Positions 1-64,000 of a stretch of DNA of 64,000 bases are shown in pieces. The notes under the pieces are model-generated. The model saw only the letters and a list, made by a program, of their open reading frames with translations, ran no database searches and was not told the DNA's origin. Location of the stretch: NCBI GenBank assembly GCA_025056155.1, contig JANWWL010000007.1, forward strand, positions 62,001-126,000, written 5' to 3'. Every line of letters starts with the position of its first letter. The stretch's first letter is position 1. The position numbers and the translations under genes are program-made. This DNA is from Sphingomonadaceae bacterium. GTDB lineage: Bacteria > Pseudomonadota > Alphaproteobacteria > Sphingomonadales > Sphingomonadaceae.

Positions 1-888
1 GGTCCAGGCCGCGATGATCTCGTCGAGCTCGCGCTGGTGCTTGCCCCGAGCCACGTGGGTGGCGTAGCGCGGGTCGTCCTTCAGCTCCGGCCGACCCATG
101 GCCACGCACAACCGGGCGAAGACGGAGTCCTGGTTGGCCCCGATGAGATACTCGCCGTCGGCGCAGGGGTAGACGTTGGACGGTGCCACGCCGGGCAGCA
201 CCGAGCCCGACCGCTCGCGGATGTGGCCGGCCACTACATATTCGGGGACCAGGCTTTCCATTACCTGCAGCACCGCTTCATACAGCGCGCTGTCGACGAT
301 CTGGCCTTCGCCCGTGCGGTCGCGATGGCGAAGCGCGGCCAGCGCCCCCAGGCAGCCGTAGGTGGCGGCGAGCGAATCCCCGATCGAGACCCCCATGCGC
401 GCAGGCGGCCGGTCGGGTTCGCCCACGATCGCCCGCCAGCCGCCCATGGCTTCGCCGATGCCGCCGAAGCCGGCGCGCTCGGCATAGGGGCCCGTCTGGC
501 CATAGCCCGAGACGCGCACGATAATGAGGTCGGGCCGCTCGGCCAGAAGGTCGGCCGGCGCCAGGTTCCACTTTTCGAGCGTGCCGGGGCGGAAGTTCTC
601 GATCACGATGTCGGCCTTAAGCGCCAGCCGGCGGGCCAACGCCTGGCCTTCCGGCCGGCGCAGGTCGATCGACACCGACTTCTTGTTGCGCGAGACCACC
701 TCCCACCACAGCGGATAGTCGCCCCGGCCCCAGTCGCGCATGGGATCGCCCTTGCCGGGTGGCTCGATCTTGATGACGTCGGCCCCCATGTCGCCCAACA
801 GCTGCCCGCAGAAGGGCCCGGCGATGAGCTGCCCCATCTCGACCACGACGAGGCCGGCGAGCGGCCCCCGGTTGGCGACCGTGTCCAT
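1..888 (-). CDS. Class III (CaiB/BaiF) CoA-transferase, 3' end cut by window edge
   Basis: Family III CoA-transferases move CoA between acyl-CoA and a free carboxylate in the cytoplasm. I translated this by hand because the ORF runs off the left edge and is absent from the track. The protein begins MDTVANRGPLAGL and shows the family N-terminus (GPFCGQLLGDMGADVIKIE), the RNKKSVSIDLR stretch and GQIVDSALYEAVLQ, which holds the expected catalytic Asp. About 296 residues are visible; the family is usually near 390-400, so roughly the last quarter is missing. The ATG lies 3 nt after the hyuB-type stop, so it is the last visible gene of the operon with the HMG-CoA-lyase and hydantoinase genes. That context suggests CoA activation of an acid released by those enzymes. 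The substrate is not deducible. Confidence 0.88.
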   Translation of the reverse strand, partial: MDTVANRGPLAGLVVVEMGQLIAGPFCGQLLGDMGADVIKIEPPGKGDPMRDWGRGDYPLWWEVVSRNKKSVSIDLRRPEGQALARRLALKADIVIENFRPGTLEKWNLAPADLLAERPDLIIVRVSGYGQTGPYAERAGFGGIGEAMGGWRAIVGEPDRPPARMGVSIGDSLAATYGCLGALAALRHRDRTGEGQIVDSALYEAVLQVMESLVPEYVVAGHIRERSGSVLPGVAPSNVYPCADGEYLIGANQDSVFARLCVAMGRPELKDDPRYATHVARGKHQRELDEIIAAWT

Positions 889-891
889 GGG

Positions 892-2775
892 CTATTCGGC
901 GGCCTTAAGCAGCGGCTCGGACCAGACGGGGGGCCGGGGTGGCGGCAGGCCCGTCTCCTCGAGGCAACGCGCCCGCAGTTCCTCGATGGTGCCGCCGAAG
1001 TCGAACAGGCGGCGGCCGGCGGGGCGCTCCGCCCGCATGCGCGCCCGAAGGGCGGCGGTCGCCGTCTCGTCCAGCCGGCCTTCGTCGTCGCACACCACGC
1101 CGTAGCGGCGTGCGCCCTGGGGGGTGACTAAGCCCCGGCGCACCTCGCGAGCCACCAGCGCGGGATCGCGCTCCAAGGGATCGCCCCAACCCCCGCCCCC
1201 CCAAGTGATGAAGTGCAGCACGTCCCCTTCTTCGACGTGCAGGTCGTCGAGCTTGTTGGGCAGGACGCGCACGGTCCCGTCGGGCTTTTCCAGAAGCTTG
1301 CGGGCGCGTGCGCCGGGCAGGCCGCCGTTCACCCCCCAGGGGTAGGTGAACCAGCGGTCGTCGTGGATGGCGACCGTGCCGGCCGAGAGGAAGCGGTAGC
1401 TCATGTGGATGCCGTTGCCGCCCCGATGCAGGCCGGGCCCGCCGGAATCGGGGGCGGCTTCGTACCGCTCGATCCGCAAGGGGAAGTAGCGCTCGAGGAA
1501 CTCGTTGGGGACGTTCGTGAAGTTGGGCCAAAGCGAATGCCCATCGGGGCCGTCGCCGAACGGCCGGCCCGGGATGCCGCCGAAGCCGATCTGGAACAGC
1601 TGGAACCAGTTGCCCGCCCGGTCGCGGCCCGAGAACATGAGGTGGGGCGAGGAGGAGAAGCCCGCGGCGTTCAGGAACTCGGGCGTGCGCTGCCCCAAGA
1701 GCGCCCCCAGCACGTCGAAGATGCGCCCCAGGGCATGGGTGCGACACGACAGGGCAGCCGGATATCGGGGCTTGAGCAGCGAGCCTTCGGGGATGCGCAC
1801 CTCGATCAGGTCGTAGAACCCGTCGTTGAACAGGATGGCCGGGTCGAACACCATGATCATGTAGATGCCAAAGAACATCTTGAACATGTTTTCGTTGAGG
1901 TAGAAGTTGATCGAGGCGTCGGACTGTGGGTCGGTCCCGGCGAAGTCCAGGATCACCTTTTCGCCTTCGCGCCACATGGTGCAGCGGATGCGGTAGGGCC
2001 CATACCCCACCCCGTCGTCGCAAACATAGTCTTCGAAGGAGACCTTGTCGGTCGAGACCGAGGATTCGATGAGGGCCTTCATCGCGCGGTAGTTGCGCTC
2101 GAGAAGCGCGCGCGTGGCCGAGACGTAGACGTCCTCCCCGAAGCGGTCGCACATTTCCTGCACGCGGCGGGCAGCCACGCGGCAGGCGGCGATCAGGGCG
2201 TTGAGGTCGGCCGCGCACCAGTCGGGCTTGCGGGTCTGGTGCAGGATGAGCCGGACAAGGTCGGCGTTGTAGACCCCGCGCGCGTAGAGCTTCACGGGTG
2301 GAATGCGCACGCCTTCCTCGAAGATGGTGCGCGCGTCGATGGGCAGCGAGCCCGGCACCTTGCCGCCGATGTCGGTCTGGTGGCCGAACATGGCCGTCCA
2401 GGCCACCAGGCGGCCCGCGCGGAACACGGGAAGCAGCACCAGCCAGTCGTTGGCGTGGCTGATGGCCCCGTCGCAGCTGTAGGGGTCCGAGAGCATGATG
2501 AGGTCGCCGTCCTCGATCTCCCCGTCCCAGCTCTTCAGGAACCCGGCGATGAAGCTGCCGAACTGGCCCACGATCATGCGCCCCTCGGCGTCGGCGATCA
2601 TCGGGAAGGCGTCGCCCTGTTCGCGGATGCCGGGGCTCATGGCCGTCCGGCGCAGGGTGGCGTCCATTTCGATCCGCGCGTTGCGCAGCGCGTTCTCGAT
2701 GATGTCGAGGGTGACGGGATCGACAGGGCCGATGGCGAACGGACGGGGATCGGTCTCGACGATGCGGGCGGGCAT
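892..2775 (-). CDS. Hydantoinase B/oxoprolinase family subunit (HyuB-like)
   Basis: HyuB-type subunits work with HyuA in ATP-dependent opening of cyclic amides (hydantoins, 5-oxoproline); relatives are subunits of acetone and acetophenone carboxylases. The 627-residue protein has the family N-terminus (PVTLDIIENALRNARIEMDATLRRTAMSP), the EQGDAF segment, LSDPYSCDGAISHANDW, and the glycine-rich GPGLHRGGNGI and FITWGGGGWGDPLERDP motifs near the C-terminus. Length is normal for the family. The ATG is preceded by a GGAG a few bases upstream. It sits 89 bp downstream of the HyuA gene on the same strand and is followed after 3 nt by the CoA-transferase. Whether the reaction is hydrolysis or carboxylation cannot be decided from sequence. 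Confidence 0.9.
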   Translation of the reverse strand: MPARIVETDPRPFAIGPVDPVTLDIIENALRNARIEMDATLRRTAMSPGIREQGDAFPMIADAEGRMIVGQFGSFIAGFLKSWDGEIEDGDLIMLSDPYSCDGAISHANDWLVLLPVFRAGRLVAWTAMFGHQTDIGGKVPGSLPIDARTIFEEGVRIPPVKLYARGVYNADLVRLILHQTRKPDWCAADLNALIAACRVAARRVQEMCDRFGEDVYVSATRALLERNYRAMKALIESSVSTDKVSFEDYVCDDGVGYGPYRIRCTMWREGEKVILDFAGTDPQSDASINFYLNENMFKMFFGIYMIMVFDPAILFNDGFYDLIEVRIPEGSLLKPRYPAALSCRTHALGRIFDVLGALLGQRTPEFLNAAGFSSSPHLMFSGRDRAGNWFQLFQIGFGGIPGRPFGDGPDGHSLWPNFTNVPNEFLERYFPLRIERYEAAPDSGGPGLHRGGNGIHMSYRFLSAGTVAIHDDRWFTYPWGVNGGLPGARARKLLEKPDGTVRVLPNKLDDLHVEEGDVLHFITWGGGGWGDPLERDPALVAREVRRGLVTPQGARRYGVVCDDEGRLDETATAALRARMRAERPAGRRLFDFGGTIEELRARCLEETGLPPPRPPVWSEPLLKAAE

Positions 2776-2864
2776 GGCTCAGCTCCTGGCCGAAGGTGCG
2801 GCGGGCGCGGGGCCGGCGACCGGGCGGTGGCGGCCCCCTCCTGGCGGGACGGCGGGGCGGCGGT

Positions 2865-4901
2865 TCATTCGGGCGTGATCCGGATGTTGCCGAACTCGTC
2901 CACGGTGGCGAGGTGCTTTGAGTGCACGAGGGTGGTCGAGTCCATCTCGCACACGATGGCGGGGCCTGGGATGCGGTCGCCAGCGCGCAGCCGCGCCCGG
3001 TCGTAGATGGCCGCGGGCTGCATCCGCCCGTCCATCCACAGCTCCTGGGTGCGCAGGCGCGCCGGGGTGGGATCGCCGTCGCCCTTGGGGATCCGTTCCG
3101 CCACCACGTGGGCCGCCTTGCCGAGTGCGACCACGCGCACGTTCACGAGCTCTTGGGGCAGGGGCAGGTTGAAGGTGAACAGGCGCAGGTGCTCGGCGTC
3201 GAAGCGCGCGGCCAGGCCCGCCAGCGTCTCGCCGGGTGGGAAGGCAAGCGGCACCTCGAAGGCCTGGCCCGCATAGCGCACGTCGATCTCGGCGCGCACC
3301 TCGATGTCGGCCCGGCGGGCCCCCTCGGCCTCGAGCTCGGCCACCACCTCGGCCTCGAGCGCGGCCAAGAGCGCGCGCACCTCGGTCTCGTCGGTGGCCG
3401 TCACCAGCCGGTTGAAGCTGCGTTGCGCATCCACCCGAAGGCGCGTGGTGGCATCGCCATAGGCGCACAGGATCCCGGGCGAGGGCGGAATCACGACCGG
3501 CCACGACCCCATCAGGATGCCGAGCGCGTTGCCGTGCAGCGGCCCCGCGCCGCCAAAGGCCATCAGCGCGAAGTCGCGCGGGTCATAGCCTTGCTGCACC
3601 GAGACGAGGCGCAGCGCCCCGAACATCGTCTCGTTGACGATGGACACGATGCCGGCCGCGGCCTCCAGGAGCGACAGGCCGAGGGCGTCGGCGATCTTCT
3701 GCACCGCGCGGCGGGCGGCCTCGCGGTCGAGGCGGAAGGCGCCTCCCAAGAGGTTCTCGGGCAGATAGCCCAGGACGACGTTGGCGTCCGTGACCGTCGG
3801 CTGGTCGCCCCCCCGGCCGTAGGCCGCCGGGCCCGGCACGGCGCCCGCCGACTGGGGCCCCACCCGCAGCGCCTTGGTGAGTTCCGGCACCGTCGCGATC
3901 GAGCCGCCACCGGCCCCTACCGTGCGCACGTCGAGCGACGAGGCCCGCACGGTGAGGTGCCCCACGCTCGTCTCGCGCCGCAGCCTGGGCTCGTAGTTCT
4001 CGATGAGCGCCACGTCCGTGGAGGTGCCGCCCATGTCGAGGGTGAGCACGTTGGGCAGGCCTGCGTTCCGGGCCACCCACCGCGCTCCGGCCACCCCTCC
4101 CGCCGGGCCCGACATCAGCAGGTTCACCGGCGCCTGCGTGCTTTTCTCGGCGGTCATCAGGCCGCCGTCCGAACGCAGGAGGTGCAGCCGGGCCGGGGTG
4201 CCCCAGGCCTTGAGCTCGCGGTCGAGGTTGGCGACGTAGCGGGCGACGGTCGGCCGCACGGCGGAGTTGGCCACGGTGGTGAGCGCGCGCTCGTACTCCT
4301 GCATCTCGGGCAGGATCTCCGAGGAGAGGCTGACCGGGACGCCCGGCAGCTCCTCGGCCAGGATCTCGCCCACGCGGCGCTCGTGGGCGGGATTCACGTA
4401 GGCGTTGATGAGGCAGACGGTCACCGCCTCGACGCGTTCCTCGCGCAGCCGGGCGATGGCCCGCCGCAACGCCGCCTCGTCGAGCGGGCGGACGATCCGG
4501 CCGTCGGCCCCGATCCGCTCGGGCACTTCGATCGTGGCTTCGAGCGGCGCCATGGGTTCGGGCTTGGGCCAGACGATCCAGGCCGCGAGCCCCCCCGGCA
4601 CCAGGCTGCGGGCGATCTGCAGGATGTGCCGGTAGCCCTCCGTCACCACCAGGCCCACGCGCGCGATCTTGGCCTCCAGCACGGCGTTGGTGGCCACCGT
4701 GGTGCCGTGCAGGAACTGGGACAACGCGTCCGGCCCGATGCCCGCCTTGGCGCAGAGCGAGCGCGCCCCTTCGATCACGGCGCGCGAGGGATCGTCGGGC
4801 GTGGAGGGGACCTTCTCGCGCCAGGTGGCCCCCGTCTCCTCGTCGATCACGAGGAGGTCGGTGAAGGTGCCGCCCACGTCCACGCCCAGCCGGTAGCTCA
4901 T
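2865..4901 (-). CDS. Hydantoinase A/oxoprolinase family ATPase subunit (HyuA-like)
   Basis: This is the ATP-binding partner of the HyuB-like protein. The chosen ATG gives 678 residues beginning with the Hydant_A_N signature YRLGVDVGGTFTDLLVID. Later come the ASKHA-type second phosphate loop LTLDMGGTSTDVALIE, the conserved VRTVGAGGGSIA, GPAAYGRGGDQPTVTDAN and FGGAGPLH. The track ORF extends upstream into the lyase gene, but this ATG overlaps that gene's stop by 4 nt (ATGA), which is the pattern of a translationally coupled operon. N-methylhydantoinase, 5-oxoprolinase and acetone-carboxylase beta-like chains share these motifs. The nearby amidase of N-carbamoylsarcosine type favours a cyclic amide or ureide, but this is inference. 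Confidence 0.9.
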   Translation of the reverse strand: MSYRLGVDVGGTFTDLLVIDEETGATWREKVPSTPDDPSRAVIEGARSLCAKAGIGPDALSQFLHGTTVATNAVLEAKIARVGLVVTEGYRHILQIARSLVPGGLAAWIVWPKPEPMAPLEATIEVPERIGADGRIVRPLDEAALRRAIARLREERVEAVTVCLINAYVNPAHERRVGEILAEELPGVPVSLSSEILPEMQEYERALTTVANSAVRPTVARYVANLDRELKAWGTPARLHLLRSDGGLMTAEKSTQAPVNLLMSGPAGGVAGARWVARNAGLPNVLTLDMGGTSTDVALIENYEPRLRRETSVGHLTVRASSLDVRTVGAGGGSIATVPELTKALRVGPQSAGAVPGPAAYGRGGDQPTVTDANVVLGYLPENLLGGAFRLDREAARRAVQKIADALGLSLLEAAAGIVSIVNETMFGALRLVSVQQGYDPRDFALMAFGGAGPLHGNALGILMGSWPVVIPPSPGILCAYGDATTRLRVDAQRSFNRLVTATDETEVRALLAALEAEVVAELEAEGARRADIEVRAEIDVRYAGQAFEVPLAFPPGETLAGLAARFDAEHLRLFTFNLPLPQELVNVRVVALGKAAHVVAERIPKGDGDPTPARLRTQELWMDGRMQPAAIYDRARLRAGDRIPGPAIVCEMDSTTLVHSKHLATVDEFGNIRITPE

Positions 4902-5821
4902 GCCGCCTCCTCGCGCCGGAAGTCGCCCGCCCGGCCCACGCGGCTGGGCAACGCCCGCCCCAGGACGCCCGCAAGCCACGCGTTGGCCTCGAGCGCCCGT
5001 TCCAGCGACAGGCCCGTGGCGATGCCGGAGCGGTGGAACAGGTAGATGAGCTCTTCGGTAGCGACGTTGCCCGCCGCGCGGGGCGCGAAGGGGCACCCGC
5101 CAAGGCCCCCCAAGGCAGAATCGAACACGCGGACCCCCGCCTGCCAGGCCGCCCAGGCGTTGGCCGGGGCGAGGCCTCGCGTGTCGTGCAGGTGGACGCG
5201 CAAGCGCACCCCAGCGCCCAGGCGGCGCGCCACCTCGCCCACCAGATCCGTCACCTGCTGGGGCACCGCCACGCCGATCGTGTCGGCCAGCGCAATTTCC
5301 CGCGCGCCGGCCTCGGCCAGGCGCTCGGCCAAGTCCACCACCCGCGCCGGCGGGACCGGCCCTTCGAAGGGGCAGCCGAAGGCGGCCGAGATCGTCACCT
5401 GCGGGAACAGGCCGGCCTCGGCCGCCCGGCGCAGCATGGCCTGGTTGGCCGCCAGCCCCTCGGCAACGCTCTGGCCCTGGTTGCGGATGCCGAACGTGTC
5501 GGTGGCCACCAGCACGCAGCCCACCTCGTCCAGGCCATCGGTGGCGAGCGCGCGCTCCACCCCTTTGAGGTTGAGGCAGAGCCCGATGGCCGCGAAGCGG
5601 CGCTCGCCCCGCGGCGGCAGGCCGGCCACCACGGCCTCGGCGTCGGCCATCTGAGGCACGCGGCGCGGGTTCACGAAGCTCGCGACCTCGATCCGGGTGG
5701 CCCCCATCGCCGCGAGCCGCTCGATGAGCGCAAGCTTGTGGTGGGTGGCCAGGACGTCGGGCTCGTTCTGCAGGCCGTCGCGCGGGCCGACCTCGACGAT
5801 GGTGACGGCGGGGCCCTCCAT
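4898..5821 (-). CDS. Hydroxymethylglutaryl-CoA lyase-like enzyme
   Basis: HMG-CoA lyases cleave 3-hydroxy-3-methylglutaryl-CoA, or related tertiary hydroxyacyl-CoAs, to acetyl-CoA and a keto acid. The 307-residue TIM-barrel protein shows VEVGPRDGLQNE, EVASFVNPRRVPQMAD, the HLHDTRG metal site and the lyase signature GGLGGCPFAPRAAGNVATEEL with its catalytic Cys. Length is typical. The ATG at 5821 follows a GGGAAGGG ribosome-binding sequence; the longer track ORF would run backwards over the divergent promoter. It is the first gene of the operon lyase-hyuA-hyuB-CoA-transferase, and a TGTATACA palindrome sits 12 bp upstream. The real substrate may differ from HMG-CoA because relatives act in many CoA-dependent catabolic pathways. 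Confidence 0.9.
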   Translation of the reverse strand: MEGPAVTIVEVGPRDGLQNEPDVLATHHKLALIERLAAMGATRIEVASFVNPRRVPQMADAEAVVAGLPPRGERRFAAIGLCLNLKGVERALATDGLDEVGCVLVATDTFGIRNQGQSVAEGLAANQAMLRRAAEAGLFPQVTISAAFGCPFEGPVPPARVVDLAERLAEAGAREIALADTIGVAVPQQVTDLVGEVARRLGAGVRLRVHLHDTRGLAPANAWAAWQAGVRVFDSALGGLGGCPFAPRAAGNVATEELIYLFHRSGIATGLSLERALEANAWLAGVLGRALPSRVGRAGDFRREEAA

Positions 5822-5833
5822 GCCACCCTTCCC

Positions 5834-5841
5834 TGTATACA
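5834..5841. promoter_or_regulatory. Candidate GntR/FCD operator (TGTATACA), divergent promoter 1
   Basis: TGTATACA is a perfect 8-bp palindrome, followed by AA, in otherwise very GC-rich DNA. It sits in the 75-bp gap between the divergent lyase and cysteine-hydrolase genes. The same core plus AAA recurs at 7205, next to the GntR gene. TGTATAC-type palindromes are typical of FCD-subfamily GntR regulators. Binding by the local regulator is inferred. Confidence 0.6.
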
Positions 5842-5896
5842 AAGGTTGCGGCAGCCTATAGGATCGGGGGTGAAGGGGCAAGGAGGAAGGCCGCCC

Positions 5897-6562
5897 GTGC
5901 GCCGCCCGGACATCCGCGCCGACTACGCCGCCGCCGGCTTCGGCCGCGCCCTGCCATGGGGGCGGCGGCCGGCGCTGCTGCTCGTCGACTTCGCGGCCGC
6001 CTATTTCGTGCCGGACTCGCCCCTTTACGCGGGTGTCGAGGCGGCGCGCGCGGCCGCGGCCCGGCTGCGGGCGGCGTGCCGTGCGGCCGGCATTCCCCGG
6101 CTGTTCACGCGCGTGGAGTACGTGCCCGGCGATCCGGCGCGTTCGGGCGGGCTCTTCTACCGCAAGGTGGCGGCTCTCTCCTGTTTCAACGCCGGCAATC
6201 CGTTGGGCGACTTCACGCCCGAACTGGCCCCCGACGCGGACGAACCGGTCATCGTCAAGCAGTATCCCAGCGCCTTCTTCCGCACCGACCTCGCCCAGCG
6301 CCTGGAGGACCTGGGGGTCGACACGCTGCTCATCACGGGCCTTTCCACCTCGGGCTGCGTACGGGCCTCGGCGGTCGACGCCCTGTGCCACGGCTTCGTG
6401 CCGGTGGTGGTGCGCGACGCCGTGGGCGACCGCGACGAGCGCGTCCACGAGGCCAACCTTTTCGACCTGGAGGCCAAGACGGCCGACGTGGCGGATCTTG
6501 CGCGGGTGCTGGCCTATGTGGAGGGGATCGCCGCGGAGCGGACGGCGGCGGCGAAGACGTGA
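5897..6562 (+). CDS. Isochorismatase-family cysteine hydrolase (N-carbamoylsarcosine amidase-like)
   Basis: This family hydrolyses amides or ureides with a Cys-Asp-Lys triad. The 221-residue protein shows the Asp in ALLLVDFAAAYF, a Lys in VIVKQYPSAFF and the nucleophile Cys in LSTSGCVRASAVDA. The whole reads like N-carbamoylsarcosine amidase and related enzymes rather than a true isochorismatase. I chose the GTG at 5897 because a very strong AGGAGGAAGG site lies 6 nt upstream; the track ORF start is far too early and crosses the lyase gene. It is divergent from the lyase-hyu operon across a TGTATACA palindrome and overlaps the convergent GntR gene by 49 bp. Together with HyuA/HyuB it suggests a hydantoin-to-carbamoyl-compound route. 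Confidence 0.86.
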   Translation: MRRPDIRADYAAAGFGRALPWGRRPALLLVDFAAAYFVPDSPLYAGVEAARAAAARLRAACRAAGIPRLFTRVEYVPGDPARSGGLFYRKVAALSCFNAGNPLGDFTPELAPDADEPVIVKQYPSAFFRTDLAQRLEDLGVDTLLITGLSTSGCVRASAVDALCHGFVPVVVRDAVGDRDERVHEANLFDLEAKTADVADLARVLAYVEGIAAERTAAAKT

Positions 6563-7173
6563 TGGGCGCGGCGGATGTGGGCCGTCATCACCGCTGCCGC
6601 CCAGTCGGCGTCGTGCGCGGCGAGCGCCTGGATGATCTCGCGATGTTCGGCGGCCGACCGGGCCATGGCCTCGGCCGAGTAGCGTTCGGCCGTCCGTTCG
6701 ACGACCGGCTGCTCGACCACGAGCGCCAAGGCCGCCTTCAGGCGGGGCGAGGCCGCGGCCTCGACGATGCCGCCGTGGAAGTCGCGGTTGGCGGCCACGA
6801 ACGCCGCCACCCGGGGCGGGTGCGCGGCGATGGCCTGCTCCAGCCGGTCGCACGCTTCTTCCAGTCGGCGCAGACCCTCCGCACCAATCCGGGCGGCCGC
6901 GCGCCGGGCGGCGTGCGCTTCGAGCAGGCCGCGCAAGGCGAACAGTTCGTCGATGTCCTCGCGCGTCCAGTCGGCCACCTTCAGGCGATGGGTGGCGGTG
7001 CGCACCACCAGCAGTTCGGATTCCAGGCGCCGCAGCGCTTCGCGCACTGGCGTGCGGGAGACGCCGGTGCGCCGGGCAAGCTCCTCTTCGGTCAGCGCTT
7101 CGCCCGGCCGGACCGCGCCTGAGCGGATGAGCTGCCGGATCTGGGCGTAGGCGCGATCGCTCGCCCGGGTCAT
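6514..7173 (-). CDS. GntR-family transcriptional regulator, FCD subfamily
   Basis: This is a 219-residue DNA-binding regulator. The N-terminal winged helix is clear (GEALTEEELARRTGVSRTPVREALRRLE), and an all-helical FCD ligand domain follows, with the usual spaced Asp/His residues (DIDELFALRGLLEAHAARRAA, NRDFHGGIV, EHREIIQALAAHD). It is transcribed divergently from the racemase-like operon, and a TGTATACA palindrome lies in the 71-bp gap. A second copy lies before the lyase/cysteine-hydrolase pair. The likely role is local repression of both promoter regions and of itself, relieved by a pathway acid. Effector and direction of control are not visible in the sequence. Confidence 0.92.
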   Translation of the reverse strand: MTRASDRAYAQIRQLIRSGAVRPGEALTEEELARRTGVSRTPVREALRRLESELLVVRTATHRLKVADWTREDIDELFALRGLLEAHAARRAAARIGAEGLRRLEEACDRLEQAIAAHPPRVAAFVAANRDFHGGIVEAAASPRLKAALALVVEQPVVERTAERYSAEAMARSAAEHREIIQALAAHDADWAAAVMTAHIRRAHHVFAAAVRSAAIPST

Positions 7174-7204
7174 GCCTCCCGCCTCCTGCGCAACCCGCTT
7201 GTCA

Positions 7205-7212
7205 TGTATACA
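7205..7212. promoter_or_regulatory. Candidate GntR/FCD operator (TGTATACA), divergent promoter 2
   Basis: Second copy of the TGTATACA palindrome, here followed by AAAATTAAGG, the most AT-rich spot of the neighbourhood. It lies between the GntR gene and the racemase-like operon, so it is well placed for autoregulation and control of the plus-strand operon. Confidence 0.6.
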
Positions 7213-7244
7213 AAATTAAGGCAAGCTGGGTGTGGAAGGAGCGC

Positions 7245-7997
7245 ATGAGCGAAGCGCGGCGCGTCAAGGTGATCGTCCCCATCCCGATGGGCCCCGAGGG
7301 CGTGACCGCCCGGGCCGCCCAATTGCCCCCCGACCGCATCGCCCCGGGGCTTCGGCCCGAGTTCACGGCCGTCGCCTGGGGAGCGGCCCTGGGCGACAGC
7401 TATCACGACATGCTGCTCATGGACTGGACGGTGTTCCAGGCCGGCCTCGACGCCGAGCGCGACGGCTATGCCGCCGTGCTGGTGGACACCGTGTCGGATT
7501 CGGGCGTGCGCGCACTTCGCTCGGCGCTGTCCATCCCCGTGGTGGGGCCGGGGGAAGTGGCCTTCGCCAACGCCATGATGCTGGGCAAGCGCTTTACGAT
7601 CCTGACCATGTGGAAGCCCTGGTTCCCGCTCTACGAAAAGACGCTTGCCGAATACGGCTGGGCGGGCCGGCTGGCCTCGATCCGCCACATCGACACCCGC
7701 CCGGATCTCACCGAACTTTTGGCCGGCAAGGAGGAGGTGGTCTTCGGCCGCCTCCTCGAGGCCGCCCGCACGGCCATCGCAGAGGACGGGGCCGACGTGA
7801 TCGTGCTCGGGTCGACCACGATGCACCAGTCGGCCGAATTCCTGGCTGCCCACCTGCCGGTGCCGGTCATCAACCCGGGGCTCGTGGCCTGGAAGCAGCT
7901 TGAGATGTGGCTTGCGCTGGGCCTGTCCCATTCCAAGGTCGCGTTCCCGCCGCCTGAAGTGCCGCGGGCCGACCTCGTGCGGAGGGCTTTGCCATGA
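7245..7997 (+). CDS. Asp/Glu/hydantoin racemase-fold protein lacking both catalytic cysteines
   Basis: The 250-residue protein has the two-domain layout of the Asp/Glu/hydantoin racemase family (KVIVPIPMGPEG near the start, IPVVGPGEVAFANAMMLG in the middle, VPVINPGLVAWKQLE near the end). Family racemases use one Cys in each half. Here the first site reads VLVDTVSDSGVRALR and the second reads IVLGSTTMHQSAEF, so both cysteines are replaced, and the whole protein contains no cysteine. Cofactor-free two-base racemisation is therefore unlikely; a lyase, isomerase or binding role is possible. The ATG at 7245 follows GGAAGGAG. It heads an operon with two SnoaL-like genes (4-nt ATGA overlap with the first) and a TonB receptor. 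Confidence 0.8.
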   Translation: MSEARRVKVIVPIPMGPEGVTARAAQLPPDRIAPGLRPEFTAVAWGAALGDSYHDMLLMDWTVFQAGLDAERDGYAAVLVDTVSDSGVRALRSALSIPVVGPGEVAFANAMMLGKRFTILTMWKPWFPLYEKTLAEYGWAGRLASIRHIDTRPDLTELLAGKEEVVFGRLLEAARTAIAEDGADVIVLGSTTMHQSAEFLAAHLPVPVINPGLVAWKQLEMWLALGLSHSKVAFPPPEVPRADLVRRALP

Positions 7998-8425
7998 CCT
8001 GGAGCGAGGCCGGGCCGGGCCAGCGCCCGCTGCCCTACCCCCACTACGTCGACATCGTCACCAAGCGCTACTTCGATGGCGTGGACAACAAGAACCTGGA
8101 GCAGGTGCTGGACTGCTTCACCGAGGACGCCGTGCTGACCGAGGTGACGTCGAACACCGTCCACCGCGGTCGCGACACCGGGATCCGGGCGATGTTCCTG
8201 CGCCTGTTCGCCGACTTCGAGCGGATCTGGCACGGCAACTTCGTGCACGTGGCCGATCCCGCCACCAACTCCGTCTGCTCGCAGTTCACCGTGCTCATCA
8301 CGCCCAATGGGGGCACCGAGCTGCGCTACGAGAACGCCAACCGCTTCTATCTGAAAGACCGCTGGTTCCACCGCGTCTACGTCTACATGAGCGGCGAGAA
8401 CCTGCTGAAGCCCGGAGAGGCGTGA
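7994..8425 (+). CDS. SnoaL/NTF2-like protein 1
   Basis: This 143-residue protein fits the SnoaL-like (NTF2-fold) pattern: an opening helix with KRYFDGVDNKNLEQVLDCFTEDAVLTE, a GRDTGIRAMF helix and a closing strand RVYVYMSGENLL. The fold serves as a small isomerase, cyclase or dehydratase, or as a ligand-binding module. The start overlaps the racemase-like stop (ATGA), and its own stop overlaps the next start (TGATG). The neighbouring gene is a paralogue with the same VYVYMSG ending. No specific reaction can be assigned. Confidence 0.78.
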   Translation: MTWSEAGPGQRPLPYPHYVDIVTKRYFDGVDNKNLEQVLDCFTEDAVLTEVTSNTVHRGRDTGIRAMFLRLFADFERIWHGNFVHVADPATNSVCSQFTVLITPNGGTELRYENANRFYLKDRWFHRVYVYMSGENLLKPGEA

Positions 8426-8823
8426 TGCAGTACGACTGCGCGCTCGACCGGCAGGGCCTCATCGACCTGGCCATCCACCGCTATTTCGCCGCCGTCGACG
8501 CCAAGGACCTTGCTGGCACCTTGGCCTGTTTCCACCCCGAGGCGCTGTTCACGATCCAGACGAGCTTCACGCGGCATGCGGGCCTGCCCGCCATCGAGCG
8601 GATGTTCCGCGACTTCTTCGCGGCCTGGCAGACGATCGTGCACCGCGACTTCGTGCTGACGGTCGACGAAGCGCACGGCCGGATCGCTGCCGCCTTCGAA
8701 GCCGTGTTGACCGCACCCGACGGCCAGGTGACCCGCCTGTCCAACACCAACTTCTGGCGGGTCCGCGGCGAGAAGTTCCAGGAAGTCTACGTGTACATGA
8801 GCGGCGCGAACGTCCTCGTCTGA
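8425..8823 (+). CDS. SnoaL/NTF2-like protein 2 (tandem paralogue)
   Basis: A 132-residue protein built like its upstream neighbour: IHRYFAAVDAKDLAGTLACFHPEALFTI, then AIERMFRDFF, then EVYVYMSGANVLV. The conserved acidic and aromatic positions suggest a lined NTF2-fold pocket. The start overlaps the previous stop by one base, so the two are probably translated together and may form a heterodimer. The TonB receptor starts 24 bp downstream. Function unknown. Confidence 0.78.
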   Translation: MQYDCALDRQGLIDLAIHRYFAAVDAKDLAGTLACFHPEALFTIQTSFTRHAGLPAIERMFRDFFAAWQTIVHRDFVLTVDEAHGRIAAAFEAVLTAPDGQVTRLSNTNFWRVRGEKFQEVYVYMSGANVLV

Positions 8824-8847
8824 GGGGCGGCCGCCAGGGAGGTGGCG

Positions 8848-11361
8848 ATGGGCAGGATCGCGGGGCTGTTGGCCGGGGTGGCGCTGGCGGCCGGGGGGCC
8901 GACGGTGGCGCCCGCTGCGGCGTGGGCGCAGGCGCCGGTGGGGGCGGGCGAGGAGGCGGGTGACATCATCGTGACGGCGCGCCGGCGCGACGAGCGGCTG
9001 GCCGACGTGCCCGCCTCGGTGACCGTGATCACCGAAGACGTGCTGCGCCGCACGGGTGTTGAGTCGGCCGATGCCTTCCTGCAGCTGACCCCCGGGGTCA
9101 CGATCGTGACGGGCACCGCCGAGGCGGGCGACACCCAGATCAACATTCGCGGGATGAACGGCGCGCGCGACGCCGAAAGCTCGGTGGCGCTCGTCATCGA
9201 CGGGATCCTCAAGACGAACGTGGCCCAGCTCAACCAGCGGCAGGGCACGCTGACCCAGGTGGAGGTGCTCAAAGGTCCGCAGGGCGCCTACTATGGCCGC
9301 AACGCCGCGGCGGGCGCCATCGTGATGACCACGCGCAAGCCGGGGGAGCGGCTCGAAGGGTCGGCCCGCCTGGCCTACGGCGAGCAGGACACCCTGGAGG
9401 CAGCCGCCTATCTCGCGGGTCCGGTCACCGACCGGCTGGGCGTGCTGGTGTCGGGCTACTACCGCACCACCGACGGCTGGTGGCGCAATCGCTTCCTGGA
9501 CGCGAAGGTGGTCGACGACCAGGAGTTCTGGGCGATCGACGGGCGGGCGGTGTGGCGGCCGAGCGAGGCGACCGAAGTGGACGTGAAGGCCCGATTCGCC
9601 CAGCTGCGGGGTGCCAGCATCGCCTTCAACGCCGTGTTCCACTTGCCCAACTTCGCCGCCGCCAACCCGGCCTTCTATGCCGACGTCAACCGCCACCGCT
9701 TCGACTTCTACGGCAACATCCGGCCCACCAACGACCAGGAGACGGTCGAGATCTCGGGCAAGCTCGAGCATGACCTGGGCGGGGTGCGCTTGGTGGCCTG
9801 GGCTCTCTATTCCGACGTCCGCCAGGACTTCGTGGCCGACGGCACCTCGGCCGATTTCGCCCGGTTCATCCAGGCGGTCGACCCGCGCGTGCAGCCCGTG
9901 GTGAACGCGTGCTTCGCCACCACCGCGCGCCTGACGGGCTATCCGTTGAACCCGCCCGCCTTCATCGGCCGGATCCCCGTGCCGTTCATCTTCGCGCCCG
10001 CCAACGGCTCCACCTTCGGGCCCTATTCGCCGACCACCTGCGACGGCACGCAATACCAGCGCCGCAACCAGTGGGACGCCTCGACCGAATGGCGGCTCGT
10101 CTCCGACGGCGAAGGGCCCTTGAGCTGGCAGGCGGGCTTTTACTATCTCCACATCGATCGGACGGTGGCCATCAACCTCGCCGGGGAATCGGGGCAGGGC
10201 GTCATCAAGGCGATCTACAACCCGCCGAGCTCGGTGAATCCCACCTCGCAGCTGCTGGCCGACAACTTCAAGACCAACGTCTACGCCGTCTTCGGCGGGG
10301 CGGACTATGACGTGACAGCGGAATTCACCGCGGGGCTGGCGCTGCGCTACGACGTCGAGCGGCGGAAGGCCTTCAGCCTGGTACCCGACGTGCGCGACCC
10401 CTTCACCGGCGGGCCCATCAATCCCGGCCAGGCGTTCGGACCGCTGACCGACAAGGCCGCCACCTATCGCCAGCTGCAGCCCAAGGTCACCGTCTCCTGG
10501 CGGCCGGACCCCCGCCTCAACGCGTACGCGAACTGGGGCATCGGCTTCAAGTCGGGCGGGTTCAACAACCAGGGCTCGGCCACGATCGTCGACCAGAATT
10601 TCCGCCAGTTCATCGGCGCCCAAGTTTTCGTGCGCGACGACTATGACAAGGAGAGAAGCTTGGCCTTCGAGGCGGGCCTAAAGGGGGCCCTGCTGGGCGG
10701 GCGGCTGCGCTATGACGTGGCGGGTTACCTGACCGACGTGACCGACATGCAGTTCTTCGAATTCTTCGTCGGGCCCTTCGGCCTGCTGCGCGTCGTCTCG
10801 AACATCGACAAGGTGCGCCTGTCGGGCGCCGAGGTGAACCTGGCGGGCGACGTCCTGCCGGGCGTCACCCTCTATGGTGCGGTGAACGTGACCGACAGCC
10901 GGATCCGCGCCAACTCCTCCCGGCCCGACACGGTGGGGAACAAAAGCCCCTACACGGCCGACTACACGGTCAACTTGGGCGGGCAGGCGAGCCTGCCGCT
11001 CGACGACGGCCTGCGGCTGACCGGGCGGGTCGACTGGCGCTACACCGGGCCCACCTGGTTCCACACGGTCCAAGCGCAGGAGAAGCCCACGCTGTTCTCC
11101 GGTCTCCTGCCCGGATCGGCCCTGCAACTGCCGGGCTTCGTGGGCAACGCCGAATATTCCGTGTCGCGCCGCGAAGCCTTCGGCGTCCTCAACCTCAGGG
11201 TCGGCCTCGAGACCGATCGCTGGTCGCTGGCCGCCTTCGCCGAGAACCTGCTCGACCGGCGCTACCTGGCCGAGGTCATCCCGGCGGTGGAGTTCGGGGG
11301 GTCGTTCGTGTCTCCGGGCGCGCGGCGCCTGGTGGGGGTCGAGGCGGGCTTGCGGTTCTGA
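8848..11361 (+). CDS. TonB-dependent outer-membrane receptor 1
   Basis: An 837-residue outer-membrane active transporter. It has a signal peptide (GLLAGVALAAGG...AWA), a plug domain opening DIIVTARRRDERLADVPASVTVIT, the plug motifs VEVLKGPQGAYYGRNAAAGAIVM, a long beta-barrel and a C-terminal Phe (EAGLRF) as expected for Bam insertion. The ATG at 8848 was preferred to the GTG two codons earlier because GGGAGG lies upstream at normal spacing. The sequence style (IIVTARRR, ERLADVP) is that of the broad-specificity receptors common in sphingomonads and relatives, not of a typed siderophore receptor. Its place as last gene of the GntR-flanked operon suggests it imports the substrate of that pathway. 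Confidence 0.93.
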   Translation: MGRIAGLLAGVALAAGGPTVAPAAAWAQAPVGAGEEAGDIIVTARRRDERLADVPASVTVITEDVLRRTGVESADAFLQLTPGVTIVTGTAEAGDTQINIRGMNGARDAESSVALVIDGILKTNVAQLNQRQGTLTQVEVLKGPQGAYYGRNAAAGAIVMTTRKPGERLEGSARLAYGEQDTLEAAAYLAGPVTDRLGVLVSGYYRTTDGWWRNRFLDAKVVDDQEFWAIDGRAVWRPSEATEVDVKARFAQLRGASIAFNAVFHLPNFAAANPAFYADVNRHRFDFYGNIRPTNDQETVEISGKLEHDLGGVRLVAWALYSDVRQDFVADGTSADFARFIQAVDPRVQPVVNACFATTARLTGYPLNPPAFIGRIPVPFIFAPANGSTFGPYSPTTCDGTQYQRRNQWDASTEWRLVSDGEGPLSWQAGFYYLHIDRTVAINLAGESGQGVIKAIYNPPSSVNPTSQLLADNFKTNVYAVFGGADYDVTAEFTAGLALRYDVERRKAFSLVPDVRDPFTGGPINPGQAFGPLTDKAATYRQLQPKVTVSWRPDPRLNAYANWGIGFKSGGFNNQGSATIVDQNFRQFIGAQVFVRDDYDKERSLAFEAGLKGALLGGRLRYDVAGYLTDVTDMQFFEFFVGPFGLLRVVSNIDKVRLSGAEVNLAGDVLPGVTLYGAVNVTDSRIRANSSRPDTVGNKSPYTADYTVNLGGQASLPLDDGLRLTGRVDWRYTGPTWFHTVQAQEKPTLFSGLLPGSALQLPGFVGNAEYSVSRREAFGVLNLRVGLETDRWSLAAFAENLLDRRYLAEVIPAVEFGGSFVSPGARRLVGVEAGLRF

Positions 11362-11472
11362 CCGCCGGGTCACCCCGCCCGAGGATCCCGGCGTCGCGGG
11401 GCGAGGCTTGCCACCCGAGGTTGCACCCCTATCCCCCGCCGCGTGATTGCAGCGTCCATAGGCGGTGGCGGG

Positions 11473-11491
11473 TTGTCCGCTGGGTGGACAA
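11473..11491. promoter_or_regulatory. Inverted-repeat regulatory motif, site 1 (TTGTCC-N7-GGACAA)
   Basis: TTGTCCGCTGGGTGGACAA is an almost perfect 8-3-8 inverted repeat in the 179-bp gap before the MFS/methyltransferase operon. It is the most symmetric of a set of related sites whose core is TCCGC(A/T)GGG(C/T)GGA. The likely binder is the IclR protein at 24602, by position and family; this is inference. Confidence 0.62.
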
Positions 11492-11540
11492 TCCCGCAAC
11501 CGGCGGCCGCCCGAACGAGTCCTCGTGCTGAGGAGATGGG

Positions 11541-12914
11541 ATGACGGCCGCACCGGTCGCCCCACCGCTCCCCACGACGGGCCTGCCGCCCGCGGCGGGA
11601 GCGGCCATTCCGCTCAGCGTTCGGCTGGGCTGGGCCACCGGCTCGCTGGGGACGGTCACCGTCCTCACCACCACGTCGATGATCTTCCTGTTCTACATGA
11701 CGACGGTGCTGGGGATGGCGGCCGCCCTGGCCGGGGCGCTGCTGTTCGCCGCCAAGGCGTTCGACGCTGCCATCGCCCCCGCCATGGGCCGATGGTCGGA
11801 CCGGGCGGCCACCCGCTGGGGCCGCCGGCGCCCCTTCCTGCTCGCGGGTGCGCTCGTGTCGGGGCTGGCCTTCCTGCTGCTGTTCACCCCGCCCGTGCTC
11901 TCCGGGCCGGCGCTCGTGGCGTGGATGCTGGCGGGCCTGATGCTGCTGGCCTTGGGCTACACGCTGTTCAACGTGCCCTACCTCGCCATGCCGGCCGAGA
12001 TGACCGAGTCGCCCCAGGAACGCACGGCGCTGCTGTCGTTCCGCGTGGCGTTCGTGGCGGTGGGCGGGGCGGTGGTGGGCTTCGCCCCGCGGATTGCGGC
12101 CGGCCTGGGCGGCGACCGCGCCGCCTGGGCCGCGACGGGCGCGCTGTTGGGAGCCTTCGCGGCGGTGGCCATGGGGGTCGCGTTCCTGGCCACGGCGGGC
12201 GCCCGGGCGACCGCCGGCCCGCCGACGCGTTCGGCCGAGCGGCTTTCCGCCGTGCTCGCCAACCGGCCGTTCCTGCGGCTGCTCCTGGCCAAGATCCTCC
12301 AGCTCGTGGGGCTCGCCTCGCTCCAGGCCTCGGTGCTGTTCCTCGTCGTCCAGGTGCTGGGCCTGTCGGAAGGGGTGGTGGGCGTCTACGTCGCCCTGTC
12401 GACCGTGGCGATGCTGGCCTCGATGCCGCTCTGGGTGGCGCTCGGGCGGCGGCTGCCCAAGGCCCGCCTATTGGTGCTGGCCTGTCTGGGTTACGCGGCG
12501 GTCAAGCTGTCGTTCCTGCTTGCCGGGCCGGGCGAACCGGAGGGGCTCGTCCTCGTGCGGGGGGCCTTGGGAGGGCTCTTCTCGGGCGGGGTGCTCCTCA
12601 TGGGCCAGTCGTTGCTGCCCGATGCCATCGACTGGGACTGTCGCCGCACCGGCATCCGGCGCGAGGGCCTTTATGCCGGGGCCTACAGCCTCGTGGAGAA
12701 GGCCTCGATGGCGCTCGGACCGCTCGTCGTCGGGTCGCTCTTGCAGGCCTCGGGCTTCGATCCGGCCGCCGCCCGAGCGGGCGAGGTGCCGGCCGGCACG
12801 ATGGGGGTCTACCTCGGGGCGGCGGTGCTGCCGGCGCTGCTCTATGGCCTGAGCGCCTTGCCGCTGCTCCGCTTCCGGCTGGACGAGCCCGCAACCCCCG
12901 CACGAGGAGGCTGA
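11541..12914 (+). CDS. MFS transporter, GPH (MelB-like) cation symporter family
   Basis: A 457-residue inner-membrane transporter with about 12 hydrophobic segments. GPH-family marks are AMGRWSDRAATRWGRRRPFLL in the first cytoplasmic loop, YTLFNVPYLAMPAEM in mid-sequence and LPDAIDWDCRRTGIRREGLYAG in the second half. GPH carriers couple solutes, often glycosides, to Na+ or H+; substrate unknown here. It heads an operon with a methyltransferase, its small partner and a secreted hydrolase, 49 bp after the end of an inverted-repeat operator-like site. Confidence 0.88.
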   Translation: MTAAPVAPPLPTTGLPPAAGAAIPLSVRLGWATGSLGTVTVLTTTSMIFLFYMTTVLGMAAALAGALLFAAKAFDAAIAPAMGRWSDRAATRWGRRRPFLLAGALVSGLAFLLLFTPPVLSGPALVAWMLAGLMLLALGYTLFNVPYLAMPAEMTESPQERTALLSFRVAFVAVGGAVVGFAPRIAAGLGGDRAAWAATGALLGAFAAVAMGVAFLATAGARATAGPPTRSAERLSAVLANRPFLRLLLAKILQLVGLASLQASVLFLVVQVLGLSEGVVGVYVALSTVAMLASMPLWVALGRRLPKARLLVLACLGYAAVKLSFLLAGPGEPEGLVLVRGALGGLFSGGVLLMGQSLLPDAIDWDCRRTGIRREGLYAGAYSLVEKASMALGPLVVGSLLQASGFDPAAARAGEVPAGTMGVYLGAAVLPALLYGLSALPLLRFRLDEPATPARGG

Positions 12915-12916
12915 GG

Positions 12917-13972
12917 ATGGAATTTCGGCTGCGTCAGCGCGGTCGTGCCGAGATGGAGTTCCTGGTGGATCTGGCGCTGGCCGCCCGGCCGCTCGAGGCG
13001 CGCTGGCGGGCCGAAATCGAAGACGCAGGGCTCACGGCCGACGCGCTGCCCGAGGACCTCGACGCCCGGCACGCCGTGGTGGAGCGGGCGCTTGCCCGCT
13101 CGGATGCGTTTGCCACGGCCGCGCTCGTAGGCGATTTCGCAAGCGTCGAACACGGCCGCGCGGCGCAGGCGGCCTTCGACGAGGTAGCCGACGCGCTTCG
13201 GCCGCGGCTGGCCGAACTCGAAGCGCAGGGCCCGGCCACCCTCGAGGCCAATCCCCAGCTGGTGCCCCCCGCTTACTGGGACGGCGTGTGGTTCCACCGC
13301 ACCACCGGCGGCTGGAACGGCCACCCAGAGATGGGGTTCATCCACGGCGAGCTCATCCACCGCCACTATGTGGCGCGCACCTTCCCCGGCGACATCTTCG
13401 CCCAGCGGGCGCGGGTGCTGTCGCGGTTGCCCCAGGCCGCCCGCGCCAAGGTGCGCACGGTCTGCGAGCTCGGCACCTCCTCGGGCCACTACACGGTTGC
13501 CCTGCAGCGCACCCTGCCCGATGCGCACATCACTGGGGTGGAACTGTCGCTGCCCATGCTGCGCCAGGCGCAGCGGGTGGCCAACGCCCATGGCTGGCCG
13601 TGGCGCCTGGTGCAGGGCCCGGCGGAGGCGACCGGCCTGCCCGGCAACAGCTTCGACCTCGTGACGTCGTACATCCTGCTGCACGAACTGCCGGCCGAAG
13701 CGGCCAACGCGGTGTGGCGCGAAGCCTATCGCCTGTGCCGGCCGGGGGGCTGGGTGTTGATGGCCGACGTAACCCCCTATCGCGCCCTGGACCGGTTGGC
13801 CGCGTGGCGCGCGGACTGGCTGGCCCGGCGCGGGGGAGAGCCGTGGTGGCGGGAGTCGGCCAGTATGGATCACGCCGAGGCGGCGCGGCAGGCGGGCTTC
13901 GTCGACGTGACGGAGGGCGGCCTCGACGGGGCGCCTTATCCCTGGGTGACCCTGGGGCGGAAGCCGCGCTAG
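12917..13972 (+). CDS. SAM-dependent methyltransferase 1 with N-terminal extension (paralogue set)
   Basis: A 351-residue class I methyltransferase. Residues from about 175 onward form the Rossmann domain: motif I VCELGTSSGHYTVAL, acidic end TGVELS, FDLVTSYILLHELP and the CRPGGWVLMADV strand. The first ~170 residues are a separate domain without a known name; it contains FHRTTGGWNGHPEMGF, which lines up with the H-x3-GG(Y/W) element of the other two paralogues. GAGGAGG precedes the ATG, 2 nt after the MFS gene. A 101-residue helical partner gene starts 3 nt downstream. It is the most divergent of the three methyltransferases in this window. Substrate unknown. Confidence 0.85.
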   Translation: MEFRLRQRGRAEMEFLVDLALAARPLEARWRAEIEDAGLTADALPEDLDARHAVVERALARSDAFATAALVGDFASVEHGRAAQAAFDEVADALRPRLAELEAQGPATLEANPQLVPPAYWDGVWFHRTTGGWNGHPEMGFIHGELIHRHYVARTFPGDIFAQRARVLSRLPQAARAKVRTVCELGTSSGHYTVALQRTLPDAHITGVELSLPMLRQAQRVANAHGWPWRLVQGPAEATGLPGNSFDLVTSYILLHELPAEAANAVWREAYRLCRPGGWVLMADVTPYRALDRLAAWRADWLARRGGEPWWRESASMDHAEAARQAGFVDVTEGGLDGAPYPWVTLGRKPR

Positions 13973-13975
13973 GCG

Positions 13976-14281
13976 ATGGCTGCGCCTTCCGAGCCGGATC
14001 CGAGGGCCGCCTCGCGGGCGGCGTCGGCCGGCCCGTCCCTCCACCCGGGCCAGCTCGACCATCTGGGCAAGGCCCTGCTGCATCTGGCCCGCGAACTGTG
14101 GGTGGTGCGCGACCGGCTGGCGGTGCTGGAGGCGGTGCTGGAGGAACGCGGCATCCCAGTGACTCAGGCGATCCAGGACTTCCAGCCGTCGGGCGAGATT
14201 GGCGAGCGGCTGGCCCGGGAACGCGCGCGCTTCACTCGCGCGCTCGTCGCCATCCTGGCGCCGGAGGATCCCGCGGCGTGA
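13976..14281 (+). CDS. Small helical partner protein 1, paired with methyltransferase
   Basis: A 101-residue protein of no family I recognise. It is homologous by eye to the small proteins at 20474 and 33385: each has a P-x-(L/F)-(H/Y) start, then a helix of the form LARELWVVRDRLAVLE, a short linker and a second charged helix ending near RFTRALVAIL. No membrane segment or signal peptide. In each case the gene directly follows a methyltransferase of one paralogue set, so a regulatory or stabilising subunit of that enzyme is the simplest idea. Its stop overlaps the GTG of the following hydrolase. Confidence 0.75.
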   Translation: MAAPSEPDPRAASRAASAGPSLHPGQLDHLGKALLHLARELWVVRDRLAVLEAVLEERGIPVTQAIQDFQPSGEIGERLARERARFTRALVAILAPEDPAA

Positions 14282-15486
14282 GGGGAGCGCTCCGCGGGGC
14301 GGCCGTCGCGCTTGGCGTCGCGTGGGGGGCAACGACCGTCGCGCAGCCGACGCCTGAGGAAGCGGCCATCGTGCAGGCCCGGGCGGCCGCACTGCCGCTC
14401 GAGCGCGGAGTCGAGGCCGTCGAGCTCTACCAGCCGGCCGAGACGGTGCGCGGGGCGGGCCCCACGGTCACCCCGCTGCCCACCGCCGAACCCCGGCGCG
14501 CCGGCATCGACCCTGAGGCGCTGGCCGAGGCCGTCCGTCTGGCCGAGCGCCATCGCAGCCACGCGCTGTTGGTGGCCCGCCACGGCCGGCTGGTGCTGGA
14601 ACGCTACTGGAACGGCTTCGATCGCCAGTCGCGCTTTTCGACCGCCTCGATGCACAAGGGCGTGCTGTCGTTGCTCGTCGGCGTGGCGGTCGGCGAAGGA
14701 CGGCTGGCCGAGGACGATCCCCTGGCCCGCTACCTGCCCGAATGGCGAAGGGACCCCAGGGGCCGCGTGCGCATCGCGCACCTGCTCGACATGGCGTCCG
14801 GGTTGGCCTGGCCGCCCGACGCGCCCAGGCCGCCGTCGCCCACCTCTCCCAACCTCCGCCTGATGTTCGCCCCCGACATCCGCAAGGTGGCCCTGGAGGT
14901 GCCGAAGGCGGCCGAGCCGGGGACGGTCTTCGCCTATTCGAACACCGATTCGCAGTTGCTGGCCGAAGCGCTGCAGTCGGCACTTGCCGTCCGTTACGCC
15001 CGCTTCCTGTCCGAGCGGATCTGGCGACCCATCGGGGCGGCCGACGCCACGCTGTTCCTCGACCGGCCGGGCGGTTCGGTGCACGGCTTATGTTGCCTGC
15101 AGGCCGCCCCCATGGACTGGGTGCGCCTGGGGGAACTGGTGCGGCGGAAGGGCCGCTGGGCCGGCCGGCAGCTGGTGCCGGCGTCGTGGATCGACAGGCT
15201 CGCGCGTCCGTCGGCGCTCAACCCCAATTTCTCGCGCCAGTGGTGGCGGGGCCACCCCCATGCGCCGCAGCGTCGTTACGGGCCCGCCATCGCGCTGACG
15301 GTGCCGGCCGCCGAGCCGTTCCTGGCCGCCGACGTCCTGTTCCTCGACGGTTCGGGCGGACAGCGGCTGTACGTCATCCCCTCGGCCGGCCTTGTCATCG
15401 TGCGGATCGGTGCCGTGGCGCTCGATTGGGACGACAGCCAATTACCCAACATCCTGCTCCGCGGCCTGCAGCCCGCCCGCGGCTGA
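14278..15486 (+). CDS. Secreted serine hydrolase 1, class C beta-lactamase-like (SxxK) fold
   Basis: A 402-residue hydrolase. The GTG start overlaps the previous stop (GTGA) and opens a signal peptide (ALRGAAVALGVAWGATTVAQ). The fold is that of class C beta-lactamases and esterases: SxxK as SMHK in STASMHKGVLSLLVGVA, YxN as YSN in FAYSNTDSQLL, and the DPLARYLPEW segment. Real beta-lactam activity is unlikely; the fold also gives esterases, D-amino peptidases and 6-aminohexanoate-dimer hydrolases. The conserved GLCCLQAAPMDWVRLGEL also occurs in the second such enzyme at 22174. Convergent with the monooxygenase downstream, overlapping it by 45 bp. Confidence 0.85.
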   Translation: MRGALRGAAVALGVAWGATTVAQPTPEEAAIVQARAAALPLERGVEAVELYQPAETVRGAGPTVTPLPTAEPRRAGIDPEALAEAVRLAERHRSHALLVARHGRLVLERYWNGFDRQSRFSTASMHKGVLSLLVGVAVGEGRLAEDDPLARYLPEWRRDPRGRVRIAHLLDMASGLAWPPDAPRPPSPTSPNLRLMFAPDIRKVALEVPKAAEPGTVFAYSNTDSQLLAEALQSALAVRYARFLSERIWRPIGAADATLFLDRPGGSVHGLCCLQAAPMDWVRLGELVRRKGRWAGRQLVPASWIDRLARPSALNPNFSRQWWRGHPHAPQRRYGPAIALTVPAAEPFLAADVLFLDGSGGQRLYVIPSAGLVIVRIGAVALDWDDSQLPNILLRGLQPARG

Positions 15487-16644
15487 GGCAAGCCGTTCCA
15501 ACGGCACGCGCACGACGTCGCGGTCGAACAGGCCGAGCTCCTCCTCGTTGCGCAGCGGCCCTCGGCGGAGCGCCGCCGGATCCTCGCCCTGGAACGTGCG
15601 GCCCAGAAGGCGCGCGTGCCGCTGCACCAGCGCCGAATGCGGCCGGCAGGCGCGTTCATAGAGGGCGAGCGCCCGGTCCATCGGGTGGGCGGCCAGGGCC
15701 CGGGCCAGCACCATCGCATCCTCGATGGCCGTGGCCGCCCCTTGGCCAAGGAACGGCAGCATCGGATGGGCGGCATCCCCCAGGAGCGTCACCCGACCCA
15801 CGACCCAGCCCGACAGCGGCTCGCGCGCGAAGAGCGCCCACTTGAAGAGCGCGCCTTGAGGCGTGGCCTCGATGAGGGCGCGCACGGCCGGGCACGCGTC
15901 GCCCAGGTGGGCGAGGAGCTCGTCGGCATCCGACGGGATCGACCAGCTCTCCTCGCGCCAGGCGTCGGTCGCCACGAACACGGCGTAGTTCTGCACCACC
16001 CCGCCCCGCAGCGGATAGCGCAGCACCAGGCGGCCGGTCCCCACCCAGATGCCGGGCGGCTCGGCCGCCACCGCGGCCGGCAGGCGGGCCGTGGGCACGA
16101 GCCCGCGCCAGGCGACCTGCCCCGTGAACTGCGGCGGCTCGGCGGCGAACAGCCGCTGCCGCACGACCGACCGCACGCCATCCGCCCCCACCACCAGGTC
16201 GGCGCCTGCGTGGGTGCCGTCGGCGAAGGTCATCCGGCCGTCGGGTGTCACGTCGACCAGCCGATGGCCGAGCTGCAGGGCGCCCGGCGCGGCCCGGGCC
16301 AGCGCCTCGACCAGCAGGCCGTGCAGGTCGGCCCGATGCAGGTGGCGATAGGGGGCGCCGTGGCGTTCCTCGAGGTCGGCGTCGCGGGCGAGCGTGCGGA
16401 TCGTCGCCCCGGTGGCGAGGTCGCGGATGTGCTGGGTGCCCGGGCGCACGCCCAAGGCGCGCAGAGCCGCGCCCAGCCCCAGATGGTCGAGCACGCGCCC
16501 GGCGTTGGGCGGAACCGTCAGGCCCGCCCCCACCTCGGCCAGGCGCTCGGCCTGCTCGAACAGCCGAACCGGGATCCCCTGCCGCGCCAGCGCCAGCGCG
16601 GCGGTGAGCCCGCCGATCCCGGCGCCGACGACGGCGACCGTCAT
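15442..16644 (-). CDS. FAD-dependent aromatic monooxygenase, salicylate-hydroxylase-like
   Basis: A 400-residue single-component flavin monooxygenase. It has the Rossmann FAD site VAVVGAGIGGLTAALALARQG, the DG motif LVVGADGVRSVVRQ and the second FAD motif VTLLGDAAHPMLPFLGQGAATAIEDA. These enzymes use NAD(P)H and O2 to hydroxylate aromatic acids. The ATG overlaps the stop of the upstream MFS gene (ATGA), so transporter and hydroxylase form a two-gene operon divergent from the FAD dehydrogenase. The tail overlaps the convergent hydrolase by 45 bp. Substrate not deducible. Confidence 0.9.
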   Translation of the reverse strand: MTVAVVGAGIGGLTAALALARQGIPVRLFEQAERLAEVGAGLTVPPNAGRVLDHLGLGAALRALGVRPGTQHIRDLATGATIRTLARDADLEERHGAPYRHLHRADLHGLLVEALARAAPGALQLGHRLVDVTPDGRMTFADGTHAGADLVVGADGVRSVVRQRLFAAEPPQFTGQVAWRGLVPTARLPAAVAAEPPGIWVGTGRLVLRYPLRGGVVQNYAVFVATDAWREESWSIPSDADELLAHLGDACPAVRALIEATPQGALFKWALFAREPLSGWVVGRVTLLGDAAHPMLPFLGQGAATAIEDAMVLARALAAHPMDRALALYERACRPHSALVQRHARLLGRTFQGEDPAALRRGPLRNEEELGLFDRDVVRVPLERLASAAGGLQAAEQDVG

Positions 16645-17843
16645 GCCGCACCGGCCTGCGCACGCGGTGCCGGATACCGGCCCAGCCGGAGGAGCGGCAG
16701 GGGTGCCAGCGCGAAGATCGCGGCCGCCGCGAACAGGGCAGGGGCGTAGCTGCCGGTTAGGTCGAAGACCCGACCGAAGACCGGAGGACCGAAGCCACCC
16801 CCCACCAGCATGCCCACCATCAACTGCGAATAGACGACCCCATACTGGGCGAGGGGGAAGTAGCGGCTGACCATGTAGGCGACCAGGTCGAACTCGGCTC
16901 CGGCTGCGAGCCCCACCAGGACGACGGCAAGCCCCACGAGCGGCAGCGACGCCCCGCCCCACAGGAGGAGCGCGCAGGCGCCGGCCGGCAGCCAGAGGAA
17001 GAGCGCCGCCACCGCCGGCGCCCACACGCGATCGAGCAGGACGCCCGCCCCAATCCGGCCCAACACCACGGCGGCACCGAGGAGGCTGGCGAACAGCGCC
17101 GCCCGGTTGGGGGCAAGCCCCCGGTCGACCAGCATCGGCACGATCGAGGGAATGAGCCCTGAGACGGCGAAGGTGACGAGGAAGAACACGCCCAGCATCA
17201 AGAGGAAGGGGCGCGACCGCAGCGCTGCGCCGACGCCGGCGGTCGCGCCCTGCCGCACGGGCGGTGGGGCGGGGGGATCGCGGAACAGCAGGGCCGCCAG
17301 GGGCCAGGCGATCAGCACCACACCCGCGGCCAGCGCCGCGTAGCCCGCCGCCCAACCCTGATCCGCCACGATGCGGGTGACGAGCGGCGGCGCCAGGATG
17401 GCCGTGAGCCCCGTGCCCGCCAGCATCAACCCCAGCGCCGTGCCGCGCGCGGCATCGAACCAGCCGGTGACTCCCCGCGTCCAGGTGATGGGGCTGGTAC
17501 CGGCGCCCAGCAGGGCCACGAGGAACCAGGCGGCATACCAGTGGGGCAGGCTGCCCGTCGTGGCCACCACCGCCAGGCCCAGGGCCAGGCCCGCCTGCGA
17601 CCACAAGGCAACGCGCCGCGGCCCCCAGCGGTCGGTGGCCATCCCCCACGCCCAGGCCACCGCCAGCATGCCCAGCATCTGGACGGTGAAGCCCGCCTGG
17701 ATCGCCGCGCGGCTCCAGCCGAACTCGCGCTCGAGCAGGGGCACGAACACCCCCAGCGTGTAGAAAGGCAGGGCCGAGATGCCGAACATCACGCCCACGA
17801 GCCCTGCGAGCAGGATCGGCCAGCCGCGGCGAAACTCGGCCAT
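16641..17843 (-). CDS. MFS transporter, OFA/monocarboxylate-type
   Basis: An inner-membrane major-facilitator carrier of about 400 residues with 12 hydrophobic segments. Marks include LEREFGWSRAAIQAGF, the loop GMATDRWGPRRVALW, FDAARGTALGLMLAGTGL and MVSRYFPLAQYGVVYSQLM, a pattern seen in carboxylate and oxalate/formate-type MFS proteins. The track ORF starts at 17969; I prefer the Met at 17843 (MAEFRRGWPILLAGL), with 17861 as an alternative, because the first membrane segment follows directly. It is the first gene of an operon with the flavin monooxygenase. A TCCGCAGGGTGGA site lies 71 bp upstream. Confidence 0.86.
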   Translation of the reverse strand: MAEFRRGWPILLAGLVGVMFGISALPFYTLGVFVPLLEREFGWSRAAIQAGFTVQMLGMLAVAWAWGMATDRWGPRRVALWSQAGLALGLAVVATTGSLPHWYAAWFLVALLGAGTSPITWTRGVTGWFDAARGTALGLMLAGTGLTAILAPPLVTRIVADQGWAAGYAALAAGVVLIAWPLAALLFRDPPAPPPVRQGATAGVGAALRSRPFLLMLGVFFLVTFAVSGLIPSIVPMLVDRGLAPNRAALFASLLGAAVVLGRIGAGVLLDRVWAPAVAALFLWLPAGACALLLWGGASLPLVGLAVVLVGLAAGAEFDLVAYMVSRYFPLAQYGVVYSQLMVGMLVGGGFGPPVFGRVFDLTGSYAPALFAAAAIFALAPLPLLRLGRYPAPRAQAGAA

Positions 17844-17913
17844 CCGCCCGCGCACCAGCATTGTGCCGTTGTGGGCGGCCAGGGCGAGGGACAGACCTTC
17901 CGATGCCGCTTCA

Positions 17914-17926
17914 TCCGCAGGGTGGA
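17914..17926. promoter_or_regulatory. Inverted-repeat regulatory motif, site 2
   Basis: TCCGCAGGGTGGA lies in the gap between the divergent MFS/monooxygenase and FAD-dehydrogenase/methyltransferase operons. It has the same core as sites at 11473, 22108, 25447 and 36732. Confidence 0.55.
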
Positions 17927-17980
17927 GAGTGCGGGGCGCAAGCCCCGAAGTGCGCCGCGGCGACTCCAAGGGCGGGGGCC

Positions 17981-19342
17981 GTGGCGCAGGTGGACGTGCT
18001 GGTGGCGGGAGCGGGGGCGGCCGGCCTGGTGGCCGCCCTGGCCGCGGCCGAGGCGGGTGCCACGGTGCTGGTGGCCGAACGCGACGCCCGCGTGGCGGGC
18101 ACCACCGCCATGTCGACCGGCCTCATCCCCGCAGCCGGCACGCCCGAGCAGGCGCGGGCGGGAATCGCCGATTGCCCCGAACGGCTGGCGCACGACATCC
18201 TGGCCAAGCACGGCGGGCGAACCGACGCGCGGATGGTGGAAGAGCTCGCCCGCCGTTCGGCAGGCGTCGTGGCCTGGCTCCAGCGGCACGGCGTGCCGCT
18301 GTCGCTGGTGGCGGGCTTCACCTATCCCGGCCACTCGGTGCGCCGGATGATGGGCACCCCCCATCGCACGGGGGCCGAGCTCGTGGCGGCGCTGCTGGCC
18401 GCGGTCGAGGCGGCGGGCGCACTGCTCCTGACCCGCGCCCGGGTGGCCGAGCTCCTGCCTGCGGGGCCGGCGCGCATTGGCGCGGTCGTCCTGGAACGGC
18501 CGGACGGCGCGTTGGAGCGGGTCGAGGCCCGGGCCGTGGTGCTGGCCATGGGCGGCTTTGCGGGCGATCCCGGGCGGGTGGCGCGCTTCATCCCGGCCAT
18601 GGCGGGCGCGGTGGCGCACACGCATCCCGGCTGCCGGGGTGACTGGATCGACTGGGCCGTCGAACTCGGCCTCGAGATGGCCGACATGGACAGCCACCAG
18701 GGCCACGGCGGGCTTGCGCTGGGCCACGCCGTGCCCATCCTGTGGGCGTCGATGACCGAGGGCGGCATCCAGGTGAACCGGGCCGGCGTGCGCTTTCACG
18801 ACGAAAGCCGCGGCTATTCCGAGGCGGCGGCCGCCGTGAACGCGCAGGGCGGGGCGGTGAGCATCTGGGACGCCCGCATCCAGAAAGTGCTGGACCAGTT
18901 CGACGACACGGCCGAGGCGCGCCGCGCCGGCGCCATCGTCGCGGCAGCGAGCGTGACCGACCTCGCCCGCCGGCTCGATCTGCCCCAGGGGCCGCTCGCC
19001 GCCACGCTGGCCGAGGTGGAAACGCTCGCGCGTTCGGGCCGGCCCTGCCGCTTCGGCCGGCGCTTCACCCATCCCCCGCTCGCCCCGCCCTATCACGCCG
19101 CGCGGGTGACGGGGGCCCTGTTCCACACGCAGGGCGGACTGGTGGTGGACACCCAGGCGCGCGTGCGGCACGTGTCGGGCCAGCCGTTTGCGAACCTGTT
19201 CGCGGCCGGCGGCACGGCGCGCGGCCTGTCGGGCCCGGGTGCGGCGGGCTACATCGCGGGCAACGGCCTGCTGGCCGCCACGGGCCTGGGGCGGATCGCG
19301 GGCGAGCGCGCGGCCGCCGTCGCCCGGGAAGGAAGGGCATGA
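17981..19342 (+). CDS. FAD-dependent dehydrogenase of the fumarate reductase/3-ketosteroid dehydrogenase family
   Basis: A 453-residue FAD_binding_2 flavoprotein. It shows the N-terminal FAD site VDVLVAGAGAAGLVAALAAAEAGA, an early TTAMSTGLIPAAG loop, the mid-chain AVVLAMGGFAGD and the closing FAD motif NLFAAGGTARGLSGPGAAGYIAGNGLLAA. Family members reduce or desaturate C-C bonds next to carbonyls. The GTG at 17981 was chosen because the FAD motif begins only a few residues later and because an earlier start would run over the regulatory site. Its stop overlaps methyltransferase 2 (ATGA). The nearby b561-cytochrome c fusion could be its electron partner, which is inference. Confidence 0.85.
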   Translation: MAQVDVLVAGAGAAGLVAALAAAEAGATVLVAERDARVAGTTAMSTGLIPAAGTPEQARAGIADCPERLAHDILAKHGGRTDARMVEELARRSAGVVAWLQRHGVPLSLVAGFTYPGHSVRRMMGTPHRTGAELVAALLAAVEAAGALLLTRARVAELLPAGPARIGAVVLERPDGALERVEARAVVLAMGGFAGDPGRVARFIPAMAGAVAHTHPGCRGDWIDWAVELGLEMADMDSHQGHGGLALGHAVPILWASMTEGGIQVNRAGVRFHDESRGYSEAAAAVNAQGGAVSIWDARIQKVLDQFDDTAEARRAGAIVAAASVTDLARRLDLPQGPLAATLAEVETLARSGRPCRFGRRFTHPPLAPPYHAARVTGALFHTQGGLVVDTQARVRHVSGQPFANLFAAGGTARGLSGPGAAGYIAGNGLLAATGLGRIAGERAAAVAREGRA

Positions 19343-20481
19343 AACGGATCGAGGAGCAGGAAGCGCACGCCGCGCTGGCCTTCGGCGACCACGACGATCG
19401 CGCGCGGGCGGACTTCGCCTTCACCCTGCGCCACCACGTGACACAGCATTGGATGCCTGGCACCCGGCTGGTGTTCGACGCGCGGGCCCGCCACGCCTTC
19501 CGGGCCGCGCGAGGCCGCGATCCTCAGTCGCCCGACGAGATCCGGCAGGCGATGGATGCCGATCCCTGGTACCGCTTCTACCTGTCCGCCCGCCGTGCGA
19601 GCCAAGAGGCGATCTGGGCGGCCGTCGTCCCGCCGGCCGAACGGCTGGGCCCGATGCCCATGCCCCAGCGCCCGCGCGGGTCGCTCAAGCTCGATCCCTC
19701 TGTCCGGGCGCCCGCCTACATGGCGGCGATCGACATCCACTGCATGCCGGGTGGCTACCTCCTCGACCGGGGCGAGGGCGATACCGCCGCGGGTGCCGTC
19801 TACGACCGGGGCGTCTACCTCTACATGTCGGGGCTGATGGGGCCCCGCAACGACGCGGTGGGCCGGCTGGCCGTGGCCCACCTGCAGGCTCGCCTGCCCC
19901 ACTTCCGGCCCACCCGCATCCTGGACGTGGGCTGCGGCGTGGGCCATGCCACCCTGCCCTGGGCCGAGGCCTTTCCTGAAGCACAGGTAACGGGCATCGA
20001 CGTGGGAGCCGCCCTGCTGCGCCACGCCCATCTGCGGGCCGAAGCCTTCGGCCTGGGCGTGGAGTTCGTGCAGGCGGACGCCGAGGCCACCCCGTTTCCG
20101 GACGGCGCGTTCGACCTCGTGACCTCGGCCATCGTGCTGCACGAGACCTCGATCCGAGGCCTGCGCCGGATCCTCGGGGAATGCCACCGGCTGCTGGCCC
20201 CCGGCGGGGTGATGCTGCACGTGGATCAGCCGCCCTTCGACCCGGACGATCCGTGGGCCACCTTCCTGCAGGAGAACGAGACCCACTACAACAACGAGCC
20301 CTTCTGGCGCCGCTTCCGGCACCTGGACCTGGCGGCGGAAGCCCGTGCCGCGGGGTTCGGCCGGGTGGAACTGGGCACGCTGGCGGCCGAGGTGGTGCGC
20401 CAGAGCCAGAACAACGCGCCGGACGACCCGCGGGCCCGAAGCCGCGGCTTCCTGGCCTTGCTCGCCTTCCGCGATGGCTGA
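19339..20481 (+). CDS. SAM-dependent methyltransferase 2 with N-terminal extension (paralogue set)
   Basis: A 380-residue protein. The C-terminal half is a class I methyltransferase: motif I ILDVGCGVGHATLPWAE, acidic TGIDVG, FDLVTSAIVLHET and LAPGGVMLHVD. The N-terminal ~185 residues form an extension with AIDIHCMPGGY and AAGAVYDRGVYLY, shared nearly word for word with methyltransferase 3. Both also share NETxYNNEPFW after the Rossmann core, probably a substrate-pocket element. The gene overlaps the FAD dehydrogenase stop and, by 8 bp, the following small-partner gene. Substrate unknown. Confidence 0.87.
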   Translation: MKRIEEQEAHAALAFGDHDDRARADFAFTLRHHVTQHWMPGTRLVFDARARHAFRAARGRDPQSPDEIRQAMDADPWYRFYLSARRASQEAIWAAVVPPAERLGPMPMPQRPRGSLKLDPSVRAPAYMAAIDIHCMPGGYLLDRGEGDTAAGAVYDRGVYLYMSGLMGPRNDAVGRLAVAHLQARLPHFRPTRILDVGCGVGHATLPWAEAFPEAQVTGIDVGAALLRHAHLRAEAFGLGVEFVQADAEATPFPDGAFDLVTSAIVLHETSIRGLRRILGECHRLLAPGGVMLHVDQPPFDPDDPWATFLQENETHYNNEPFWRRFRHLDLAAEARAAGFGRVELGTLAAEVVRQSQNNAPDDPRARSRGFLALLAFRDG

Positions 20482-20824
20482 CCCGTTTCCCCCCATGCCG
20501 CGTCGGGCCAAGGGAGCGCGCCCGCGCTTCCATGACGAGCCTGCCATCGATCGGCTGGTCCGGATCTGCGTGGGGCTCGCGTCCGAGGTCTCGGTGCTGG
20601 CCGACCGACTGGCCACGCTGGAACTCTTGTCGGGCGTGGGGCCCGACGCCGTGGACCGCTTCGTGCCCGACGCCGCCGAGCGGGCCCGGCGCGAGGCGCG
20701 CCGAGAAGCGTTGGTGGCCCGCGTGTTCGCCGCCCTCGACGACGAGCTCGACGGCCTGCGGCGGGGGGCCGAAGACGGCGACTATTGGGCCACCGTCCGC
20801 CGGATCGAGGAGGGCGAGGTCTGA
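20474..20824 (+). CDS. Small helical partner protein 2, paired with methyltransferase
   Basis: A 116-residue protein homologous by eye to those at 13976 and 33385: PRFHDEPAIDRLV then LASEVSVLADRLATLE and a charged C-terminal helix (ERARREARREALVARVF). The start ATG lies inside the last codons of methyltransferase 2 (8-bp overlap); the track shows it only as the tail of a longer shadow frame. It has no signal peptide or cysteine pair and no known family. It overlaps the convergent cytochrome gene by 43 bp. Confidence 0.75.
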   Translation: MADPFPPMPRRAKGARPRFHDEPAIDRLVRICVGLASEVSVLADRLATLELLSGVGPDAVDRFVPDAAERARREARREALVARVFAALDDELDGLRRGAEDGDYWATVRRIEEGEV

Positions 20825-22053
20825 GCCCCGGCCTCGGGCGGCTGCGTCTCGCGCTTGAGGATGTTGAGGATGGCGCGCTGGACGCGCACGTCGGTGATGG
20901 GCCCTGAGGAGACGATCATCGTCGTGCCCGGCAGGAACTTCTGAGGGTCGGCCACGTAGGCCGCGATCGCCTCCTCGGTCCACACGAGCCCGCGCGCCCG
21001 CGCCTGCCGCATCGCATCCGAATAGGCGAAGCCGGGCACGGTGCCCGCGCGTTGGCCCATGATGTTGTAGAGATTGGGCCCCACCTTGTGCGCGCCCCGG
21101 CCGGGCTTCAGCTCGTGGCAGAACCGGCACCACTTGAACACCTCGGCATCGACCCGGCGCTCGAAGGCGTCGGGGGGCGACACCGGCAGGCGCGGCACCG
21201 CCGGGCGGACGTGCCACGTCACGCCATCCCGCGCGGCCACGTCGGCCGGGCCCGACACCGGGCTCACCCGGAACAGCGCCCAAGGGCCCGCCGCGCCCAA
21301 GGCCACCAGGGCCGCCACGCCTGCCCCCGCCGCCCAGCGGACGGATGGGCTCGCGACTCGAGCCATAGAGGGAGCCGGCCGGCCCCGATGCCACCGCCAT
21401 GCGAGGCCCCCCACCGCCAGCACGAGCGCCCACAACGCCGCCACCGCCCACGGGCCCGGCTCGGGCGAGCGGAAGGTGGCGAAGGCATGCACCGTGGACG
21501 ACAGGCCCAGCAGGGCGAAGGCGCCGTGGCCTGGCGGGAAGGCCGACCGCAGCCCGACGCCGAATCGCAACGCGATCACCGCCGCGCTGAGAAGCGTGGC
21601 GAGGTTCAGCACCAGGAGCATGAAGGCCAGGCCCGAATGGAAGTAGCCGGCGGCCTGCCACAGCGCTCGGTCGCGACCGATGGGGGCGGGCACCTGAAGT
21701 CCCCCCAGGTGCACGACGAGCCCGTCGGCCCAGGCGAACAAGAGGCCCGGCAGCGGGGCCAGGAAGAGAAGGACGAGCGTGGCGAGCGCCAGCGCCCGCC
21801 CCCACACGAAGGCCCCCGCGGGCAGGCCGGGGGGCGGCGTGGGCCGCTCGCGCCACCACGCCCACAGACGCACGGCGGCCACCGCGAACAGCAGCGCGCC
21901 CAGAAGATAGTGCCAGCCCCTTAGCTCCTCGCGGAGCGGGAGCAGGCGGTCGGTGCGGGCGAGCCGCGTGGTGACGAGGGCGTGGACGAGGTAGAGGCCG
22001 GCCAGCGACCAACCCGAGACGACCCCCAGGCGCGACCAACCCTGCGTGGCCAT
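20782..22053 (-). CDS. Cytochrome b561-like membrane domain fused to cytochrome c
   Basis: A 423-residue electron-transfer fusion. Residues ~10-250 hold several hydrophobic segments with histidines in or next to them (LVHAL, GWHYLLGALLFAVA, YFHSGLAFMLLVL), as in di-heme b561-type cytochromes. A periplasmic class I cytochrome c follows, with one heme motif CRFCH at about residue 309 and the cyt c2-type pattern KVGPNLYNIMGQRAGTVPGFAYSDAM and FLPGTTM (distal Met). The likely role is moving electrons between the quinone pool or a flavoenzyme and a periplasmic acceptor. Divergent from secreted hydrolase 2 with a regulatory motif between them. Confidence 0.85.
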   Translation of the reverse strand: MATQGWSRLGVVSGWSLAGLYLVHALVTTRLARTDRLLPLREELRGWHYLLGALLFAVAAVRLWAWWRERPTPPPGLPAGAFVWGRALALATLVLLFLAPLPGLLFAWADGLVVHLGGLQVPAPIGRDRALWQAAGYFHSGLAFMLLVLNLATLLSAAVIALRFGVGLRSAFPPGHGAFALLGLSSTVHAFATFRSPEPGPWAVAALWALVLAVGGLAWRWHRGRPAPSMARVASPSVRWAAGAGVAALVALGAAGPWALFRVSPVSGPADVAARDGVTWHVRPAVPRLPVSPPDAFERRVDAEVFKWCRFCHELKPGRGAHKVGPNLYNIMGQRAGTVPGFAYSDAMRQARARGLVWTEEAIAAYVADPQKFLPGTTMIVSSGPITDVRVQRAILNILKRETQPPEAGAQTSPSSIRRTVAQ

Positions 22054-22107
22054 GCCCCGGCCCTAGGCCGGCGGCTGCCACAGAGACGCGGCGGGTTGGC
22101 GGGCCTT

Positions 22108-22120
22108 TCCGCAGGGCGGA
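22108..22120. promoter_or_regulatory. Inverted-repeat regulatory motif, site 3
   Basis: TCCGCAGGGCGGA is a perfect 5-3-5 inverted repeat (TCCGC/GCGGA) in the 120-bp gap between the divergent cytochrome and secreted-hydrolase genes. It shares the flanking ACAGTC with site 6. Confidence 0.6.
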
Positions 22121-22173
22121 CAGTCGACGTGCGGCGCGCGGTGCGGGGTGGGACGGTCTCTAGGCCCCTCGCC

Positions 22174-23445
22174 ATGGCCGTGGCGCGCGTCAGGGTTCTG
22201 CCGATGGCCCTGCTCGCGGCCCTGCTGGCCGGGGCCGGGCCTTCCGCCCCCCCGGGCCCGCCGCGCCGCTCCACCCTCGACCCGGCCGAGGCCGAGCGCC
22301 TGTACCGCGCGCGCTTCGCGGCCCTGCGCGCCAGCCCGGCGGCCGATGTGGCGGCCTACGACCCCCTGGAGCCCGTGCCGGGGGCCAGGCCGCCGGGCCG
22401 GCTGCCCACGGCCCGGCCCGAAGAGCGCGGCCTCGACCCGGCCGCGATCGCCGCCGCCGCCCAAGTGGCGGAGGCTGCCAATTCCTCGGCCTTTCTCGTC
22501 TGGCGCAAGGGGGCGCTTGTGGCCGAACGTTACTTCCACGGCACGACGGCTGAGACCCCCGTCGTCTCCCGCTCGCTGGCCAAGCCCCTGGCGGCCATCG
22601 CCGTGGGCCGAGCGATCGCCCTAGGGGCCATCCGGTCGCTCGATCAGCCCGTGGCCGACTTCATTCCAGAATGGCGCGGCGGGCCCAAGGCCGCCATCCG
22701 GGTGCGGCACCTGCTCGACATGCGCTCGGGGCTCCTGGCCCAGGGCTTCAGCGCCGACCCGGCCAATGTCTGGTCGCGGGCGTATCTGCACCCGGTGCAC
22801 GAGCGCATCCTGATCGAGGACTATCCACTGACCGATCCGCCGGGGGAGGTGTTCGAATATTCCAACGCGGCGGCCGACCTGGTGGCGCTGGTGGTGGAAG
22901 CGGCGACCGGGCGCCGCTATGCGGACTTCGTGGGCCGGGAGGTCCTCGCCCCCCTGGGGGCGGCGGGCGGGGCCGTATGGGTCAACCGGCCGGGTGGCGT
23001 GGCCCATTCGGGCTGCTGCATCCTGCTGCCCGCCCGCACCTGGCTACGGCTGGCGCTTCTCGTAAAGGACGATGGCGTGGCCCAAGGCCGGCGCCTTTTG
23101 CCCCCTGGCTTCGTGGCCGAGATGCGGACGGCCACGCCGCAGAACCCCCACCATGGGCTGGGGGTGTGGGTGGCCGGGCCCTACGTCGAACGGCGGGGCT
23201 TCGCCAACCCGGCCCGCGGCGGGCCCAAGGTGCTCCATTCCGAGCCCTACCTGGCCCGCGACGTCGTGCTGTTCGACGGCAACGCCAACCAGGTGATCTA
23301 CATCGTGCCGTCGGCCGACCTGGTGGTGATGCGGCTGGGCGCGCCGCCACCGCGCGATCCCGAATGGGACAACGCGACGTTCCTCAACCGGATCCTGCGG
23401 GGGCTCCGGCCGGGCGAGGCCCGACTGGAGCCTCAACCGCGCTGA
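22174..23445 (+). CDS. Secreted serine hydrolase 2, class C beta-lactamase-like (SxxK) fold
   Basis: A 423-residue paralogue in design of the hydrolase at 14278. The signal peptide is RVRVLPMALLAALLAGAG. The nucleophile motif is SLAK in VVSRSLAKPLAAIAVG, YxN is YSN in FEYSNAAADLVALVV, and HSGCCILLPARTWLRLALL matches the CC segment of hydrolase 1. The ATG at 22174 was chosen because it opens the signal peptide directly. Convergent with the DUF1838 gene after a 16-bp gap. It is an export-targeted amidase or esterase; substrate unknown. Confidence 0.85.
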   Translation: MAVARVRVLPMALLAALLAGAGPSAPPGPPRRSTLDPAEAERLYRARFAALRASPAADVAAYDPLEPVPGARPPGRLPTARPEERGLDPAAIAAAAQVAEAANSSAFLVWRKGALVAERYFHGTTAETPVVSRSLAKPLAAIAVGRAIALGAIRSLDQPVADFIPEWRGGPKAAIRVRHLLDMRSGLLAQGFSADPANVWSRAYLHPVHERILIEDYPLTDPPGEVFEYSNAAADLVALVVEAATGRRYADFVGREVLAPLGAAGGAVWVNRPGGVAHSGCCILLPARTWLRLALLVKDDGVAQGRRLLPPGFVAEMRTATPQNPHHGLGVWVAGPYVERRGFANPARGGPKVLHSEPYLARDVVLFDGNANQVIYIVPSADLVVMRLGAPPPRDPEWDNATFLNRILRGLRPGEARLEPQPR

Positions 23446-23461
23446 CCGAGGGCCGCAGGGT

Positions 23462-24496
23462 TCAGCCCTGGGCCTGGCGGAACCAGGCCGGCAGTTCCGG
23501 GTCGGGCGCGCGGGGGATGGGCGCGCCTGCCGGCACGGGCGCAGGTCGTTGCGTGCGCGCGTACCACTCGAGGCTTGACAGGCTGGGCTCCTCCCAACGG
23601 TCGGGCGCCTCGAGGAACTTGGGCGCGTGGCGGGCCACCCAGTCGACCGTGCGGCGGTCGATCTGGTCGAGCGAATCCACCGCCCCCATGAAGGTGTGAT
23701 ACTGGCAATGGCCGGGCGTGGGGCCCATCAGCATCCAGGGCAGCCAGGGCGTGGTCCGGCTCCAGGTGCCGTGATACGTCACGCTTGTGCGTCGGCGGTC
23801 CTGCATTTCGGGCCACTCGATCTGGTAGAGGAACACTTCCGTCACCTGGACGAAGGGATGCGCGCTTTCCCGCGGCCACTTCGCGGGCGGCAGGGCCGAG
23901 GGATAGAACAGGTTGATGTGCGTCATCAGGTGCAGGCGGTCGCCGTGTCGCGTCCAGTCGAGGAGCAGCGGCCGGGGGGGAGGCACCGCCCGGTTGAGCC
24001 CGCCGTAGGAAGGCGGCGGAGGGCGGAATTCCGTGATGGTGTGGTTGAAGGGATCGTTCATGATGTGGACCACCTTCACCCGTTCCCCCAGGTAGGGATT
24101 GGTCCACTCCTCAAGCACCTCGCCCGATTCGAGGTCGGTGTAGAGGCCGATTTCGCGCAGCACCTTGCGATAGCCCACCCCGCTTTCGTGCGGCAACAGC
24201 CGCGCGCACGAGAGCATGGTGAAACCCACCAGATCCCGTACCGCCTCGCCCGGGCGCACGCCTTGCACGATGCCGCGCGCCCAGCCGTACTTGGTGCTCT
24301 TCATGTCGGTGTTGCCCAGAAGGCGCGCCCACGCCTCCATGTTGCCCCGCGGCGTCGTGAGGTCGAGGAACGGCCCCTTGAGCGCCGCGGGCGACCGGTC
24401 GGGCCGGCCCACGGCGCCGGCCGCCCCGGCCCGCACCAGGCCGACCCCGGCCGCCAGCGCGGCCGAGGCCATCAGCAGCTCGCGTCGTTCGAACAT
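23462..24496 (-). CDS. DUF1838 family protein with Tat-type signal
   Basis: A 344-residue protein with a twin-arginine leader (FERRELLMASAALAAG). It resembles DUF1838 proteins: GNTDMKSTKYGWARGIVQG, ETGEVLEEW-like text here as ESGEVLEEWTNPYLGERVKVVHIMNDP, and a Trp-rich C-terminal half. DUF1838 members are uncharacterised, often near steroid or terpenoid catabolic genes. The track ORF starts much earlier, within IclR territory; the ATG at 24496 was chosen because the Tat leader begins there. Divergent from iclR. Confidence 0.78.
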   Translation of the reverse strand: MFERRELLMASAALAAGVGLVRAGAAGAVGRPDRSPAALKGPFLDLTTPRGNMEAWARLLGNTDMKSTKYGWARGIVQGVRPGEAVRDLVGFTMLSCARLLPHESGVGYRKVLREIGLYTDLESGEVLEEWTNPYLGERVKVVHIMNDPFNHTITEFRPPPPSYGGLNRAVPPPRPLLLDWTRHGDRLHLMTHINLFYPSALPPAKWPRESAHPFVQVTEVFLYQIEWPEMQDRRRTSVTYHGTWSRTTPWLPWMLMGPTPGHCQYHTFMGAVDSLDQIDRRTVDWVARHAPKFLEAPDRWEEPSLSSLEWYARTQRPAPVPAGAPIPRAPDPELPAWFRQAQG

Positions 24497-24567
24497 CGGG
24501 CCCCTCTCCCCGCCAGGCGCGCGCATCGACCGAGCGCGCACCGGGTCGCTCCGTCGGGTGCCGGACT

Positions 24568-24595
24568 TTGACACGCCGCACGGGATGGCCAGAAT
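24568..24595 (+). promoter_or_regulatory. Candidate promoter of the IclR gene (leaderless)
   Basis: TTGACA (24568-24573), a 16-bp spacer and CAGAAT (24590-24595) sit immediately before the IclR ATG at 24602. No Shine-Dalgarno sequence is visible, and the expected transcription start falls on or next to the ATG, so the mRNA may be leaderless. Confidence 0.35.
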
Positions 24596-24601
24596 GCCCG
24601 C

Positions 24602-25462
24602 ATGGCGGATAGCGAGGTGGCCCCGCCCGCGCGGCCGGTGGGGGAGGAACGCGACGGCAACGTTCGCGCGCTGGCCCGAGGGTTGGCCGTGCTCCAGGTC
24701 ATCAACCGCAAGGGCTCCGTCAGCATGATGGAGATCGCCCGCGGGGCGGCCATTCCCTACCCCACGGCCTGCCGGATCGTGCAGACGCTCATCGAGCTGG
24801 GGATGGTCGAGCGCGAGCCCGGCCGCAAGCGCTACCGGCCGACACCCATGGTGCTCACCCTGTCGCGCGGCTACAGTGCCGAGGACGAGTTGGTGCGCGT
24901 GGCGCGCCCGTACCTGGTGGAGCTCACGCGACGCTTCTTGTGGCCCGTGTCGCTGTCCACCCGAGTGGGCAGCTACATGATGGTGCGCGACAGCACGCAC
25001 CGGCTGACGACTCTCACGCTGCACAACTACGCTCCGGGCTTCACTTTGCCCATCGTCGAATGCGCATCGGGCAAGGCATACTTGGCCTTCTGCGACCCGG
25101 AGGAGCGAGCCCTCATCCTGCAGGGGCTGTTCGCCCTCGACGGGCCGGCCGAACGCATGGGCCGCCTGCTCCTGGCCGAGCCGACTCTTCTCGAGCGCAT
25201 CCGCGCCCAGGGGCACGCCACCCAGGCCCGCAACGTCTACACCGCGCACCCGGGCAAGACGTCGTCGCTCGCCGTGCCCGTGTTCCGCGACGACCGGGTG
25301 GTGGGCGCCTTGGCCCTCATCTTCTTCGCATCCGCCATGCGGATGCGCGAGGCCGAGGAACGCTTCGCCCCGGCGCTGAAGGCCACGGCGCACGACATTA
25401 CCCAGGCGCTCGCAGCCACGTCCCGGCACGGGGCCGGCCCCGAAGCTCCGCAGGGCGGATAA
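24602..25462 (+). CDS. IclR-family transcriptional regulator
   Basis: A 286-residue regulator. The N-terminal winged helix is NVRALARGLAVLQVINRKGSVSMMEIARGAAIPYPTACRIVQTLIELGMVE, followed by the IclR effector domain (PVSLSTRVGSYMMVRDS, ASGKAYLAF, SSLAVPVFRDDRVVGALAL). The relation is closer to the MhpR-like branch that senses aromatic acids than to acetate-operon IclR. It lies in the middle of the island and is the only IclR seen. Inverted repeats related to TCCGC-AGG-GCGGA recur at six flanking promoter regions, one copy overlapping the last codons of this gene, so it is the best candidate for controlling the island. Confidence 0.9.
   Translation: MADSEVAPPARPVGEERDGNVRALARGLAVLQVINRKGSVSMMEIARGAAIPYPTACRIVQTLIELGMVEREPGRKRYRPTPMVLTLSRGYSAEDELVRVARPYLVELTRRFLWPVSLSTRVGSYMMVRDSTHRLTTLTLHNYAPGFTLPIVECASGKAYLAFCDPEERALILQGLFALDGPAERMGRLLLAEPTLLERIRAQGHATQARNVYTAHPGKTSSLAVPVFRDDRVVGALALIFFASAMRMREAEERFAPALKATAHDITQALAATSRHGAGPEAPQGG
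25447..25459. promoter_or_regulatory. Inverted-repeat regulatory motif, site 4
   Basis: TCCGCAGGGCGGA, identical to site 3, overlaps the last codons of the IclR gene and lies 115 bp before the TonB receptor 2 start. Because it is coding sequence, conservation by chance of codons is possible, so confidence is lower. Confidence 0.45.
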
Positions 25463-25574
25463 ACCCGTCGCAAGCGCAGGGCCGCCCGTACGCGCCCCGC
25501 ATGGGGTGGCCTGCGAGCACGACACGACGGACCGGGCCAGGTCCGCACGCCAGGGTTCACGGAGGGAATCGCGT

Positions 25575-28034
25575 ATGACGTATCGCGCCTTGCTGCTTGC
25601 CTCGGCCGTGGCGCTGGCCGCCCCGGCTGCGGCCCAGGTGATCCTCGACGCTTCGGCCGACCGGCAGGAGGAGATCATCGTCACCGCCCGCCAGAGCGAG
25701 GAACGCCTGCAGGACGTGCCCATCGCCATCTCGGTGGTGCGGCCCGAGGACATCCGCCGGCAGGGCATGTTCTCGTTGCGCGACGTGGCGTCGGTCGTGC
25801 CGGGCTACGCCTTCGAGACGCTGCAGCCCCTTGTGCCGCAGACGGTGATCCGGGGCCAGACGAACCTGAGGGTCGACAGCCCCGTCACCAACGTCGCCTA
25901 CTTTGTCGACGGGGTGTATCTGCAGCGGCCCTTCCTCGTGGACCAGCGGCTGCTCGAGATCGCGCGCTTCGAGGTGGTGAAGGGGCCCCAGTCTGCCCTC
26001 TACGGCCGCAACGCCTTCGCCGGCGCCGTGAGCATCGCCACGGTGGCCCCGGACCTTGCGGAGATCCAGGGCCGGGTGGGGGGCACGATCGGCAACCACG
26101 GCCGGCACGAGGGGCGAGGCTTCGTCTCGGTGCCCATCCTCCGCGACCGGCTGGCGGTGCTGGTGGCCGGCGCCTGGTCGGACTTCGACGGCACCTGGCC
26201 CAACGCGCACCCGCTGGCCGACGCCGAAGGGGCCAACAGCCGGGGCAAGCTGGGCGGCTTCCGCAACTGGATGGTGCAGGGCCGGATCACTGCCCGGCTG
26301 GCCGAGACGCTGCGGCTGGAAGCGAGCTACATCCGCACCGAGCGCGACGAGGAAGCGCTGCCCTCCTACACCGTGGGCACGCAGACCCTGCTCTATCCCT
26401 TCAACACCTTGAACGCGAGCCCGCGGCCGGGCCTCACGCCGCCGTTCACGGTCCAGAACCGCCTGTGGGTGGGCCCTTTCCCCTCGACCCCCGTGGTCGC
26501 CCCGCAGGACACGCTGCGCCCACCCGGCGTCGTCATCGACCCTCGCGCCTTCGGCCTGCGCGGCCCCACGGAATTCGCCACCGCCAAGCTGGCGTGGAGC
26601 CCGGACGCGCCCGTGTCGGTCGACTATCTGTTCGGCTACGCCTGGGGCGAGGTGCTGGGCCGGGGCTCACCCAGCCCCAACCCGTTGCGGCCCGTGCTGG
26701 TGCCCTTCCCGCCCTTCAACCTGGGCACCATCTTCGACGAATCGGGCACCGATTCCGCGTTCCGCGGCACGAGCCACGACCTGCGGTTCGTCTTCCGCGG
26801 CAACGAGCGGTGGAACGGTTTCATCGGGTTCCACCATTCGCGCACGAAGGACATCGCCTCGAACGCGACGTCGAACGCGCCCGTCAACTCGCTGGTCGAG
26901 CCCGACCCGGCCGTCTACCTCTTCCCCATCGGCCCCGGGCTGCCCTTCCCCAACAACCTGTTCCAGCGCAACACTTACCTCGAGCGGCGCGAGCGCATCC
27001 ACGCCCTCTACTATTTCGCCGAGGTGCGCCCGCTGGAGCGCCTGGCCGTCACCTTCGAGGGCCGCCTCAGCATTGAGGACCAGGACGCCACCGACTTCCT
27101 AACGCGCGAGCCCACCAATCCGGCCGTGCAGGCCTTCCGGCCCCCCACCTTCCGACAGTCGATCACCTATTTCGCCCCCCGCGTCACGGCCACCTATCGC
27201 CTAAGCCCCGACCACATGGTCTACGCTTCGGCCGCGCGCGGGGTGAAGGCCGGGGGCATCAACGGCAACCTGCCGTTCGTGCCGCAGCGGACCTACGACA
27301 GCGAAACCAACTGGACCTACGAAATCGGCACCAAGAACCGCTTCGGCCCCTTCACCGCCAATCTTGCGGCCTATTACACCGATTGGCGCGACCTGCAGAC
27401 CACGGTGGTGCGCCTGAACGCCGACGGCACGGCGCCGTCGTTCTTCGCCATCGTGCCTTCCACGATCGGCAACGTCGATGGCGGGGCGCGGATCTGGGGC
27501 CTCGAGGCCGAGCTGGCCTGGGCGCCCACCGACGCCCTCCGTTTCTACGCCAACGCGGCCTACAGCAATTCGCGCTACAAGGACGGCACCACCTCCCAGC
27601 GCTTCGGAGCGTCGGGCAACTGCGACGGGGTGGTGTGCCGCACGATCCCCGGCACCCCCACCCCGGTTCTGCCCATCGGAGGCAACCGGCTGGAGCGGGT
27701 GCCCCTCTACGACGCCGCCGTGGGCGGACGCTACGACCTCAAGCTCGCCAACGGCCTCGGGCTGTTCGCCTCCCTCGAAGGCACGTTCAAGTCGAGCCAA
27801 TTCATGGACGAAGCCAACCTGTCCTCGGTGCCGTTCCGGGCGCTGATGAACGGCACCATCGGGGCTGACTTCCGCGGCTTCGAGCTCACCTTCTGGGCGC
27901 GCAACATCCTCGACAAGGAATACGTGACCTCGGCCCTCTTCCTGATCGGCACGAACGGGGCCCTGTCAGCCTCGTACGTGCCCACCTTCGGCGAACGGCG
28001 CACGCTGGGACTGACCGGGGCCTTCCGCTTCTGA
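25575..28034 (+). CDS. TonB-dependent outer-membrane receptor 2
   Basis: An 819-residue receptor with a short signal peptide (YRALLLASAVALAAPAAAQ), a TonB-box/plug opening EEIIVTARQSEERLQDVPIAISVV, the plug element VVKGPQSALYGRNAFAGAVSI, a long barrel and a terminal Phe (TGAFRF). GGAGGG lies 8 nt before the ATG; the earlier in-frame Met of the track has no such site. It probably imports the island's large or poorly permeant substrate. The PAP/fibrillin-like gene starts 2 bp after the stop, so they are co-transcribed. Confidence 0.93.
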   Translation: MTYRALLLASAVALAAPAAAQVILDASADRQEEIIVTARQSEERLQDVPIAISVVRPEDIRRQGMFSLRDVASVVPGYAFETLQPLVPQTVIRGQTNLRVDSPVTNVAYFVDGVYLQRPFLVDQRLLEIARFEVVKGPQSALYGRNAFAGAVSIATVAPDLAEIQGRVGGTIGNHGRHEGRGFVSVPILRDRLAVLVAGAWSDFDGTWPNAHPLADAEGANSRGKLGGFRNWMVQGRITARLAETLRLEASYIRTERDEEALPSYTVGTQTLLYPFNTLNASPRPGLTPPFTVQNRLWVGPFPSTPVVAPQDTLRPPGVVIDPRAFGLRGPTEFATAKLAWSPDAPVSVDYLFGYAWGEVLGRGSPSPNPLRPVLVPFPPFNLGTIFDESGTDSAFRGTSHDLRFVFRGNERWNGFIGFHHSRTKDIASNATSNAPVNSLVEPDPAVYLFPIGPGLPFPNNLFQRNTYLERRERIHALYYFAEVRPLERLAVTFEGRLSIEDQDATDFLTREPTNPAVQAFRPPTFRQSITYFAPRVTATYRLSPDHMVYASAARGVKAGGINGNLPFVPQRTYDSETNWTYEIGTKNRFGPFTANLAAYYTDWRDLQTTVVRLNADGTAPSFFAIVPSTIGNVDGGARIWGLEAELAWAPTDALRFYANAAYSNSRYKDGTTSQRFGASGNCDGVVCRTIPGTPTPVLPIGGNRLERVPLYDAAVGGRYDLKLANGLGLFASLEGTFKSSQFMDEANLSSVPFRALMNGTIGADFRGFELTFWARNILDKEYVTSALFLIGTNGALSASYVPTFGERRTLGLTGAFRF

Positions 28035-28036
28035 GC

Positions 28037-28627
28037 ATGGGCGATCCCCAGGCGCTGAAGGCCGAGCTGGCGGCCCTGGCGGCCGCGTCGGAGGGGTTCT
28101 CCGACCGGGACCCCCGCGCCCCGCAGCTCGATGCGCTGGCCAAGGCGCTGGAGGCCCACAACCCCACCGCCGAGCCCGCCCGCGCCCACCATCTGCTGGG
28201 AGGGCGCTGGGCCTTGTTGTGGTCGTCGTTCGGGCTGCCCCGCCACACTACGCTCGCCCGCCTGACGTTCAACGTCCTGCCCAAGGCGCCGGTGGAGGTG
28301 GAGGCGCTGTTCCAAGAGGTGGATCCGACCACCGGCCTCTACGACAACGTCGTGACCTACCGATGCCAGGAGACCGGCCGGGCTGGAACCTGCGTGACCT
28401 TGGGTCGCTACGGGCCGCACGACGGCACCCGGCTCGACGTGACCTTCACCCATGCGCAAGCCACGGGACATCCCCGCCAACCGATCCGGACCGACCGGCT
28501 CCCGCCCCTCTGGTCGGACGTGACCTACCTCGACGCCGACTTCCGCCTCAATCGGGGCAGCTTCGGCAGCCTGTACGTGCTGCGGCTGGTCGAGCGGCGA
28601 CCGGCCGCCTGGGCGCGGGACGGTTGA
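28037..28627 (+). CDS. PAP/fibrillin-like lipid-binding protein
   Basis: A 196-residue protein that fits the PAP/fibrillin (plastid lipid-associated) pattern: an N-terminal helix, ALEAHNPTAEPARAHHLLGGRWALLWSS, a beta-rich middle with FQEVDPTTGLYDNVV and a closing strand SFGSLYVLRLVE. Known members are lipocalin-like binders of prenyl lipids and carotenoids in plastids and cyanobacteria. No signal peptide is visible, so it is probably cytoplasmic. It starts 2 bp after TonB receptor 2 and is followed by an alpha/beta hydrolase with overlapping stop/start. A hydrophobic ligand related to the imported compound is a fair inference. Confidence 0.68.
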   Translation: MGDPQALKAELAALAAASEGFSDRDPRAPQLDALAKALEAHNPTAEPARAHHLLGGRWALLWSSFGLPRHTTLARLTFNVLPKAPVEVEALFQEVDPTTGLYDNVVTYRCQETGRAGTCVTLGRYGPHDGTRLDVTFTHAQATGHPRQPIRTDRLPPLWSDVTYLDADFRLNRGSFGSLYVLRLVERRPAAWARDG

Positions 28628-29496
28628 GGCCGCCCCGCCGGGCGCTGCTGGCAGCGCTGGTCGCCGGCCTGGCCGCACGGGCGCTCGGCTTGGGCCGCAA
28701 GGGCGGGGCGCTTCCCCCGCCCGACGGCCCGTCGGCCCAGGACCTCGAGCATCGGGGCACGCTCGTGCGGCTGTGGACTCCGGCCGCCCCCCACGAACGC
28801 ACGCGGGCCGTCGCCTTCTCGCACGGGGCCAACGCCAGCGCCCGGCGCTACGACGAACTGTGCCATGGCTTGGCCGAGGCCGGCCACGCCGTGGCGGCCG
28901 TGACCCATCCCGACAGCCCCGAACATCCGGCGAGCCGGCGGCCGACCAGCCCGGCCGACGGCTGGCGCCAGCGCCTGGCCGACCTACGCGCCGCACTCGA
29001 CCTGTTGGCCACCCGGTTTCCCGGCCGCCCGCTGGCCGTTGCAGGCCACAGCTATGGCGCACTGGTGGCCCAGGCGCTGGGCGGCGCGCGTGTAGCTTGG
29101 GCGGGGGATGGCGGCCCGCTGCCCGACCCCCGGGTGCGCCGGGTGGTGGCGTTCTCGCCGCCGGGCCCGTTGCCGAGCGTGATCGGGGCGGAGGGCTTCG
29201 CCGCGATCGCCGTTCCCCTGTTCGTGGCCACGGGAACGGCCGACGTGGTGCCGCCCGTGGCGACGACCTGGGAGGCGCACCTTGCAAGCTTCGAGGCCGC
29301 GACGATCTCGCCCCGGTGGGCGTGGGTCGGTGATCGGGTGGACCATTATTTCGGCAATCGCATCGGCCGGCCCGAGCGCGCCTTCGACGAGCGCCAGGCC
29401 CGCCTGTTCGGGCACGCGCTGGCGGCTGCGGTCGCCTTCCTCGAGGAGCTCGGGCCCCCGCCCGCGGCCGACGGCGTGCGCCTTCTGGTGCGTTAG
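28624..29496 (+). CDS. Alpha/beta hydrolase 1
   Basis: A 290-residue hydrolase starting at a TTG that overlaps the previous stop (TTGA). The N-terminus RPPRRALLAALVAGLAARALG looks like a signal or membrane anchor. The nucleophile elbow is GHSYG in LAVAGHSYGALVAQAL, the oxyanion loop is FSHGANASARRYDEL, and the late His is in DRVDHYFGN. The layout resembles chlorophyllase/lipase-like family members. The stop overlaps the convergent dioxygenase stop. Substrate unknown; export is suggested, not certain. Confidence 0.82.
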   Translation: MRPPRRALLAALVAGLAARALGLGRKGGALPPPDGPSAQDLEHRGTLVRLWTPAAPHERTRAVAFSHGANASARRYDELCHGLAEAGHAVAAVTHPDSPEHPASRRPTSPADGWRQRLADLRAALDLLATRFPGRPLAVAGHSYGALVAQALGGARVAWAGDGGPLPDPRVRRVVAFSPPGPLPSVIGAEGFAAIAVPLFVATGTADVVPPVATTWEAHLASFEAATISPRWAWVGDRVDHYFGNRIGRPERAFDERQARLFGHALAAAVAFLEELGPPPAADGVRLLVR

Positions 29497-30332
29497 GCCT
29501 GCCACAACACGGGGAACAGCGCGTCCGGCGGCGGGGCTCCGGGCACCATGGCGGGATGGTCGGAAAGACCGGCCACGTGCACGGACAGGGCGTCGGGCGC
29601 CCACACCACGTCCGAGCCCAGCCAGCGCGTGGTGAAGGCCACCCGCCGGCGCCCGCGGCCGGCCGCCCGGCTGGCGTGGATGGTGCGCGGATGAATGAGC
29701 AGCGCATCGCCCGCCCGCGCCGTCCACACGCGGATGTCGGCGTCGGGGGCCGTGGCCCGCGCCAGCAACTCGTCCCACGGGCGATAGCCCGGCAGGCGGA
29801 CGTCCTGCCGCGACAGGGGCGAATGGTAGCGCCAGCGGTCGTGGTTCGAGCCGGCCAGGGTGAGCAGCGGAGCGTCCTCGGGGCCCACGTCGGTCAGGGC
29901 CACCCACAAGCTCGGCTGCTGCTCGCCCTGGAAGGGAAAGGTGCACACGTCGTTGTGCCACGGGGTGGCGGTGCCGGGATCGGCGGCCTCCTTGATGAAG
30001 GTGGCGTCCATCCAGAAGCGCACGCTGCGCGCACCGGTGATCCGGCCCACGAGCTCCGCGGCCGGGCTGGACCTCAGCCAGTCGAGGAAGGTGGTGTCGG
30101 TCGACATGCAGTTGCGCAGCTGGATGCCGCCCTCGCCCGTGCGGTGAATCGACGGGGGATTGCGCGGCCCGACGCTTCCCACCAGCCGTGGCGGGCAGCC
30201 CGTGGCGAAGGCGGCCCGGCACCGCTCGATGGCCGCAAGCAGCCGCTCGACCCAACGGGCGTCGAACGCGCCCTCGATCCGGGTGCAGCCTTCGGCAGCG
30301 TACTGCGCGACGTGCTCAGGGCCAATCCGCAT
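29493..30332 (-). CDS. Phytanoyl-CoA dioxygenase (PhyH) family Fe(II)/2-oxoglutarate oxygenase
   Basis: A 279-residue non-heme iron oxygenase. The metal triad is visible as H-x-D in PWHNDVCTFPF and the distal His in LIHPRTIHAS, with Arg after it for 2-oxoglutarate. PhyH members hydroxylate acyl-CoAs, alkaloids or other small organics. The ATG overlaps the upstream membrane-protein stop by one base (TGATG); a GTG one codon earlier is an equally coupled alternative. It ends convergently on the alpha/beta hydrolase with shared stop bases. Confidence 0.88.
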   Translation of the reverse strand: MRIGPEHVAQYAAEGCTRIEGAFDARWVERLLAAIERCRAAFATGCPPRLVGSVGPRNPPSIHRTGEGGIQLRNCMSTDTTFLDWLRSSPAAELVGRITGARSVRFWMDATFIKEAADPGTATPWHNDVCTFPFQGEQQPSLWVALTDVGPEDAPLLTLAGSNHDRWRYHSPLSRQDVRLPGYRPWDELLARATAPDADIRVWTARAGDALLIHPRTIHASRAAGRGRRRVAFTTRWLGSDVVWAPDALSVHVAGLSDHPAMVPGAPPPDALFPVLWQA

Positions 30333-30880
30333 CACGACCCCTGCGCGAAGGGTAAGGCGCGAGTCCTGGCGGCAAAGCGCGCATCAGGCGGATGGTGATC
30401 CCAGCGCAGCGAGTTGGGGATGTTGGAATAGTGCACGCCCACGTTGATTACCCACAACCCGACGAGCGCGGCGAACGTGCCCACGGAGAGGGTGGAACCG
30501 TCCACCAGCCACAGCCCCAGGCCCGCCTGGAACAGCCGCCAGGGAAGGAACAGGCAGGGCACGATCACCCACACGGGCGAGCGCCACCGCTTCCAGGCCA
30601 GAAGCTCGAAGCCGATCTGCACGGCGAAGAACAGGAGATACCAGCCGAGGAGTGCCCGCACGACGGCCTTTCCCCCCAGGATCCCGTCCACCACCAGGGT
30701 GAACGCCGGCATCAGGAAGCCCACGGCCCAGATCACCATGAGCCACGCGCGGAACACCGCACCCGTGGGCCGCGGGCCTGGGAAGGGCGGCCCCGGCCGG
30801 GTGCGCACCTTCGCCCACCACAACACCCCCGCCGCGACCGCGAGGAAGGCCAGGTTAAGGGCCGCGATCGTGCCGGTCAT
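30332..30880 (-). CDS. Small integral membrane protein, unknown
   Basis: A 182-residue protein with about five hydrophobic segments (AALNLAFLAVAAGVLWW, AWLMVIWAVGFLMPAF, LGWYLLFFAVQIGFELLAW, VWVIVPCLFLPWRLFQAGLGLWL, FAALVGLWVINVGVHYS). No family recognised. The start was set at MTGTIAALN because the first membrane segment follows. It is first in a two-gene operon with the PhyH oxygenase and divergent from alpha/beta hydrolase 2 across two motif copies. It may be a permease-like or electron-chain accessory protein; nothing in the sequence decides this. Confidence 0.7.
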   Translation of the reverse strand: MTGTIAALNLAFLAVAAGVLWWAKVRTRPGPPFPGPRPTGAVFRAWLMVIWAVGFLMPAFTLVVDGILGGKAVVRALLGWYLLFFAVQIGFELLAWKRWRSPVWVIVPCLFLPWRLFQAGLGLWLVDGSTLSVGTFAALVGLWVINVGVHYSNIPNSLRWDHHPPDARFAARTRALPFAQGS

Positions 30881-30935
30881 GGGCCACGCCGTTCCCCGCC
30901 CGCCCCGAGCCCGCAAGCGTCAGGAGGCCGGCCTC

Positions 30936-30967
30936 TCCGCCCTGCGATGATTTCTCCACCCTGCGAC
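30936..30967. promoter_or_regulatory. Tandem regulatory motif copies, sites 5a and 5b (reverse orientation)
   Basis: TCCGCCCTGCGAT (30936) and TCCACCCTGCGAC (30955) are two direct copies, 19 bp apart. Read on the minus strand they contain GCAGGGCGGA and GCAGGGTGGA, matching the core of sites 1-4 and 6. They lie between the divergent membrane-protein/PhyH operon and alpha/beta hydrolase 2. The outer half-site is degenerate in both. Confidence 0.5.
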
Positions 30968-31019
30968 GAAGCGGCCGGTGCCCATGGCCCGAGCGGACGC
31001 CCCGCCCTGTGGCCCGGCC

Positions 31020-31784
31020 ATGCGCAAGGCCTACGTCGACACGCCCCATGGCCAGCTGCACCTGCGCGACACGGGGGGTGGGGGGCCCGTGCTCCTTCTC
31101 CTTCACATGACCCCGCTGTCGGGCGCCATGTTCGCCCACCTGGGGCCGGCCTTCCCGGGCGTTCGCCTTCTCTGCCCCGATCTTCTGGGCTACGGCCGCT
31201 CGGACCCGAGGCCCGCCGCGTGGAGCCTCGGCCAGTGGGCCGACGGGCTTGCCGCCCTGCTCGACGGGCTCGGGCTTCCCACGGCGGCCGTCTACGGTGC
31301 GCACCTGGGCGCGGCCGTGGCCCTTGAGCTTGCCGTGCGGCATCCGGGACGGGTCCGGCGGCTCGTGCTCGACGGGCTGCCCTTCCCCACCCCGCAGCTC
31401 AAGGCGGCGCTTGCCGCGATGGGCGGCGCGCCGCCGCCCGGCGGGCTTGCCGAAGTGGTGGCGCGGGTGGAGCGGCTGCTCGAGGAGTTTGGTGGGCTCG
31501 ACCCCTTCGCCGCCTGCCGCGACTATCTGGAAACGGGCTTCGTGTCCTCGGCCGCCGTCCTTCAGGACTATGCGCCCGAGGATCGGCTGCGCGCCGTCAC
31601 CGTCCCCCTTCTGGTCGTGGGGGCCGACGGCGACAGCCAGTGGCCAAGTTTCGCGGCCACGCTGGCGGTCCGTCCGGATGCGGCGCGGCACGCGTGGCCA
31701 GGCCCGCATCCCGTCCACGACCCCGCGCGCGCCGCCGCGTTCGCCGGGCCCTTGCGCGCGTTCCTGGCGGAACCTCCGCCCTAG
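31020..31784 (+). CDS. Alpha/beta hydrolase-fold protein 2 with His at the nucleophile position
   Basis: A 254-residue MhpC-like alpha/beta fold protein. The oxyanion segment is LLHMTPLSG, followed by LLCPDLLGYGRSD. The nucleophile elbow reads VYGAHLGAAVALEL, so the usual Ser of G-x-S-x-G is His. The acid strand is LLVVGADGDSQWP, and a late His is in GPHPVHDP. With Ser absent, ordinary ester hydrolysis is doubtful. I chose ATG 31020 because the conserved domain starts right after it; 30978 and 30984 are possible. It ends convergently on the FAD oxidase, sharing CTAG. Confidence 0.78.
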   Translation: MRKAYVDTPHGQLHLRDTGGGGPVLLLLHMTPLSGAMFAHLGPAFPGVRLLCPDLLGYGRSDPRPAAWSLGQWADGLAALLDGLGLPTAAVYGAHLGAAVALELAVRHPGRVRRLVLDGLPFPTPQLKAALAAMGGAPPPGGLAEVVARVERLLEEFGGLDPFAACRDYLETGFVSSAAVLQDYAPEDRLRAVTVPLLVVGADGDSQWPSFAATLAVRPDAARHAWPGPHPVHDPARAAAFAGPLRAFLAEPPP

Positions 31785-33352
31785 TCGAGCCCCAGCGCGC
31801 CGGGGTTCAGGATGCCGTGGGGATCCAGGGCGGCCTTGATGGCCTGGACGAGCGCTCGGCTGGGAGCGTCCCGCGAGGCGAGCCAGGGATAGACCCGACC
31901 CACCTGGAGGTGGGCGCCGCCATGCCGGGCCATCAGCGCGATGATCTCGGCCTTCATCCGCAGCGCTTCGGCCCGGGCGGCCGGATTGTCGGGATACTGG
32001 GGCAGCCCGGCCAGATGGTCAGGGGGAACCGTGCGCTCGTGGTAGATGGAGCGCGCATCGGGCCAATAGAAAGTGGGCTCGTAGACGAAGGCGTTGGGCC
32101 CCACGCTCATGAACATCCGGCCCGAGGTGATGCCGAAGCGCTCCATCACCGGGGCCTGCTCGGCGAAATAGGCCTCGAGCTCGGCGTGGAAGGCCGCCAC
32201 CCGATCGTGGGGCAGCAGCGTGTGGAACGGCACCCACCGTTCGCCCTTAGGCCCCAGGACGTTGGTGAGCGGCGCGAAGGGCATGGACCGCACCACGGTG
32301 GGCACGGAATTGGGGATTTCGACCGCGCCCTGCCCCACCGCCAGCTCGCGAATGCGGGCGGCCCGGTCGCGCGCCTCGGCAGGAGTCACCCCTTCGGCGA
32401 TGTAGTGGACGGCGTAGGTGGCCCGCTTCAGGTCCTTTTCGCCCGCCACCGCCATGCGGGCCAGGGTGCGGACCCCCCGGGTGAGCGAGCCTTCGCCCTT
32501 CCACACCCGGGCGGCGATGTCGGCCTTGGCGGCCACCCCCTTCTGCCGGCCGATCTGGCCTTGCTGCAGCGTGGCATCCAGGCCGAAGTTCTCGTCGTCG
32601 AGCGCTTCGACGGCGATCCGACGCATCGCCTCGTGCAGGGCCTCGAACCGGGCGAAGTCGAACGACAGCGCCTCGTAGTGCGGGCGGCGCCGGATCAGCT
32701 TCAGGCGCACGCGGGCCTTGATGCCGAAGGCCCCGCAATCGCCGGTGAACAGGCCGGCTAGGTCGGGGCCATAGAAGCGGAAGAAGGGGGTGCCGGTCGA
32801 CAACAGTTCCCCCGTGCCCGTCACGACGTCAAAGCCCACGAGCGATTCGGCCGAGACTCCCCATATTCCCGTCCCGTGCGAAATCGAATGCTGGCTCATC
32901 GAGCCCGCAACCGTGGCCGCCAGGCCCGAGAAGGGGCCGAAGAAAGGCGTCCGCAGCTCGTGGGGAAGGAGCGCGTCCCGGAGTTCCGCCCAGGTGACTC
33001 CGGCCTCGACGGTCACGACGGCGTTCGTCGCATCGACCGTGATGGCCTTGAGCCGCGATGGGTCGACGGTGACACCCCCCGGCCGAGCGTGCGTGTAGCC
33101 GTCGGTGTAGGATGCCCCCCCGCCCCGCACGACGACGGGCGCGCGCGCCTCGGCCGCCACGCGCACCACGGCCGCAAGCTCGTCCACCGAGCCTGGGCGC
33201 ACCACCGCCAGCGGCACCTCCACCGCCCGAAGCACGTCGGTTGCATAGAAGCGGCGTTCGACCTCCTCGGTCAGCACATGGGCCGGCCCCACGATTGCCG
33301 CCAGCCGCTCCACCAGCCCCGGTGCGTCCGCCGGGCGTGCCGCCGTCGCCAT
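31781..33352 (-). CDS. FAD-linked oxidase, PCMH/VAO-type
   Basis: A 523-residue flavoprotein of the vanillyl-alcohol-oxidase superfamily. The PCMH FAD domain is clear (PLAVVRPGSVDELAAVVRVAAEARAPVVVRGGGASY, then VTVEAGVTWAELRDALLPH and GDCGAFGIKARVRLKLI). The C-terminal cap ends RALVQAIKAALDPHGILNPGALG, as in VAO and 4-cresol dehydrogenase relatives. Such enzymes oxidise alcohols, phenols or hydroxy acids. GGAGGACGGAC precedes the ATG. It is the last gene of the minus-strand operon racemase-like/deacetylase/methyltransferase 3/small partner 3. Confidence 0.87.
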   Translation of the reverse strand: MATAARPADAPGLVERLAAIVGPAHVLTEEVERRFYATDVLRAVEVPLAVVRPGSVDELAAVVRVAAEARAPVVVRGGGASYTDGYTHARPGGVTVDPSRLKAITVDATNAVVTVEAGVTWAELRDALLPHELRTPFFGPFSGLAATVAGSMSQHSISHGTGIWGVSAESLVGFDVVTGTGELLSTGTPFFRFYGPDLAGLFTGDCGAFGIKARVRLKLIRRRPHYEALSFDFARFEALHEAMRRIAVEALDDENFGLDATLQQGQIGRQKGVAAKADIAARVWKGEGSLTRGVRTLARMAVAGEKDLKRATYAVHYIAEGVTPAEARDRAARIRELAVGQGAVEIPNSVPTVVRSMPFAPLTNVLGPKGERWVPFHTLLPHDRVAAFHAELEAYFAEQAPVMERFGITSGRMFMSVGPNAFVYEPTFYWPDARSIYHERTVPPDHLAGLPQYPDNPAARAEALRMKAEIIALMARHGGAHLQVGRVYPWLASRDAPSRALVQAIKAALDPHGILNPGALGLD

Positions 33353-33384
33353 GTCCGTCCTCCCGTTCACCCGTTCCGCCCGCC

Positions 33385-33735
33385 TCAGGCCTGTGCGATG
33401 TCCTCGATTGTCCGCCGGAAGGCCTGCTCGGTCTCGCCGCGCGCGGCATCCGCGGCGTCCTTCCGTGCGAGATAGTAGAGCCGCGCCAGAAACGCCTGGC
33501 GCCACGCCTCGCGGCGGGCCAGGGTCTCGGGCGACGGCTCGTGCGCTTCGATCGCCGCGGTGGCGTCGATGCCGTGGGCGGCCAGCACCCCCTCCAGCGT
33601 GTCCATCCGCTCGCGCATCACCGAAAGTTCCGCGGCCAGCACCAGGATCATGCTCATGGCCTGGTCCAGGCCCTGGGCCGCGTAGAATTGCGGGCGCCGA
33701 CCCCGGGCGTCGCGCGGCAGCCGGGCTGCGGTCAT
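33385..33735 (-). CDS. Small helical partner protein 3, paired with methyltransferase
   Basis: A 116-residue protein homologous to those at 13976 and 20474: RRPQFYAAQGLDQAM, then LAAELSVMRERMDTLEGVLAAHGID, then charged helices (ETLARREAWRQAFLARLYYLA). The start ATG overlaps the methyltransferase 3 stop (ATGA). The track ORF covers a longer shadow frame, and only this segment is likely real. Function unknown; pairing with the same type of enzyme three times argues for a dedicated subunit. Confidence 0.76.
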   Translation of the reverse strand: MTAARLPRDARGRRPQFYAAQGLDQAMSMILVLAAELSVMRERMDTLEGVLAAHGIDATAAIEAHEPSPETLARREAWRQAFLARLYYLARKDAADAARGETEQAFRRTIEDIAQA

Positions 33736-34922
33736 TCGGGTTTCCTTCCCACCAGGATCTCCCAGCCGCCGCCGGGGGCGAACTCGCCCGCCACGAACTC
33801 GCGCTCGGCCCCTCCGGCCGCGCCGGCCGCCTCCAGGATCGCCATGGGGGCCGTGTCGAAGCGGACGTCGACGAACCCGGCCGCCCGGGCCAGGGCCGGC
33901 TGATCCACGTCGCGCATGGCCCCCCAGAAGGGCTCGTTGTTGTACCAGGTCTCGTTGTCGAGGATGAACTGGGCGAAGGGATCCATCAGGTCGAAGGGCG
34001 GCAGGTCGGCGTGGATCATCAGGCCCCCGGGCTTCAGGATGCGGAAGCATTCGTGGAAGATCCGGGGCATGGCCTTCCCGCTCGTCTCGTGCAGCAGGAT
34101 GTGGCTCACCACCAAGTCGAAATGATCGTCGGGAAAGCCGGTCGCTTCGGCGTTGCGCTGGCGGAACGCCACCTCGAGGCCCAGGCCCGCCGCCCGCGCA
34201 TGGGCATAGCGCAGCTGCGGCGCGGCCACGTCGATGCCCGTCACCTCCGCCTCGGGGAAGCCTTCCTTGTAGGGTAGGGTGGAGTGGCCCACGGTGCAGC
34301 CCAGGTCCAGGATGCGCTGCGGCCGGAAATCGGGCAGGTGCCGCTTGAGCCAGTTCACCACCGAGCGGCCCATGTCGTCGTTGAAGGGCCCCATGAACCC
34401 CATGGCGTAGAGGAACACGCCGCGGTCGTAGAGCGCGCCGGCGGCCACGTCGTCGGGGCCCGCCTCGGCGGCGTAGCCGCCCGGCATGCAGTGGATGTCG
34501 ATGGCGGTCACGTAGCGGGGCACGTCGAAGCCGGCGGCGATCTCGAGCGGGGCGGTGGCTCGGGCCGAGAGTTGCGCCGCGCGGGCATTGAGCGCGCTCC
34601 ACTGTCGCTCGATCGAATCGAGCACGCTTTCCCACAGCAATTCCTGGGCGATGCGGTTCGTGGCGGCGTAGTGCTGGAAGTAGGGATCCTCAACCATGCC
34701 GCGGCGGATGTCGTGTCGGTCGGCCGGGGGCCGGCCGTGGGCGCGCGCGAACGCCGGGCCGACCCGGCCCTGGAATACGGGGCCCAGGCCGGGCAGCAGG
34801 CCCTGCTGCACGAACCCCTTGAGCGATCTGGCGAACTCCTGGCGCGCCCGCTCGTCGTGCGTGGGCTTGGGCAGCACCGGGTGTTCGGCTTGCCGGACGA
34901 TGCCGAGGGTTCCTGCCGTCAT
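33732..34922 (-). CDS. SAM-dependent methyltransferase 3 with N-terminal extension (paralogue set)
   Basis: A 396-residue protein. N-terminal extension with YVTAIDIHCMPGGYAAE and AAGALYDRGVFLYAMGFMGPFND, then the class I methyltransferase core (ILDLGCTVGHSTLPYKE, TGIDVAAPQLRYA, FDLVVSHILLHET, LKPGGLMIHAD) and NETWYNNEPFW. It is the closest relative of methyltransferase 2 in the window. The start overlaps the deacetylase stop (ATGA) and the end overlaps small partner 3 (ATGA), so three genes are translationally coupled. Target unknown. Confidence 0.87.
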   Translation of the reverse strand: MTAGTLGIVRQAEHPVLPKPTHDERARQEFARSLKGFVQQGLLPGLGPVFQGRVGPAFARAHGRPPADRHDIRRGMVEDPYFQHYAATNRIAQELLWESVLDSIERQWSALNARAAQLSARATAPLEIAAGFDVPRYVTAIDIHCMPGGYAAEAGPDDVAAGALYDRGVFLYAMGFMGPFNDDMGRSVVNWLKRHLPDFRPQRILDLGCTVGHSTLPYKEGFPEAEVTGIDVAAPQLRYAHARAAGLGLEVAFRQRNAEATGFPDDHFDLVVSHILLHETSGKAMPRIFHECFRILKPGGLMIHADLPPFDLMDPFAQFILDNETWYNNEPFWGAMRDVDQPALARAAGFVDVRFDTAPMAILEAAGAAGGAEREFVAGEFAPGGGWEILVGRKPE

Positions 34923-35866
34923 GCCGCCTCCTTCCGCTCCGGAGCCGCCTGCCGCAGGGCCGCGCGGTGGGCGGCGGCCTCGTCCGACTCCATGTACCAG
35001 CGCGCCAGTTCCTCGCGCGTGGGCCACCACACGCCGGGCAGGGATTTCGCAAAGGCCAGGAATTCCCGCAAGGCCTGGATGCGGTAGGCCCGACCCGAGA
35101 CATGAGGATGCAACCCCACGTTCATGATCCGGGCGTGCACGGCCCCTTCGGCGTACAGGGCCTCGAGTTCGCCCAGCAGGATGTCGCGCATTTCGGCAGG
35201 CCCATGACCGCGCCGGACGACCAGGGTGAAGTCGTTGATCTCGTTGGAGTAGGGGACGATGCACAGCGGCCCGGCCGGCGTGTCGAGGGGCCAGGGCTGG
35301 TCGTCGTTCATGAGGTCGCACCAGAAGCGCACGCCCGCTTCGGCCAGGATCCGCCCCGTCTCGAGCGTGCTCCGAAGCGACGACGACAGCCAGCCCGCCG
35401 CCGGCCGCCCGACGTGGCGCTCGTAGGTGGCGAGCGTTGCGCGAATGACGGCCCGTTCGCGCTCGGGCTCGCCATGGAAGTCGGTGAGGAGTTCGCCCTG
35501 CTCGCGGTTGTGGGCCAGGATCTCCCAGCCGCGGGCGAGGGCCGCCTGCGTCATCTGCGGCCGATGCTCGAACGTGGCGGCGTTGGCCGTGCAGCTGGCC
35601 CTCACGCCCATCTCGTCGAACAGCCGGAATAGGCGCCACACCCCCACCCGCTGGCCGTATTCGCGCCAGGTGTAGTTGGGGTAATCGGGCACGCGCCCCG
35701 GCAAGGGGTCGGGCAGGATGGGCGGGCCGCCGGCGTAGTAGGGCCGGTCGGTGTCCTTCACGAGATCCCAGGTCTCGAGGTTGAGCGTGAGGATGAGGGC
35801 CACCCGCGCCCCGCCCGGCCATTGCAGCCGCGGCCGATCCGGCAGGGGCACATAGGGCCACGACAT
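34919..35866 (-). CDS. Polysaccharide deacetylase family protein, allantoinase (PuuE)-like branch
   Basis: A 315-residue NodB-type barrel. Its features fit the PuuE-like branch, which acts on small ureides or amides, rather than chitin enzymes: VALILTLNLETWD, the YTWREYGQRVGVWRLF segment, GWEILAHNREQG, WLSSSLRSTLETGRILAEAGVRFWCDLMNDDQP and a late NVGLHPHVSG. No signal peptide. The ATG overlaps the upstream racemase-like stop by one base. Likely a cytoplasmic metal-dependent amidohydrolase of the island. Confidence 0.83.
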   Translation of the reverse strand: MSWPYVPLPDRPRLQWPGGARVALILTLNLETWDLVKDTDRPYYAGGPPILPDPLPGRVPDYPNYTWREYGQRVGVWRLFRLFDEMGVRASCTANAATFEHRPQMTQAALARGWEILAHNREQGELLTDFHGEPERERAVIRATLATYERHVGRPAAGWLSSSLRSTLETGRILAEAGVRFWCDLMNDDQPWPLDTPAGPLCIVPYSNEINDFTLVVRRGHGPAEMRDILLGELEALYAEGAVHARIMNVGLHPHVSGRAYRIQALREFLAFAKSLPGVWWPTREELARWYMESDEAAAHRAALRQAAPERKEAA

Positions 35867-36654
35867 CAGAATTCAGCCAGCAGGCGCCCGAAGCCGCGCA
35901 TCCGGTCAGGGATGCCGTTCGAGCGCAGCGCCCACCAGTAGGTGGCGGTGTTGATGGCGATCACGGGTTTCTCGAGCCAGAACTCGGCGATCGCCGCCAC
36001 GCGGGCGAACGCCAGGTTGGTGCCGCACTGCACGATGGCGTCCACGTCGGGCCCGTTCACGCGTTCCACCGCGCGCTTGAGGTCCGCCTCGGACACGTGC
36101 GCGATCAGGCGCGGGGAAGCGCACTTGAGCCCCTCGACGGCGACCACGTCGTAGCCGCAATCCTCGAAGAAGCGGCGCACCTGGGCATCGCCCACGGGCA
36201 TGTACGGGGTGATGACCGCGATCCGCCGGATGCCGCCATAGGCCTTGAGCGCTTCGTGGACGGCCTGGCTGCCCATCACCACCGCCCGGCCCGTGCGCTC
36301 CCGCAGCGCGCGGTGCATGCGCTCAGCCCCTTCCGCCCCGTCCCAGAAGGTCTCGGCCGACATGCCCATGATGAGGTCGTCGGGCGCCATCGACATGGCC
36401 TGGGCCACGGCCTCGAGCGTGGCGCGGCGGATGTTGTTCAGCATCACCATGAAGCTGTCGTCGTCGGTCACGCGCGTGTCCGGGATGGTGATGCGCGCGA
36501 TGTGGTTGGTGACCCCGTGGGGCCGCATCGCGTCGTATTCCGGTTGCACGCTGGTGTTGGTGGACGGCACGACCACGGCGAACAGCCGGCGCCAGCCCAG
36601 CGAATCGCGCGTGGTGGCCGCCACCGCCGGCCGGTCGAGCGTGTCGATCGCCAT
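35866..36654 (-). CDS. Maleate isomerase/arylmalonate decarboxylase-like protein, single active-site Cys
   Basis: A 262-residue Asp/Glu racemase-superfamily protein. VVVPSTNTSVQPEYD is the maleate-isomerase/AMDase type opening, and IAVITPYMPVGDAQVRRFFED fits the second domain. The first catalytic position reads LIMGMSAETFWDG, without Cys, while the second, AIVQCGTNLAF, keeps it. One Cys only is the situation in arylmalonate decarboxylase, so a decarboxylase is a fair guess. A GGAGGTGAAGG sequence precedes the ATG. It heads the five-gene minus-strand operon and is divergent from the flavin monooxygenase. Confidence 0.8.
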   Translation of the reverse strand: MAIDTLDRPAVAATTRDSLGWRRLFAVVVPSTNTSVQPEYDAMRPHGVTNHIARITIPDTRVTDDDSFMVMLNNIRRATLEAVAQAMSMAPDDLIMGMSAETFWDGAEGAERMHRALRERTGRAVVMGSQAVHEALKAYGGIRRIAVITPYMPVGDAQVRRFFEDCGYDVVAVEGLKCASPRLIAHVSEADLKRAVERVNGPDVDAIVQCGTNLAFARVAAIAEFWLEKPVIAINTATYWWALRSNGIPDRMRGFGRLLAEF

Positions 36655-36731
36655 CCTTCACCTCCGCGCCACTGCCCTGGATGGTCCTAGCGCGCTCGGC
36701 CTGTCACCTGCCGGAGGTCTGGCCGTGGCTC

Positions 36732-36744
36732 TCCGCTGGGTGGA
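36732..36744. promoter_or_regulatory. Inverted-repeat regulatory motif, site 6
   Basis: TCCGCTGGGTGGA, inside CTCTCCGCTGGGTGGACAG, lies in the 166-bp gap between the divergent racemase-like operon and the flavin monooxygenase. It is nearly identical to site 1 over 15 bp. Confidence 0.6.
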
Positions 36745-36820
36745 CAGTCGCCACCCCTCATCCCCGCAGGACCCGCGCCTGGGCCACCGGCGGCGCGGAC
36801 GGGCACGGGCGAGCGGGCGG

Positions 36821-38056
36821 ATGGCAGCGCAAGGAAAGGCGGCAAACGGGGGGTCCTTCCGCCGGGCGGTCCCGGGGGGCGACGTCGAGGTGCTGGTGGC
36901 GGGCGCCGGGCCCGTGGGCGCCGTGGCCGCCACGGCCCTGGCCCAGGCGGGGGTGGACGTGCTCTTGGTCGAGGCGGCTGCCGCGTGCCCCGAGGACCTT
37001 CGCGCCAGCACCTTCCATCCGCCCACCCTCGAGATGCTGGACAGGCTCGGCCTTCTGGCCCCGCTGGTCGCCCAGGGCCTCAAGGCCCCCGTCTATCAGT
37101 ACCGCGTCCGCTCGACGGGCGAAGTGCTGGCCTTCGACCTGGGGGAACTTGCGGACCTGACCCCCTTTCCCTTCCGCCTGCAGTGCGAACAGTGGAAGCT
37201 GTCGCGGCTTGCCACCGAGCGGCTGGGCGAGCGCGTGCGCTTCCAGCGCCGGGTGGTGCACTTCGCGCAGGACCGCGACGGTGTCACCGTGCACCTCGAG
37301 GCGCCGACCGCGATCGAGGAGGTGCGCGCTCGGTACCTGGTGGCGGCCGACGGGGCGAACAGCCTGATCCGCAAGTGGCTGGGCGTGGCGTTCGAGGGCT
37401 TCACCTATCCCGAGAAGTTCCTGACCCTGTCCACCGACTGCCCGCTGGAAGCGCATTTCCACGACCTGGCCTACGTGAACTACGTGTCGGATCCCGAATG
37501 GTGGCACGTGATGCTGCGCACGCCGTCGTTGTGGCGGGTGCTGGTGACCGCGCCCAACGACACGCCCGACGAGGTCCTCCTGTCGGATGCGACCACCGCC
37601 ACCGTGTTCCGGCGTCTCATCGGCGATCCGTCGGTGGTGACACGGCATCGCACCATCTACCGCGTGCACCAGCGCGTGGCCGCCCGCTTCGATCACGGGC
37701 GCGTGCATCTGGTGGGCGATGCCGCCCACCTCAACAATCCGCTGGGCGGCCTGGGGATGAACTCGGGCATCCACGACGCCATGAACCTGGCGGACAAGCT
37801 CGTGCGGGTGCTGCGCGACGGCGCCGACCCCGACGAACTTCTGCCCCGCTTCGGCCGGCAGCGCCGCGCCGTGACGCTGAGCTTCATCCAGGAGCAGACG
37901 CAGCGCAACAAGGCGATGATGGAAGCGAGCGAGGCGGCCCGCCGCCCGGTGTTCGCCGAACTGGCGCGTGTCGTGAAGGATCGCGACCGCCGCCGCGCGT
38001 GGATGCGCCGGCAGGCGATGTTCACGAGCCTCGAGGAGGCCGCGGCCGTCCCCTGA
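36821..38056 (+). CDS. FAD-dependent monooxygenase, PHBH-fold
   Basis: A 411-residue flavin hydroxylase. FAD motifs are VEVLVAGAGPVGAVAATALAQAG, YLVAADGANSLIRKWLG and GRVHLVGDAAHLNNPLGGLGMNSGIHDAMNLA. It fits the PheA/TfdB/UbiH-like group A enzymes that hydroxylate phenolic substrates with NAD(P)H. The ATG at 36821 is the first in-frame Met after the regulatory site; the track start would cross the divergent operon. It is the last plus-strand gene of the island. No partner reductase gene is needed for this class. Confidence 0.87.
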   Translation: MAAQGKAANGGSFRRAVPGGDVEVLVAGAGPVGAVAATALAQAGVDVLLVEAAAACPEDLRASTFHPPTLEMLDRLGLLAPLVAQGLKAPVYQYRVRSTGEVLAFDLGELADLTPFPFRLQCEQWKLSRLATERLGERVRFQRRVVHFAQDRDGVTVHLEAPTAIEEVRARYLVAADGANSLIRKWLGVAFEGFTYPEKFLTLSTDCPLEAHFHDLAYVNYVSDPEWWHVMLRTPSLWRVLVTAPNDTPDEVLLSDATTATVFRRLIGDPSVVTRHRTIYRVHQRVAARFDHGRVHLVGDAAHLNNPLGGLGMNSGIHDAMNLADKLVRVLRDGADPDELLPRFGRQRRAVTLSFIQEQTQRNKAMMEASEAARRPVFAELARVVKDRDRRRAWMRRQAMFTSLEEAAAVP

Positions 38057-38191
38057 ACTGGGGGCCTCGCCGGCTGGACGTAGCACCGCCGGAGCGCGGC
38101 ACCCGCTCGCCCCTGGGGCGTCCCGACGGCCCGCGGCCCGGGCGACTGGCCCCTTGCGGACTGCCACCCGTCGCGCGGCCGGGCGCGCGCG

Positions 38192-38518
38192 TCAGGCCGC
38201 GGCGGGGGCCTTTTCCTCGAGGACGGCGGTGAAGCCCTCGAACTCGGGGTGGCCGAGGTAGAGGCCCCTCACCGCCCCCGCCTGGGCGTGGGCGGCCCGG
38301 AACTGCTCGGACCGCGTCCAGGCGAGAAAATGCTCCTCGCTCTCCCACAGCGTGTGCGAGGCGTAGAGGCGATGGTCCTCGCGTTCGGGCCCTCTCAGTA
38401 GGTGAAAGCCTCGGAAGCCCGGCACTTCGGCCAGCCGGCTCTCGCGGTTGCGCCAGACCGTCTCGAACTCGGCCTCCCGGCCCTTGACGATGCGGAAGCG
38501 GTTCATGGCCACGAACAT
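38192..38518 (-). CDS. Heme-degrading monooxygenase-like protein (HmoA/HmuQ-type ABM fold)
   Basis: A 108-residue dimeric alpha-beta barrel protein. FVAMNRFRIVKGREAEFETVW, EVPGFRGFHLLRGPE, YASHTLWESEEHFLAWTRSEQFRAAH and GHPEFEGF match the IsdG/HmoA-like family, including the conserved Trp and His. Members open the heme ring to free iron. GGAGGAGG precedes the ATG. It lies 19 bp downstream of the PCuAC-like gene on the same strand. No heme transporter is adjacent in the window. Confidence 0.87.
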   Translation of the reverse strand: MFVAMNRFRIVKGREAEFETVWRNRESRLAEVPGFRGFHLLRGPEREDHRLYASHTLWESEEHFLAWTRSEQFRAAHAQAGAVRGLYLGHPEFEGFTAVLEEKAPAAA

Positions 38519-38537
38519 GTCGGTCCTCCTCCTGGAC

Positions 38538-38942
38538 TCAGCGTCGGGGGGCGCGCACCACGGCCGTCAGCCGCCCGGCCTCGACGAAATCGAGCGACAG
38601 CCGCACGGTCCGGCCGGGTGCGAGCGGTTGGGCGAGGCCTTCGAGCCGCAAGTGGGGCCCACCGGCCACCAGCTCAAGGTCGGACCGGGCGGGAATGGGC
38701 AGATCGGGCCGGGGCCGGCCATCGGGCCCCACGATCACGACGGCGCGGGCCGCGTCGGTGCTGGCGGCGCGCAGCACGTCGGCCGCCCGGCCGGCGTGGA
38801 TTTCGAATACGGCGATGGCCGCATCGGGCCGGTCGGCCGGGAGCAGCCGGCCCGGATAGACGTGGAGCCTGCCGGTGCCGTGGGCATGGGCCGGCGTCGC
38901 CATCACCGCAAGCGGGATGGCGGCCAGAAGCCCACGACGCAT
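38538..38942 (-). CDS. PCu(A)C-like periplasmic protein with degenerate copper site
   Basis: A protein of about 134 residues with a signal peptide (RRGLLAAIPLAVMATPAHA). The C-terminal half, GGPHLRLEGLAQPLAPGRTVRLSLDFVEAGRLTAVV, fits the PCu(A)C copper-chaperone fold. The classic H-x10-M-x21-H-x-M ligand set is not present: the mature part has no methionine. Copper transfer to cytochrome oxidase is therefore doubtful. The track start at 38972 adds ten residues; both starts give a plausible leader. Confidence 0.68.
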   Translation of the reverse strand: MRRGLLAAIPLAVMATPAHAHGTGRLHVYPGRLLPADRPDAAIAVFEIHAGRAADVLRAASTDAARAVVIVGPDGRPRPDLPIPARSDLELVAGGPHLRLEGLAQPLAPGRTVRLSLDFVEAGRLTAVVRAPRR

Positions 38943-39034
38943 GACCAGGGGCCCGATCAAGCTGCGACTCATTCGCGTGTGCAGTCTCTAGCCGACCCGC
39001 TCCCACCCGACAACTCGTCGGCCGGATGGGCACT

Positions 39035-40276
39035 TCAGGGCCCGGGCACAAGCTCGAGCGCAAGCACCGTGGCGTGCGGGTCGCGCCCCTCCCAGGGCAC
39101 CGCAATCCACACCTCGCCGGGCCCGTCCACACCCAGGATCCGGTCCACCACGGGCCGGCGCACCTCGAACGAAAGCGCCTGCCCCGTCGGCAGGTGGCGC
39201 ACGGCGCGCAGTCGCGCCACGGGCACCCCGCGCACGGGCACCAGGTCCACGGGCTGCATGGTGAGGAACAGGAACAGGGTCTCGCCGCGGCGCGTGCTGG
39301 GGCCACGGAACTGCCAGGCGGCAAGTCCCGGTCGCGTGCCGAACAGGGCTTCGCCATGCGCGTGGACCCAAGCGCCCATCGCCTCCAGCCGCGCGCGTTG
39401 TGGCGGCGGGATCTCCCCCGCCCCGTCGGGGCTGACGTTCAGAAGGAGGTTGCCGCCGGATCCCGCCGTCTCGGCCAAAAGGTGCACGAGGTGGGTGGCC
39501 GACTTGTAGTCCTGGTCGTGCGGGTTGAACCCCCAGGAGCGGTTCATGGTAAGGCAGACCTCCCACGGACCGTCGGGCGGCTCGGGCGGAATGAACTGTT
39601 CCGGGGTGGCGAAGTCACCCTGGCCAGGCAGGCGGTCGTTGAGGAGGATCCCGGGGTGAAGGCTGCGGATGCGCCGCGCGAGGTCGGCGGCACGCCACTG
39701 CTCAGCCGTGCGTTCCCAGCCGCCGTCGAACCACAACAGGTCGGGCCGGTAGCGGTCGACGAGCTCGACGACCTGCCGTTCGAGGTAGGTGAGGTAGCGT
39801 GCCCAAACGTCCCCGCCAGGCCACGGATAGGCCCCGAAGCGATAGGGCCTGAGCGAATCGGTGAACGCCGGGTAATCGGGATGCCGCCAGTCGGGCAGCG
39901 AATAGTAGAGGCCGACCTTGAGCCCGCGGGCCCGGCAGGCCGCCACGAAGGCGCCCACCACGTCGGGCCCGTTCGGACCCACGCCCGCCCCCCCGGCGGC
40001 ACTTGGCCACAGCGCGTAGCCGTCGTGGTGGCGCGCCGTGAGCACGGCATAGCGCATCCCCGCGCGCACCGCTGCCTCCACCCAGCGGGCGGGCGCTTCC
40101 GGATCGGGACGCCAGCGGTCGGCCGCCGCGTGATAGGCCTCGGCCGGCACCGACTGGGTGAGGCCGAGATCGGGAAGGCCGCCGACGAGCGGCCAGCTCG
40201 CCTCGAGCCCCATCGCCGCCCACGGGCCCCAATGGACGAACAGGCCGAAGCGGGCGTCTTCAAACCGGCCCGACAT
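39035..40276 (-). CDS. Alpha-L-fucosidase-like glycoside hydrolase, GH29
   Basis: A 413-residue protein with a GH29 pattern: FGLFVHWGPWAAMG near the start, YAVLTARHHDGYALWPS, a KVGLYYSLPDW strand, the nucleophile region PDLLWFDGGWE, and GSGGNLLLNVSPDGAGEI. A beta-sandwich-like tail follows. No signal peptide, so it acts on internalised sugar. The ATG at 40276 starts just before the family domain; the track start is too long. A true fucosidase cannot be told from relatives by eye. It follows the Coq4-like gene by 17 bp. Confidence 0.87.
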   Translation of the reverse strand: MSGRFEDARFGLFVHWGPWAAMGLEASWPLVGGLPDLGLTQSVPAEAYHAAADRWRPDPEAPARWVEAAVRAGMRYAVLTARHHDGYALWPSAAGGAGVGPNGPDVVGAFVAACRARGLKVGLYYSLPDWRHPDYPAFTDSLRPYRFGAYPWPGGDVWARYLTYLERQVVELVDRYRPDLLWFDGGWERTAEQWRAADLARRIRSLHPGILLNDRLPGQGDFATPEQFIPPEPPDGPWEVCLTMNRSWGFNPHDQDYKSATHLVHLLAETAGSGGNLLLNVSPDGAGEIPPPQRARLEAMGAWVHAHGEALFGTRPGLAAWQFRGPSTRRGETLFLFLTMQPVDLVPVRGVPVARLRAVRHLPTGQALSFEVRRPVVDRILGVDGPGEVWIAVPWEGRDPHATVLALELVPGP

Positions 40277-40293
40277 CGCGCCGGCCGGCGGCC

Positions 40294-41253
40294 TCAGGCG
40301 GCCTGCGGGGCGGCCGCCGGGGTGGCGTCGAACAGGCCCGCCACGCGGCTCGTGAACAGGCGGACGCCAAGGTCGGCGCGCAGCTCCGCGATGGGACGCG
40401 CGAGAAGCGTGTGCCAAGGCAAGGCCAGCAACGGCGGCGTGGTGCGCCCGTGCCGCCAGCCTTCGAGCATCAGGGTGAGGAGGGGAAAGGCCAAGGGGGT
40501 CATGTGGACGGCCGCCAGAGCCGCCACCACGGCCAGGAACCGGGCAGCGTAGTTCTGGCCGAATTGCGCGAGCTGAAAGCCCGAGATCGCGATCTCGCCG
40601 GCCGGCGTGAAGCCGTAGCCCGCCACCAGGTGCCAGATGTCGTGCAGTTGGAGGATGCGGCGGTTCGTGCGATTCTGGGCGGGCCAGGGCCCGTCCAGGA
40701 CCACGGTGTCGGCATCGATCACCTCGAGGTCGTAGCCTTGGGCCGCCAGCATGCGGGCGAGCTCAGCGCCCAGGCTGCCCGCGGGCAAGCCGTCGAGGTC
40801 GGCGTTCCGCAAGCGCACTTCGGGCGTGGCGAGGAGTTGGGCCACCGACGGCACGCCGCCGAGCGCGGCCTCGCAGCGGGCGAGAAGCTCGGCGTCGTAA
40901 AGGGCCCCCAGCGCCACGACCGAGGTCGTGAAGGCCAGGGGATCCACCGGCCCGGCGGGGGGCCGGGCGACGAGGGCCCAGAAGCCGTCCCACAGGGCTT
41001 CGGGCACGGGCCGGGCGGCCGCGGAGCCGGTGGCCGTCCACGGCAGGCCCTCGAGAAGCGTGTCCCGCGCTTGGTCCGGAGAGCCATCGAGCACGGCGGC
41101 GGCCAAGGCGTCGAACACGGGGAAGGTGGAACCCGGGTCGACGAAGGCCGCGTGCGCCATCAGCGCTGCGGCCGCACGCGGGAGCGGCGAGTCGGGGGCC
41201 AACCGGCCCGTCTCGATTTCGGTGCGGAACGGGCGGCCGTCCTCGGGCGTCAT
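40294..41253 (-). CDS. Coq4-family protein
   Basis: A 319-residue protein with the Coq4 metal motif H-D-x2-H-x11-E in LHDIWHLVAGYGFTPAGEIAI, followed by the FQLAQ helix. Coq4 takes part in ubiquinone biosynthesis, proposed as a C1 decarboxylase/hydroxylase or scaffold. This protein is longer than typical Coq4 because of an N-terminal ~150 residues. GGGAGGGG precedes the ATG. It sits between tRNA-Glu and the fucosidase rather than with quinone genes, so a non-canonical role is possible. Confidence 0.78.
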   Translation of the reverse strand: MTPEDGRPFRTEIETGRLAPDSPLPRAAAALMAHAAFVDPGSTFPVFDALAAAVLDGSPDQARDTLLEGLPWTATGSAAARPVPEALWDGFWALVARPPAGPVDPLAFTTSVVALGALYDAELLARCEAALGGVPSVAQLLATPEVRLRNADLDGLPAGSLGAELARMLAAQGYDLEVIDADTVVLDGPWPAQNRTNRRILQLHDIWHLVAGYGFTPAGEIAISGFQLAQFGQNYAARFLAVVAALAAVHMTPLAFPLLTLMLEGWRHGRTTPPLLALPWHTLLARPIAELRADLGVRLFTSRVAGLFDATPAAAPQAA

Positions 41254-41337
41254 CGACCCCTCCCTCGTCGAGCGGTGGGCGGCACGCTGGTGCGCGAACG
41301 GCGGCGGCGCAAGGGCTTGGGCCGTCGCGGGTCGCGG

Positions 41338-41413
41338 TGGCGACCCCTACGGGACTCGAACCCGTGTTTCCGCCGTGAAAGGGCGGCGTCCTAGACCGCT
41401 AGACGAAGGGGCC
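41338..41413 (-). tRNA. tRNA-Glu (anticodon TTC)
   Basis: The minus strand reads GGCCCCTTCGTCTAGCGGTC at the 5' end and GGTTCGA in the T arm, with anticodon stem CCGCC/GGCGG around CTTTCAC. The acceptor stem pairs (GGCCCCT with AGGGGTC, one G-T), and CCA is encoded. Seventy-six nt with CCA. Confidence 0.95.
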
Positions 41414-41429
41414 ACGAGGATGCCGCGGC

Positions 41430-43208
41430 CTAGTCGGCGGGGGCCAGATCGTCAAGGCGAAGCTCGACGCGGGGCAGGCCCTGCCAGTCGTCGCGCCCGA
41501 GGGACCCCGCCAGGTGAAACGACCGGCCACGCCCCGAGAGCAACGCCTGGCCAGCCGGCGTGCCCGCCCCGCGGAACAGCACGGCCCGCACGCGCCCGCC
41601 GTCGGGTCCCGCCGCCAGCGCCTGGACGTGGGCCCCGTCGGCGCCGACGGCCCGGGCGTGGATCACCCGCACGGGCCCCGCCGCCACCCGGGGCTCGGGC
41701 CACCCCGGGCCGTACGGGCCGGCCTTGCCCAGGGCTTCCGCAAGGTCGGGCGACAGGCCTGCCGGCGCCACCGCCAGGTCGATGGGCAGCGCTCGCTGCG
41801 ACGGGCGCTGGGCCACGGCCGGGCCCAGCCGGTCGACGAGGAACCGGGTGAGCTCGTCGATCCGATCGGGCGCGATGGTGAGGCCCGCCGCCATCGCATG
41901 CCCGCCGCCCGCCAGCAGCAACCCCTGGTCGCGGGCGGCCAGCATCGCCGCGCCGATGTCGATGCCGGGAACCGAACGGGCGGAACCCCGGGCCGGCCGC
42001 GTGCCCTCCAGCGCGATGACGACGGCCGGGCGGTCGAGGCGCTGGCACAGCCGGCTCGCCACGATCCCCACCACGCCCGGATGCCACGGGCCGGCCGCCA
42101 CCGCCACGGGGGCCTCGGGATCGAGGGCGGCCAGGGCCGCCTCTGTCACCTCGGCCTCGATCCGGCGCCGCTCGCGGTTCAGCCGGTCGAGCTCGGCCGC
42201 CAGCGCCCGCGCCTCGGCCGGATCGTCGGTGGCGAGCAGCCGGACGCCGAGCGACGAATCCCCGATGCGGCCGCCCGCGTTGATGCGAGGCCCCAGGTGG
42301 AAGCCGAGGTCGGCCGCTTCGGCGCGGGCCAGCTTGGCAACTTCGAGAAGCGCGGCAAGGCCCACGTTGCCGCCCCGCGCCAGGCGTCTGAGGCCCAGGG
42401 CCACGAAACAGCGGTTGAGGCCTGACAGGGGCATCACGTCGGCCACCGTGCCCAGCGCCACCAGGTCGAGGAGGGTGCCAAGATCGGGGGCCGGATCGGG
42501 CAGACGGCCACGGCGGCGCAACTCGCGTAGGCAGGCCACCGCCAGCAGGAAGGCGAGCCCCGCCGTGCACAGGGTGCCGTGGGCGGCGGCGATTCCCCGG
42601 TCGGCCTGCTCGTCGAAGCGATTGGGGTTCACCACGGCCAGGGCAGGCGGCAGCTCGGTCGGGGCCTGGTGATGGTCGACTACGATGGCCTCGAGCCCCA
42701 GGGCTCTGGCCTCGGCGAGTTCGCGGTGGGCGTGGCTGCCGCAGTCGAGAAGCACCACAAGGCGCGCTCCCGCCCGGGCGATGGCCCGGATGGCCGCCTC
42801 CGACGGGCCGTAGCCTTCGAGCAGGCGGTCGGGCACCCAGACGGTGGGCTCAAGGCCCAAGGCGCGCAGGGTGCGCAGCAGGAGGGCGGCGGACGTGGCG
42901 CCGTCCACGTCGTAGTCGGTGAACAGGCACAGCCGTTCGCCGCGCTCCACGGCGTCGGCCAGGCGGGCGGCGGCGCGGTCCATGTCGCGAAACGCCGAAG
43001 GATCGGGCAGCCAATCGACGAGCCGCGGCCGGATCAGCCGAGGGACGTCGCGGCGGTCGGCCCCGCGGGCCAGAAGGAGAGCGGCCGTCACGTCGTCCAC
43101 GCCCAGCCGGGCTGCCTCGCCCAGCGGCAGAGGCGCGGCCCGCCACACCCATTCCTGGCCCGACACCGACCGGCGCACGCCAAGGGGTGGGCCGGAAGGT
43201 GCGGTCAC
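41430..43208 (-). CDS. recJ: Single-stranded-DNA-specific exonuclease RecJ
   Basis: A 592-residue 5'-3' ssDNA exonuclease of recombination and mismatch repair. DHH-family motifs are visible: CLFTDYDVDGATSAALLL (motif I), LEAIVVDHHQAP (motif III) and INAGGRIGDSSLGVRLL; the DHHA1 part holds GGGHAMAAGLTI. The GTG at 43206-43208 overlaps the stop of the 3-hydroxybutyrate dehydrogenase gene (GTGA), which fixes the start; the track ORF begins too early. Length is typical. Confidence 0.95.
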   Translation of the reverse strand: MTAPSGPPLGVRRSVSGQEWVWRAAPLPLGEAARLGVDDVTAALLLARGADRRDVPRLIRPRLVDWLPDPSAFRDMDRAAARLADAVERGERLCLFTDYDVDGATSAALLLRTLRALGLEPTVWVPDRLLEGYGPSEAAIRAIARAGARLVVLLDCGSHAHRELAEARALGLEAIVVDHHQAPTELPPALAVVNPNRFDEQADRGIAAAHGTLCTAGLAFLLAVACLRELRRRGRLPDPAPDLGTLLDLVALGTVADVMPLSGLNRCFVALGLRRLARGGNVGLAALLEVAKLARAEAADLGFHLGPRINAGGRIGDSSLGVRLLATDDPAEARALAAELDRLNRERRRIEAEVTEAALAALDPEAPVAVAAGPWHPGVVGIVASRLCQRLDRPAVVIALEGTRPARGSARSVPGIDIGAAMLAARDQGLLLAGGGHAMAAGLTIAPDRIDELTRFLVDRLGPAVAQRPSQRALPIDLAVAPAGLSPDLAEALGKAGPYGPGWPEPRVAAGPVRVIHARAVGADGAHVQALAAGPDGGRVRAVLFRGAGTPAGQALLSGRGRSFHLAGSLGRDDWQGLPRVELRLDDLAPAD

Positions 43209-43984
43209 TCCATGCACCAGCCGTGGCTCACCAGCACCGATTGGCCCGTGAGGGCGAGCGTGGGAAAGGCCGCCAGGAACACCGCCACCTCCGCCACCTC
43301 CTCGAGTGTCGTGAAGGCGCCGTCCACCGTGTCCCGAAGCATCACTTGGCGCACCACCTCGTCCTCGCTCAGGCCCAAGGTCCGCGCCTGTTCGGGGATC
43401 TGCTTCTCGACGAGCGGCGTCCGCACGAAGCCCGGGCAGATCACGTGGGTGCGCACGCCCTTGTCCGCTCCTTCCTTGGCCACCACGCGGGCCAGGCCCA
43501 GCAGGCCGTGCTTGGCCGTCACGTAAGGGGCCTTCAGGCGCGAGGCGAGCTTGGAATGCACCGACCCCATGTAGAGGATGCACCCGCCGCCCGTCCCATA
43601 CATGTGGCGCAGGGCCGCGCGCGTGGTGAGGAACGCCCCATCGAGATGGACGGCCAGCATCCGCCGCCATTGGTCGAGGCTGAGCTCCTCGACCCGGGCC
43701 ACGATCTGGACGCCGGCGTTGGCCACCAGCACGTCCAGGCCGCCCAGCTCGTCTAGCGTGCGCCGGGTGCCGGCTTCGACCTGGGCCTCTTGGGTGACGT
43801 CCATGGCCAGGCCGATCGCCTGGCCGCCCGTGGGATCGGCCGCACGGGCCGCCGCCTCGGCCCCCTGGCCATCGAGGTCGGCGAAGGCCACGCGCGCTCC
43901 TTCCCGGACGAACGCCTGGGCGATCGCCCGGCCGATGCCGCTCGCCGCCCCAGTCACCAGGGCCGTCTTGCCCCGAAGCCTCAT
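43205..43984 (-). CDS. bdhA: 3-hydroxybutyrate dehydrogenase (SDR)
   Basis: A 259-residue short-chain dehydrogenase: NAD site ALVTGAASGIGRAIAQAF, NAG motif VLVANAGVQIV, Ser in ILYMGSVHSKLAS, YxxxK as YVTAKHG. The stretch ICPGFVRTPLVEKQIPEQARTLGLSEDEVV is characteristic of 3-hydroxybutyrate dehydrogenases, where the Gln-Lys region binds the carboxylate. It interconverts acetoacetate and 3-hydroxybutyrate. It is coupled to recJ by a 4-nt overlap and lies 60 bp after the TetR gene. Confidence 0.9.
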   Translation of the reverse strand: MRLRGKTALVTGAASGIGRAIAQAFVREGARVAFADLDGQGAEAAARAADPTGGQAIGLAMDVTQEAQVEAGTRRTLDELGGLDVLVANAGVQIVARVEELSLDQWRRMLAVHLDGAFLTTRAALRHMYGTGGGCILYMGSVHSKLASRLKAPYVTAKHGLLGLARVVAKEGADKGVRTHVICPGFVRTPLVEKQIPEQARTLGLSEDEVVRQVMLRDTVDGAFTTLEEVAEVAVFLAAFPTLALTGQSVLVSHGWCME

Positions 43985-44044
43985 GCCGTCGTGCCCCGCC
44001 TCCGCCCTATCCCCTCCCGACGAGCGGTGTCCACGGGGGATGCG

Positions 44045-44785
44045 TCACGGCAGCTCGGCCGGTGGGTCGGGCGGGGCGGCCACGGCGCGCAGGGCCGCCC
44101 GGTAGCGGGCGGCCGCCGCGCGCGCGATGGGAGCCCCCGCCGGCGTGGCACAGCCCAACAACACCAGCGCCCAGCCCAGGCCGGCCGAGGGGGCCAGCCG
44201 CTCGGTGGCGAGCGCTCCCGTGACCCAGAAGAGGAGCGTGCCGGCCGAGAGCTGGGCGAGCGTGCGCTCGAGCGCGGCGCGCGACACCGGCGGAGCGAGC
44301 CAGCCGTCGGCCTCGGCGCGTTCAAGAAGGCCAAGCCAGATGGCCCGTGTCTCGCGGATCCGCTCGGGGCTGGCCAGGCCGGTCTCGTCGGCGCCCGAGG
44401 AGGAAAGCAGGGTGCGCCAGAGGGCCCGGTAGAAGTCGGGGTCGGCGGCATAGTAGCTGAAGGCAAGGTCGTGCGCGGCGAAGAGGCGCGACAGGCTGTC
44501 GGGCGCTTCCAGCCGGGCCAGGCGCCGGGCGAAGTCGCGCTCGTCCTCGAGGACGGCCAACACGACGGCCCGCTTGGACCCGAACAGATTGTAGGTGGTG
44601 GCAAGGCTCACGCCCGCGCGTTCGGCCAGGCGGCGCATGGGCAGGTCGGTCTCGCCCGTCTCGCGGATCAGGTCGCGCGCGGCCTTGAGGATCCGGGCGC
44701 GGCGGTCGGCCTTGGCGGCCTCGCGCCGACCGGGAGGCGACGGCGAGAGGGCGGCGTGGGCGGCGATCGGGGCGGGCCGGCTCAT
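44045..44785 (-). CDS. TetR-family transcriptional regulator
   Basis: A 246-residue TetR-type repressor. Its HTH is RRARILKAARDLIRETGETDLPMRRLAERAGVSLATTYNLFGSKRAVVLAVLE; the ligand domain is all-helical. The ATG overlaps the FAD monooxygenase stop (ATGA), so it is the last gene of that operon. A KstR-like TnnAACnnGTTnnA palindrome lies upstream of the first gene of the operon (48607), which fits negative autoregulation. The effector is unknown. Confidence 0.9.
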   Translation of the reverse strand: MSRPAPIAAHAALSPSPPGRREAAKADRRARILKAARDLIRETGETDLPMRRLAERAGVSLATTYNLFGSKRAVVLAVLEDERDFARRLARLEAPDSLSRLFAAHDLAFSYYAADPDFYRALWRTLLSSSGADETGLASPERIRETRAIWLGLLERAEADGWLAPPVSRAALERTLAQLSAGTLLFWVTGALATERLAPSAGLGWALVLLGCATPAGAPIARAAAARYRAALRAVAAPPDPPAELP

Positions 44786-46320
44786 GCCGGCTCGAGCACG
44801 GCCGCCCGACGGACCGCCGCCATGCCGTCCACGCCGATGGCGGCCAGCAGCGCGTCGCGAGGCGGGCCCGGCTCGGGCGGGTAATGGGCGCGGTTGCGCC
44901 GCGGCCCCAGGGCCCAGTGCCACAGCACCCGAGCCAAGTTTCCGGGGCGCTTGAGCCACGCCCGCGGATCCTCCAGCATATGGAAGCCGCGCATGGCCTG
45001 GCGCAGCAAGTCGACGTCCTTCCTGAGCGCGATGCGCACGCCGTCGTCGAAGAAGCTGCGCAGCAGGCGGGCGCGCCAGCGCGGCCGATGGCCCGGGATC
45101 AGGGCCGCCCGGGCGCGCTTGATGGCGACACGGTCCTGCGCGCGCATGTCGTCGAAATAGGGCCTGAGCTCCGCGCGCAATCGCCGGTGATAGGCGAGCT
45201 GGCGGGCCATGGGGTCGGTCGAGGAATCGAGGGCCCAACGCAGCGCCTCGGCCGCGACGGCGGCGAAGGAGCACCCGCGCCCATAGAGCGGGTTCGTGCG
45301 CACGACCGCATCCCCCAAGGGGAAGTAGCCCCGCGCCACCGGGCGCCCGCCGGGCAACAGGTCGCGCCAATGGCCCGCCAGGTCGCCCATGCCCTGCACC
45401 TTGCCGCGCGGCTCGGCGCGGTCCGGGTCGGTCCAGGGCTTGAGGCCCGGCAGGCGCTGCGTGATCGCCTGGAAGACGTCCGGGTCGAGGACGGCCCGGC
45501 GCAGCTCGGCCTCGATTTCGGGCACGGCCAGGGTGATCGAGAAGCAGCCATTGTCGCCGGGGAACACCCCGAACTTGAGATAGCCCAGATCCCCCGTGCC
45601 GGGCGGATGGTCGTGGCGCGACGGCTCGACCTGGCCGGGGCGAAGCCGGTAGTGCCGGGTGAAGTAGAGGATGCCGGCCGGCTCGCTTTCGTCGGGGATG
45701 CGCGCGCCGATGGCTTCGAGCTGCGCCAGGAAGGTGCCCCGCCGCCCGCTCGCGTCCACCACCACGTCGGCGAACCAGTGCCGGCCACCGGCCTCCACGC
45801 CGGCCACGTCGACGATGCCGTCGGGCGCCATGGCCGCCACCAGACGCTCCACGCGCACGCCGCTTTCGATCGTCGCGTCCGGCAAGCGCTCGACGTAGCG
45901 GCGGATGAGCAGTTCGAGCGAGGTCCGCCGACTGGTGAGGATGGTGAGCTCTTCGTCTTCGGGCCGGGGACGATAGCGCGGCCGCTGATAGGGCGTGAGC
46001 ATCGCCTCGAGCGTGATCTCGCGCACGCCCGCAGCGCGCATCTCCTCAAGCAGCGCCGGATGCCGACCGCGGATGATGGTGCGCAACCGCGCCAGGAACG
46101 CATGCGACTGGCGCATCTGGGTGCAGCCGGGCCGGCGCCACCCTTCGAACACGGCGTCGGGATCCTCGGCGGGGGGCGGCGGGTCGCGCTCCAGCAGGCG
46201 GATGCGCCGGCCGGTGCCTGACAGGGCCAGGGCCGTCATCAGGCCGCCGATCCCGGCGCCGATCACGAGCACCTCTTCCGGCCCGGCCGAGCGCGGCAGG
46301 GGGCGGGCGAGCGCGTTCAC
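44782..46320 (-). CDS. FAD-dependent monooxygenase/oxidoreductase
   Basis: A 512-residue flavoprotein with EEVLVIGAGIGGLMTALALSGTG at the N-terminus, RRTSLELLIRRYVERLP, DVVVDASGRRGTFLAQL and a later GYFPLGDAVVRTNPLYGRGCSFAAVAAEAL. The layout resembles halogenase-like and UbiH-like flavin monooxygenases; a C-terminal extension of ~100 residues is Arg- and Trp-rich. It sits between the deacylase (18-bp gap) and TetR. Substrate unknown. Confidence 0.85.
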   Translation of the reverse strand: MNALARPLPRSAGPEEVLVIGAGIGGLMTALALSGTGRRIRLLERDPPPPAEDPDAVFEGWRRPGCTQMRQSHAFLARLRTIIRGRHPALLEEMRAAGVREITLEAMLTPYQRPRYRPRPEDEELTILTSRRTSLELLIRRYVERLPDATIESGVRVERLVAAMAPDGIVDVAGVEAGGRHWFADVVVDASGRRGTFLAQLEAIGARIPDESEPAGILYFTRHYRLRPGQVEPSRHDHPPGTGDLGYLKFGVFPGDNGCFSITLAVPEIEAELRRAVLDPDVFQAITQRLPGLKPWTDPDRAEPRGKVQGMGDLAGHWRDLLPGGRPVARGYFPLGDAVVRTNPLYGRGCSFAAVAAEALRWALDSSTDPMARQLAYHRRLRAELRPYFDDMRAQDRVAIKRARAALIPGHRPRWRARLLRSFFDDGVRIALRKDVDLLRQAMRGFHMLEDPRAWLKRPGNLARVLWHWALGPRRNRAHYPPEPGPPRDALLAAIGVDGMAAVRRAAVLEPA

Positions 46321-46338
46321 GCCCGGCGTTCCATCCGG

Positions 46339-48051
46339 CTACTCGGCCGCGAGCGCCCAGGTGGCCGCCCCGGGTTGTGGGCCGGGCAGGATCGCCCCCC
46401 GGGCTTCGGCATAGCCGCCTTCCGCCGACCAGGCGACGGTGCCGTTCACGATCGTGCACGCCACGCCGCGCGACCCGCGGACGTAGCGCCAGCCATCGCC
46501 CGGCACGTCGTGGACATAGACTTCCTCGCCGCGGTCGATCCGGTCTGGGTCGAACACCACGAGGTCGGCCGCCAGCCCGGGGGCGATCCGGCCGCGGTCG
46601 AACAGGCCCCAGATGGCGGCGGTGTCGGCCGTGAGCTTCTTGACCGCGCCTTCGAGCGAGAGCGCCCCCGTGCCGCGCACGAAGCGCGAGAACAGATACC
46701 CCGTGTCGCCGTAGGTGGCGAAGGAGAGGATGTGCGCCCCGCCGTCGCTCGCCCCCACGTGCACGCGCGGGTGGGCCAGCAGGGCGCCCACGCGGGCATC
46801 GTCGTTGTGGCCCATGTCGGCGGCCAGGAAATGGGCGTCGAGGTCTTCCTCAAGCGACAGGTCGATCATCGCCTCGACCGGAGTGGTCCCGCGGCGCTCG
46901 GCGATCTGGGCCAAGGTCAGGCCCACCAGCGGGCGATTGTCGGGCTGGAGCGCACGACGCAGCACCACCTTGAGCCAAAGAGGCTCCAGGATCTGGGCCT
47001 CGGCCACCAGCGCCCGGCGCCGCTCGGGATCGGTGAAGGCGGCCTTCACGTCCTCCGGCGTGCCGAAGCGGATCAGGCGGTACCACGACGGCATCCGGAA
47101 GAAGAGCAGGCTGGGCACCGCGAAGGAGAAGCTGATGTCGATGGGCCGGGTCTGCACCTGTGGCCACACCCGCGCGCCCCGGGCGAACTGTTCGTCGACC
47201 CGCGCCATCACGCGCTCCGGCCCGGTGCGGTCGTCGGGCGCGACAAAGAGGGGGGAGAAGGTGGTGGGGATGGCATGGCGCAGGGACAGTTCGGCCAGCT
47301 GGTCGACCCGCGCGATCATCAGGTCCGCGTCGTAGAATTCGGGCACGATCTGCAGCATCCGACCGAACTCGCCCAACACGGCGGCCAGCGCGTCGACCTC
47401 GGCCGGGTCGGCGAGCCGGCTGGGCACGGGTTGCAGCCGCTCGTCCATGTCGACGTAGCTCGTCGACAGGCCGACGGCTCCGGCCGCCAGGCAGTCGCGC
47501 AGCAGGGCCTGCATCGCGGCCACCTCGGCCGGCGTGGCGGTGCGCTCCATCGCCGCGTCACCCATCACCCACAGGCGGAGGAGGCTGTGGCCCACCAGCG
47601 GGGCCACGTTGATCGACAGGTGGCGGCGCAGGCGGGCGAGATAGTCGGGGAAACTCTCCCAGGTCCAGTCGATGCCCCGCTCGAAGGCCAAAAGTGGCAT
47701 CTCCTCGATCTGGTTGAACATGCCGACCAGCTTCGCCCGATGCTCCGCGCGCAGCGGCGCGAGGGACAGCGAGCAGTTACCGGGCACGACCGTGGTCACG
47801 CCATGTTCCACGGCAGGCTTGGCCCACGGGTCCCACACCAGCTGGGCGTCGAAGTGGGTGTGAGGATCGATGAAGCCTGGGGCTACCACCTGGCCCGTGG
47901 CGTCGATTTCCGTGCGCCCGCGGCCCCGCACGGCGCCCACGGCCGCGATCCGGCCGCCGTCGACGGCCACGTCGGCGCGAAACGCCGGCAGCCCGGTGCC
48001 GTCGACGACGAGTCCGCCGCGGACGACGAGGTCGTGGGCTGGTGCGGTCAT
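46339..48051 (-). CDS. N-acyl-D-amino-acid deacylase family amidohydrolase
   Basis: A 570-residue zinc amidohydrolase. VVAPGFIDPHTHFDAQLVWDP carries the H-x-H pair, TTVVPGNCSLSLAPL the Cys ligand typical of D-aminoacylases, and VGASDGGAHILSF the late Asp. The C-terminal composite strand GLAADLVVFDPDRI is standard. Family members deacylate N-acyl-D-amino acids; other amides are possible. The ATG overlaps the stop of the 98-residue gene (ATGA). Confidence 0.88.
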   Translation of the reverse strand: MTAPAHDLVVRGGLVVDGTGLPAFRADVAVDGGRIAAVGAVRGRGRTEIDATGQVVAPGFIDPHTHFDAQLVWDPWAKPAVEHGVTTVVPGNCSLSLAPLRAEHRAKLVGMFNQIEEMPLLAFERGIDWTWESFPDYLARLRRHLSINVAPLVGHSLLRLWVMGDAAMERTATPAEVAAMQALLRDCLAAGAVGLSTSYVDMDERLQPVPSRLADPAEVDALAAVLGEFGRMLQIVPEFYDADLMIARVDQLAELSLRHAIPTTFSPLFVAPDDRTGPERVMARVDEQFARGARVWPQVQTRPIDISFSFAVPSLLFFRMPSWYRLIRFGTPEDVKAAFTDPERRRALVAEAQILEPLWLKVVLRRALQPDNRPLVGLTLAQIAERRGTTPVEAMIDLSLEEDLDAHFLAADMGHNDDARVGALLAHPRVHVGASDGGAHILSFATYGDTGYLFSRFVRGTGALSLEGAVKKLTADTAAIWGLFDRGRIAPGLAADLVVFDPDRIDRGEEVYVHDVPGDGWRYVRGSRGVACTIVNGTVAWSAEGGYAEARGAILPGPQPGAATWALAAE

Positions 48052-48344
48052 GGGACGTCTCCCGGATTCGAGGAAAGGAAGCGGGCCGAGGCAGCCGCCA
48101 ACGCATCGCGCACGGGCTCCCAGCTTCGGCCCAGCAGCGCGTCGGGTTCGCTGGCACCGCAGGCGTCGAACAGATGGCGCGCCGCCACGTCATCGAGGGG
48201 GACGCGGGCGCGGCCGCCGTTGGGGAAGCGCAACATCACCACGAGCTCGGCCTCGCCGTCGTGGGCGGCCGCCAGGCGCACCTCGTCGATCACGGCATCA
48301 TCGGGCGCGTCTGCCGGACCTGCGGGGTGCGGCGCCTGGGACAT
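48048..48344 (-). CDS. Small protein, unknown (98 residues)
   Basis: An acidic 98-residue protein: DDAVIDEVRLAAAHDGEAELVVMLRFPNGGRARVPLDDVAARHLFDAC. One mixed alpha-beta domain, no signal peptide, no family recognised. The start was placed at ATG 48344, 2 nt after the previous stop; its own stop overlaps the deacylase ATG. Tight coupling makes it a real gene of the operon, possibly a chaperone or partner of the deacylase. Confidence 0.68.
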   Translation of the reverse strand: MSQAPHPAGPADAPDDAVIDEVRLAAAHDGEAELVVMLRFPNGGRARVPLDDVAARHLFDACGASEPDALLGRSWEPVRDALAAASARFLSSNPGDVP

Positions 48345-48346
48345 GC

Positions 48347-48580
48347 TCAGGCCGGCAGCGGCGGTTCGACGAAGATGACGTCGGAAGGCAGGACGGGGTT
48401 GCCCGCCCGGGGGGAGCCCGGCGGAGCCGGAGCGCGCAGGAACACGTGCAGGTTCCAGCTTTGCAGGCGGCCCACCGCCTCGGCCTCGGGCAGGTCGGGG
48501 AGCGCGCGGCGGGCGATGTCGGCGAAGCCTTCCCCGGGCCCCGGCGAGACCCAACGGCGCACGGGTCGCAGGTCGGCCAC
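48347..48580 (-). CDS. Small protein, unknown (77 residues)
   Basis: A 77-residue protein (ADLRPVRRWVSPGPGEGFADIARRALPDL...WNLHVFLRA...VLPSDVIFVEPP). The pattern asn-leu...LPSDVIFVEPP recalls a single LysM repeat, but the match is weak. GTG 48580 was chosen because GGAGGG lies upstream and the codons before it look non-coding; the track uses an earlier Met. First gene of the TetR operon, 26 bp after the KstR-like palindrome. Confidence 0.6.
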   Translation of the reverse strand: MADLRPVRRWVSPGPGEGFADIARRALPDLPEAEAVGRLQSWNLHVFLRAPAPPGSPRAGNPVLPSDVIFVEPPLPA

Positions 48581-48606
48581 GGCACCCTCCCTCTGGCCTC
48601 TGAAAA

Positions 48607-48622
48607 CTGGAACACGTTCTAG
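48607..48622. promoter_or_regulatory. Candidate TetR/KstR-like operator (CTGGAACACGTTCTAG)
   Basis: A 16-bp imperfect palindrome that fits TnnAACnnGTTnnA, the consensus known for KstR-type TetR regulators. It lies just before the first gene of the operon whose last gene encodes a TetR protein. Confidence 0.58.
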
Positions 48623-48803
48623 ACTTGGGCCCGCCATCCGTCAAGGGCCGGCTCCCTGAGGACGTTCGTCGGGGCTGTCCGTTTCGGGCCGAAAACGCCC
48701 GCAGGCCGGAAACTCCGCAGGCCAAGGCGTGGGCAAGGCGCCGCAGGTCGCCCGCCGGCGTCGGCGGCCCTGAATGGCCGGCCCGGCATCTCGGGAGGAC
48801 CGC

Positions 48804-48879
<76 letters not shown>

Positions 48880-48927
48880 GCCGCCCGGCTTGAGTTAGCG
48901 GGCGGGGCCGGGGCTGTCCAGACCGGC

Positions 48928-50058
48928 CTAGGACCCCAGGCCGCCCCGTGGCCATCGGCTTTCCCGGTCGATCCCCAGCAGGATCCCCACCGCCAGCATC
49001 ACGGTCAACATCGCGCTCCCGCCATAGCTCATGAGCGGCAGCGGCAAGCCCACCACCGGGGCAAGCCCCATCACCATCATGAGGTTGATGGCCACGTAGA
49101 GGAAGATCGTGACGACCAGGCCCCCGGCCGCAAGCCGCGCGAAGGAATCGGCCGCGCGGCGCGCCACCCCCCAACCCCAGGCGAGCAACAGGGCGTAGGC
49201 CGCCATCAGCAGGAGCCCGCCCGCCAGTCCCCACTCCTCGGCCATGGTGGCGAACACGAAGTCGGTGTGCGGCTCGGGCAGGAAGAGGAGGTGGCTCTGC
49301 GAGCCTTCGAGGAAGCCCTTGCCGAACGCCCCGCCGGACCCGATCGCGATGCGCGCCTGAGTGATGTGGTAGCCCGCTCCCAGCGGATCGAGGCTGGGGT
49401 CGAGGAAGATGTCGATCCTGCGCTGCTGGTAGTCGTGGAGCAGGCGGTAGACGAGCGGCAGCGAAACCAGGCCGAGCGCCGTCGGCACCAGGAACACGAC
49501 GGGCGGCACGCCGGCAAGGAACATGACCCCGGCCCCTCCGGCGAGCAGGGTGAGCGCCGTGCCGAGGTCGGGCTGCAGGAGCACCAGGGCCACGGGCACC
49601 AGGGTGGCCGCGACCGGCCGCCAGAGGCCCACGGCCCTGTCGAGATACCCGAGGGGCAGGAAGTGGAATAGGCGCGCCAGGAACAACACCAGGACGAGCT
49701 TCATGAGCTCTGAGGGCTGGAGACGCACGGGGCCCAAGTCGAGCCAGCGCTGGGCCCCCCCGCCGAAGGCCCCCACCGCCTCGACGGCCAGCAGCGCCAT
49801 CAGCACCAGGGCGTAGCCGGGGGCGGCAAGGGCGGCCCAGGTGCGCGACGGCACTAACGCCATCATGACCATGAGAGGCGTGAAGGCCAAGAGCCGCAGC
49901 GCATGGGGCAGGGCCCAGGGCTGAAGCCGCCCGCCGGCTGCGGAATAGAGGACGACGCAGCCGAACAGGCCGATGGCCAGCACCAGGGCCACGATCCGCC
50001 AGTCCTGCGCCAGGAGCCGCTGGGGCCAGCGGGCCGACAGGTGGAAGGGCCCGATCAT
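48928..50058 (-). CDS. rodA: Rod-shape peptidoglycan glycosyltransferase RodA
   Basis: A 376-residue SEDS-family membrane glycosyltransferase that polymerises lipid II in the elongasome with PBP2. It has about ten hydrophobic segments; family marks are RWLDLGPVRLQPSELMKL, LLQPDLGTALTLL, AYHITQARIAIGSGGAFGKGF-type text and LPEPHTDFVFATMAEEWG, with PLPLMSYGGSAML near the end. The ATG overlaps mrdA (ATGA). Confidence 0.96.
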   Translation of the reverse strand: MIGPFHLSARWPQRLLAQDWRIVALVLAIGLFGCVVLYSAAGGRLQPWALPHALRLLAFTPLMVMMALVPSRTWAALAAPGYALVLMALLAVEAVGAFGGGAQRWLDLGPVRLQPSELMKLVLVLFLARLFHFLPLGYLDRAVGLWRPVAATLVPVALVLLQPDLGTALTLLAGGAGVMFLAGVPPVVFLVPTALGLVSLPLVYRLLHDYQQRRIDIFLDPSLDPLGAGYHITQARIAIGSGGAFGKGFLEGSQSHLLFLPEPHTDFVFATMAEEWGLAGGLLLMAAYALLLAWGWGVARRAADSFARLAAGGLVVTIFLYVAINLMMVMGLAPVVGLPLPLMSYGGSAMLTVMLAVGILLGIDRESRWPRGGLGS

Positions 50059-52007
50059 GGCCGCGGCCCCGGTCCGGCCCGGCCGCCCGCCCCGGCCGCC
50101 TCCGCCGCTTGGCGGGCTGCTTCCGCAGCGGCGCGGCGGGCCGCCGCTTCGGCAGCGCGGCGGCGGCGTTCCCGCTCGGCCTCGAGGCGCGCCAGTTCCG
50201 CCTCGGCCCGCGGGCGGTCGTGGATGAAGGTGAAGGCGGCCTGGGCCAGCGGGGCGGCCGCCCGCGCGCCCGATGCGCCATGCTCCACCACCACGGCCAC
50301 GGCATGCCGCGGCGCGTCGTCGGGGGCGAAGCCCACGAACAGCGCATGGTCGCGCAGGTGCCAGGGGAGGCTTTCGTTGCGGCGCACGCCCCGGCGCCGT
50401 TCGGCCGCCGTGATGCGCCGCACCTGGGCGGTGCCCGTCTTGCCCGCCATGCGCACGCCGGGCACGCGCAAGGCCGCCCGCCGGGCCGTGCCCCCGGGCC
50501 CGTTCACCACGTCGCTCATGCCCGCCCGCACCACGGCCAGCATGTCGGCCGGCACGGGCAGGGGGGGGAAGGACGGCGCGGGCCCGTCGGCCAGCAGGCG
50601 GGGGACCACCATCCGGCCGCTCGCGATCCGGGCCGCCATGACCGCCAGCGCCAGGGGCGAGACGAACAGCGCGCCCTGGCCGATCGCCGTGTTGAGCGTG
50701 TCACCCACGTTCCACGGCCGGCCGAAGCGGTCCTGAAGCCAGGCCGGATCCGGCACGATGCCGGCCTTGAGCGAAGGGATGGGCAGGTCGAACCGCTGGC
50801 CCAGGCCCAGCGTGCGGGCCATGGCCGCCACCGCGTCGGGCCCCGCCCGCCGCGCCATGGCGTAGAAGTAGACGTTGCAGCTGGCCGCGATCGCCCGCCT
50901 GAGCGCCACTGGCCCGTGGCCGCGCCGCCGATGGCAGTGCCAGACGTTCCCGCCGACGGGATAGCGACTGCGGCAGGTGACGACGTCATCCGGCGTGGCG
51001 GCGCCCGAAGCCAGGGCGGCAAGAGCCGTCACCAGCTTGAAGGTGGAGCCGGGCACGTAAAGCCCCTGGGTGGCCTTGGGCAGCAGGGGCCGGTGGTCGT
51101 CGGCCTGCAGCGCTCGCCACAGCTCGGCCGGGATCCGCCGCGAGAAGACGTCGGGATCGTAGGCCGGCAGGGAGAGAAGGCAGCGGAGGTCCCCCGTCGC
51201 GCAGTCGATGACCACGACGCTCGCGCTCGCGTCGCCGACGCGGCGGGCCAGATGATCCTGCAGGTCGCGGTCGAGCGACAGGCGCACCGTCTCGCCCGGC
51301 TGGTCGGCCTGGGTCTCGAGCTCGCGCAGGATCCGACCGCGCGCGTTCACCTCCACCCGGCGGGCCCCGGGGGCGCCGCGCAGGCGTTCATCGAGCGCGC
51401 GCTCGACCCCGTCCTTCCCCACGCGGAAGCCCGGCACCAGGAACAGCCGGTCGCGCCGCTCGAGATACTGTTCGCGGCTGGGCGGCCCCACGTAGCCCAG
51501 CGCATGGGCGAAGGCCTCGCCGCCCGGATAATGGCGGACGTAGGTCTTGACCGGCACCACGCCCGCCAGGTCGGCCAGCTCCACGTTGAGGGCGGCATAG
51601 GCCGCCCAGCCGATGTCGTCGGCCACCCTGAGACTGCCCGACGGCGGCAGGGTGCGGGCCTCGGCCAGGATCTCGGCCCGGGCCTCGAGGCTCAACGGCA
51701 CGAGCCGCCCGATGCGCTCCAGCGTCGCCTCAAGATCGCCCGCAAGAGAGGGCACGACCTCGACCCCATAGGCCGGGCGGTTCTCGGCCAGCGGGCGGCC
51801 CCGATGGTCGAGGAGAAGGCCGCGCCGCGGGGGCACCAGGCGGGTCGACACGCGGTTGCTTTCGGCCGCATCGCGCAGCCGCTCGCCTTCCACGAGCGCA
51901 AGCCAGGCCATCCGGACCGCAAGCCCCACCCCGAGCGCCGCCTGCGCCCCGCCCAACAGCAGGGCGCGCCGCCGGAACACGAGTTCGCGAAGGCCGGCCC
52001 CGCTCAT
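50055..52007 (-). CDS. mrdA: Penicillin-binding protein 2
   Basis: A 650-residue class B transpeptidase that crosslinks lateral-wall peptidoglycan. One N-terminal membrane segment, PBP dimerisation region, then catalytic SxxK as STFK in YVPGSTFKLVTAL, SxN in AASCNVYFYAM and KTG in MAGKTGTAQVRR. The tail after ~600 is Ala/Arg-rich (ERRRRAAEAAARRAAAEAARQ), likely a helical extension of low complexity. Start MSGAGLRELVFRRR overlaps the mreD stop; the track ORF is too long. Confidence 0.95.
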   Translation of the reverse strand: MSGAGLRELVFRRRALLLGGAQAALGVGLAVRMAWLALVEGERLRDAAESNRVSTRLVPPRRGLLLDHRGRPLAENRPAYGVEVVPSLAGDLEATLERIGRLVPLSLEARAEILAEARTLPPSGSLRVADDIGWAAYAALNVELADLAGVVPVKTYVRHYPGGEAFAHALGYVGPPSREQYLERRDRLFLVPGFRVGKDGVERALDERLRGAPGARRVEVNARGRILRELETQADQPGETVRLSLDRDLQDHLARRVGDASASVVVIDCATGDLRCLLSLPAYDPDVFSRRIPAELWRALQADDHRPLLPKATQGLYVPGSTFKLVTALAALASGAATPDDVVTCRSRYPVGGNVWHCHRRRGHGPVALRRAIAASCNVYFYAMARRAGPDAVAAMARTLGLGQRFDLPIPSLKAGIVPDPAWLQDRFGRPWNVGDTLNTAIGQGALFVSPLALAVMAARIASGRMVVPRLLADGPAPSFPPLPVPADMLAVVRAGMSDVVNGPGGTARRAALRVPGVRMAGKTGTAQVRRITAAERRRGVRRNESLPWHLRDHALFVGFAPDDAPRHAVAVVVEHGASGARAAAPLAQAAFTFIHDRPRAEAELARLEAERERRRRAAEAAARRAAAEAARQAAEAAGAGGRAGPGPRP

Positions 52008-52519
52008 GTCCGAAGGCTCGAGGCCATGCGCCGGCCGAGCGCTCCGGCCGCGGCGAACACCGCCGGGTAGCTCAAGGCCGAGAGCCCCCATTGAACCAGA
52101 AGCGGGCCCAGTGCCGGCGCACGGCCGGCCAGCGCCAGGCCGCCCGCCTCGAGGACCGTCGCCCCCCAAAGGAGGAGGCCCGCGATGAGCCACTCCTCGG
52201 TCAGCGTGCGCGTGGCCGCCCGTTCGGCCGTGGCCCCCGCCACCAAGCGCACAAGAAGGAAGGTGAGCGCTTGGACGCCCAGGGGCAGACCCGCCACGGC
52301 ATCGGCCAGGAGGCCCAGGGGGAAGGCGGCCAAGGGCGGGACGAGCCGCGGTTGCAGGCCCGCCCAGGCAATCAGCGCCGCCAGCGGCAGGTTGGGCAGC
52401 GCGCCCGCCGCCAGCGGCACGGGAAGGGCCACGACGCACGTGGCGGCCACGACGCTCAAGGCCGGCACGAACGGCACGAGCCCGGCGGGCAGCGGGGCGG
52501 GCCCGAGCGGCGGTCTCAT
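52004..52519 (-). CDS. mreD: Rod shape-determining protein MreD
   Basis: A 171-residue integral membrane protein with about five hydrophobic segments (VPALSVVAATCVVALPVPL, LPNLPLAALIAWAGL, PPLAAFPLGLLADAVAGLPLGVQALTFLLVRLV). Length, position between mreC and mrdA and 4-nt overlaps on both sides identify it. It links MreC with the RodA-PBP2 elongation complex. Confidence 0.9.
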   Translation of the reverse strand: MRPPLGPAPLPAGLVPFVPALSVVAATCVVALPVPLAAGALPNLPLAALIAWAGLQPRLVPPLAAFPLGLLADAVAGLPLGVQALTFLLVRLVAGATAERAATRTLTEEWLIAGLLLWGATVLEAGGLALAGRAPALGPLLVQWGLSALSYPAVFAAAGALGRRMASSLRT

Positions 52520-53538
52520 CCGGCCGCGCCGGCAGGGTTGGGGGCACCGGCCGCTCCGGCCGCGCCGGCAGGGTTGGGGGCGCCGGCCGCTCCGGCCGCG
52601 CCGGGAGCCCGCGCGGGCGGTGCCTGGTCGGGCTCGTCGGGGGCCGGCGGCACGGCGAGCGGCGGCGCAGGGGGTAGCCACGGCGCCTCGATGGCGAGCA
52701 CGCCGAGCGCGGCCGGGCGCACGAACGGCCGCACGCGGGGCGGATGGACCCCAGCGTCGACCACCACGCCCACCGGCAGGCCCGGAGGGAAGAGGCCGCC
52801 GTCGCCTGACGTGACGAGGCGATCGCCCACCCGCGGCGGGTCGAGGTCGGCCACGGGGTCGTAGAGAAAGCGAAGGTCTGCCCCCCCCGTACCGGCCGCG
52901 ATGCCGGGCAGCCCCGTGCGCTCCACCCGCACGGGCACGCGGCTGTTGGGGTCCGACAGGAGGAGGACGCGAGAGGCGACGAGGCCCACGTCGGTCACTC
53001 GGCCGGCCAGGCCCTGGGGGGCGATCGCGGGCATGCGCGGCCGCACGCCGTCGCGCCAGCCGGCCGCCAGCACGGCCTGCCGGGTGCCGCCATGGGCGGC
53101 CAGGGCGGCCGCTTCGGCAGTCACCACCAGCCGCCGTTCGGCCCGGCGGACGTGGAGGAGCGCTTCGAGTTCGGCCAGCCGTTCGCGCTGGATGCGGGCG
53201 GCGCCGGCGGCCTGGCGCAGGCGGGCCAGTTCCGCTTCGGCCGCGCGCAGCCGTTCGACCGTGCGGATGTGCCGGTCCAACGCGTCGCGCACCCGCTCCA
53301 GCGCCCGGACGGGCGCCACCACGGCCTGCACCAGGGGCGAGAGCAGGTCGGCGGTGGCCCCCCGCAGCCGCGCGCCCGTCTCGGGCGCGACCCGAGCCAA
53401 GAGCAGGAGCACGAGCCCCACCCCGAGCAGCGCGCCTGCGGCCAGCCCGCGCACCAGAGCCAAGTTGCGCTCGCGCCGGGCAAAGCTCGTGCGCCGGGCG
53501 ACCCCCCAGCCGCTGCCGATCGGTGGCCGGTCCTTCAT
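52516..53538 (-). CDS. mreC: Rod shape-determining protein MreC
   Basis: A 340-residue periplasmic scaffold protein: short cytoplasmic start, membrane segment GLAAGALLGVGLVLLLLA, coiled coil (VRDALDRHIRTVERLRAAEAELARLRQ) and the beta-domain with RVLLLSDPNSRVPVRVERTG and GDRLVTSGDGGLFPPGLPVG. The last ~45 residues are Pro/Ala-rich, including a 12-residue repeat (GAPNPAGAAGAA) encoded by a 36-bp DNA repeat. MreC binds PBP2 and controls its activity. Confidence 0.94.
   Translation of the reverse strand: MKDRPPIGSGWGVARRTSFARRERNLALVRGLAAGALLGVGLVLLLLARVAPETGARLRGATADLLSPLVQAVVAPVRALERVRDALDRHIRTVERLRAAEAELARLRQAAGAARIQRERLAELEALLHVRRAERRLVVTAEAAALAAHGGTRQAVLAAGWRDGVRPRMPAIAPQGLAGRVTDVGLVASRVLLLSDPNSRVPVRVERTGLPGIAAGTGGADLRFLYDPVADLDPPRVGDRLVTSGDGGLFPPGLPVGVVVDAGVHPPRVRPFVRPAALGVLAIEAPWLPPAPPLAVPPAPDEPDQAPPARAPGAAGAAGAPNPAGAAGAAGAPNPAGAAG
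52521..52592. repeat. 36-bp tandem repeat in the 3' end of mreC
   Basis: Two copies of a 36-bp unit (starting CGGCCGCGCCGGCAGGGTTG) differ at one base; a third partial copy follows. It keeps reading frame and codes the 12-residue repeat in the MreC tail. Confidence 0.85.
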
Positions 53539-53584
53539 CGGCCGTCGCCGTCCCCACCCCTCGCCGCCGGGGTCGCGGCCGGGG

Positions 53585-54766
<1,182 letters not shown>

Positions 54767-54868
54767 TTAGGCGCGCCCGCCTTCGCGCGCAAGGGCGGGC
54801 CCAGGGCGGGCACGCTTGCCCGCCGCGGCGCTCTTGCGATGGGGCGAGCGTTCGTGCGAGCGGATCCC

Positions 54869-56635
54869 ATGGCCATTCGCCGCCTGCCGCCGCACCTCAT
54901 CGACCGGATCGCTGCCGGCGAAGTCGTCGAGCGGCCGGCAAGCGCGGTCAAGGAACTTCTTGAGAACGCCCTCGATGCGGGCGCCCGCCACGTGCGCGTG
55001 GCCCTGTGGGACGGCGGCCTCGAGCGCCTGGTGGTGGAGGACGACGGGGTGGGCATTCCCCCTGACGATCTGCCCTTGGCGCTCGAGCGGCACGCCACCT
55101 CGAAGCTTCCGGGCGAGGATCTCGTCCACATCACGAGCTTCGGATTCCGGGGCGAAGCCCTGGCCGCGCTGGCCGCCGTGGCCCGCCTCACGCTGGCCAG
55201 CCGGCCCGCAGACTTGCCCCACGGCCACGCCCTAACCTGCGACCACGGCGCCCTGGGCCCCGTGCGCCCCGCCGGGCTGGCCCCCGGCACGCGGGTGGTG
55301 GTGGAAGGCCTCTTCGCCCGCCTGCCCGCGCGCCGGAAATTCCTGAAGACCCCGCGCGCCGAGCTCGCAGCCGTCGTCGACGTCGTCCGTCGCCTGGCCC
55401 TGGCCCACCCCGAGGTAGGCTTCACGCTGGAGCACGACGGCCGCTTGCTCCTCGCCCTGGAACGAGACGCGCACGGCCCGGGCCCGACCGCCTGGGTGGC
55501 CCGCATCGACCGCCTGCTGCCGGGCGGGGCCCAGGCCCTGGTGCCCGTGGACCTCCTCCGCCACGGCGTGCGGTTGGGCGGGCTGGTCGGCCTGCCCCAC
55601 GAATCGCGGGCGAGCCCCGACCAGCAATATCTGTTCGTGAACGGCCGGCCCGTGCGCGACCGGCTGCTCGCAGGCGCGCTCAAGGGCGCCTATGCCGACC
55701 GCCTGCCCGCCGGCCGCCATCCCGTGGCCGTGCTGTTCCTCGACCTGCCGCCCGAGGCGGTGGACGTGAACGTCCACCCCATGAAGCTCGAAGTGCGCTT
55801 CGCCCAACCCGAGGCGGTCCGCGCGCTCGTGGTGGCGGGCGTGCGCAGCGCGCTCGATGAGGCCGGTATCCGGCCCGTGGCCGTCTCGGCCGAGGTCTTC
55901 GCCCGCCCGACCGCCGCCAGGGCCGAAGCGGTCCGCGCGGCCGCTGGCGTGGCCGATGGGGTCGGCGCGGCCGCTGGCGTGGCCGAGCCGGTGGCCTGGC
56001 CGCTCGCCCTCCCTGGCGGGGGCCCCGCCCCGGCTGCGCCTGCGGCCGACCCCCCCCGGCCCCTGGGCCACGCCCGAGCGCAGATCGCCCGCACCTACAT
56101 CGTGGCCGAGGCCGAGGACGGCCTCGTGCTGGTCGACCAGCACGCAGCCCACGAGCGGCTCGTGCTCGAGGAGCTGAAGGCCGCCCGCCGGGGCCAGCGC
56201 GTGGCGGCCCAGGCCCTTCTCAACCCCGAGGTCGTCGCCCTGCCGCCCGATGCCCTGGACGCGCTCGAGGCCCTTGGCCCGGAGCTTGCGACGCTCGGCC
56301 TCGAGCTCGACCGGCTGGACGATTCCCACCTGGTGGTGCGCGCCACGCCGGCGCCCTTGGGGCCGTGCGATGCCGCCGCGCTCGTGCGCGACCTCGCGGA
56401 GACCGCGCTGGCCGAGCGCGACCCCCAGGCGCTCGAAGAGCGGCTGGGCCGCCTGTTGGCCACCATGGCCTGTCACGGCAGCGTGCGGGCGGGCCGTGCG
56501 CTGAGCCTTCCTGAAATGGAGGCCCTGTTGCGGCGAATGGAGGAGGTGCCCGCCAGCCTCACCTGCAACCACGGCCGGCCGACCGTCGTGCGCTTGTCGC
56601 GCGCCGAGCTCGAGCGCTTGTTCCATCGCCGTTGA
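54869..56635 (+). CDS. mutL: DNA mismatch repair protein MutL
   Basis: A 588-residue GHKL ATPase and nicking endonuclease. N-terminal motifs RIAAGEVVERPASAVKELLENALDAGA, VEDDGVGI and TSFGFRGEALAAL are present. The C-terminal domain carries DQHAAHERLVLEEL, the DQHA-x2-E-x4-E metal motif of nicking MutL, as in genomes without MutH. ATG 54869 is the first codon of the family domain; the track ORF is a much longer fusion with non-coding frame. Divergent from mreB across 240 bp where nothing else was seen. Confidence 0.96.
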   Translation: MAIRRLPPHLIDRIAAGEVVERPASAVKELLENALDAGARHVRVALWDGGLERLVVEDDGVGIPPDDLPLALERHATSKLPGEDLVHITSFGFRGEALAALAAVARLTLASRPADLPHGHALTCDHGALGPVRPAGLAPGTRVVVEGLFARLPARRKFLKTPRAELAAVVDVVRRLALAHPEVGFTLEHDGRLLLALERDAHGPGPTAWVARIDRLLPGGAQALVPVDLLRHGVRLGGLVGLPHESRASPDQQYLFVNGRPVRDRLLAGALKGAYADRLPAGRHPVAVLFLDLPPEAVDVNVHPMKLEVRFAQPEAVRALVVAGVRSALDEAGIRPVAVSAEVFARPTAARAEAVRAAAGVADGVGAAAGVAEPVAWPLALPGGGPAPAAPAADPPRPLGHARAQIARTYIVAEAEDGLVLVDQHAAHERLVLEELKAARRGQRVAAQALLNPEVVALPPDALDALEALGPELATLGLELDRLDDSHLVVRATPAPLGPCDAAALVRDLAETALAERDPQALEERLGRLLATMACHGSVRAGRALSLPEMEALLRRMEEVPASLTCNHGRPTVVRLSRAELERLFHRR

Positions 56636-56692
56636 CTTTTCCGGCCGGGCCACCAGAGAGTGCCGGACCGGCAACCTTGGGGGGGTCGGGCG

Positions 56693-57112
56693 ATGGATTT
56701 CCGCGTGATGGCGACGGTGGCGCTGGCGCTTGCCGCCTGCGGCCCGACGAAGTTCGAGGCTCGGGAACGCTATGCCGCGCAAGAGGCCGCGCTGGCCGCC
56801 GGGGCCCAGGCGGCTGCCGCCCGCCAGGCGGCCGCGGCCGTGCCGGCCGGCCCGCCACCCGGCATGCGGCCCACCCCGATGGCGCTCACCTCCCTTGCGT
56901 GCGAGGATGGACAGGCCCGCACCTTGCGCACCTTCCCCGAACAGGGGATCGCCATCCTGCTGCCCGACGGCGAGGGCCAGGAGCTGCAGTGGGAGCGGGG
57001 GGCGGCGGGCCTGCGCTATGCGGGGCCGGACCTCGTCGTGACGGCCCAGGGCACCCGCTACACGATCGCCCGGGCGGGTGCGGCACCCATCGGCTGCACG
57101 GCGACGGGCTGA
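56693..57112 (+). CDS. Lipoprotein with MliC-like domain
   Basis: A 139-residue lipoprotein. The leader DFRVMATVALALAAC ends in a lipobox (LAAC). A Gln/Ala-rich linker follows, then a C-terminal domain with SLACEDGQARTLRTF, AILLPDGEGQELQWER and LRYAGPDLVVTAQGTRYTI, similar to MliC-type lysozyme inhibitors (two cysteines, beta-barrel). The start ATG at 56693 was chosen for the signal peptide. Confidence 0.75.
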   Translation: MDFRVMATVALALAACGPTKFEARERYAAQEAALAAGAQAAAARQAAAAVPAGPPPGMRPTPMALTSLACEDGQARTLRTFPEQGIAILLPDGEGQELQWERGAAGLRYAGPDLVVTAQGTRYTIARAGAAPIGCTATG

Positions 57113-57303
57113 GCGGCCGGGCTCGGCCGCGGGCCGGATCCCCTCGGGCCCCGGGCGCCGCGGCGGTCCGCCGCCATACCCGTGGCACGCGCGCCCGCCG
57201 GCCGCGGGGCGGTCGCTGAGGGCCTTGCGGTGGCGGCTTGACGGCCCCGTCCGTCGGCCGGGGCCGGCTGCGGTTGCGACCGAGGGGCCCGGAGGTGCCG
57301 GCC

Positions 57304-58836
57304 TCAGGCGGCGAGAGCGGCGCGGCCGCGCTTCAGGAGGAGCTTGTTGAGCGCGTTCACATAAGCCCGCGCCGAGGCCACCAGCGTGTCGGTGTGCGCG
57401 CCCACCCCGCGGGCAGTGCGCCCCGCTTCGCCCAAGACCACCGAGACTTCGGCCTGGGCGTCCGTGCCGGCCGTCACGGCCGCCACTTCATAGCGCAAAA
57501 GCGTCGCCTCCTCGTGGGGGACGATCTGCCGGACCGCCCGGAACAGCGCGTCCACCGGCCCCGAGCCCTTGGTGGCGGCCATGCGCTCCTCGCCGTCGAC
57601 CCTCAGCGTCACGATCGCGCGGGCCTTGCCGCCCGTGCCGCAGTACACTTCGACTTCCGCGACCTCAATCCGATCGTGCCCTCGCATCACCTCATCGTCG
57701 ACCAAGGCCACGATATCCTCGTCGTAGACGTGCTTCTTGGCATCGGCCAGCGCCTTGAAGCGCTGGAAGGCGTCCTGGAACTCGTTGTCCGACAAGCGGT
57801 AGCCCAGGCTCTCCAGCTTGTCGCGGAAGGCCGCCCGACCCGAGTGCTTCCCCAGCACTAGGGTCGACTGGCTCTGGCCCACCGATTCGGGCGTCATGAT
57901 CTCGTAGGTCTGGGAGTCCTTCAGCATCCCGTCCTGGTGGATGCCCGATTCATGGGCGAAGGCGTTGGCGCCCACGATGGCCTTGTTGGGCTGGACGTGC
58001 ATCCCCGTCACGGCCGACACGAGGCGCGAGGTGCGCATGATCTCGGTCGAGACGATGCCGGTCGTGAAGGGCAGCACGTCGTGGCGCACGCGCAGCGCCA
58101 TCGCGATCTCCTCCACCGCCGCGTTGCCCGCGCGCTCGCCGATGCCGTTCACGGTCGATTCCACCTGCCGCGCTCCGGCCATCACGGCGGCCAGCGTGTT
58201 CGCCACCGCCAGGCCCAGGTCGTTGTGGCAATGTGTGGAGAACACGGCGAGGTCGGCGTTCGGCACGCGGTTCATCATGTCGCGGAACAGCGCACCATAG
58301 GTCTCGGGCGTGGCATAGCCCACCGTGTCGGGCAGGTTGATGGTGCGCGCCCCGGCCCGGATCGCGGTTTCGACGGCCCGGGCCAGGAAGTCGCGGTCGG
58401 AACGCGTGGCGTCCTCGGCCGACCATTCGACATCATCGCACAGGTTGCGCGCGAGCGTCACCGATTCCCGGATGGCCTCCAGCACCTCCTCCGGCGATTT
58501 GCCGAGCTTCACCCGCATGTGGAGGGGCGAGGTGGCGATGAACGTGTGGATGCGCGGCCGCCGGGCCGGTTTGAGCGCCTGGGCCGCGCGCTCGATGTCG
58601 GCCCGGTTGGCTCGGGCCAGGCTCGCCACGATGACGCGCTGGGCCTGGCGGGCGACGGCCTGGACGGCCTCGAAGTCGCCTTCGGAAGCGATCGCGAAGC
58701 CCGCCTCGATGATGTCCACCCCCAGCGCCTCGAGCTGCGCGGCCACCTTGAGCTTCTCCTCGAGGTTCATGGAGCAGCCGGGCGACTGCTCGCCATCGCG
58801 CAGGGTGGTGTCGAAGATGAGGATCCGTTCCGCCAT
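57304..58836 (-). CDS. leuA: 2-isopropylmalate synthase
   Basis: A 510-residue enzyme of leucine biosynthesis that condenses 2-ketoisovalerate with acetyl-CoA. The DRE-TIM signature FDTTLRDGEQSPGCSMN, the VFSTHCHNDLGLAVANTLAA metal site, and FAHESGIHQDGML are present. A C-terminal regulatory domain (EVYCGTGGKARAIVTLRVDG) for leucine feedback follows. Length is normal for the short bacterial form. Confidence 0.96.
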   Translation of the reverse strand: MAERILIFDTTLRDGEQSPGCSMNLEEKLKVAAQLEALGVDIIEAGFAIASEGDFEAVQAVARQAQRVIVASLARANRADIERAAQALKPARRPRIHTFIATSPLHMRVKLGKSPEEVLEAIRESVTLARNLCDDVEWSAEDATRSDRDFLARAVETAIRAGARTINLPDTVGYATPETYGALFRDMMNRVPNADLAVFSTHCHNDLGLAVANTLAAVMAGARQVESTVNGIGERAGNAAVEEIAMALRVRHDVLPFTTGIVSTEIMRTSRLVSAVTGMHVQPNKAIVGANAFAHESGIHQDGMLKDSQTYEIMTPESVGQSQSTLVLGKHSGRAAFRDKLESLGYRLSDNEFQDAFQRFKALADAKKHVYDEDIVALVDDEVMRGHDRIEVAEVEVYCGTGGKARAIVTLRVDGEERMAATKGSGPVDALFRAVRQIVPHEEATLLRYEVAAVTAGTDAQAEVSVVLGEAGRTARGVGAHTDTLVASARAYVNALNKLLLKRGRAALAA

Positions 58837-59159
58837 GATCGCCTTCGCCCGAACCTGGGCCCCCGGAACCTGGGCCCCCGAGGGACCCCGCCTTCACCTT
58901 GCCGGCGGGCCGCGCCGGCCGCTCCTTCCCCCCGGTTTCTCCCCCCGGTCCGTCCCCCCCCCGGGCGCGGCCGCGGGCGAGACCCCGGCCGGTCACCGCG
59001 CCTGGGGGCGGGTAAGTCGACGGCGGAAACGGCACGCGTGCACCGCCCGGGTCCTAGCAGAGGCGGCCGGATCGGGCAACCGGGCGGCGGTTGAAAGCCG
59101 CCCCGCCGCTCCGTAAGGCCCGCCCAGCCCAAGGCCCTGCGAACGGCACTCCATCCGGC
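58837..59159. other. Intergenic region leuA-lysC with 15-bp direct repeat
   Basis: A 323-bp divergent gap. A perfect 15-bp direct repeat (GAACCTGGGCCCCCG) at 58851-58880 lies 15 bp before the leuA start. No clear leader peptide with Leu codons, attenuator or terminator with a T-run was seen. The rest is C-rich. Confidence 0.6.
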
Positions 59160-60383
59160 ATGTCCACCCTCGTCATGAAGTTCGGCGGCACCTCGATGGC
59201 CGGGATCGAGCGCATCCGGGCCGTGGCCCAGCGCGTGGCCCGGGCGCGGGCGGAAGGCCATGCCGTAGCCGTCGTCGTCTCGGCCATGGCGGGGGAGACC
59301 GACCGGCTGGTCGGCCTGTGCCGCGAGGCCTCGCCGCTCGCCGAGCCGGCCGAATACGACGTCGTCGTCTCCTCGGGCGAACAAGTGACGACCGGCCTGC
59401 TCGCCATCGCGCTCAACGCCATGGGCGTGCCGGCGCGCTCGTTCCTGGGCTGGCAGCTGCCCATCCGCACGTCAGACACCCATGGCACGGCCCGCATCCG
59501 CGCCATCGGCACCGACGCGCTGCGACACGCCATGGCCTCCGGCACCGTGGCCGTGGTGCCGGGCTTCCAGGGTGTGACGGCTAAGGGCCGGGTGACGACG
59601 CTGGGCCGGGGCGGCTCCGACACGTCGGCGGTGGCCCTCGCCGCCGCGCTCCGGGCCCAGCGCTGCGACATCTATACCGACGTCGAGGGCGTGTTCACCA
59701 CCGACCCCCGCATCGTGCCTCGGGCGCGCCGCCTGGCCCGCATCACCTACGAGGAGATGCTGGAGCTCGCGAGCGTGGGGGCCAAGGTGCTGCAGACCCG
59801 GTCGGTCGAGCTGGCCATGAAGGAACGCGTGCCCGTGCGCGTGCTCTCGAGCTTCACTGACGGCCCCGGCACGCTGGTGACAGGCGAGGACGAGATCGTG
59901 GAGCAGGAACTGATCGCGGGCGTAGCCTACGACCGCAACGAGGCGAAGGTGACGGTGGTGGGCGTGCCCGACCGGCCGGGCGTGGTGGCCGCGATCTTCG
60001 CCCCGCTGGCCGAGGCCCACATCAATGTCGACATGATCGTGCAGAACGTGGCCCACGACCGGCCGATCACCGACGTCACCTTCACCGTGCCGCGCACCGA
60101 ACTGGCCCGGGCCCGCACGGCGCTCGAGGCGCACCAGGCCGCGATTGGCTTCGAGCGGCTGTTGACCGATGAGAAAGTCGTCAAGGTCTCGGTGGTGGGG
60201 GTGGGCATGCGCAGCCATTCGGGCGTGGCCGTCACCATGTTCCGGGCCCTGGCCGAACGCGGCATCAACATCCAGGCCATCACCACGTCGGAAATCCGGA
60301 TCTCGGTGCTGATCGCCGAGGAGTATCTGGAGCTTGCCGTGCGCGTGTTGCACTCGGCCTACGGGCTCGACGCCCCGCAATGA
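59160..60383 (+). CDS. lysC: Aspartate kinase
   Basis: A 407-residue kinase starting the Asp-family pathway (Lys, Thr, Met). KFGGTSMAG at the N-terminus, GRGGSDTSAVALAAALRAQRCDIYTDVEGVFTTDPR, and two ACT domains (VTVVGVPDRPGVVAAIFAPLAEAHINVDMIVQNV). ATG 59160 was chosen because MSTLVMKFGG is the family start; the track adds 23 residues. Its stop overlaps the next gene (ATGA). Confidence 0.96.
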   Translation: MSTLVMKFGGTSMAGIERIRAVAQRVARARAEGHAVAVVVSAMAGETDRLVGLCREASPLAEPAEYDVVVSSGEQVTTGLLAIALNAMGVPARSFLGWQLPIRTSDTHGTARIRAIGTDALRHAMASGTVAVVPGFQGVTAKGRVTTLGRGGSDTSAVALAAALRAQRCDIYTDVEGVFTTDPRIVPRARRLARITYEEMLELASVGAKVLQTRSVELAMKERVPVRVLSSFTDGPGTLVTGEDEIVEQELIAGVAYDRNEAKVTVVGVPDRPGVVAAIFAPLAEAHINVDMIVQNVAHDRPITDVTFTVPRTELARARTALEAHQAAIGFERLLTDEKVVKVSVVGVGMRSHSGVAVTMFRALAERGINIQAITTSEIRISVLIAEEYLELAVRVLHSAYGLDAPQ

Positions 60384-61408
60384 CGGTCACCCCGCTTCTC
60401 GATTCGCTGACCGCCCGCGGGCGGGCGTTCCTGGGTTCGCGCCATGCGATCCTGGGCGGGGCGATGACCTGGGTGTCCGAGCGGCACCTGGTGGCGGCCA
60501 TCTCGAACGCGGGGGGCTTCGGGATCATCGCGGCGGGGGCCATGGCGCCCGAGGCGCTGGCGGCCGAGATCGAAGGCACTCGGGCGCTCACCCCCCATCC
60601 CTTCGGTGTGAACCTCATCACGCTTCACCCGAAGCTGATGGAGCTGATTGCCACCTGCCGCACCCTGGGGGTGAGCCACGTGGTGCTGGCGGGCGGCCTG
60701 CCCCCCGCCCCCGCCATCGCTGCGGTGAAGGACTTCGCCCACCTCCTGGCCTTCGCGCCCAACCTGGCGGTGGCCCGGAAGCTGCTGCGCTCAGGGGTCG
60801 ACGCGCTCGTCATCGAGGGGTCGGAGGCCGGCGGCCACATCGGGCCCGTGAGCCTCGCCGTGCTGGCGCAGGAGATCCTGCCCGCCCTGCCGCACGCCAT
60901 CGTCTTCGCCGCCGGCGGCATCGGCAACGGCCACGGCATCGCCGCGCTCGTGGGCATGGGGGCGAGCGGCGTCCAGCTCGGCACCCGCTTCGCCGCCGCG
61001 GCCGAGTCCGTGGCCCATCCGGCCTTCAAGCAGGCGTTCGTCCGAGCGCAGGCCCGCGATGCGGTCCCCTCGGTCCAGCTCGACCCGCGGCTGCCGGTCA
61101 TTCCCGTGCGCGCGCTCAAGAATGCCGGCACCGAAGCGTTCCTCGCCAAGCAGCGGGAGGTGATCGCGCGGCTTGACCGCGGCGAGCTCGAGCCCCGGCT
61201 GGCCCAGCTCGAGATCGAGCAGTTCTGGGCCGGAGCGCTCCGGCGCGCGGTGGTCGAAGGCGACGTCGAGACGGGCTCGCTGATGGCCGGCCAATCGGTG
61301 GGCATGGTGACGGCCGTCGAGCCCGTGGCCGAGATCATCGACCGCCTGGTCACCGAGGCCGAGGCTGCCCTGACGCTCAAGGCCGCGCGCCCGGCCGTGC
61401 CCGCCTGA
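60380..61408 (+). CDS. Nitronate monooxygenase (2-nitropropane dioxygenase family)
   Basis: A 342-residue FMN TIM-barrel. AILGGAMTWVSERHLVAAISNAGGFGIIAAG, catalytic His in VIEGSEAGGHIG, and FMN-phosphate loop GGIGNGHGIAALVGMGASGVQLGTRF are typical. It oxidises toxic nitronates such as propionate-3-nitronate. It is wedged between lysC and ptsP with overlaps on both sides, an odd place that suggests co-expression rather than a shared pathway. Confidence 0.93.
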   Translation: MTVTPLLDSLTARGRAFLGSRHAILGGAMTWVSERHLVAAISNAGGFGIIAAGAMAPEALAAEIEGTRALTPHPFGVNLITLHPKLMELIATCRTLGVSHVVLAGGLPPAPAIAAVKDFAHLLAFAPNLAVARKLLRSGVDALVIEGSEAGGHIGPVSLAVLAQEILPALPHAIVFAAGGIGNGHGIAALVGMGASGVQLGTRFAAAAESVAHPAFKQAFVRAQARDAVPSVQLDPRLPVIPVRALKNAGTEAFLAKQREVIARLDRGELEPRLAQLEIEQFWAGALRRAVVEGDVETGSLMAGQSVGMVTAVEPVAEIIDRLVTEAEAALTLKAARPAVPA

Positions 61409-63666
61409 TGCCGGTCGGCAGCGCCCGCGAGATCCTCAGGCGCCTTCACGACGTGATGGCCGCGCGCAGCCCCGCGCAGGCCAAGCTCGACGAAGTGGTC
61501 CGCGTGATCGCCGAAGGCCTGGGTTCGGACGTGGCCTCGATCTACCTTCGGCGCGACGGCGTTCTTGAACTCCGGGCCACGCGCGGGCTGAAGCAAGAGG
61601 CCGTCCACGTGACCCGGCTGGCCGTGGGCGAGGGCCTGGTGGGCACGATCGCCGAGACCAAGGCGCCCCTGAGCCTGGCGGAAGCCCGCGAACATCCCCG
61701 CTTCGCCTATCGGCCGGAAACCGGAGAGGAGCGCTTCCACAGCTTCGCCGGCGTGCCCATCGTGCACCGTGAGGCCGCCATCGGGGTGCTGTGCGTGCAG
61801 CACGTCCGCCCCCGCACCTACGACGACGTCGAGATCGAGGTGCTGCAGACCGTGGCCATGGTGCTGGCCGAGCTGATCGCGGCCGCCGGCCTGGTCGACC
61901 AGTCGGCCGCCCCGCCGCGGCCGGTCGAGACGGGGCCCGTCCGCCTGGACGGCCTGCGCCTGGTGGACGGCATCGCGCGCGGTGTCGCCGTCTTCCACCA
62001 GCCGCGCTTGCCCATCGAGCGCCGCGTGGCCGACGACGTCGCCATCGAACACGCCCGCATCGAACGCGCCCTGGCCACCCTGCGCGCCCAGATCGACCAG
62101 ATGGTCTCGCGGGCCGAGTTCGCGGGACCTGGCGACCACGACGAGATCCTCGAGACCTACCGGATGTTCGCGCTCGACGAGGGCTGGGTGCGGCGCATCC
62201 ACACCGCGATCGAGGGCGGGCTGACGGCCGAGGCGGCGATCGACAGCGTGGCCCAGGCCCAGCGCATCCGCCTGGAGGCCAGCCGCGATCCCTACTTGCG
62301 CGAGCGCATCCACGACCTTGAGGATCTTTCGAACCGGCTGATCCGCATCCTGGCCGGCCGCGCCGACACGGCGGCGGCCCTGGGGCTGAGCCAGGAGAGC
62401 ATCCTCATCGCCCGCAACCTGGGGCCGGCCGAGCTTCTGGAATACGACCGCCGGTACCTGAAGGGCGTCGCCCTCGAGGAGGGCTCGCTCACGGCGCACG
62501 TCACCATCATCGCGCGGGCGATGGGCGTGCCGATGCTGGGCCGCATCCGCAACTTGCGCGAGCGCGTGAGCGAAGGCGATCCCCTGATCCTGGACGCCAC
62601 GGCCGGGGCGCTTCACGTCCGGCCTTCGCCGGCCCTTCTCAAGGCCTTCGCGGCCCAGAAGGCCGCCCTGGCCCGGCGGGAGGCCGAGTTCCGCGCCCTG
62701 CGCGGCCTGCCGGCCGAAACGCGGGACGGCGTGCGCATCGCCCTCTACGTCAACGCGGGCCTGCGCAGCGACCTGGACGCGCTGGAGGCCACGGGGGCGG
62801 AAGGGATCGGCCTGTTCCGCACCGAATTCCAGTTCCTCGTCTCGGCCACGCTCCCCCGGCTTGGCCGCCAGGTCGAGCTCTACCGTTCGGTGCTCGAGGC
62901 CGCCGGCGAGCGGCCCGTCGTGTTCCGCACCGTCGACATCGGCGGCGACAAGGCGGTGCCCTATCTGGGCGATCGCGACGGGGGCGAAGAGAATCCGGCC
63001 ATGGGCTGGCGGGCGCTGCGCCTGTCGCTCGAGCGGCGGGGCCTGCTCGCCGCCCAGGCGCGGGCCCTCCTGTTGGCGGCGGCCGGGCGCGAGCTGCGCC
63101 TGATGTTCCCCATGATCACCGAACCCTGGGAGTTCCTGGAGGCCCGGGCGGTGGTGGAGGAGGCCCGCCGCCGGCTCGAAGCCCGGGGCCGCCCGCTGCC
63201 GCAGAAGATCCTCTATGGCGCCATGCTCGAGGTGCCGGCTCTGGCCGACCTCCTCGACGAGCTCCTGCCCCGCATCGACTTTCTGTCGATCGGCACCAAC
63301 GACCTGACGCAATTCCTGATGGCGGCCGATCGAGGCAACCCCAAGGTGGCCGCGCGCTACGACTGGCTGTCGCGCGGCGTGCTGCGCTATTTGGCCCGGG
63401 TCGTGGCGGCGGCCGACCAGGCGGGGGTGCCGGTGACGGTCTGTGGCGAGATGGGCGGCCGGACGCTGGAAGCCCTGGCGCTGGCGGCCATCGGAGTGCG
63501 TCGGCTGTCGATCACGCCGGCCGCCGTGGGCCCGGTCAAGGCCATGCTGCGGTCGGTGACCCTGGCCCCGATCGCCGAGCGCGTGGCCCAATGGCTCGAC
63601 ACGCCGGGCTGCCAGCTGCGCGAAGCGCTGAGGGCCGAGGCCGAGCGCCAGGGGGCGCGCTTGTGA
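61408..63666 (+). CDS. ptsP: Nitrogen-PTS phosphoenolpyruvate phosphotransferase (EI-Ntr)
   Basis: A 752-residue Enzyme I-Ntr. N-terminal GAF domain (residues ~15-165), the helical HPr-binding part, the phospho-His in GSLTAHVTIIARAMGVPMLG and a PEP-binding barrel with GLFRTEFQFL, FRTVDIGGDK, LSIGTNDLTQFLMAADR and VCGEMGGRTLEALAL. It starts the PtsP-NPr-EIIANtr relay that signals nitrogen and carbon state. Starts at TGATG overlap. Confidence 0.96.
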   Translation: MPVGSAREILRRLHDVMAARSPAQAKLDEVVRVIAEGLGSDVASIYLRRDGVLELRATRGLKQEAVHVTRLAVGEGLVGTIAETKAPLSLAEAREHPRFAYRPETGEERFHSFAGVPIVHREAAIGVLCVQHVRPRTYDDVEIEVLQTVAMVLAELIAAAGLVDQSAAPPRPVETGPVRLDGLRLVDGIARGVAVFHQPRLPIERRVADDVAIEHARIERALATLRAQIDQMVSRAEFAGPGDHDEILETYRMFALDEGWVRRIHTAIEGGLTAEAAIDSVAQAQRIRLEASRDPYLRERIHDLEDLSNRLIRILAGRADTAAALGLSQESILIARNLGPAELLEYDRRYLKGVALEEGSLTAHVTIIARAMGVPMLGRIRNLRERVSEGDPLILDATAGALHVRPSPALLKAFAAQKAALARREAEFRALRGLPAETRDGVRIALYVNAGLRSDLDALEATGAEGIGLFRTEFQFLVSATLPRLGRQVELYRSVLEAAGERPVVFRTVDIGGDKAVPYLGDRDGGEENPAMGWRALRLSLERRGLLAAQARALLLAAAGRELRLMFPMITEPWEFLEARAVVEEARRRLEARGRPLPQKILYGAMLEVPALADLLDELLPRIDFLSIGTNDLTQFLMAADRGNPKVAARYDWLSRGVLRYLARVVAAADQAGVPVTVCGEMGGRTLEALALAAIGVRRLSITPAAVGPVKAMLRSVTLAPIAERVAQWLDTPGCQLREALRAEAERQGARL

Positions 63667-63681
63667 CCGCCCTCAGGGCGG
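63667..63681. terminator. Short hairpin after ptsP
   Basis: CCGCCC-TCA-GGGCGG, a 6-bp stem with 3-nt loop, starts directly at the ptsP stop. No T-tract follows, so it is at most a weak or Rho-assisted terminator or an mRNA 3' end stabiliser. Confidence 0.35.
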
Positions 63682-63783
63682 CCCGCTTGCACCCCCAGGG
63701 CCCACCCCCTAGGTCGGTGCGGTGAACCTTGGCCGGCGGGTGCACGCCCCCACCCGACCGACGCCCGGCCTTGAGGAGGCGCC

Positions 63784-64000
63784 CATGGCATCCACGAGCC
63801 AGCCCCTGCCCCTGATGCCGCACGCGACGGCCACCTGGCTGGTCGAGAACACGTCGCTCACCTTCCAACAGATCGCCGATTTCTGCGGCCTCCACGTCCT
63901 CGAGGTGCAGGCGATCGCCGACGAGACGACCGCCACGCGGCTGACACCGCGCGATCCCGTCCGTGCGGGCGAACTCACCATGGAGGAGATCGAGAAAGCC
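63784..64000 (+). CDS. trcR: Cell-cycle regulator TrcR (DUF1013), 3' end cut by window edge
   Basis: The first 72 residues of a DUF1013 protein: PLMPHATATWLVENTSLTFQQIADFCGLHVLEVQAIADE and DPVRAGELTMEEIEKA. This HTH-containing regulator is an alphaproteobacterial marker linked to cell-cycle transcription. GAGGAGG sits 4 nt before the ATG. The rest is outside the window. Confidence 0.9.

Follow-up and report, generated by a model that had tools for sequence, protein, structure and literature searches.

A conserved clade of alpha/beta-hydrolase-fold proteins with histidine at the nucleophile elbow, represented in a gene island of a Sphingomonadaceae bacterium

Introduction

The alpha/beta-hydrolase fold is among the largest enzyme folds. 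PcaD and the meta-cleavage-product hydrolases retain a Ser at the nucleophile elbow, as do the hydroxynitrile lyases of this fold. Recent reviews describe either a nucleophilic Ser, Cys or Asp, or a D/E-His dyad carried on the usual strands (PMC11878206, PMC7034887). Carboxy lyases of this fold are said to work with such a D/E-H dyad (PMC11878206), and in the dioxygenase HOD a His-Asp dyad activates the substrate and the elbow residue is dispensable (PMC10548524).

Here we analyze a protein from a Sphingomonadaceae bacterium that departs from these layouts. Its gene lies in a 64,000-nucleotide stretch of contig JANWWL010000007.1 (hereafter, the window), and it had been predicted from the DNA sequence to be an alpha/beta hydrolase in which His replaces the nucleophilic Ser. 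We refer to it as the GxH protein after its elbow.

Results

Fold and nucleophile elbow

The predicted fold of the GxH protein is a confident alpha/beta-hydrolase fold, in agreement with the original prediction. The protein matches Pfam Abhydrolase_1 (9.6e-15; 55.3 bits, above the cut-off of 25.8) and also Abhydrolase_6, and an AlphaFold2 model built from 45 sequences has a pLDDT of 91.6 and a pTM of 0.90. In a Foldseek search with this model the top match is the esterase 4uhc (1.1e-15), and the PDB matches at E values of about 1e-15 are esterases, lactonases and related enzymes. The ATG start of the reading frame (Table 1) is backed by orthologues that start at the same residue; a GTG at 30978, upstream, is also in open frame with it and is missing from the orthologues.

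The elbow reads VYGAHLGAA. Where a serine hydrolase has Ser (or Cys or Asp) at G-x-Nuc-x-G, this protein has His95, and there is no Ser elsewhere within the elbow that could take its place. Of the remaining serine-hydrolase features, the beta7 acid is present as Asp205 and the HG oxyanion motif is absent, His29 being followed by Met30. His230 aligns beside the canonical position of the beta8 catalytic His. The original prediction had described the other fold elements as intact; this holds for the core strands, His29, Asp205 and His230, but not for the residue after His29, which is Met and not Gly.

Table 1. Features of the GxH locus, in window coordinates
Feature	Position	Strand	Evidence or remark
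Operator-like site copy 1, TCTCCGCCCTGCGA, imperfect TCCRC-N3-GYGGA	30934..30947	+	Motif scans
Operator-like site copy 2, TCTCCACCCTGCGA, 19 bp downstream of copy 1	30953..30966	+	Motif scans
Operator-like sites, some imperfect	11476, 17914, 22108, 24598, 25447, 30934, 30953, 36732		In or near island promoters
GxH protein, alpha/beta-hydrolase fold, 254 aa	31020..31784	+	Pfam, AlphaFold2, Foldseek, orthologues
His29, oxyanion strand (LLH-M-TP), Met replacing Gly of Ser hydrolases	31104..31106	+	Alignment
His95, codon CAC, at nucleophile elbow Y-G-A-H-L-G	31302..31304	+	CAT in four same-genus orthologues
Asp205, beta7 catalytic acid position	31632..31634	+	Acid in 79/88 His-elbow clade members
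His230 (GPH-P), at or adjoining beta8-loop catalytic His position	31707..31709	+	Alignment
IclR-family regulator	24602..25462	+	Pfam IclR_C 3.7e-11, HTH_IclR 1.9e-10
PhyH-type (phytanoyl-CoA dioxygenase-like) oxygenase, conserved partner	29493..30335	-	Pfam 1.8e-19, synteny
Small membrane protein, no Pfam match, divergent from GxH gene	30332..30880	-	Conserved beside GxH gene in other orders
FAD_binding_4/FAD-oxidase_C oxidoreductase, convergent with GxH gene	31781..33350	-	Adjoins GxH gene in genomes G002, G003 and G027

Orthologues and selection

We find that the His is conserved in orthologues from other assemblies. Four proteins from the same genus, Thermaurantiacus, share 63-69% identity with the GxH protein and have the elbow GAHVG. 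Because the His is encoded by CAC here and by CAT in all four relatives, a read error can be excluded. Full-length orthologues at a greater distance have GGHLG (genome G262) or GGHNG (G038), and GGHNG recurs in three Gammaproteobacteria bins from further assemblies (L081-L083), which, going by their isolate names, come from soda-lake samples. Conservation of the elbow His thus far exceeds what chance or sequencing error would give. Pairwise dN/dS values for the gene within the genus are 0.20-0.34, and the gene is under purifying selection.

The organism's own genome encodes a second member of the group, a two-domain protein on contig C3 with the elbow GFHSG. Scanning a collection of genome contigs with the single GxH protein as query gave no match, and a scan with a narrower alignment returned mainly Ser-elbow relatives. 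The same two-domain arrangement, with a His elbow in the first domain and a degenerate elbow in the second, occurs in the protein on contig C3 (L002, 1501-1857) and at four other loci (L011, L019, L022 and L162).

A His-elbow clade

To place these proteins among their relatives we assembled a set of 158 related domains drawn from all loci (elbow residue His in 89, Ser in 31, Asp in 14, Gly in 14 and another residue in 10) and built a FastTree tree with the six elbow columns left out. A single branch (support 0.944) holds 88 of the 89 His-elbow proteins, none of the 31 with Ser and 2 of the 14 with Asp. His occupies the elbow in 88 of the 113 clade members, most often in the motif G-x-H-T-G, and the 25 others have Gly (14), Ala (5), Asn (2), Asp (2), Gln (1) or Glu (1). 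Judging from this tree, the elbow His is not peculiar to the window protein and marks the whole clade.

Other catalytic positions differ as well. The beta7 acid is found in 79 of the 88 His-elbow members and in 13 of the 25 clade members with another elbow residue (Fisher p 1e-4), although many of the latter are second domains of fusion proteins and are degenerate, so that loss of the acid in them may reflect general decay. A His in the beta8 loop (window-protein positions 226-236) is present in 27/88 His-elbow proteins as compared to 30/31 Ser-elbow proteins (p 4e-11), and so is absent from 61 of the 88, in a loop that aligns poorly enough for a shifted His to have been overlooked. The residue that follows the counterpart of His29 is conserved as Gly among Ser-elbow proteins (30/31); in nearly every His-elbow protein it is instead Q, A, M, E or W. 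His-elbow proteins served as seeds for the set and the beta8 loop is hard to align, so these proportions are approximate, but the groups differ strongly. The sub-branch of the window protein (n = 12) retains both the beta7 acid and the beta8-loop His, the latter in a G-x-H-P motif. Taken at the level of aligned residues, the clade seems to have undergone a rearrangement of its catalytic machinery. Two points go beyond the original prediction: the His marks a large clade, and the beta8 catalytic His is gone in most of its members.

Promoter sites and a candidate regulator

The promoter of the GxH gene contains the two tandem motif copies that had been noted there, each without the final bases of the palindrome TCCRC-N3-GYGGA (Table 1). 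This palindrome occurs six times in window positions 1-41000, where 0.7 are expected, and is not found in positions 41001-64000. The pattern TNTCCRCCCWGCGR has nine sites in the 2.2-Mb genome, as compared to none for a reversed control. Of these nine, eight lie on the window's contig, including seven inside the window that are in or close to island-gene promoters. Since this pattern was shaped on the island sites, some of its hits in the window follow from that design; its rarity in the rest of the genome does not. Further copies of the core pattern lie on contigs C2 (at 21721) and C3 (at 547174), one on each. Within the window, a 16-base version of the motif is confined to the GxH promoter, and genome-wide it is almost confined to it; the reading that there is no regulon, which this rarity had prompted, was overturned by the 14-base core.

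Similar sites are found in relatives. In three of them TCCRC-N3-GYGGA lies between the DUF1838 and IclR genes, and in two of these also upstream of the TonB gene. At one locus (L060) it lies between the membrane-protein and GxH genes, and at another (L058) a site with one mismatch precedes the GxH gene. Palindrome sites also occur in the promoter of the IclR gene itself and in neighboring promoters, and the IclR-family protein is probably the owner of this candidate operator. It scores 2.6e-28 against the pcaR_pcaU model, under the cut-off of that model. We conclude that the island, including the GxH gene, is probably under the control of an IclR-type regulator. The proposal that the gene is a regulated part of the island agrees with these data, as the motif is an operator-like site in several island promoters and upstream of the orthologous genes in the genus.

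Gene neighborhood

The genes for the PhyH-type oxygenase and the small membrane protein accompany the GxH gene from Sphingomonadales to Gammaproteobacteria. The three-gene cluster is kept in the four same-genus genomes (G001-G004) and in G262. The Gammaproteobacteria bins likewise have the membrane-protein and GxH genes in divergent orientation, with the PhyH gene a few genes off. In other genomes the membrane protein is 54-71% identical and always near PhyH and GxH genes. Within the genus, genes for a TonB receptor, PAP_fibrillin, an S33-type hydrolase, DUF1838, IclR, the FAD oxidase, a methyltransferase and PuuE-like and Amdase-like proteins travel along, a list that is subject to local rearrangement and to the reach of each fetched region. 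The island in the window holds TonB receptors, MFS transporters and several oxidoreductases.

We also compared the neighbors of 33 His-elbow loci in other genomes with those of 20 control loci, whose proteins are relatives with Ser or Asp at the elbow. The methyltransferase family is near 12 of the His-elbow loci, the small membrane protein near 10, PuuE-like genes near 8, and FAD oxidase, isochorismatase-like and LeuC-like genes near 7 each, with none of them near any control locus; P values for these counts are uncorrected, several probes came from a locus that was itself among those tested, some genomes contribute more than one locus, and the elbow His is missing at 3 of the 33. We therefore regard this enrichment as a lead and not as a result.

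Some His-elbow islands encode LeuCD-like hydratases, isocitrate-lyase-family proteins, HMG-CoA-lyase-like proteins, PuuE-like deacetylases and isochorismatase-like amidases. For instance, a plasmid of Sphingobium sp. TomTYG65 (L035) and a second locus (L068) have His-elbow genes clustered with LeuCD-like, HMG-CoA-lyase-like, PuuE-like and isochorismatase-like genes, to which the plasmid cluster adds an isocitrate-lyase-family gene and the second cluster HyuAB. Such a gene set could serve the breakdown of alkylmaleates or lactams; a literature search on it found nothing useful. In a separate observation, an RPE65-type carotenoid-oxygenase-family gene (L061, 7566-8969, minus strand; Pfam 3e-128) lies near the GxH pair of G262, and the window island has a PAP_fibrillin gene. 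It is speculation that these two genes point to an island for tetrapyrrole or carotenoid breakdown.

Discussion

We propose that this clade, having exchanged Ser for His, uses His-Asp acid/base catalysis without an acyl-enzyme in a catabolic pathway, a reading that we hold to be about evenly balanced between right and wrong. An elbow that lacks Ser, Cys and Asp would not be expected to form an ordinary acyl- or alkyl-enzyme. Because the beta8 His is mostly gone and the acid is kept alongside the elbow His, it is simplest to assume that the dyad His is the one at the elbow. A Ser-bound acyl-enzyme would then not be used; the His, paired with the beta7 Asp, would act as general base or acid on the substrate or on water, and this action would cleave a catabolic intermediate at a C-C or C-heteroatom bond. 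For most clade members only the elbow His could fill this role, as though the His-Asp dyad had shifted to the elbow from its place in the beta8 loop. In the sub-branch of the window protein, His95 and His230 would both be on hand and either could take part. The broader idea, that this is a new layout with the dyad His relocated from the beta8 loop to the elbow beside the beta7 Asp, and that it defines a large enzyme family in catabolic islands, is more tentative.

Other readings have to be weighed. The proteins might still be ester, lactone or amide hydrolases in which the elbow His is either a nucleophile, forming an acyl-imidazole, or a base that activates water in place of the Ser. The nearest sequences and folds, which are esterases, lactonases, enol-lactonases and C-C hydrolases, and the retained beta7 acid are consistent with this; however, throughout the clade another residue has taken the place of the Gly that follows the oxyanion-strand His and that normally contributes to the oxyanion hole. 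To our knowledge no alpha/beta hydrolase with a His nucleophile has been characterized, and a limited search of the open-access literature turned up no enzyme with a His nucleophile or GXHXG motif and no account of the clade. On balance we consider such a hydrolase fairly unlikely. Loss of the canonical nucleophile, together with two partner genes that remain adjacent across large distances, would instead fit a pseudoenzyme whose fold is kept to bind a ligand or to hold a partner, either the PhyH oxygenase or the small membrane protein. A mere scaffold would hardly fix a single residue, His, at the elbow (88/113) and keep it together with the acid, though, and the true degenerates of the clade carry Gly, Ala or other residues there, making a pseudoenzyme an unlikely explanation in our view.

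A cofactor-free dioxygenase like HOD, QDO or AqdC seems quite improbable. Asp205 and His230, retained in the window protein's sub-branch, form a possible dyad, and oxygenase genes lie nearby, but the HOD-type elbow is Ser or Ala (PMC10548524) and the beta8-loop His, the residue of HOD's chemistry, is lost in most of the clade. The original prediction was borne out in part: the exchange of Ser for His, the conserved G-x-H-x-G of homologues and the place in a regulated island are supported. Of the functions it had offered, a cofactor-free oxygenase, a lyase or a non-hydrolytic binder, the HOD/AqdC family is not matched at the elbow and a pure binder is less likely, given that the acid is kept alongside the elbow His. 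Finally, the chance that the elbow His stems from faulty sequencing or assembly, or belongs to a lone pseudogene, is practically nil, being refuted by His in all same-genus orthologues with a different codon, by its occurrence throughout the clade and by the dN/dS values.

If acid/base catalysis by a relocated dyad is correct, the gene set of some of these islands would fit the breakdown of alkyl-maleimides or related lactams. A clade that has fixed an elbow His and mostly dropped the usual catalytic His would offer a natural test of how an active site rewires. The current label "alpha/beta hydrolase" may be mechanistically wrong for the entire branch, and His-elbow proteins point to poorly understood catabolic islands.

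Comparison with known systems brings out what is distinctive about the clade. The AidH lactonase (4g8c), the P. fluorescens arylesterase (3hi4) and the Thermogutta esterase (4uhc) share with the GxH protein the fold, core strands, acid position and oxyanion-strand His; they differ in having Ser at the elbow and Gly after the oxyanion-strand His, and identity is about 20-24%. PcaD and the meta-cleavage-product hydrolases BphD, MhpC, HsaD and DxnB2 provide the best curated NCBIfam models and a similar catabolic setting, but the GxH protein scores 53.6 of 255.9 bits with the PcaD model and is far below every cut-off for the PcaD, meta-cleavage-product hydrolase, RutD, MenH and BioH equivalogs. 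Haloalkane dehalogenases and epoxide hydrolases are similar in sequence over the N-terminal half; their nucleophile is Asp, and 12 of the 14 Asp-elbow proteins fall outside the His-elbow clade. Hydroxynitrile lyases of this fold combine an elbow Ser with the hydrolase triad, which the GxH protein, with His for Ser, does not. HOD, QDO and AqdC can use a His-Asp dyad without an acyl-enzyme, in combination with a Ser or Ala elbow and an essential beta8-loop His (PMC10548524), whereas the clade has His at the elbow, as does the GxH protein, and mostly lacks the beta8-loop His. Searches of Pfam and NCBIfam gave no model specific to the clade, and a search of the PDB by sequence gave no close relative of the GxH protein and no clade-specific entry. 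The GxH clade thus represents a genuine and conserved variation on the alpha/beta-hydrolase fold that has so far gone without a name.
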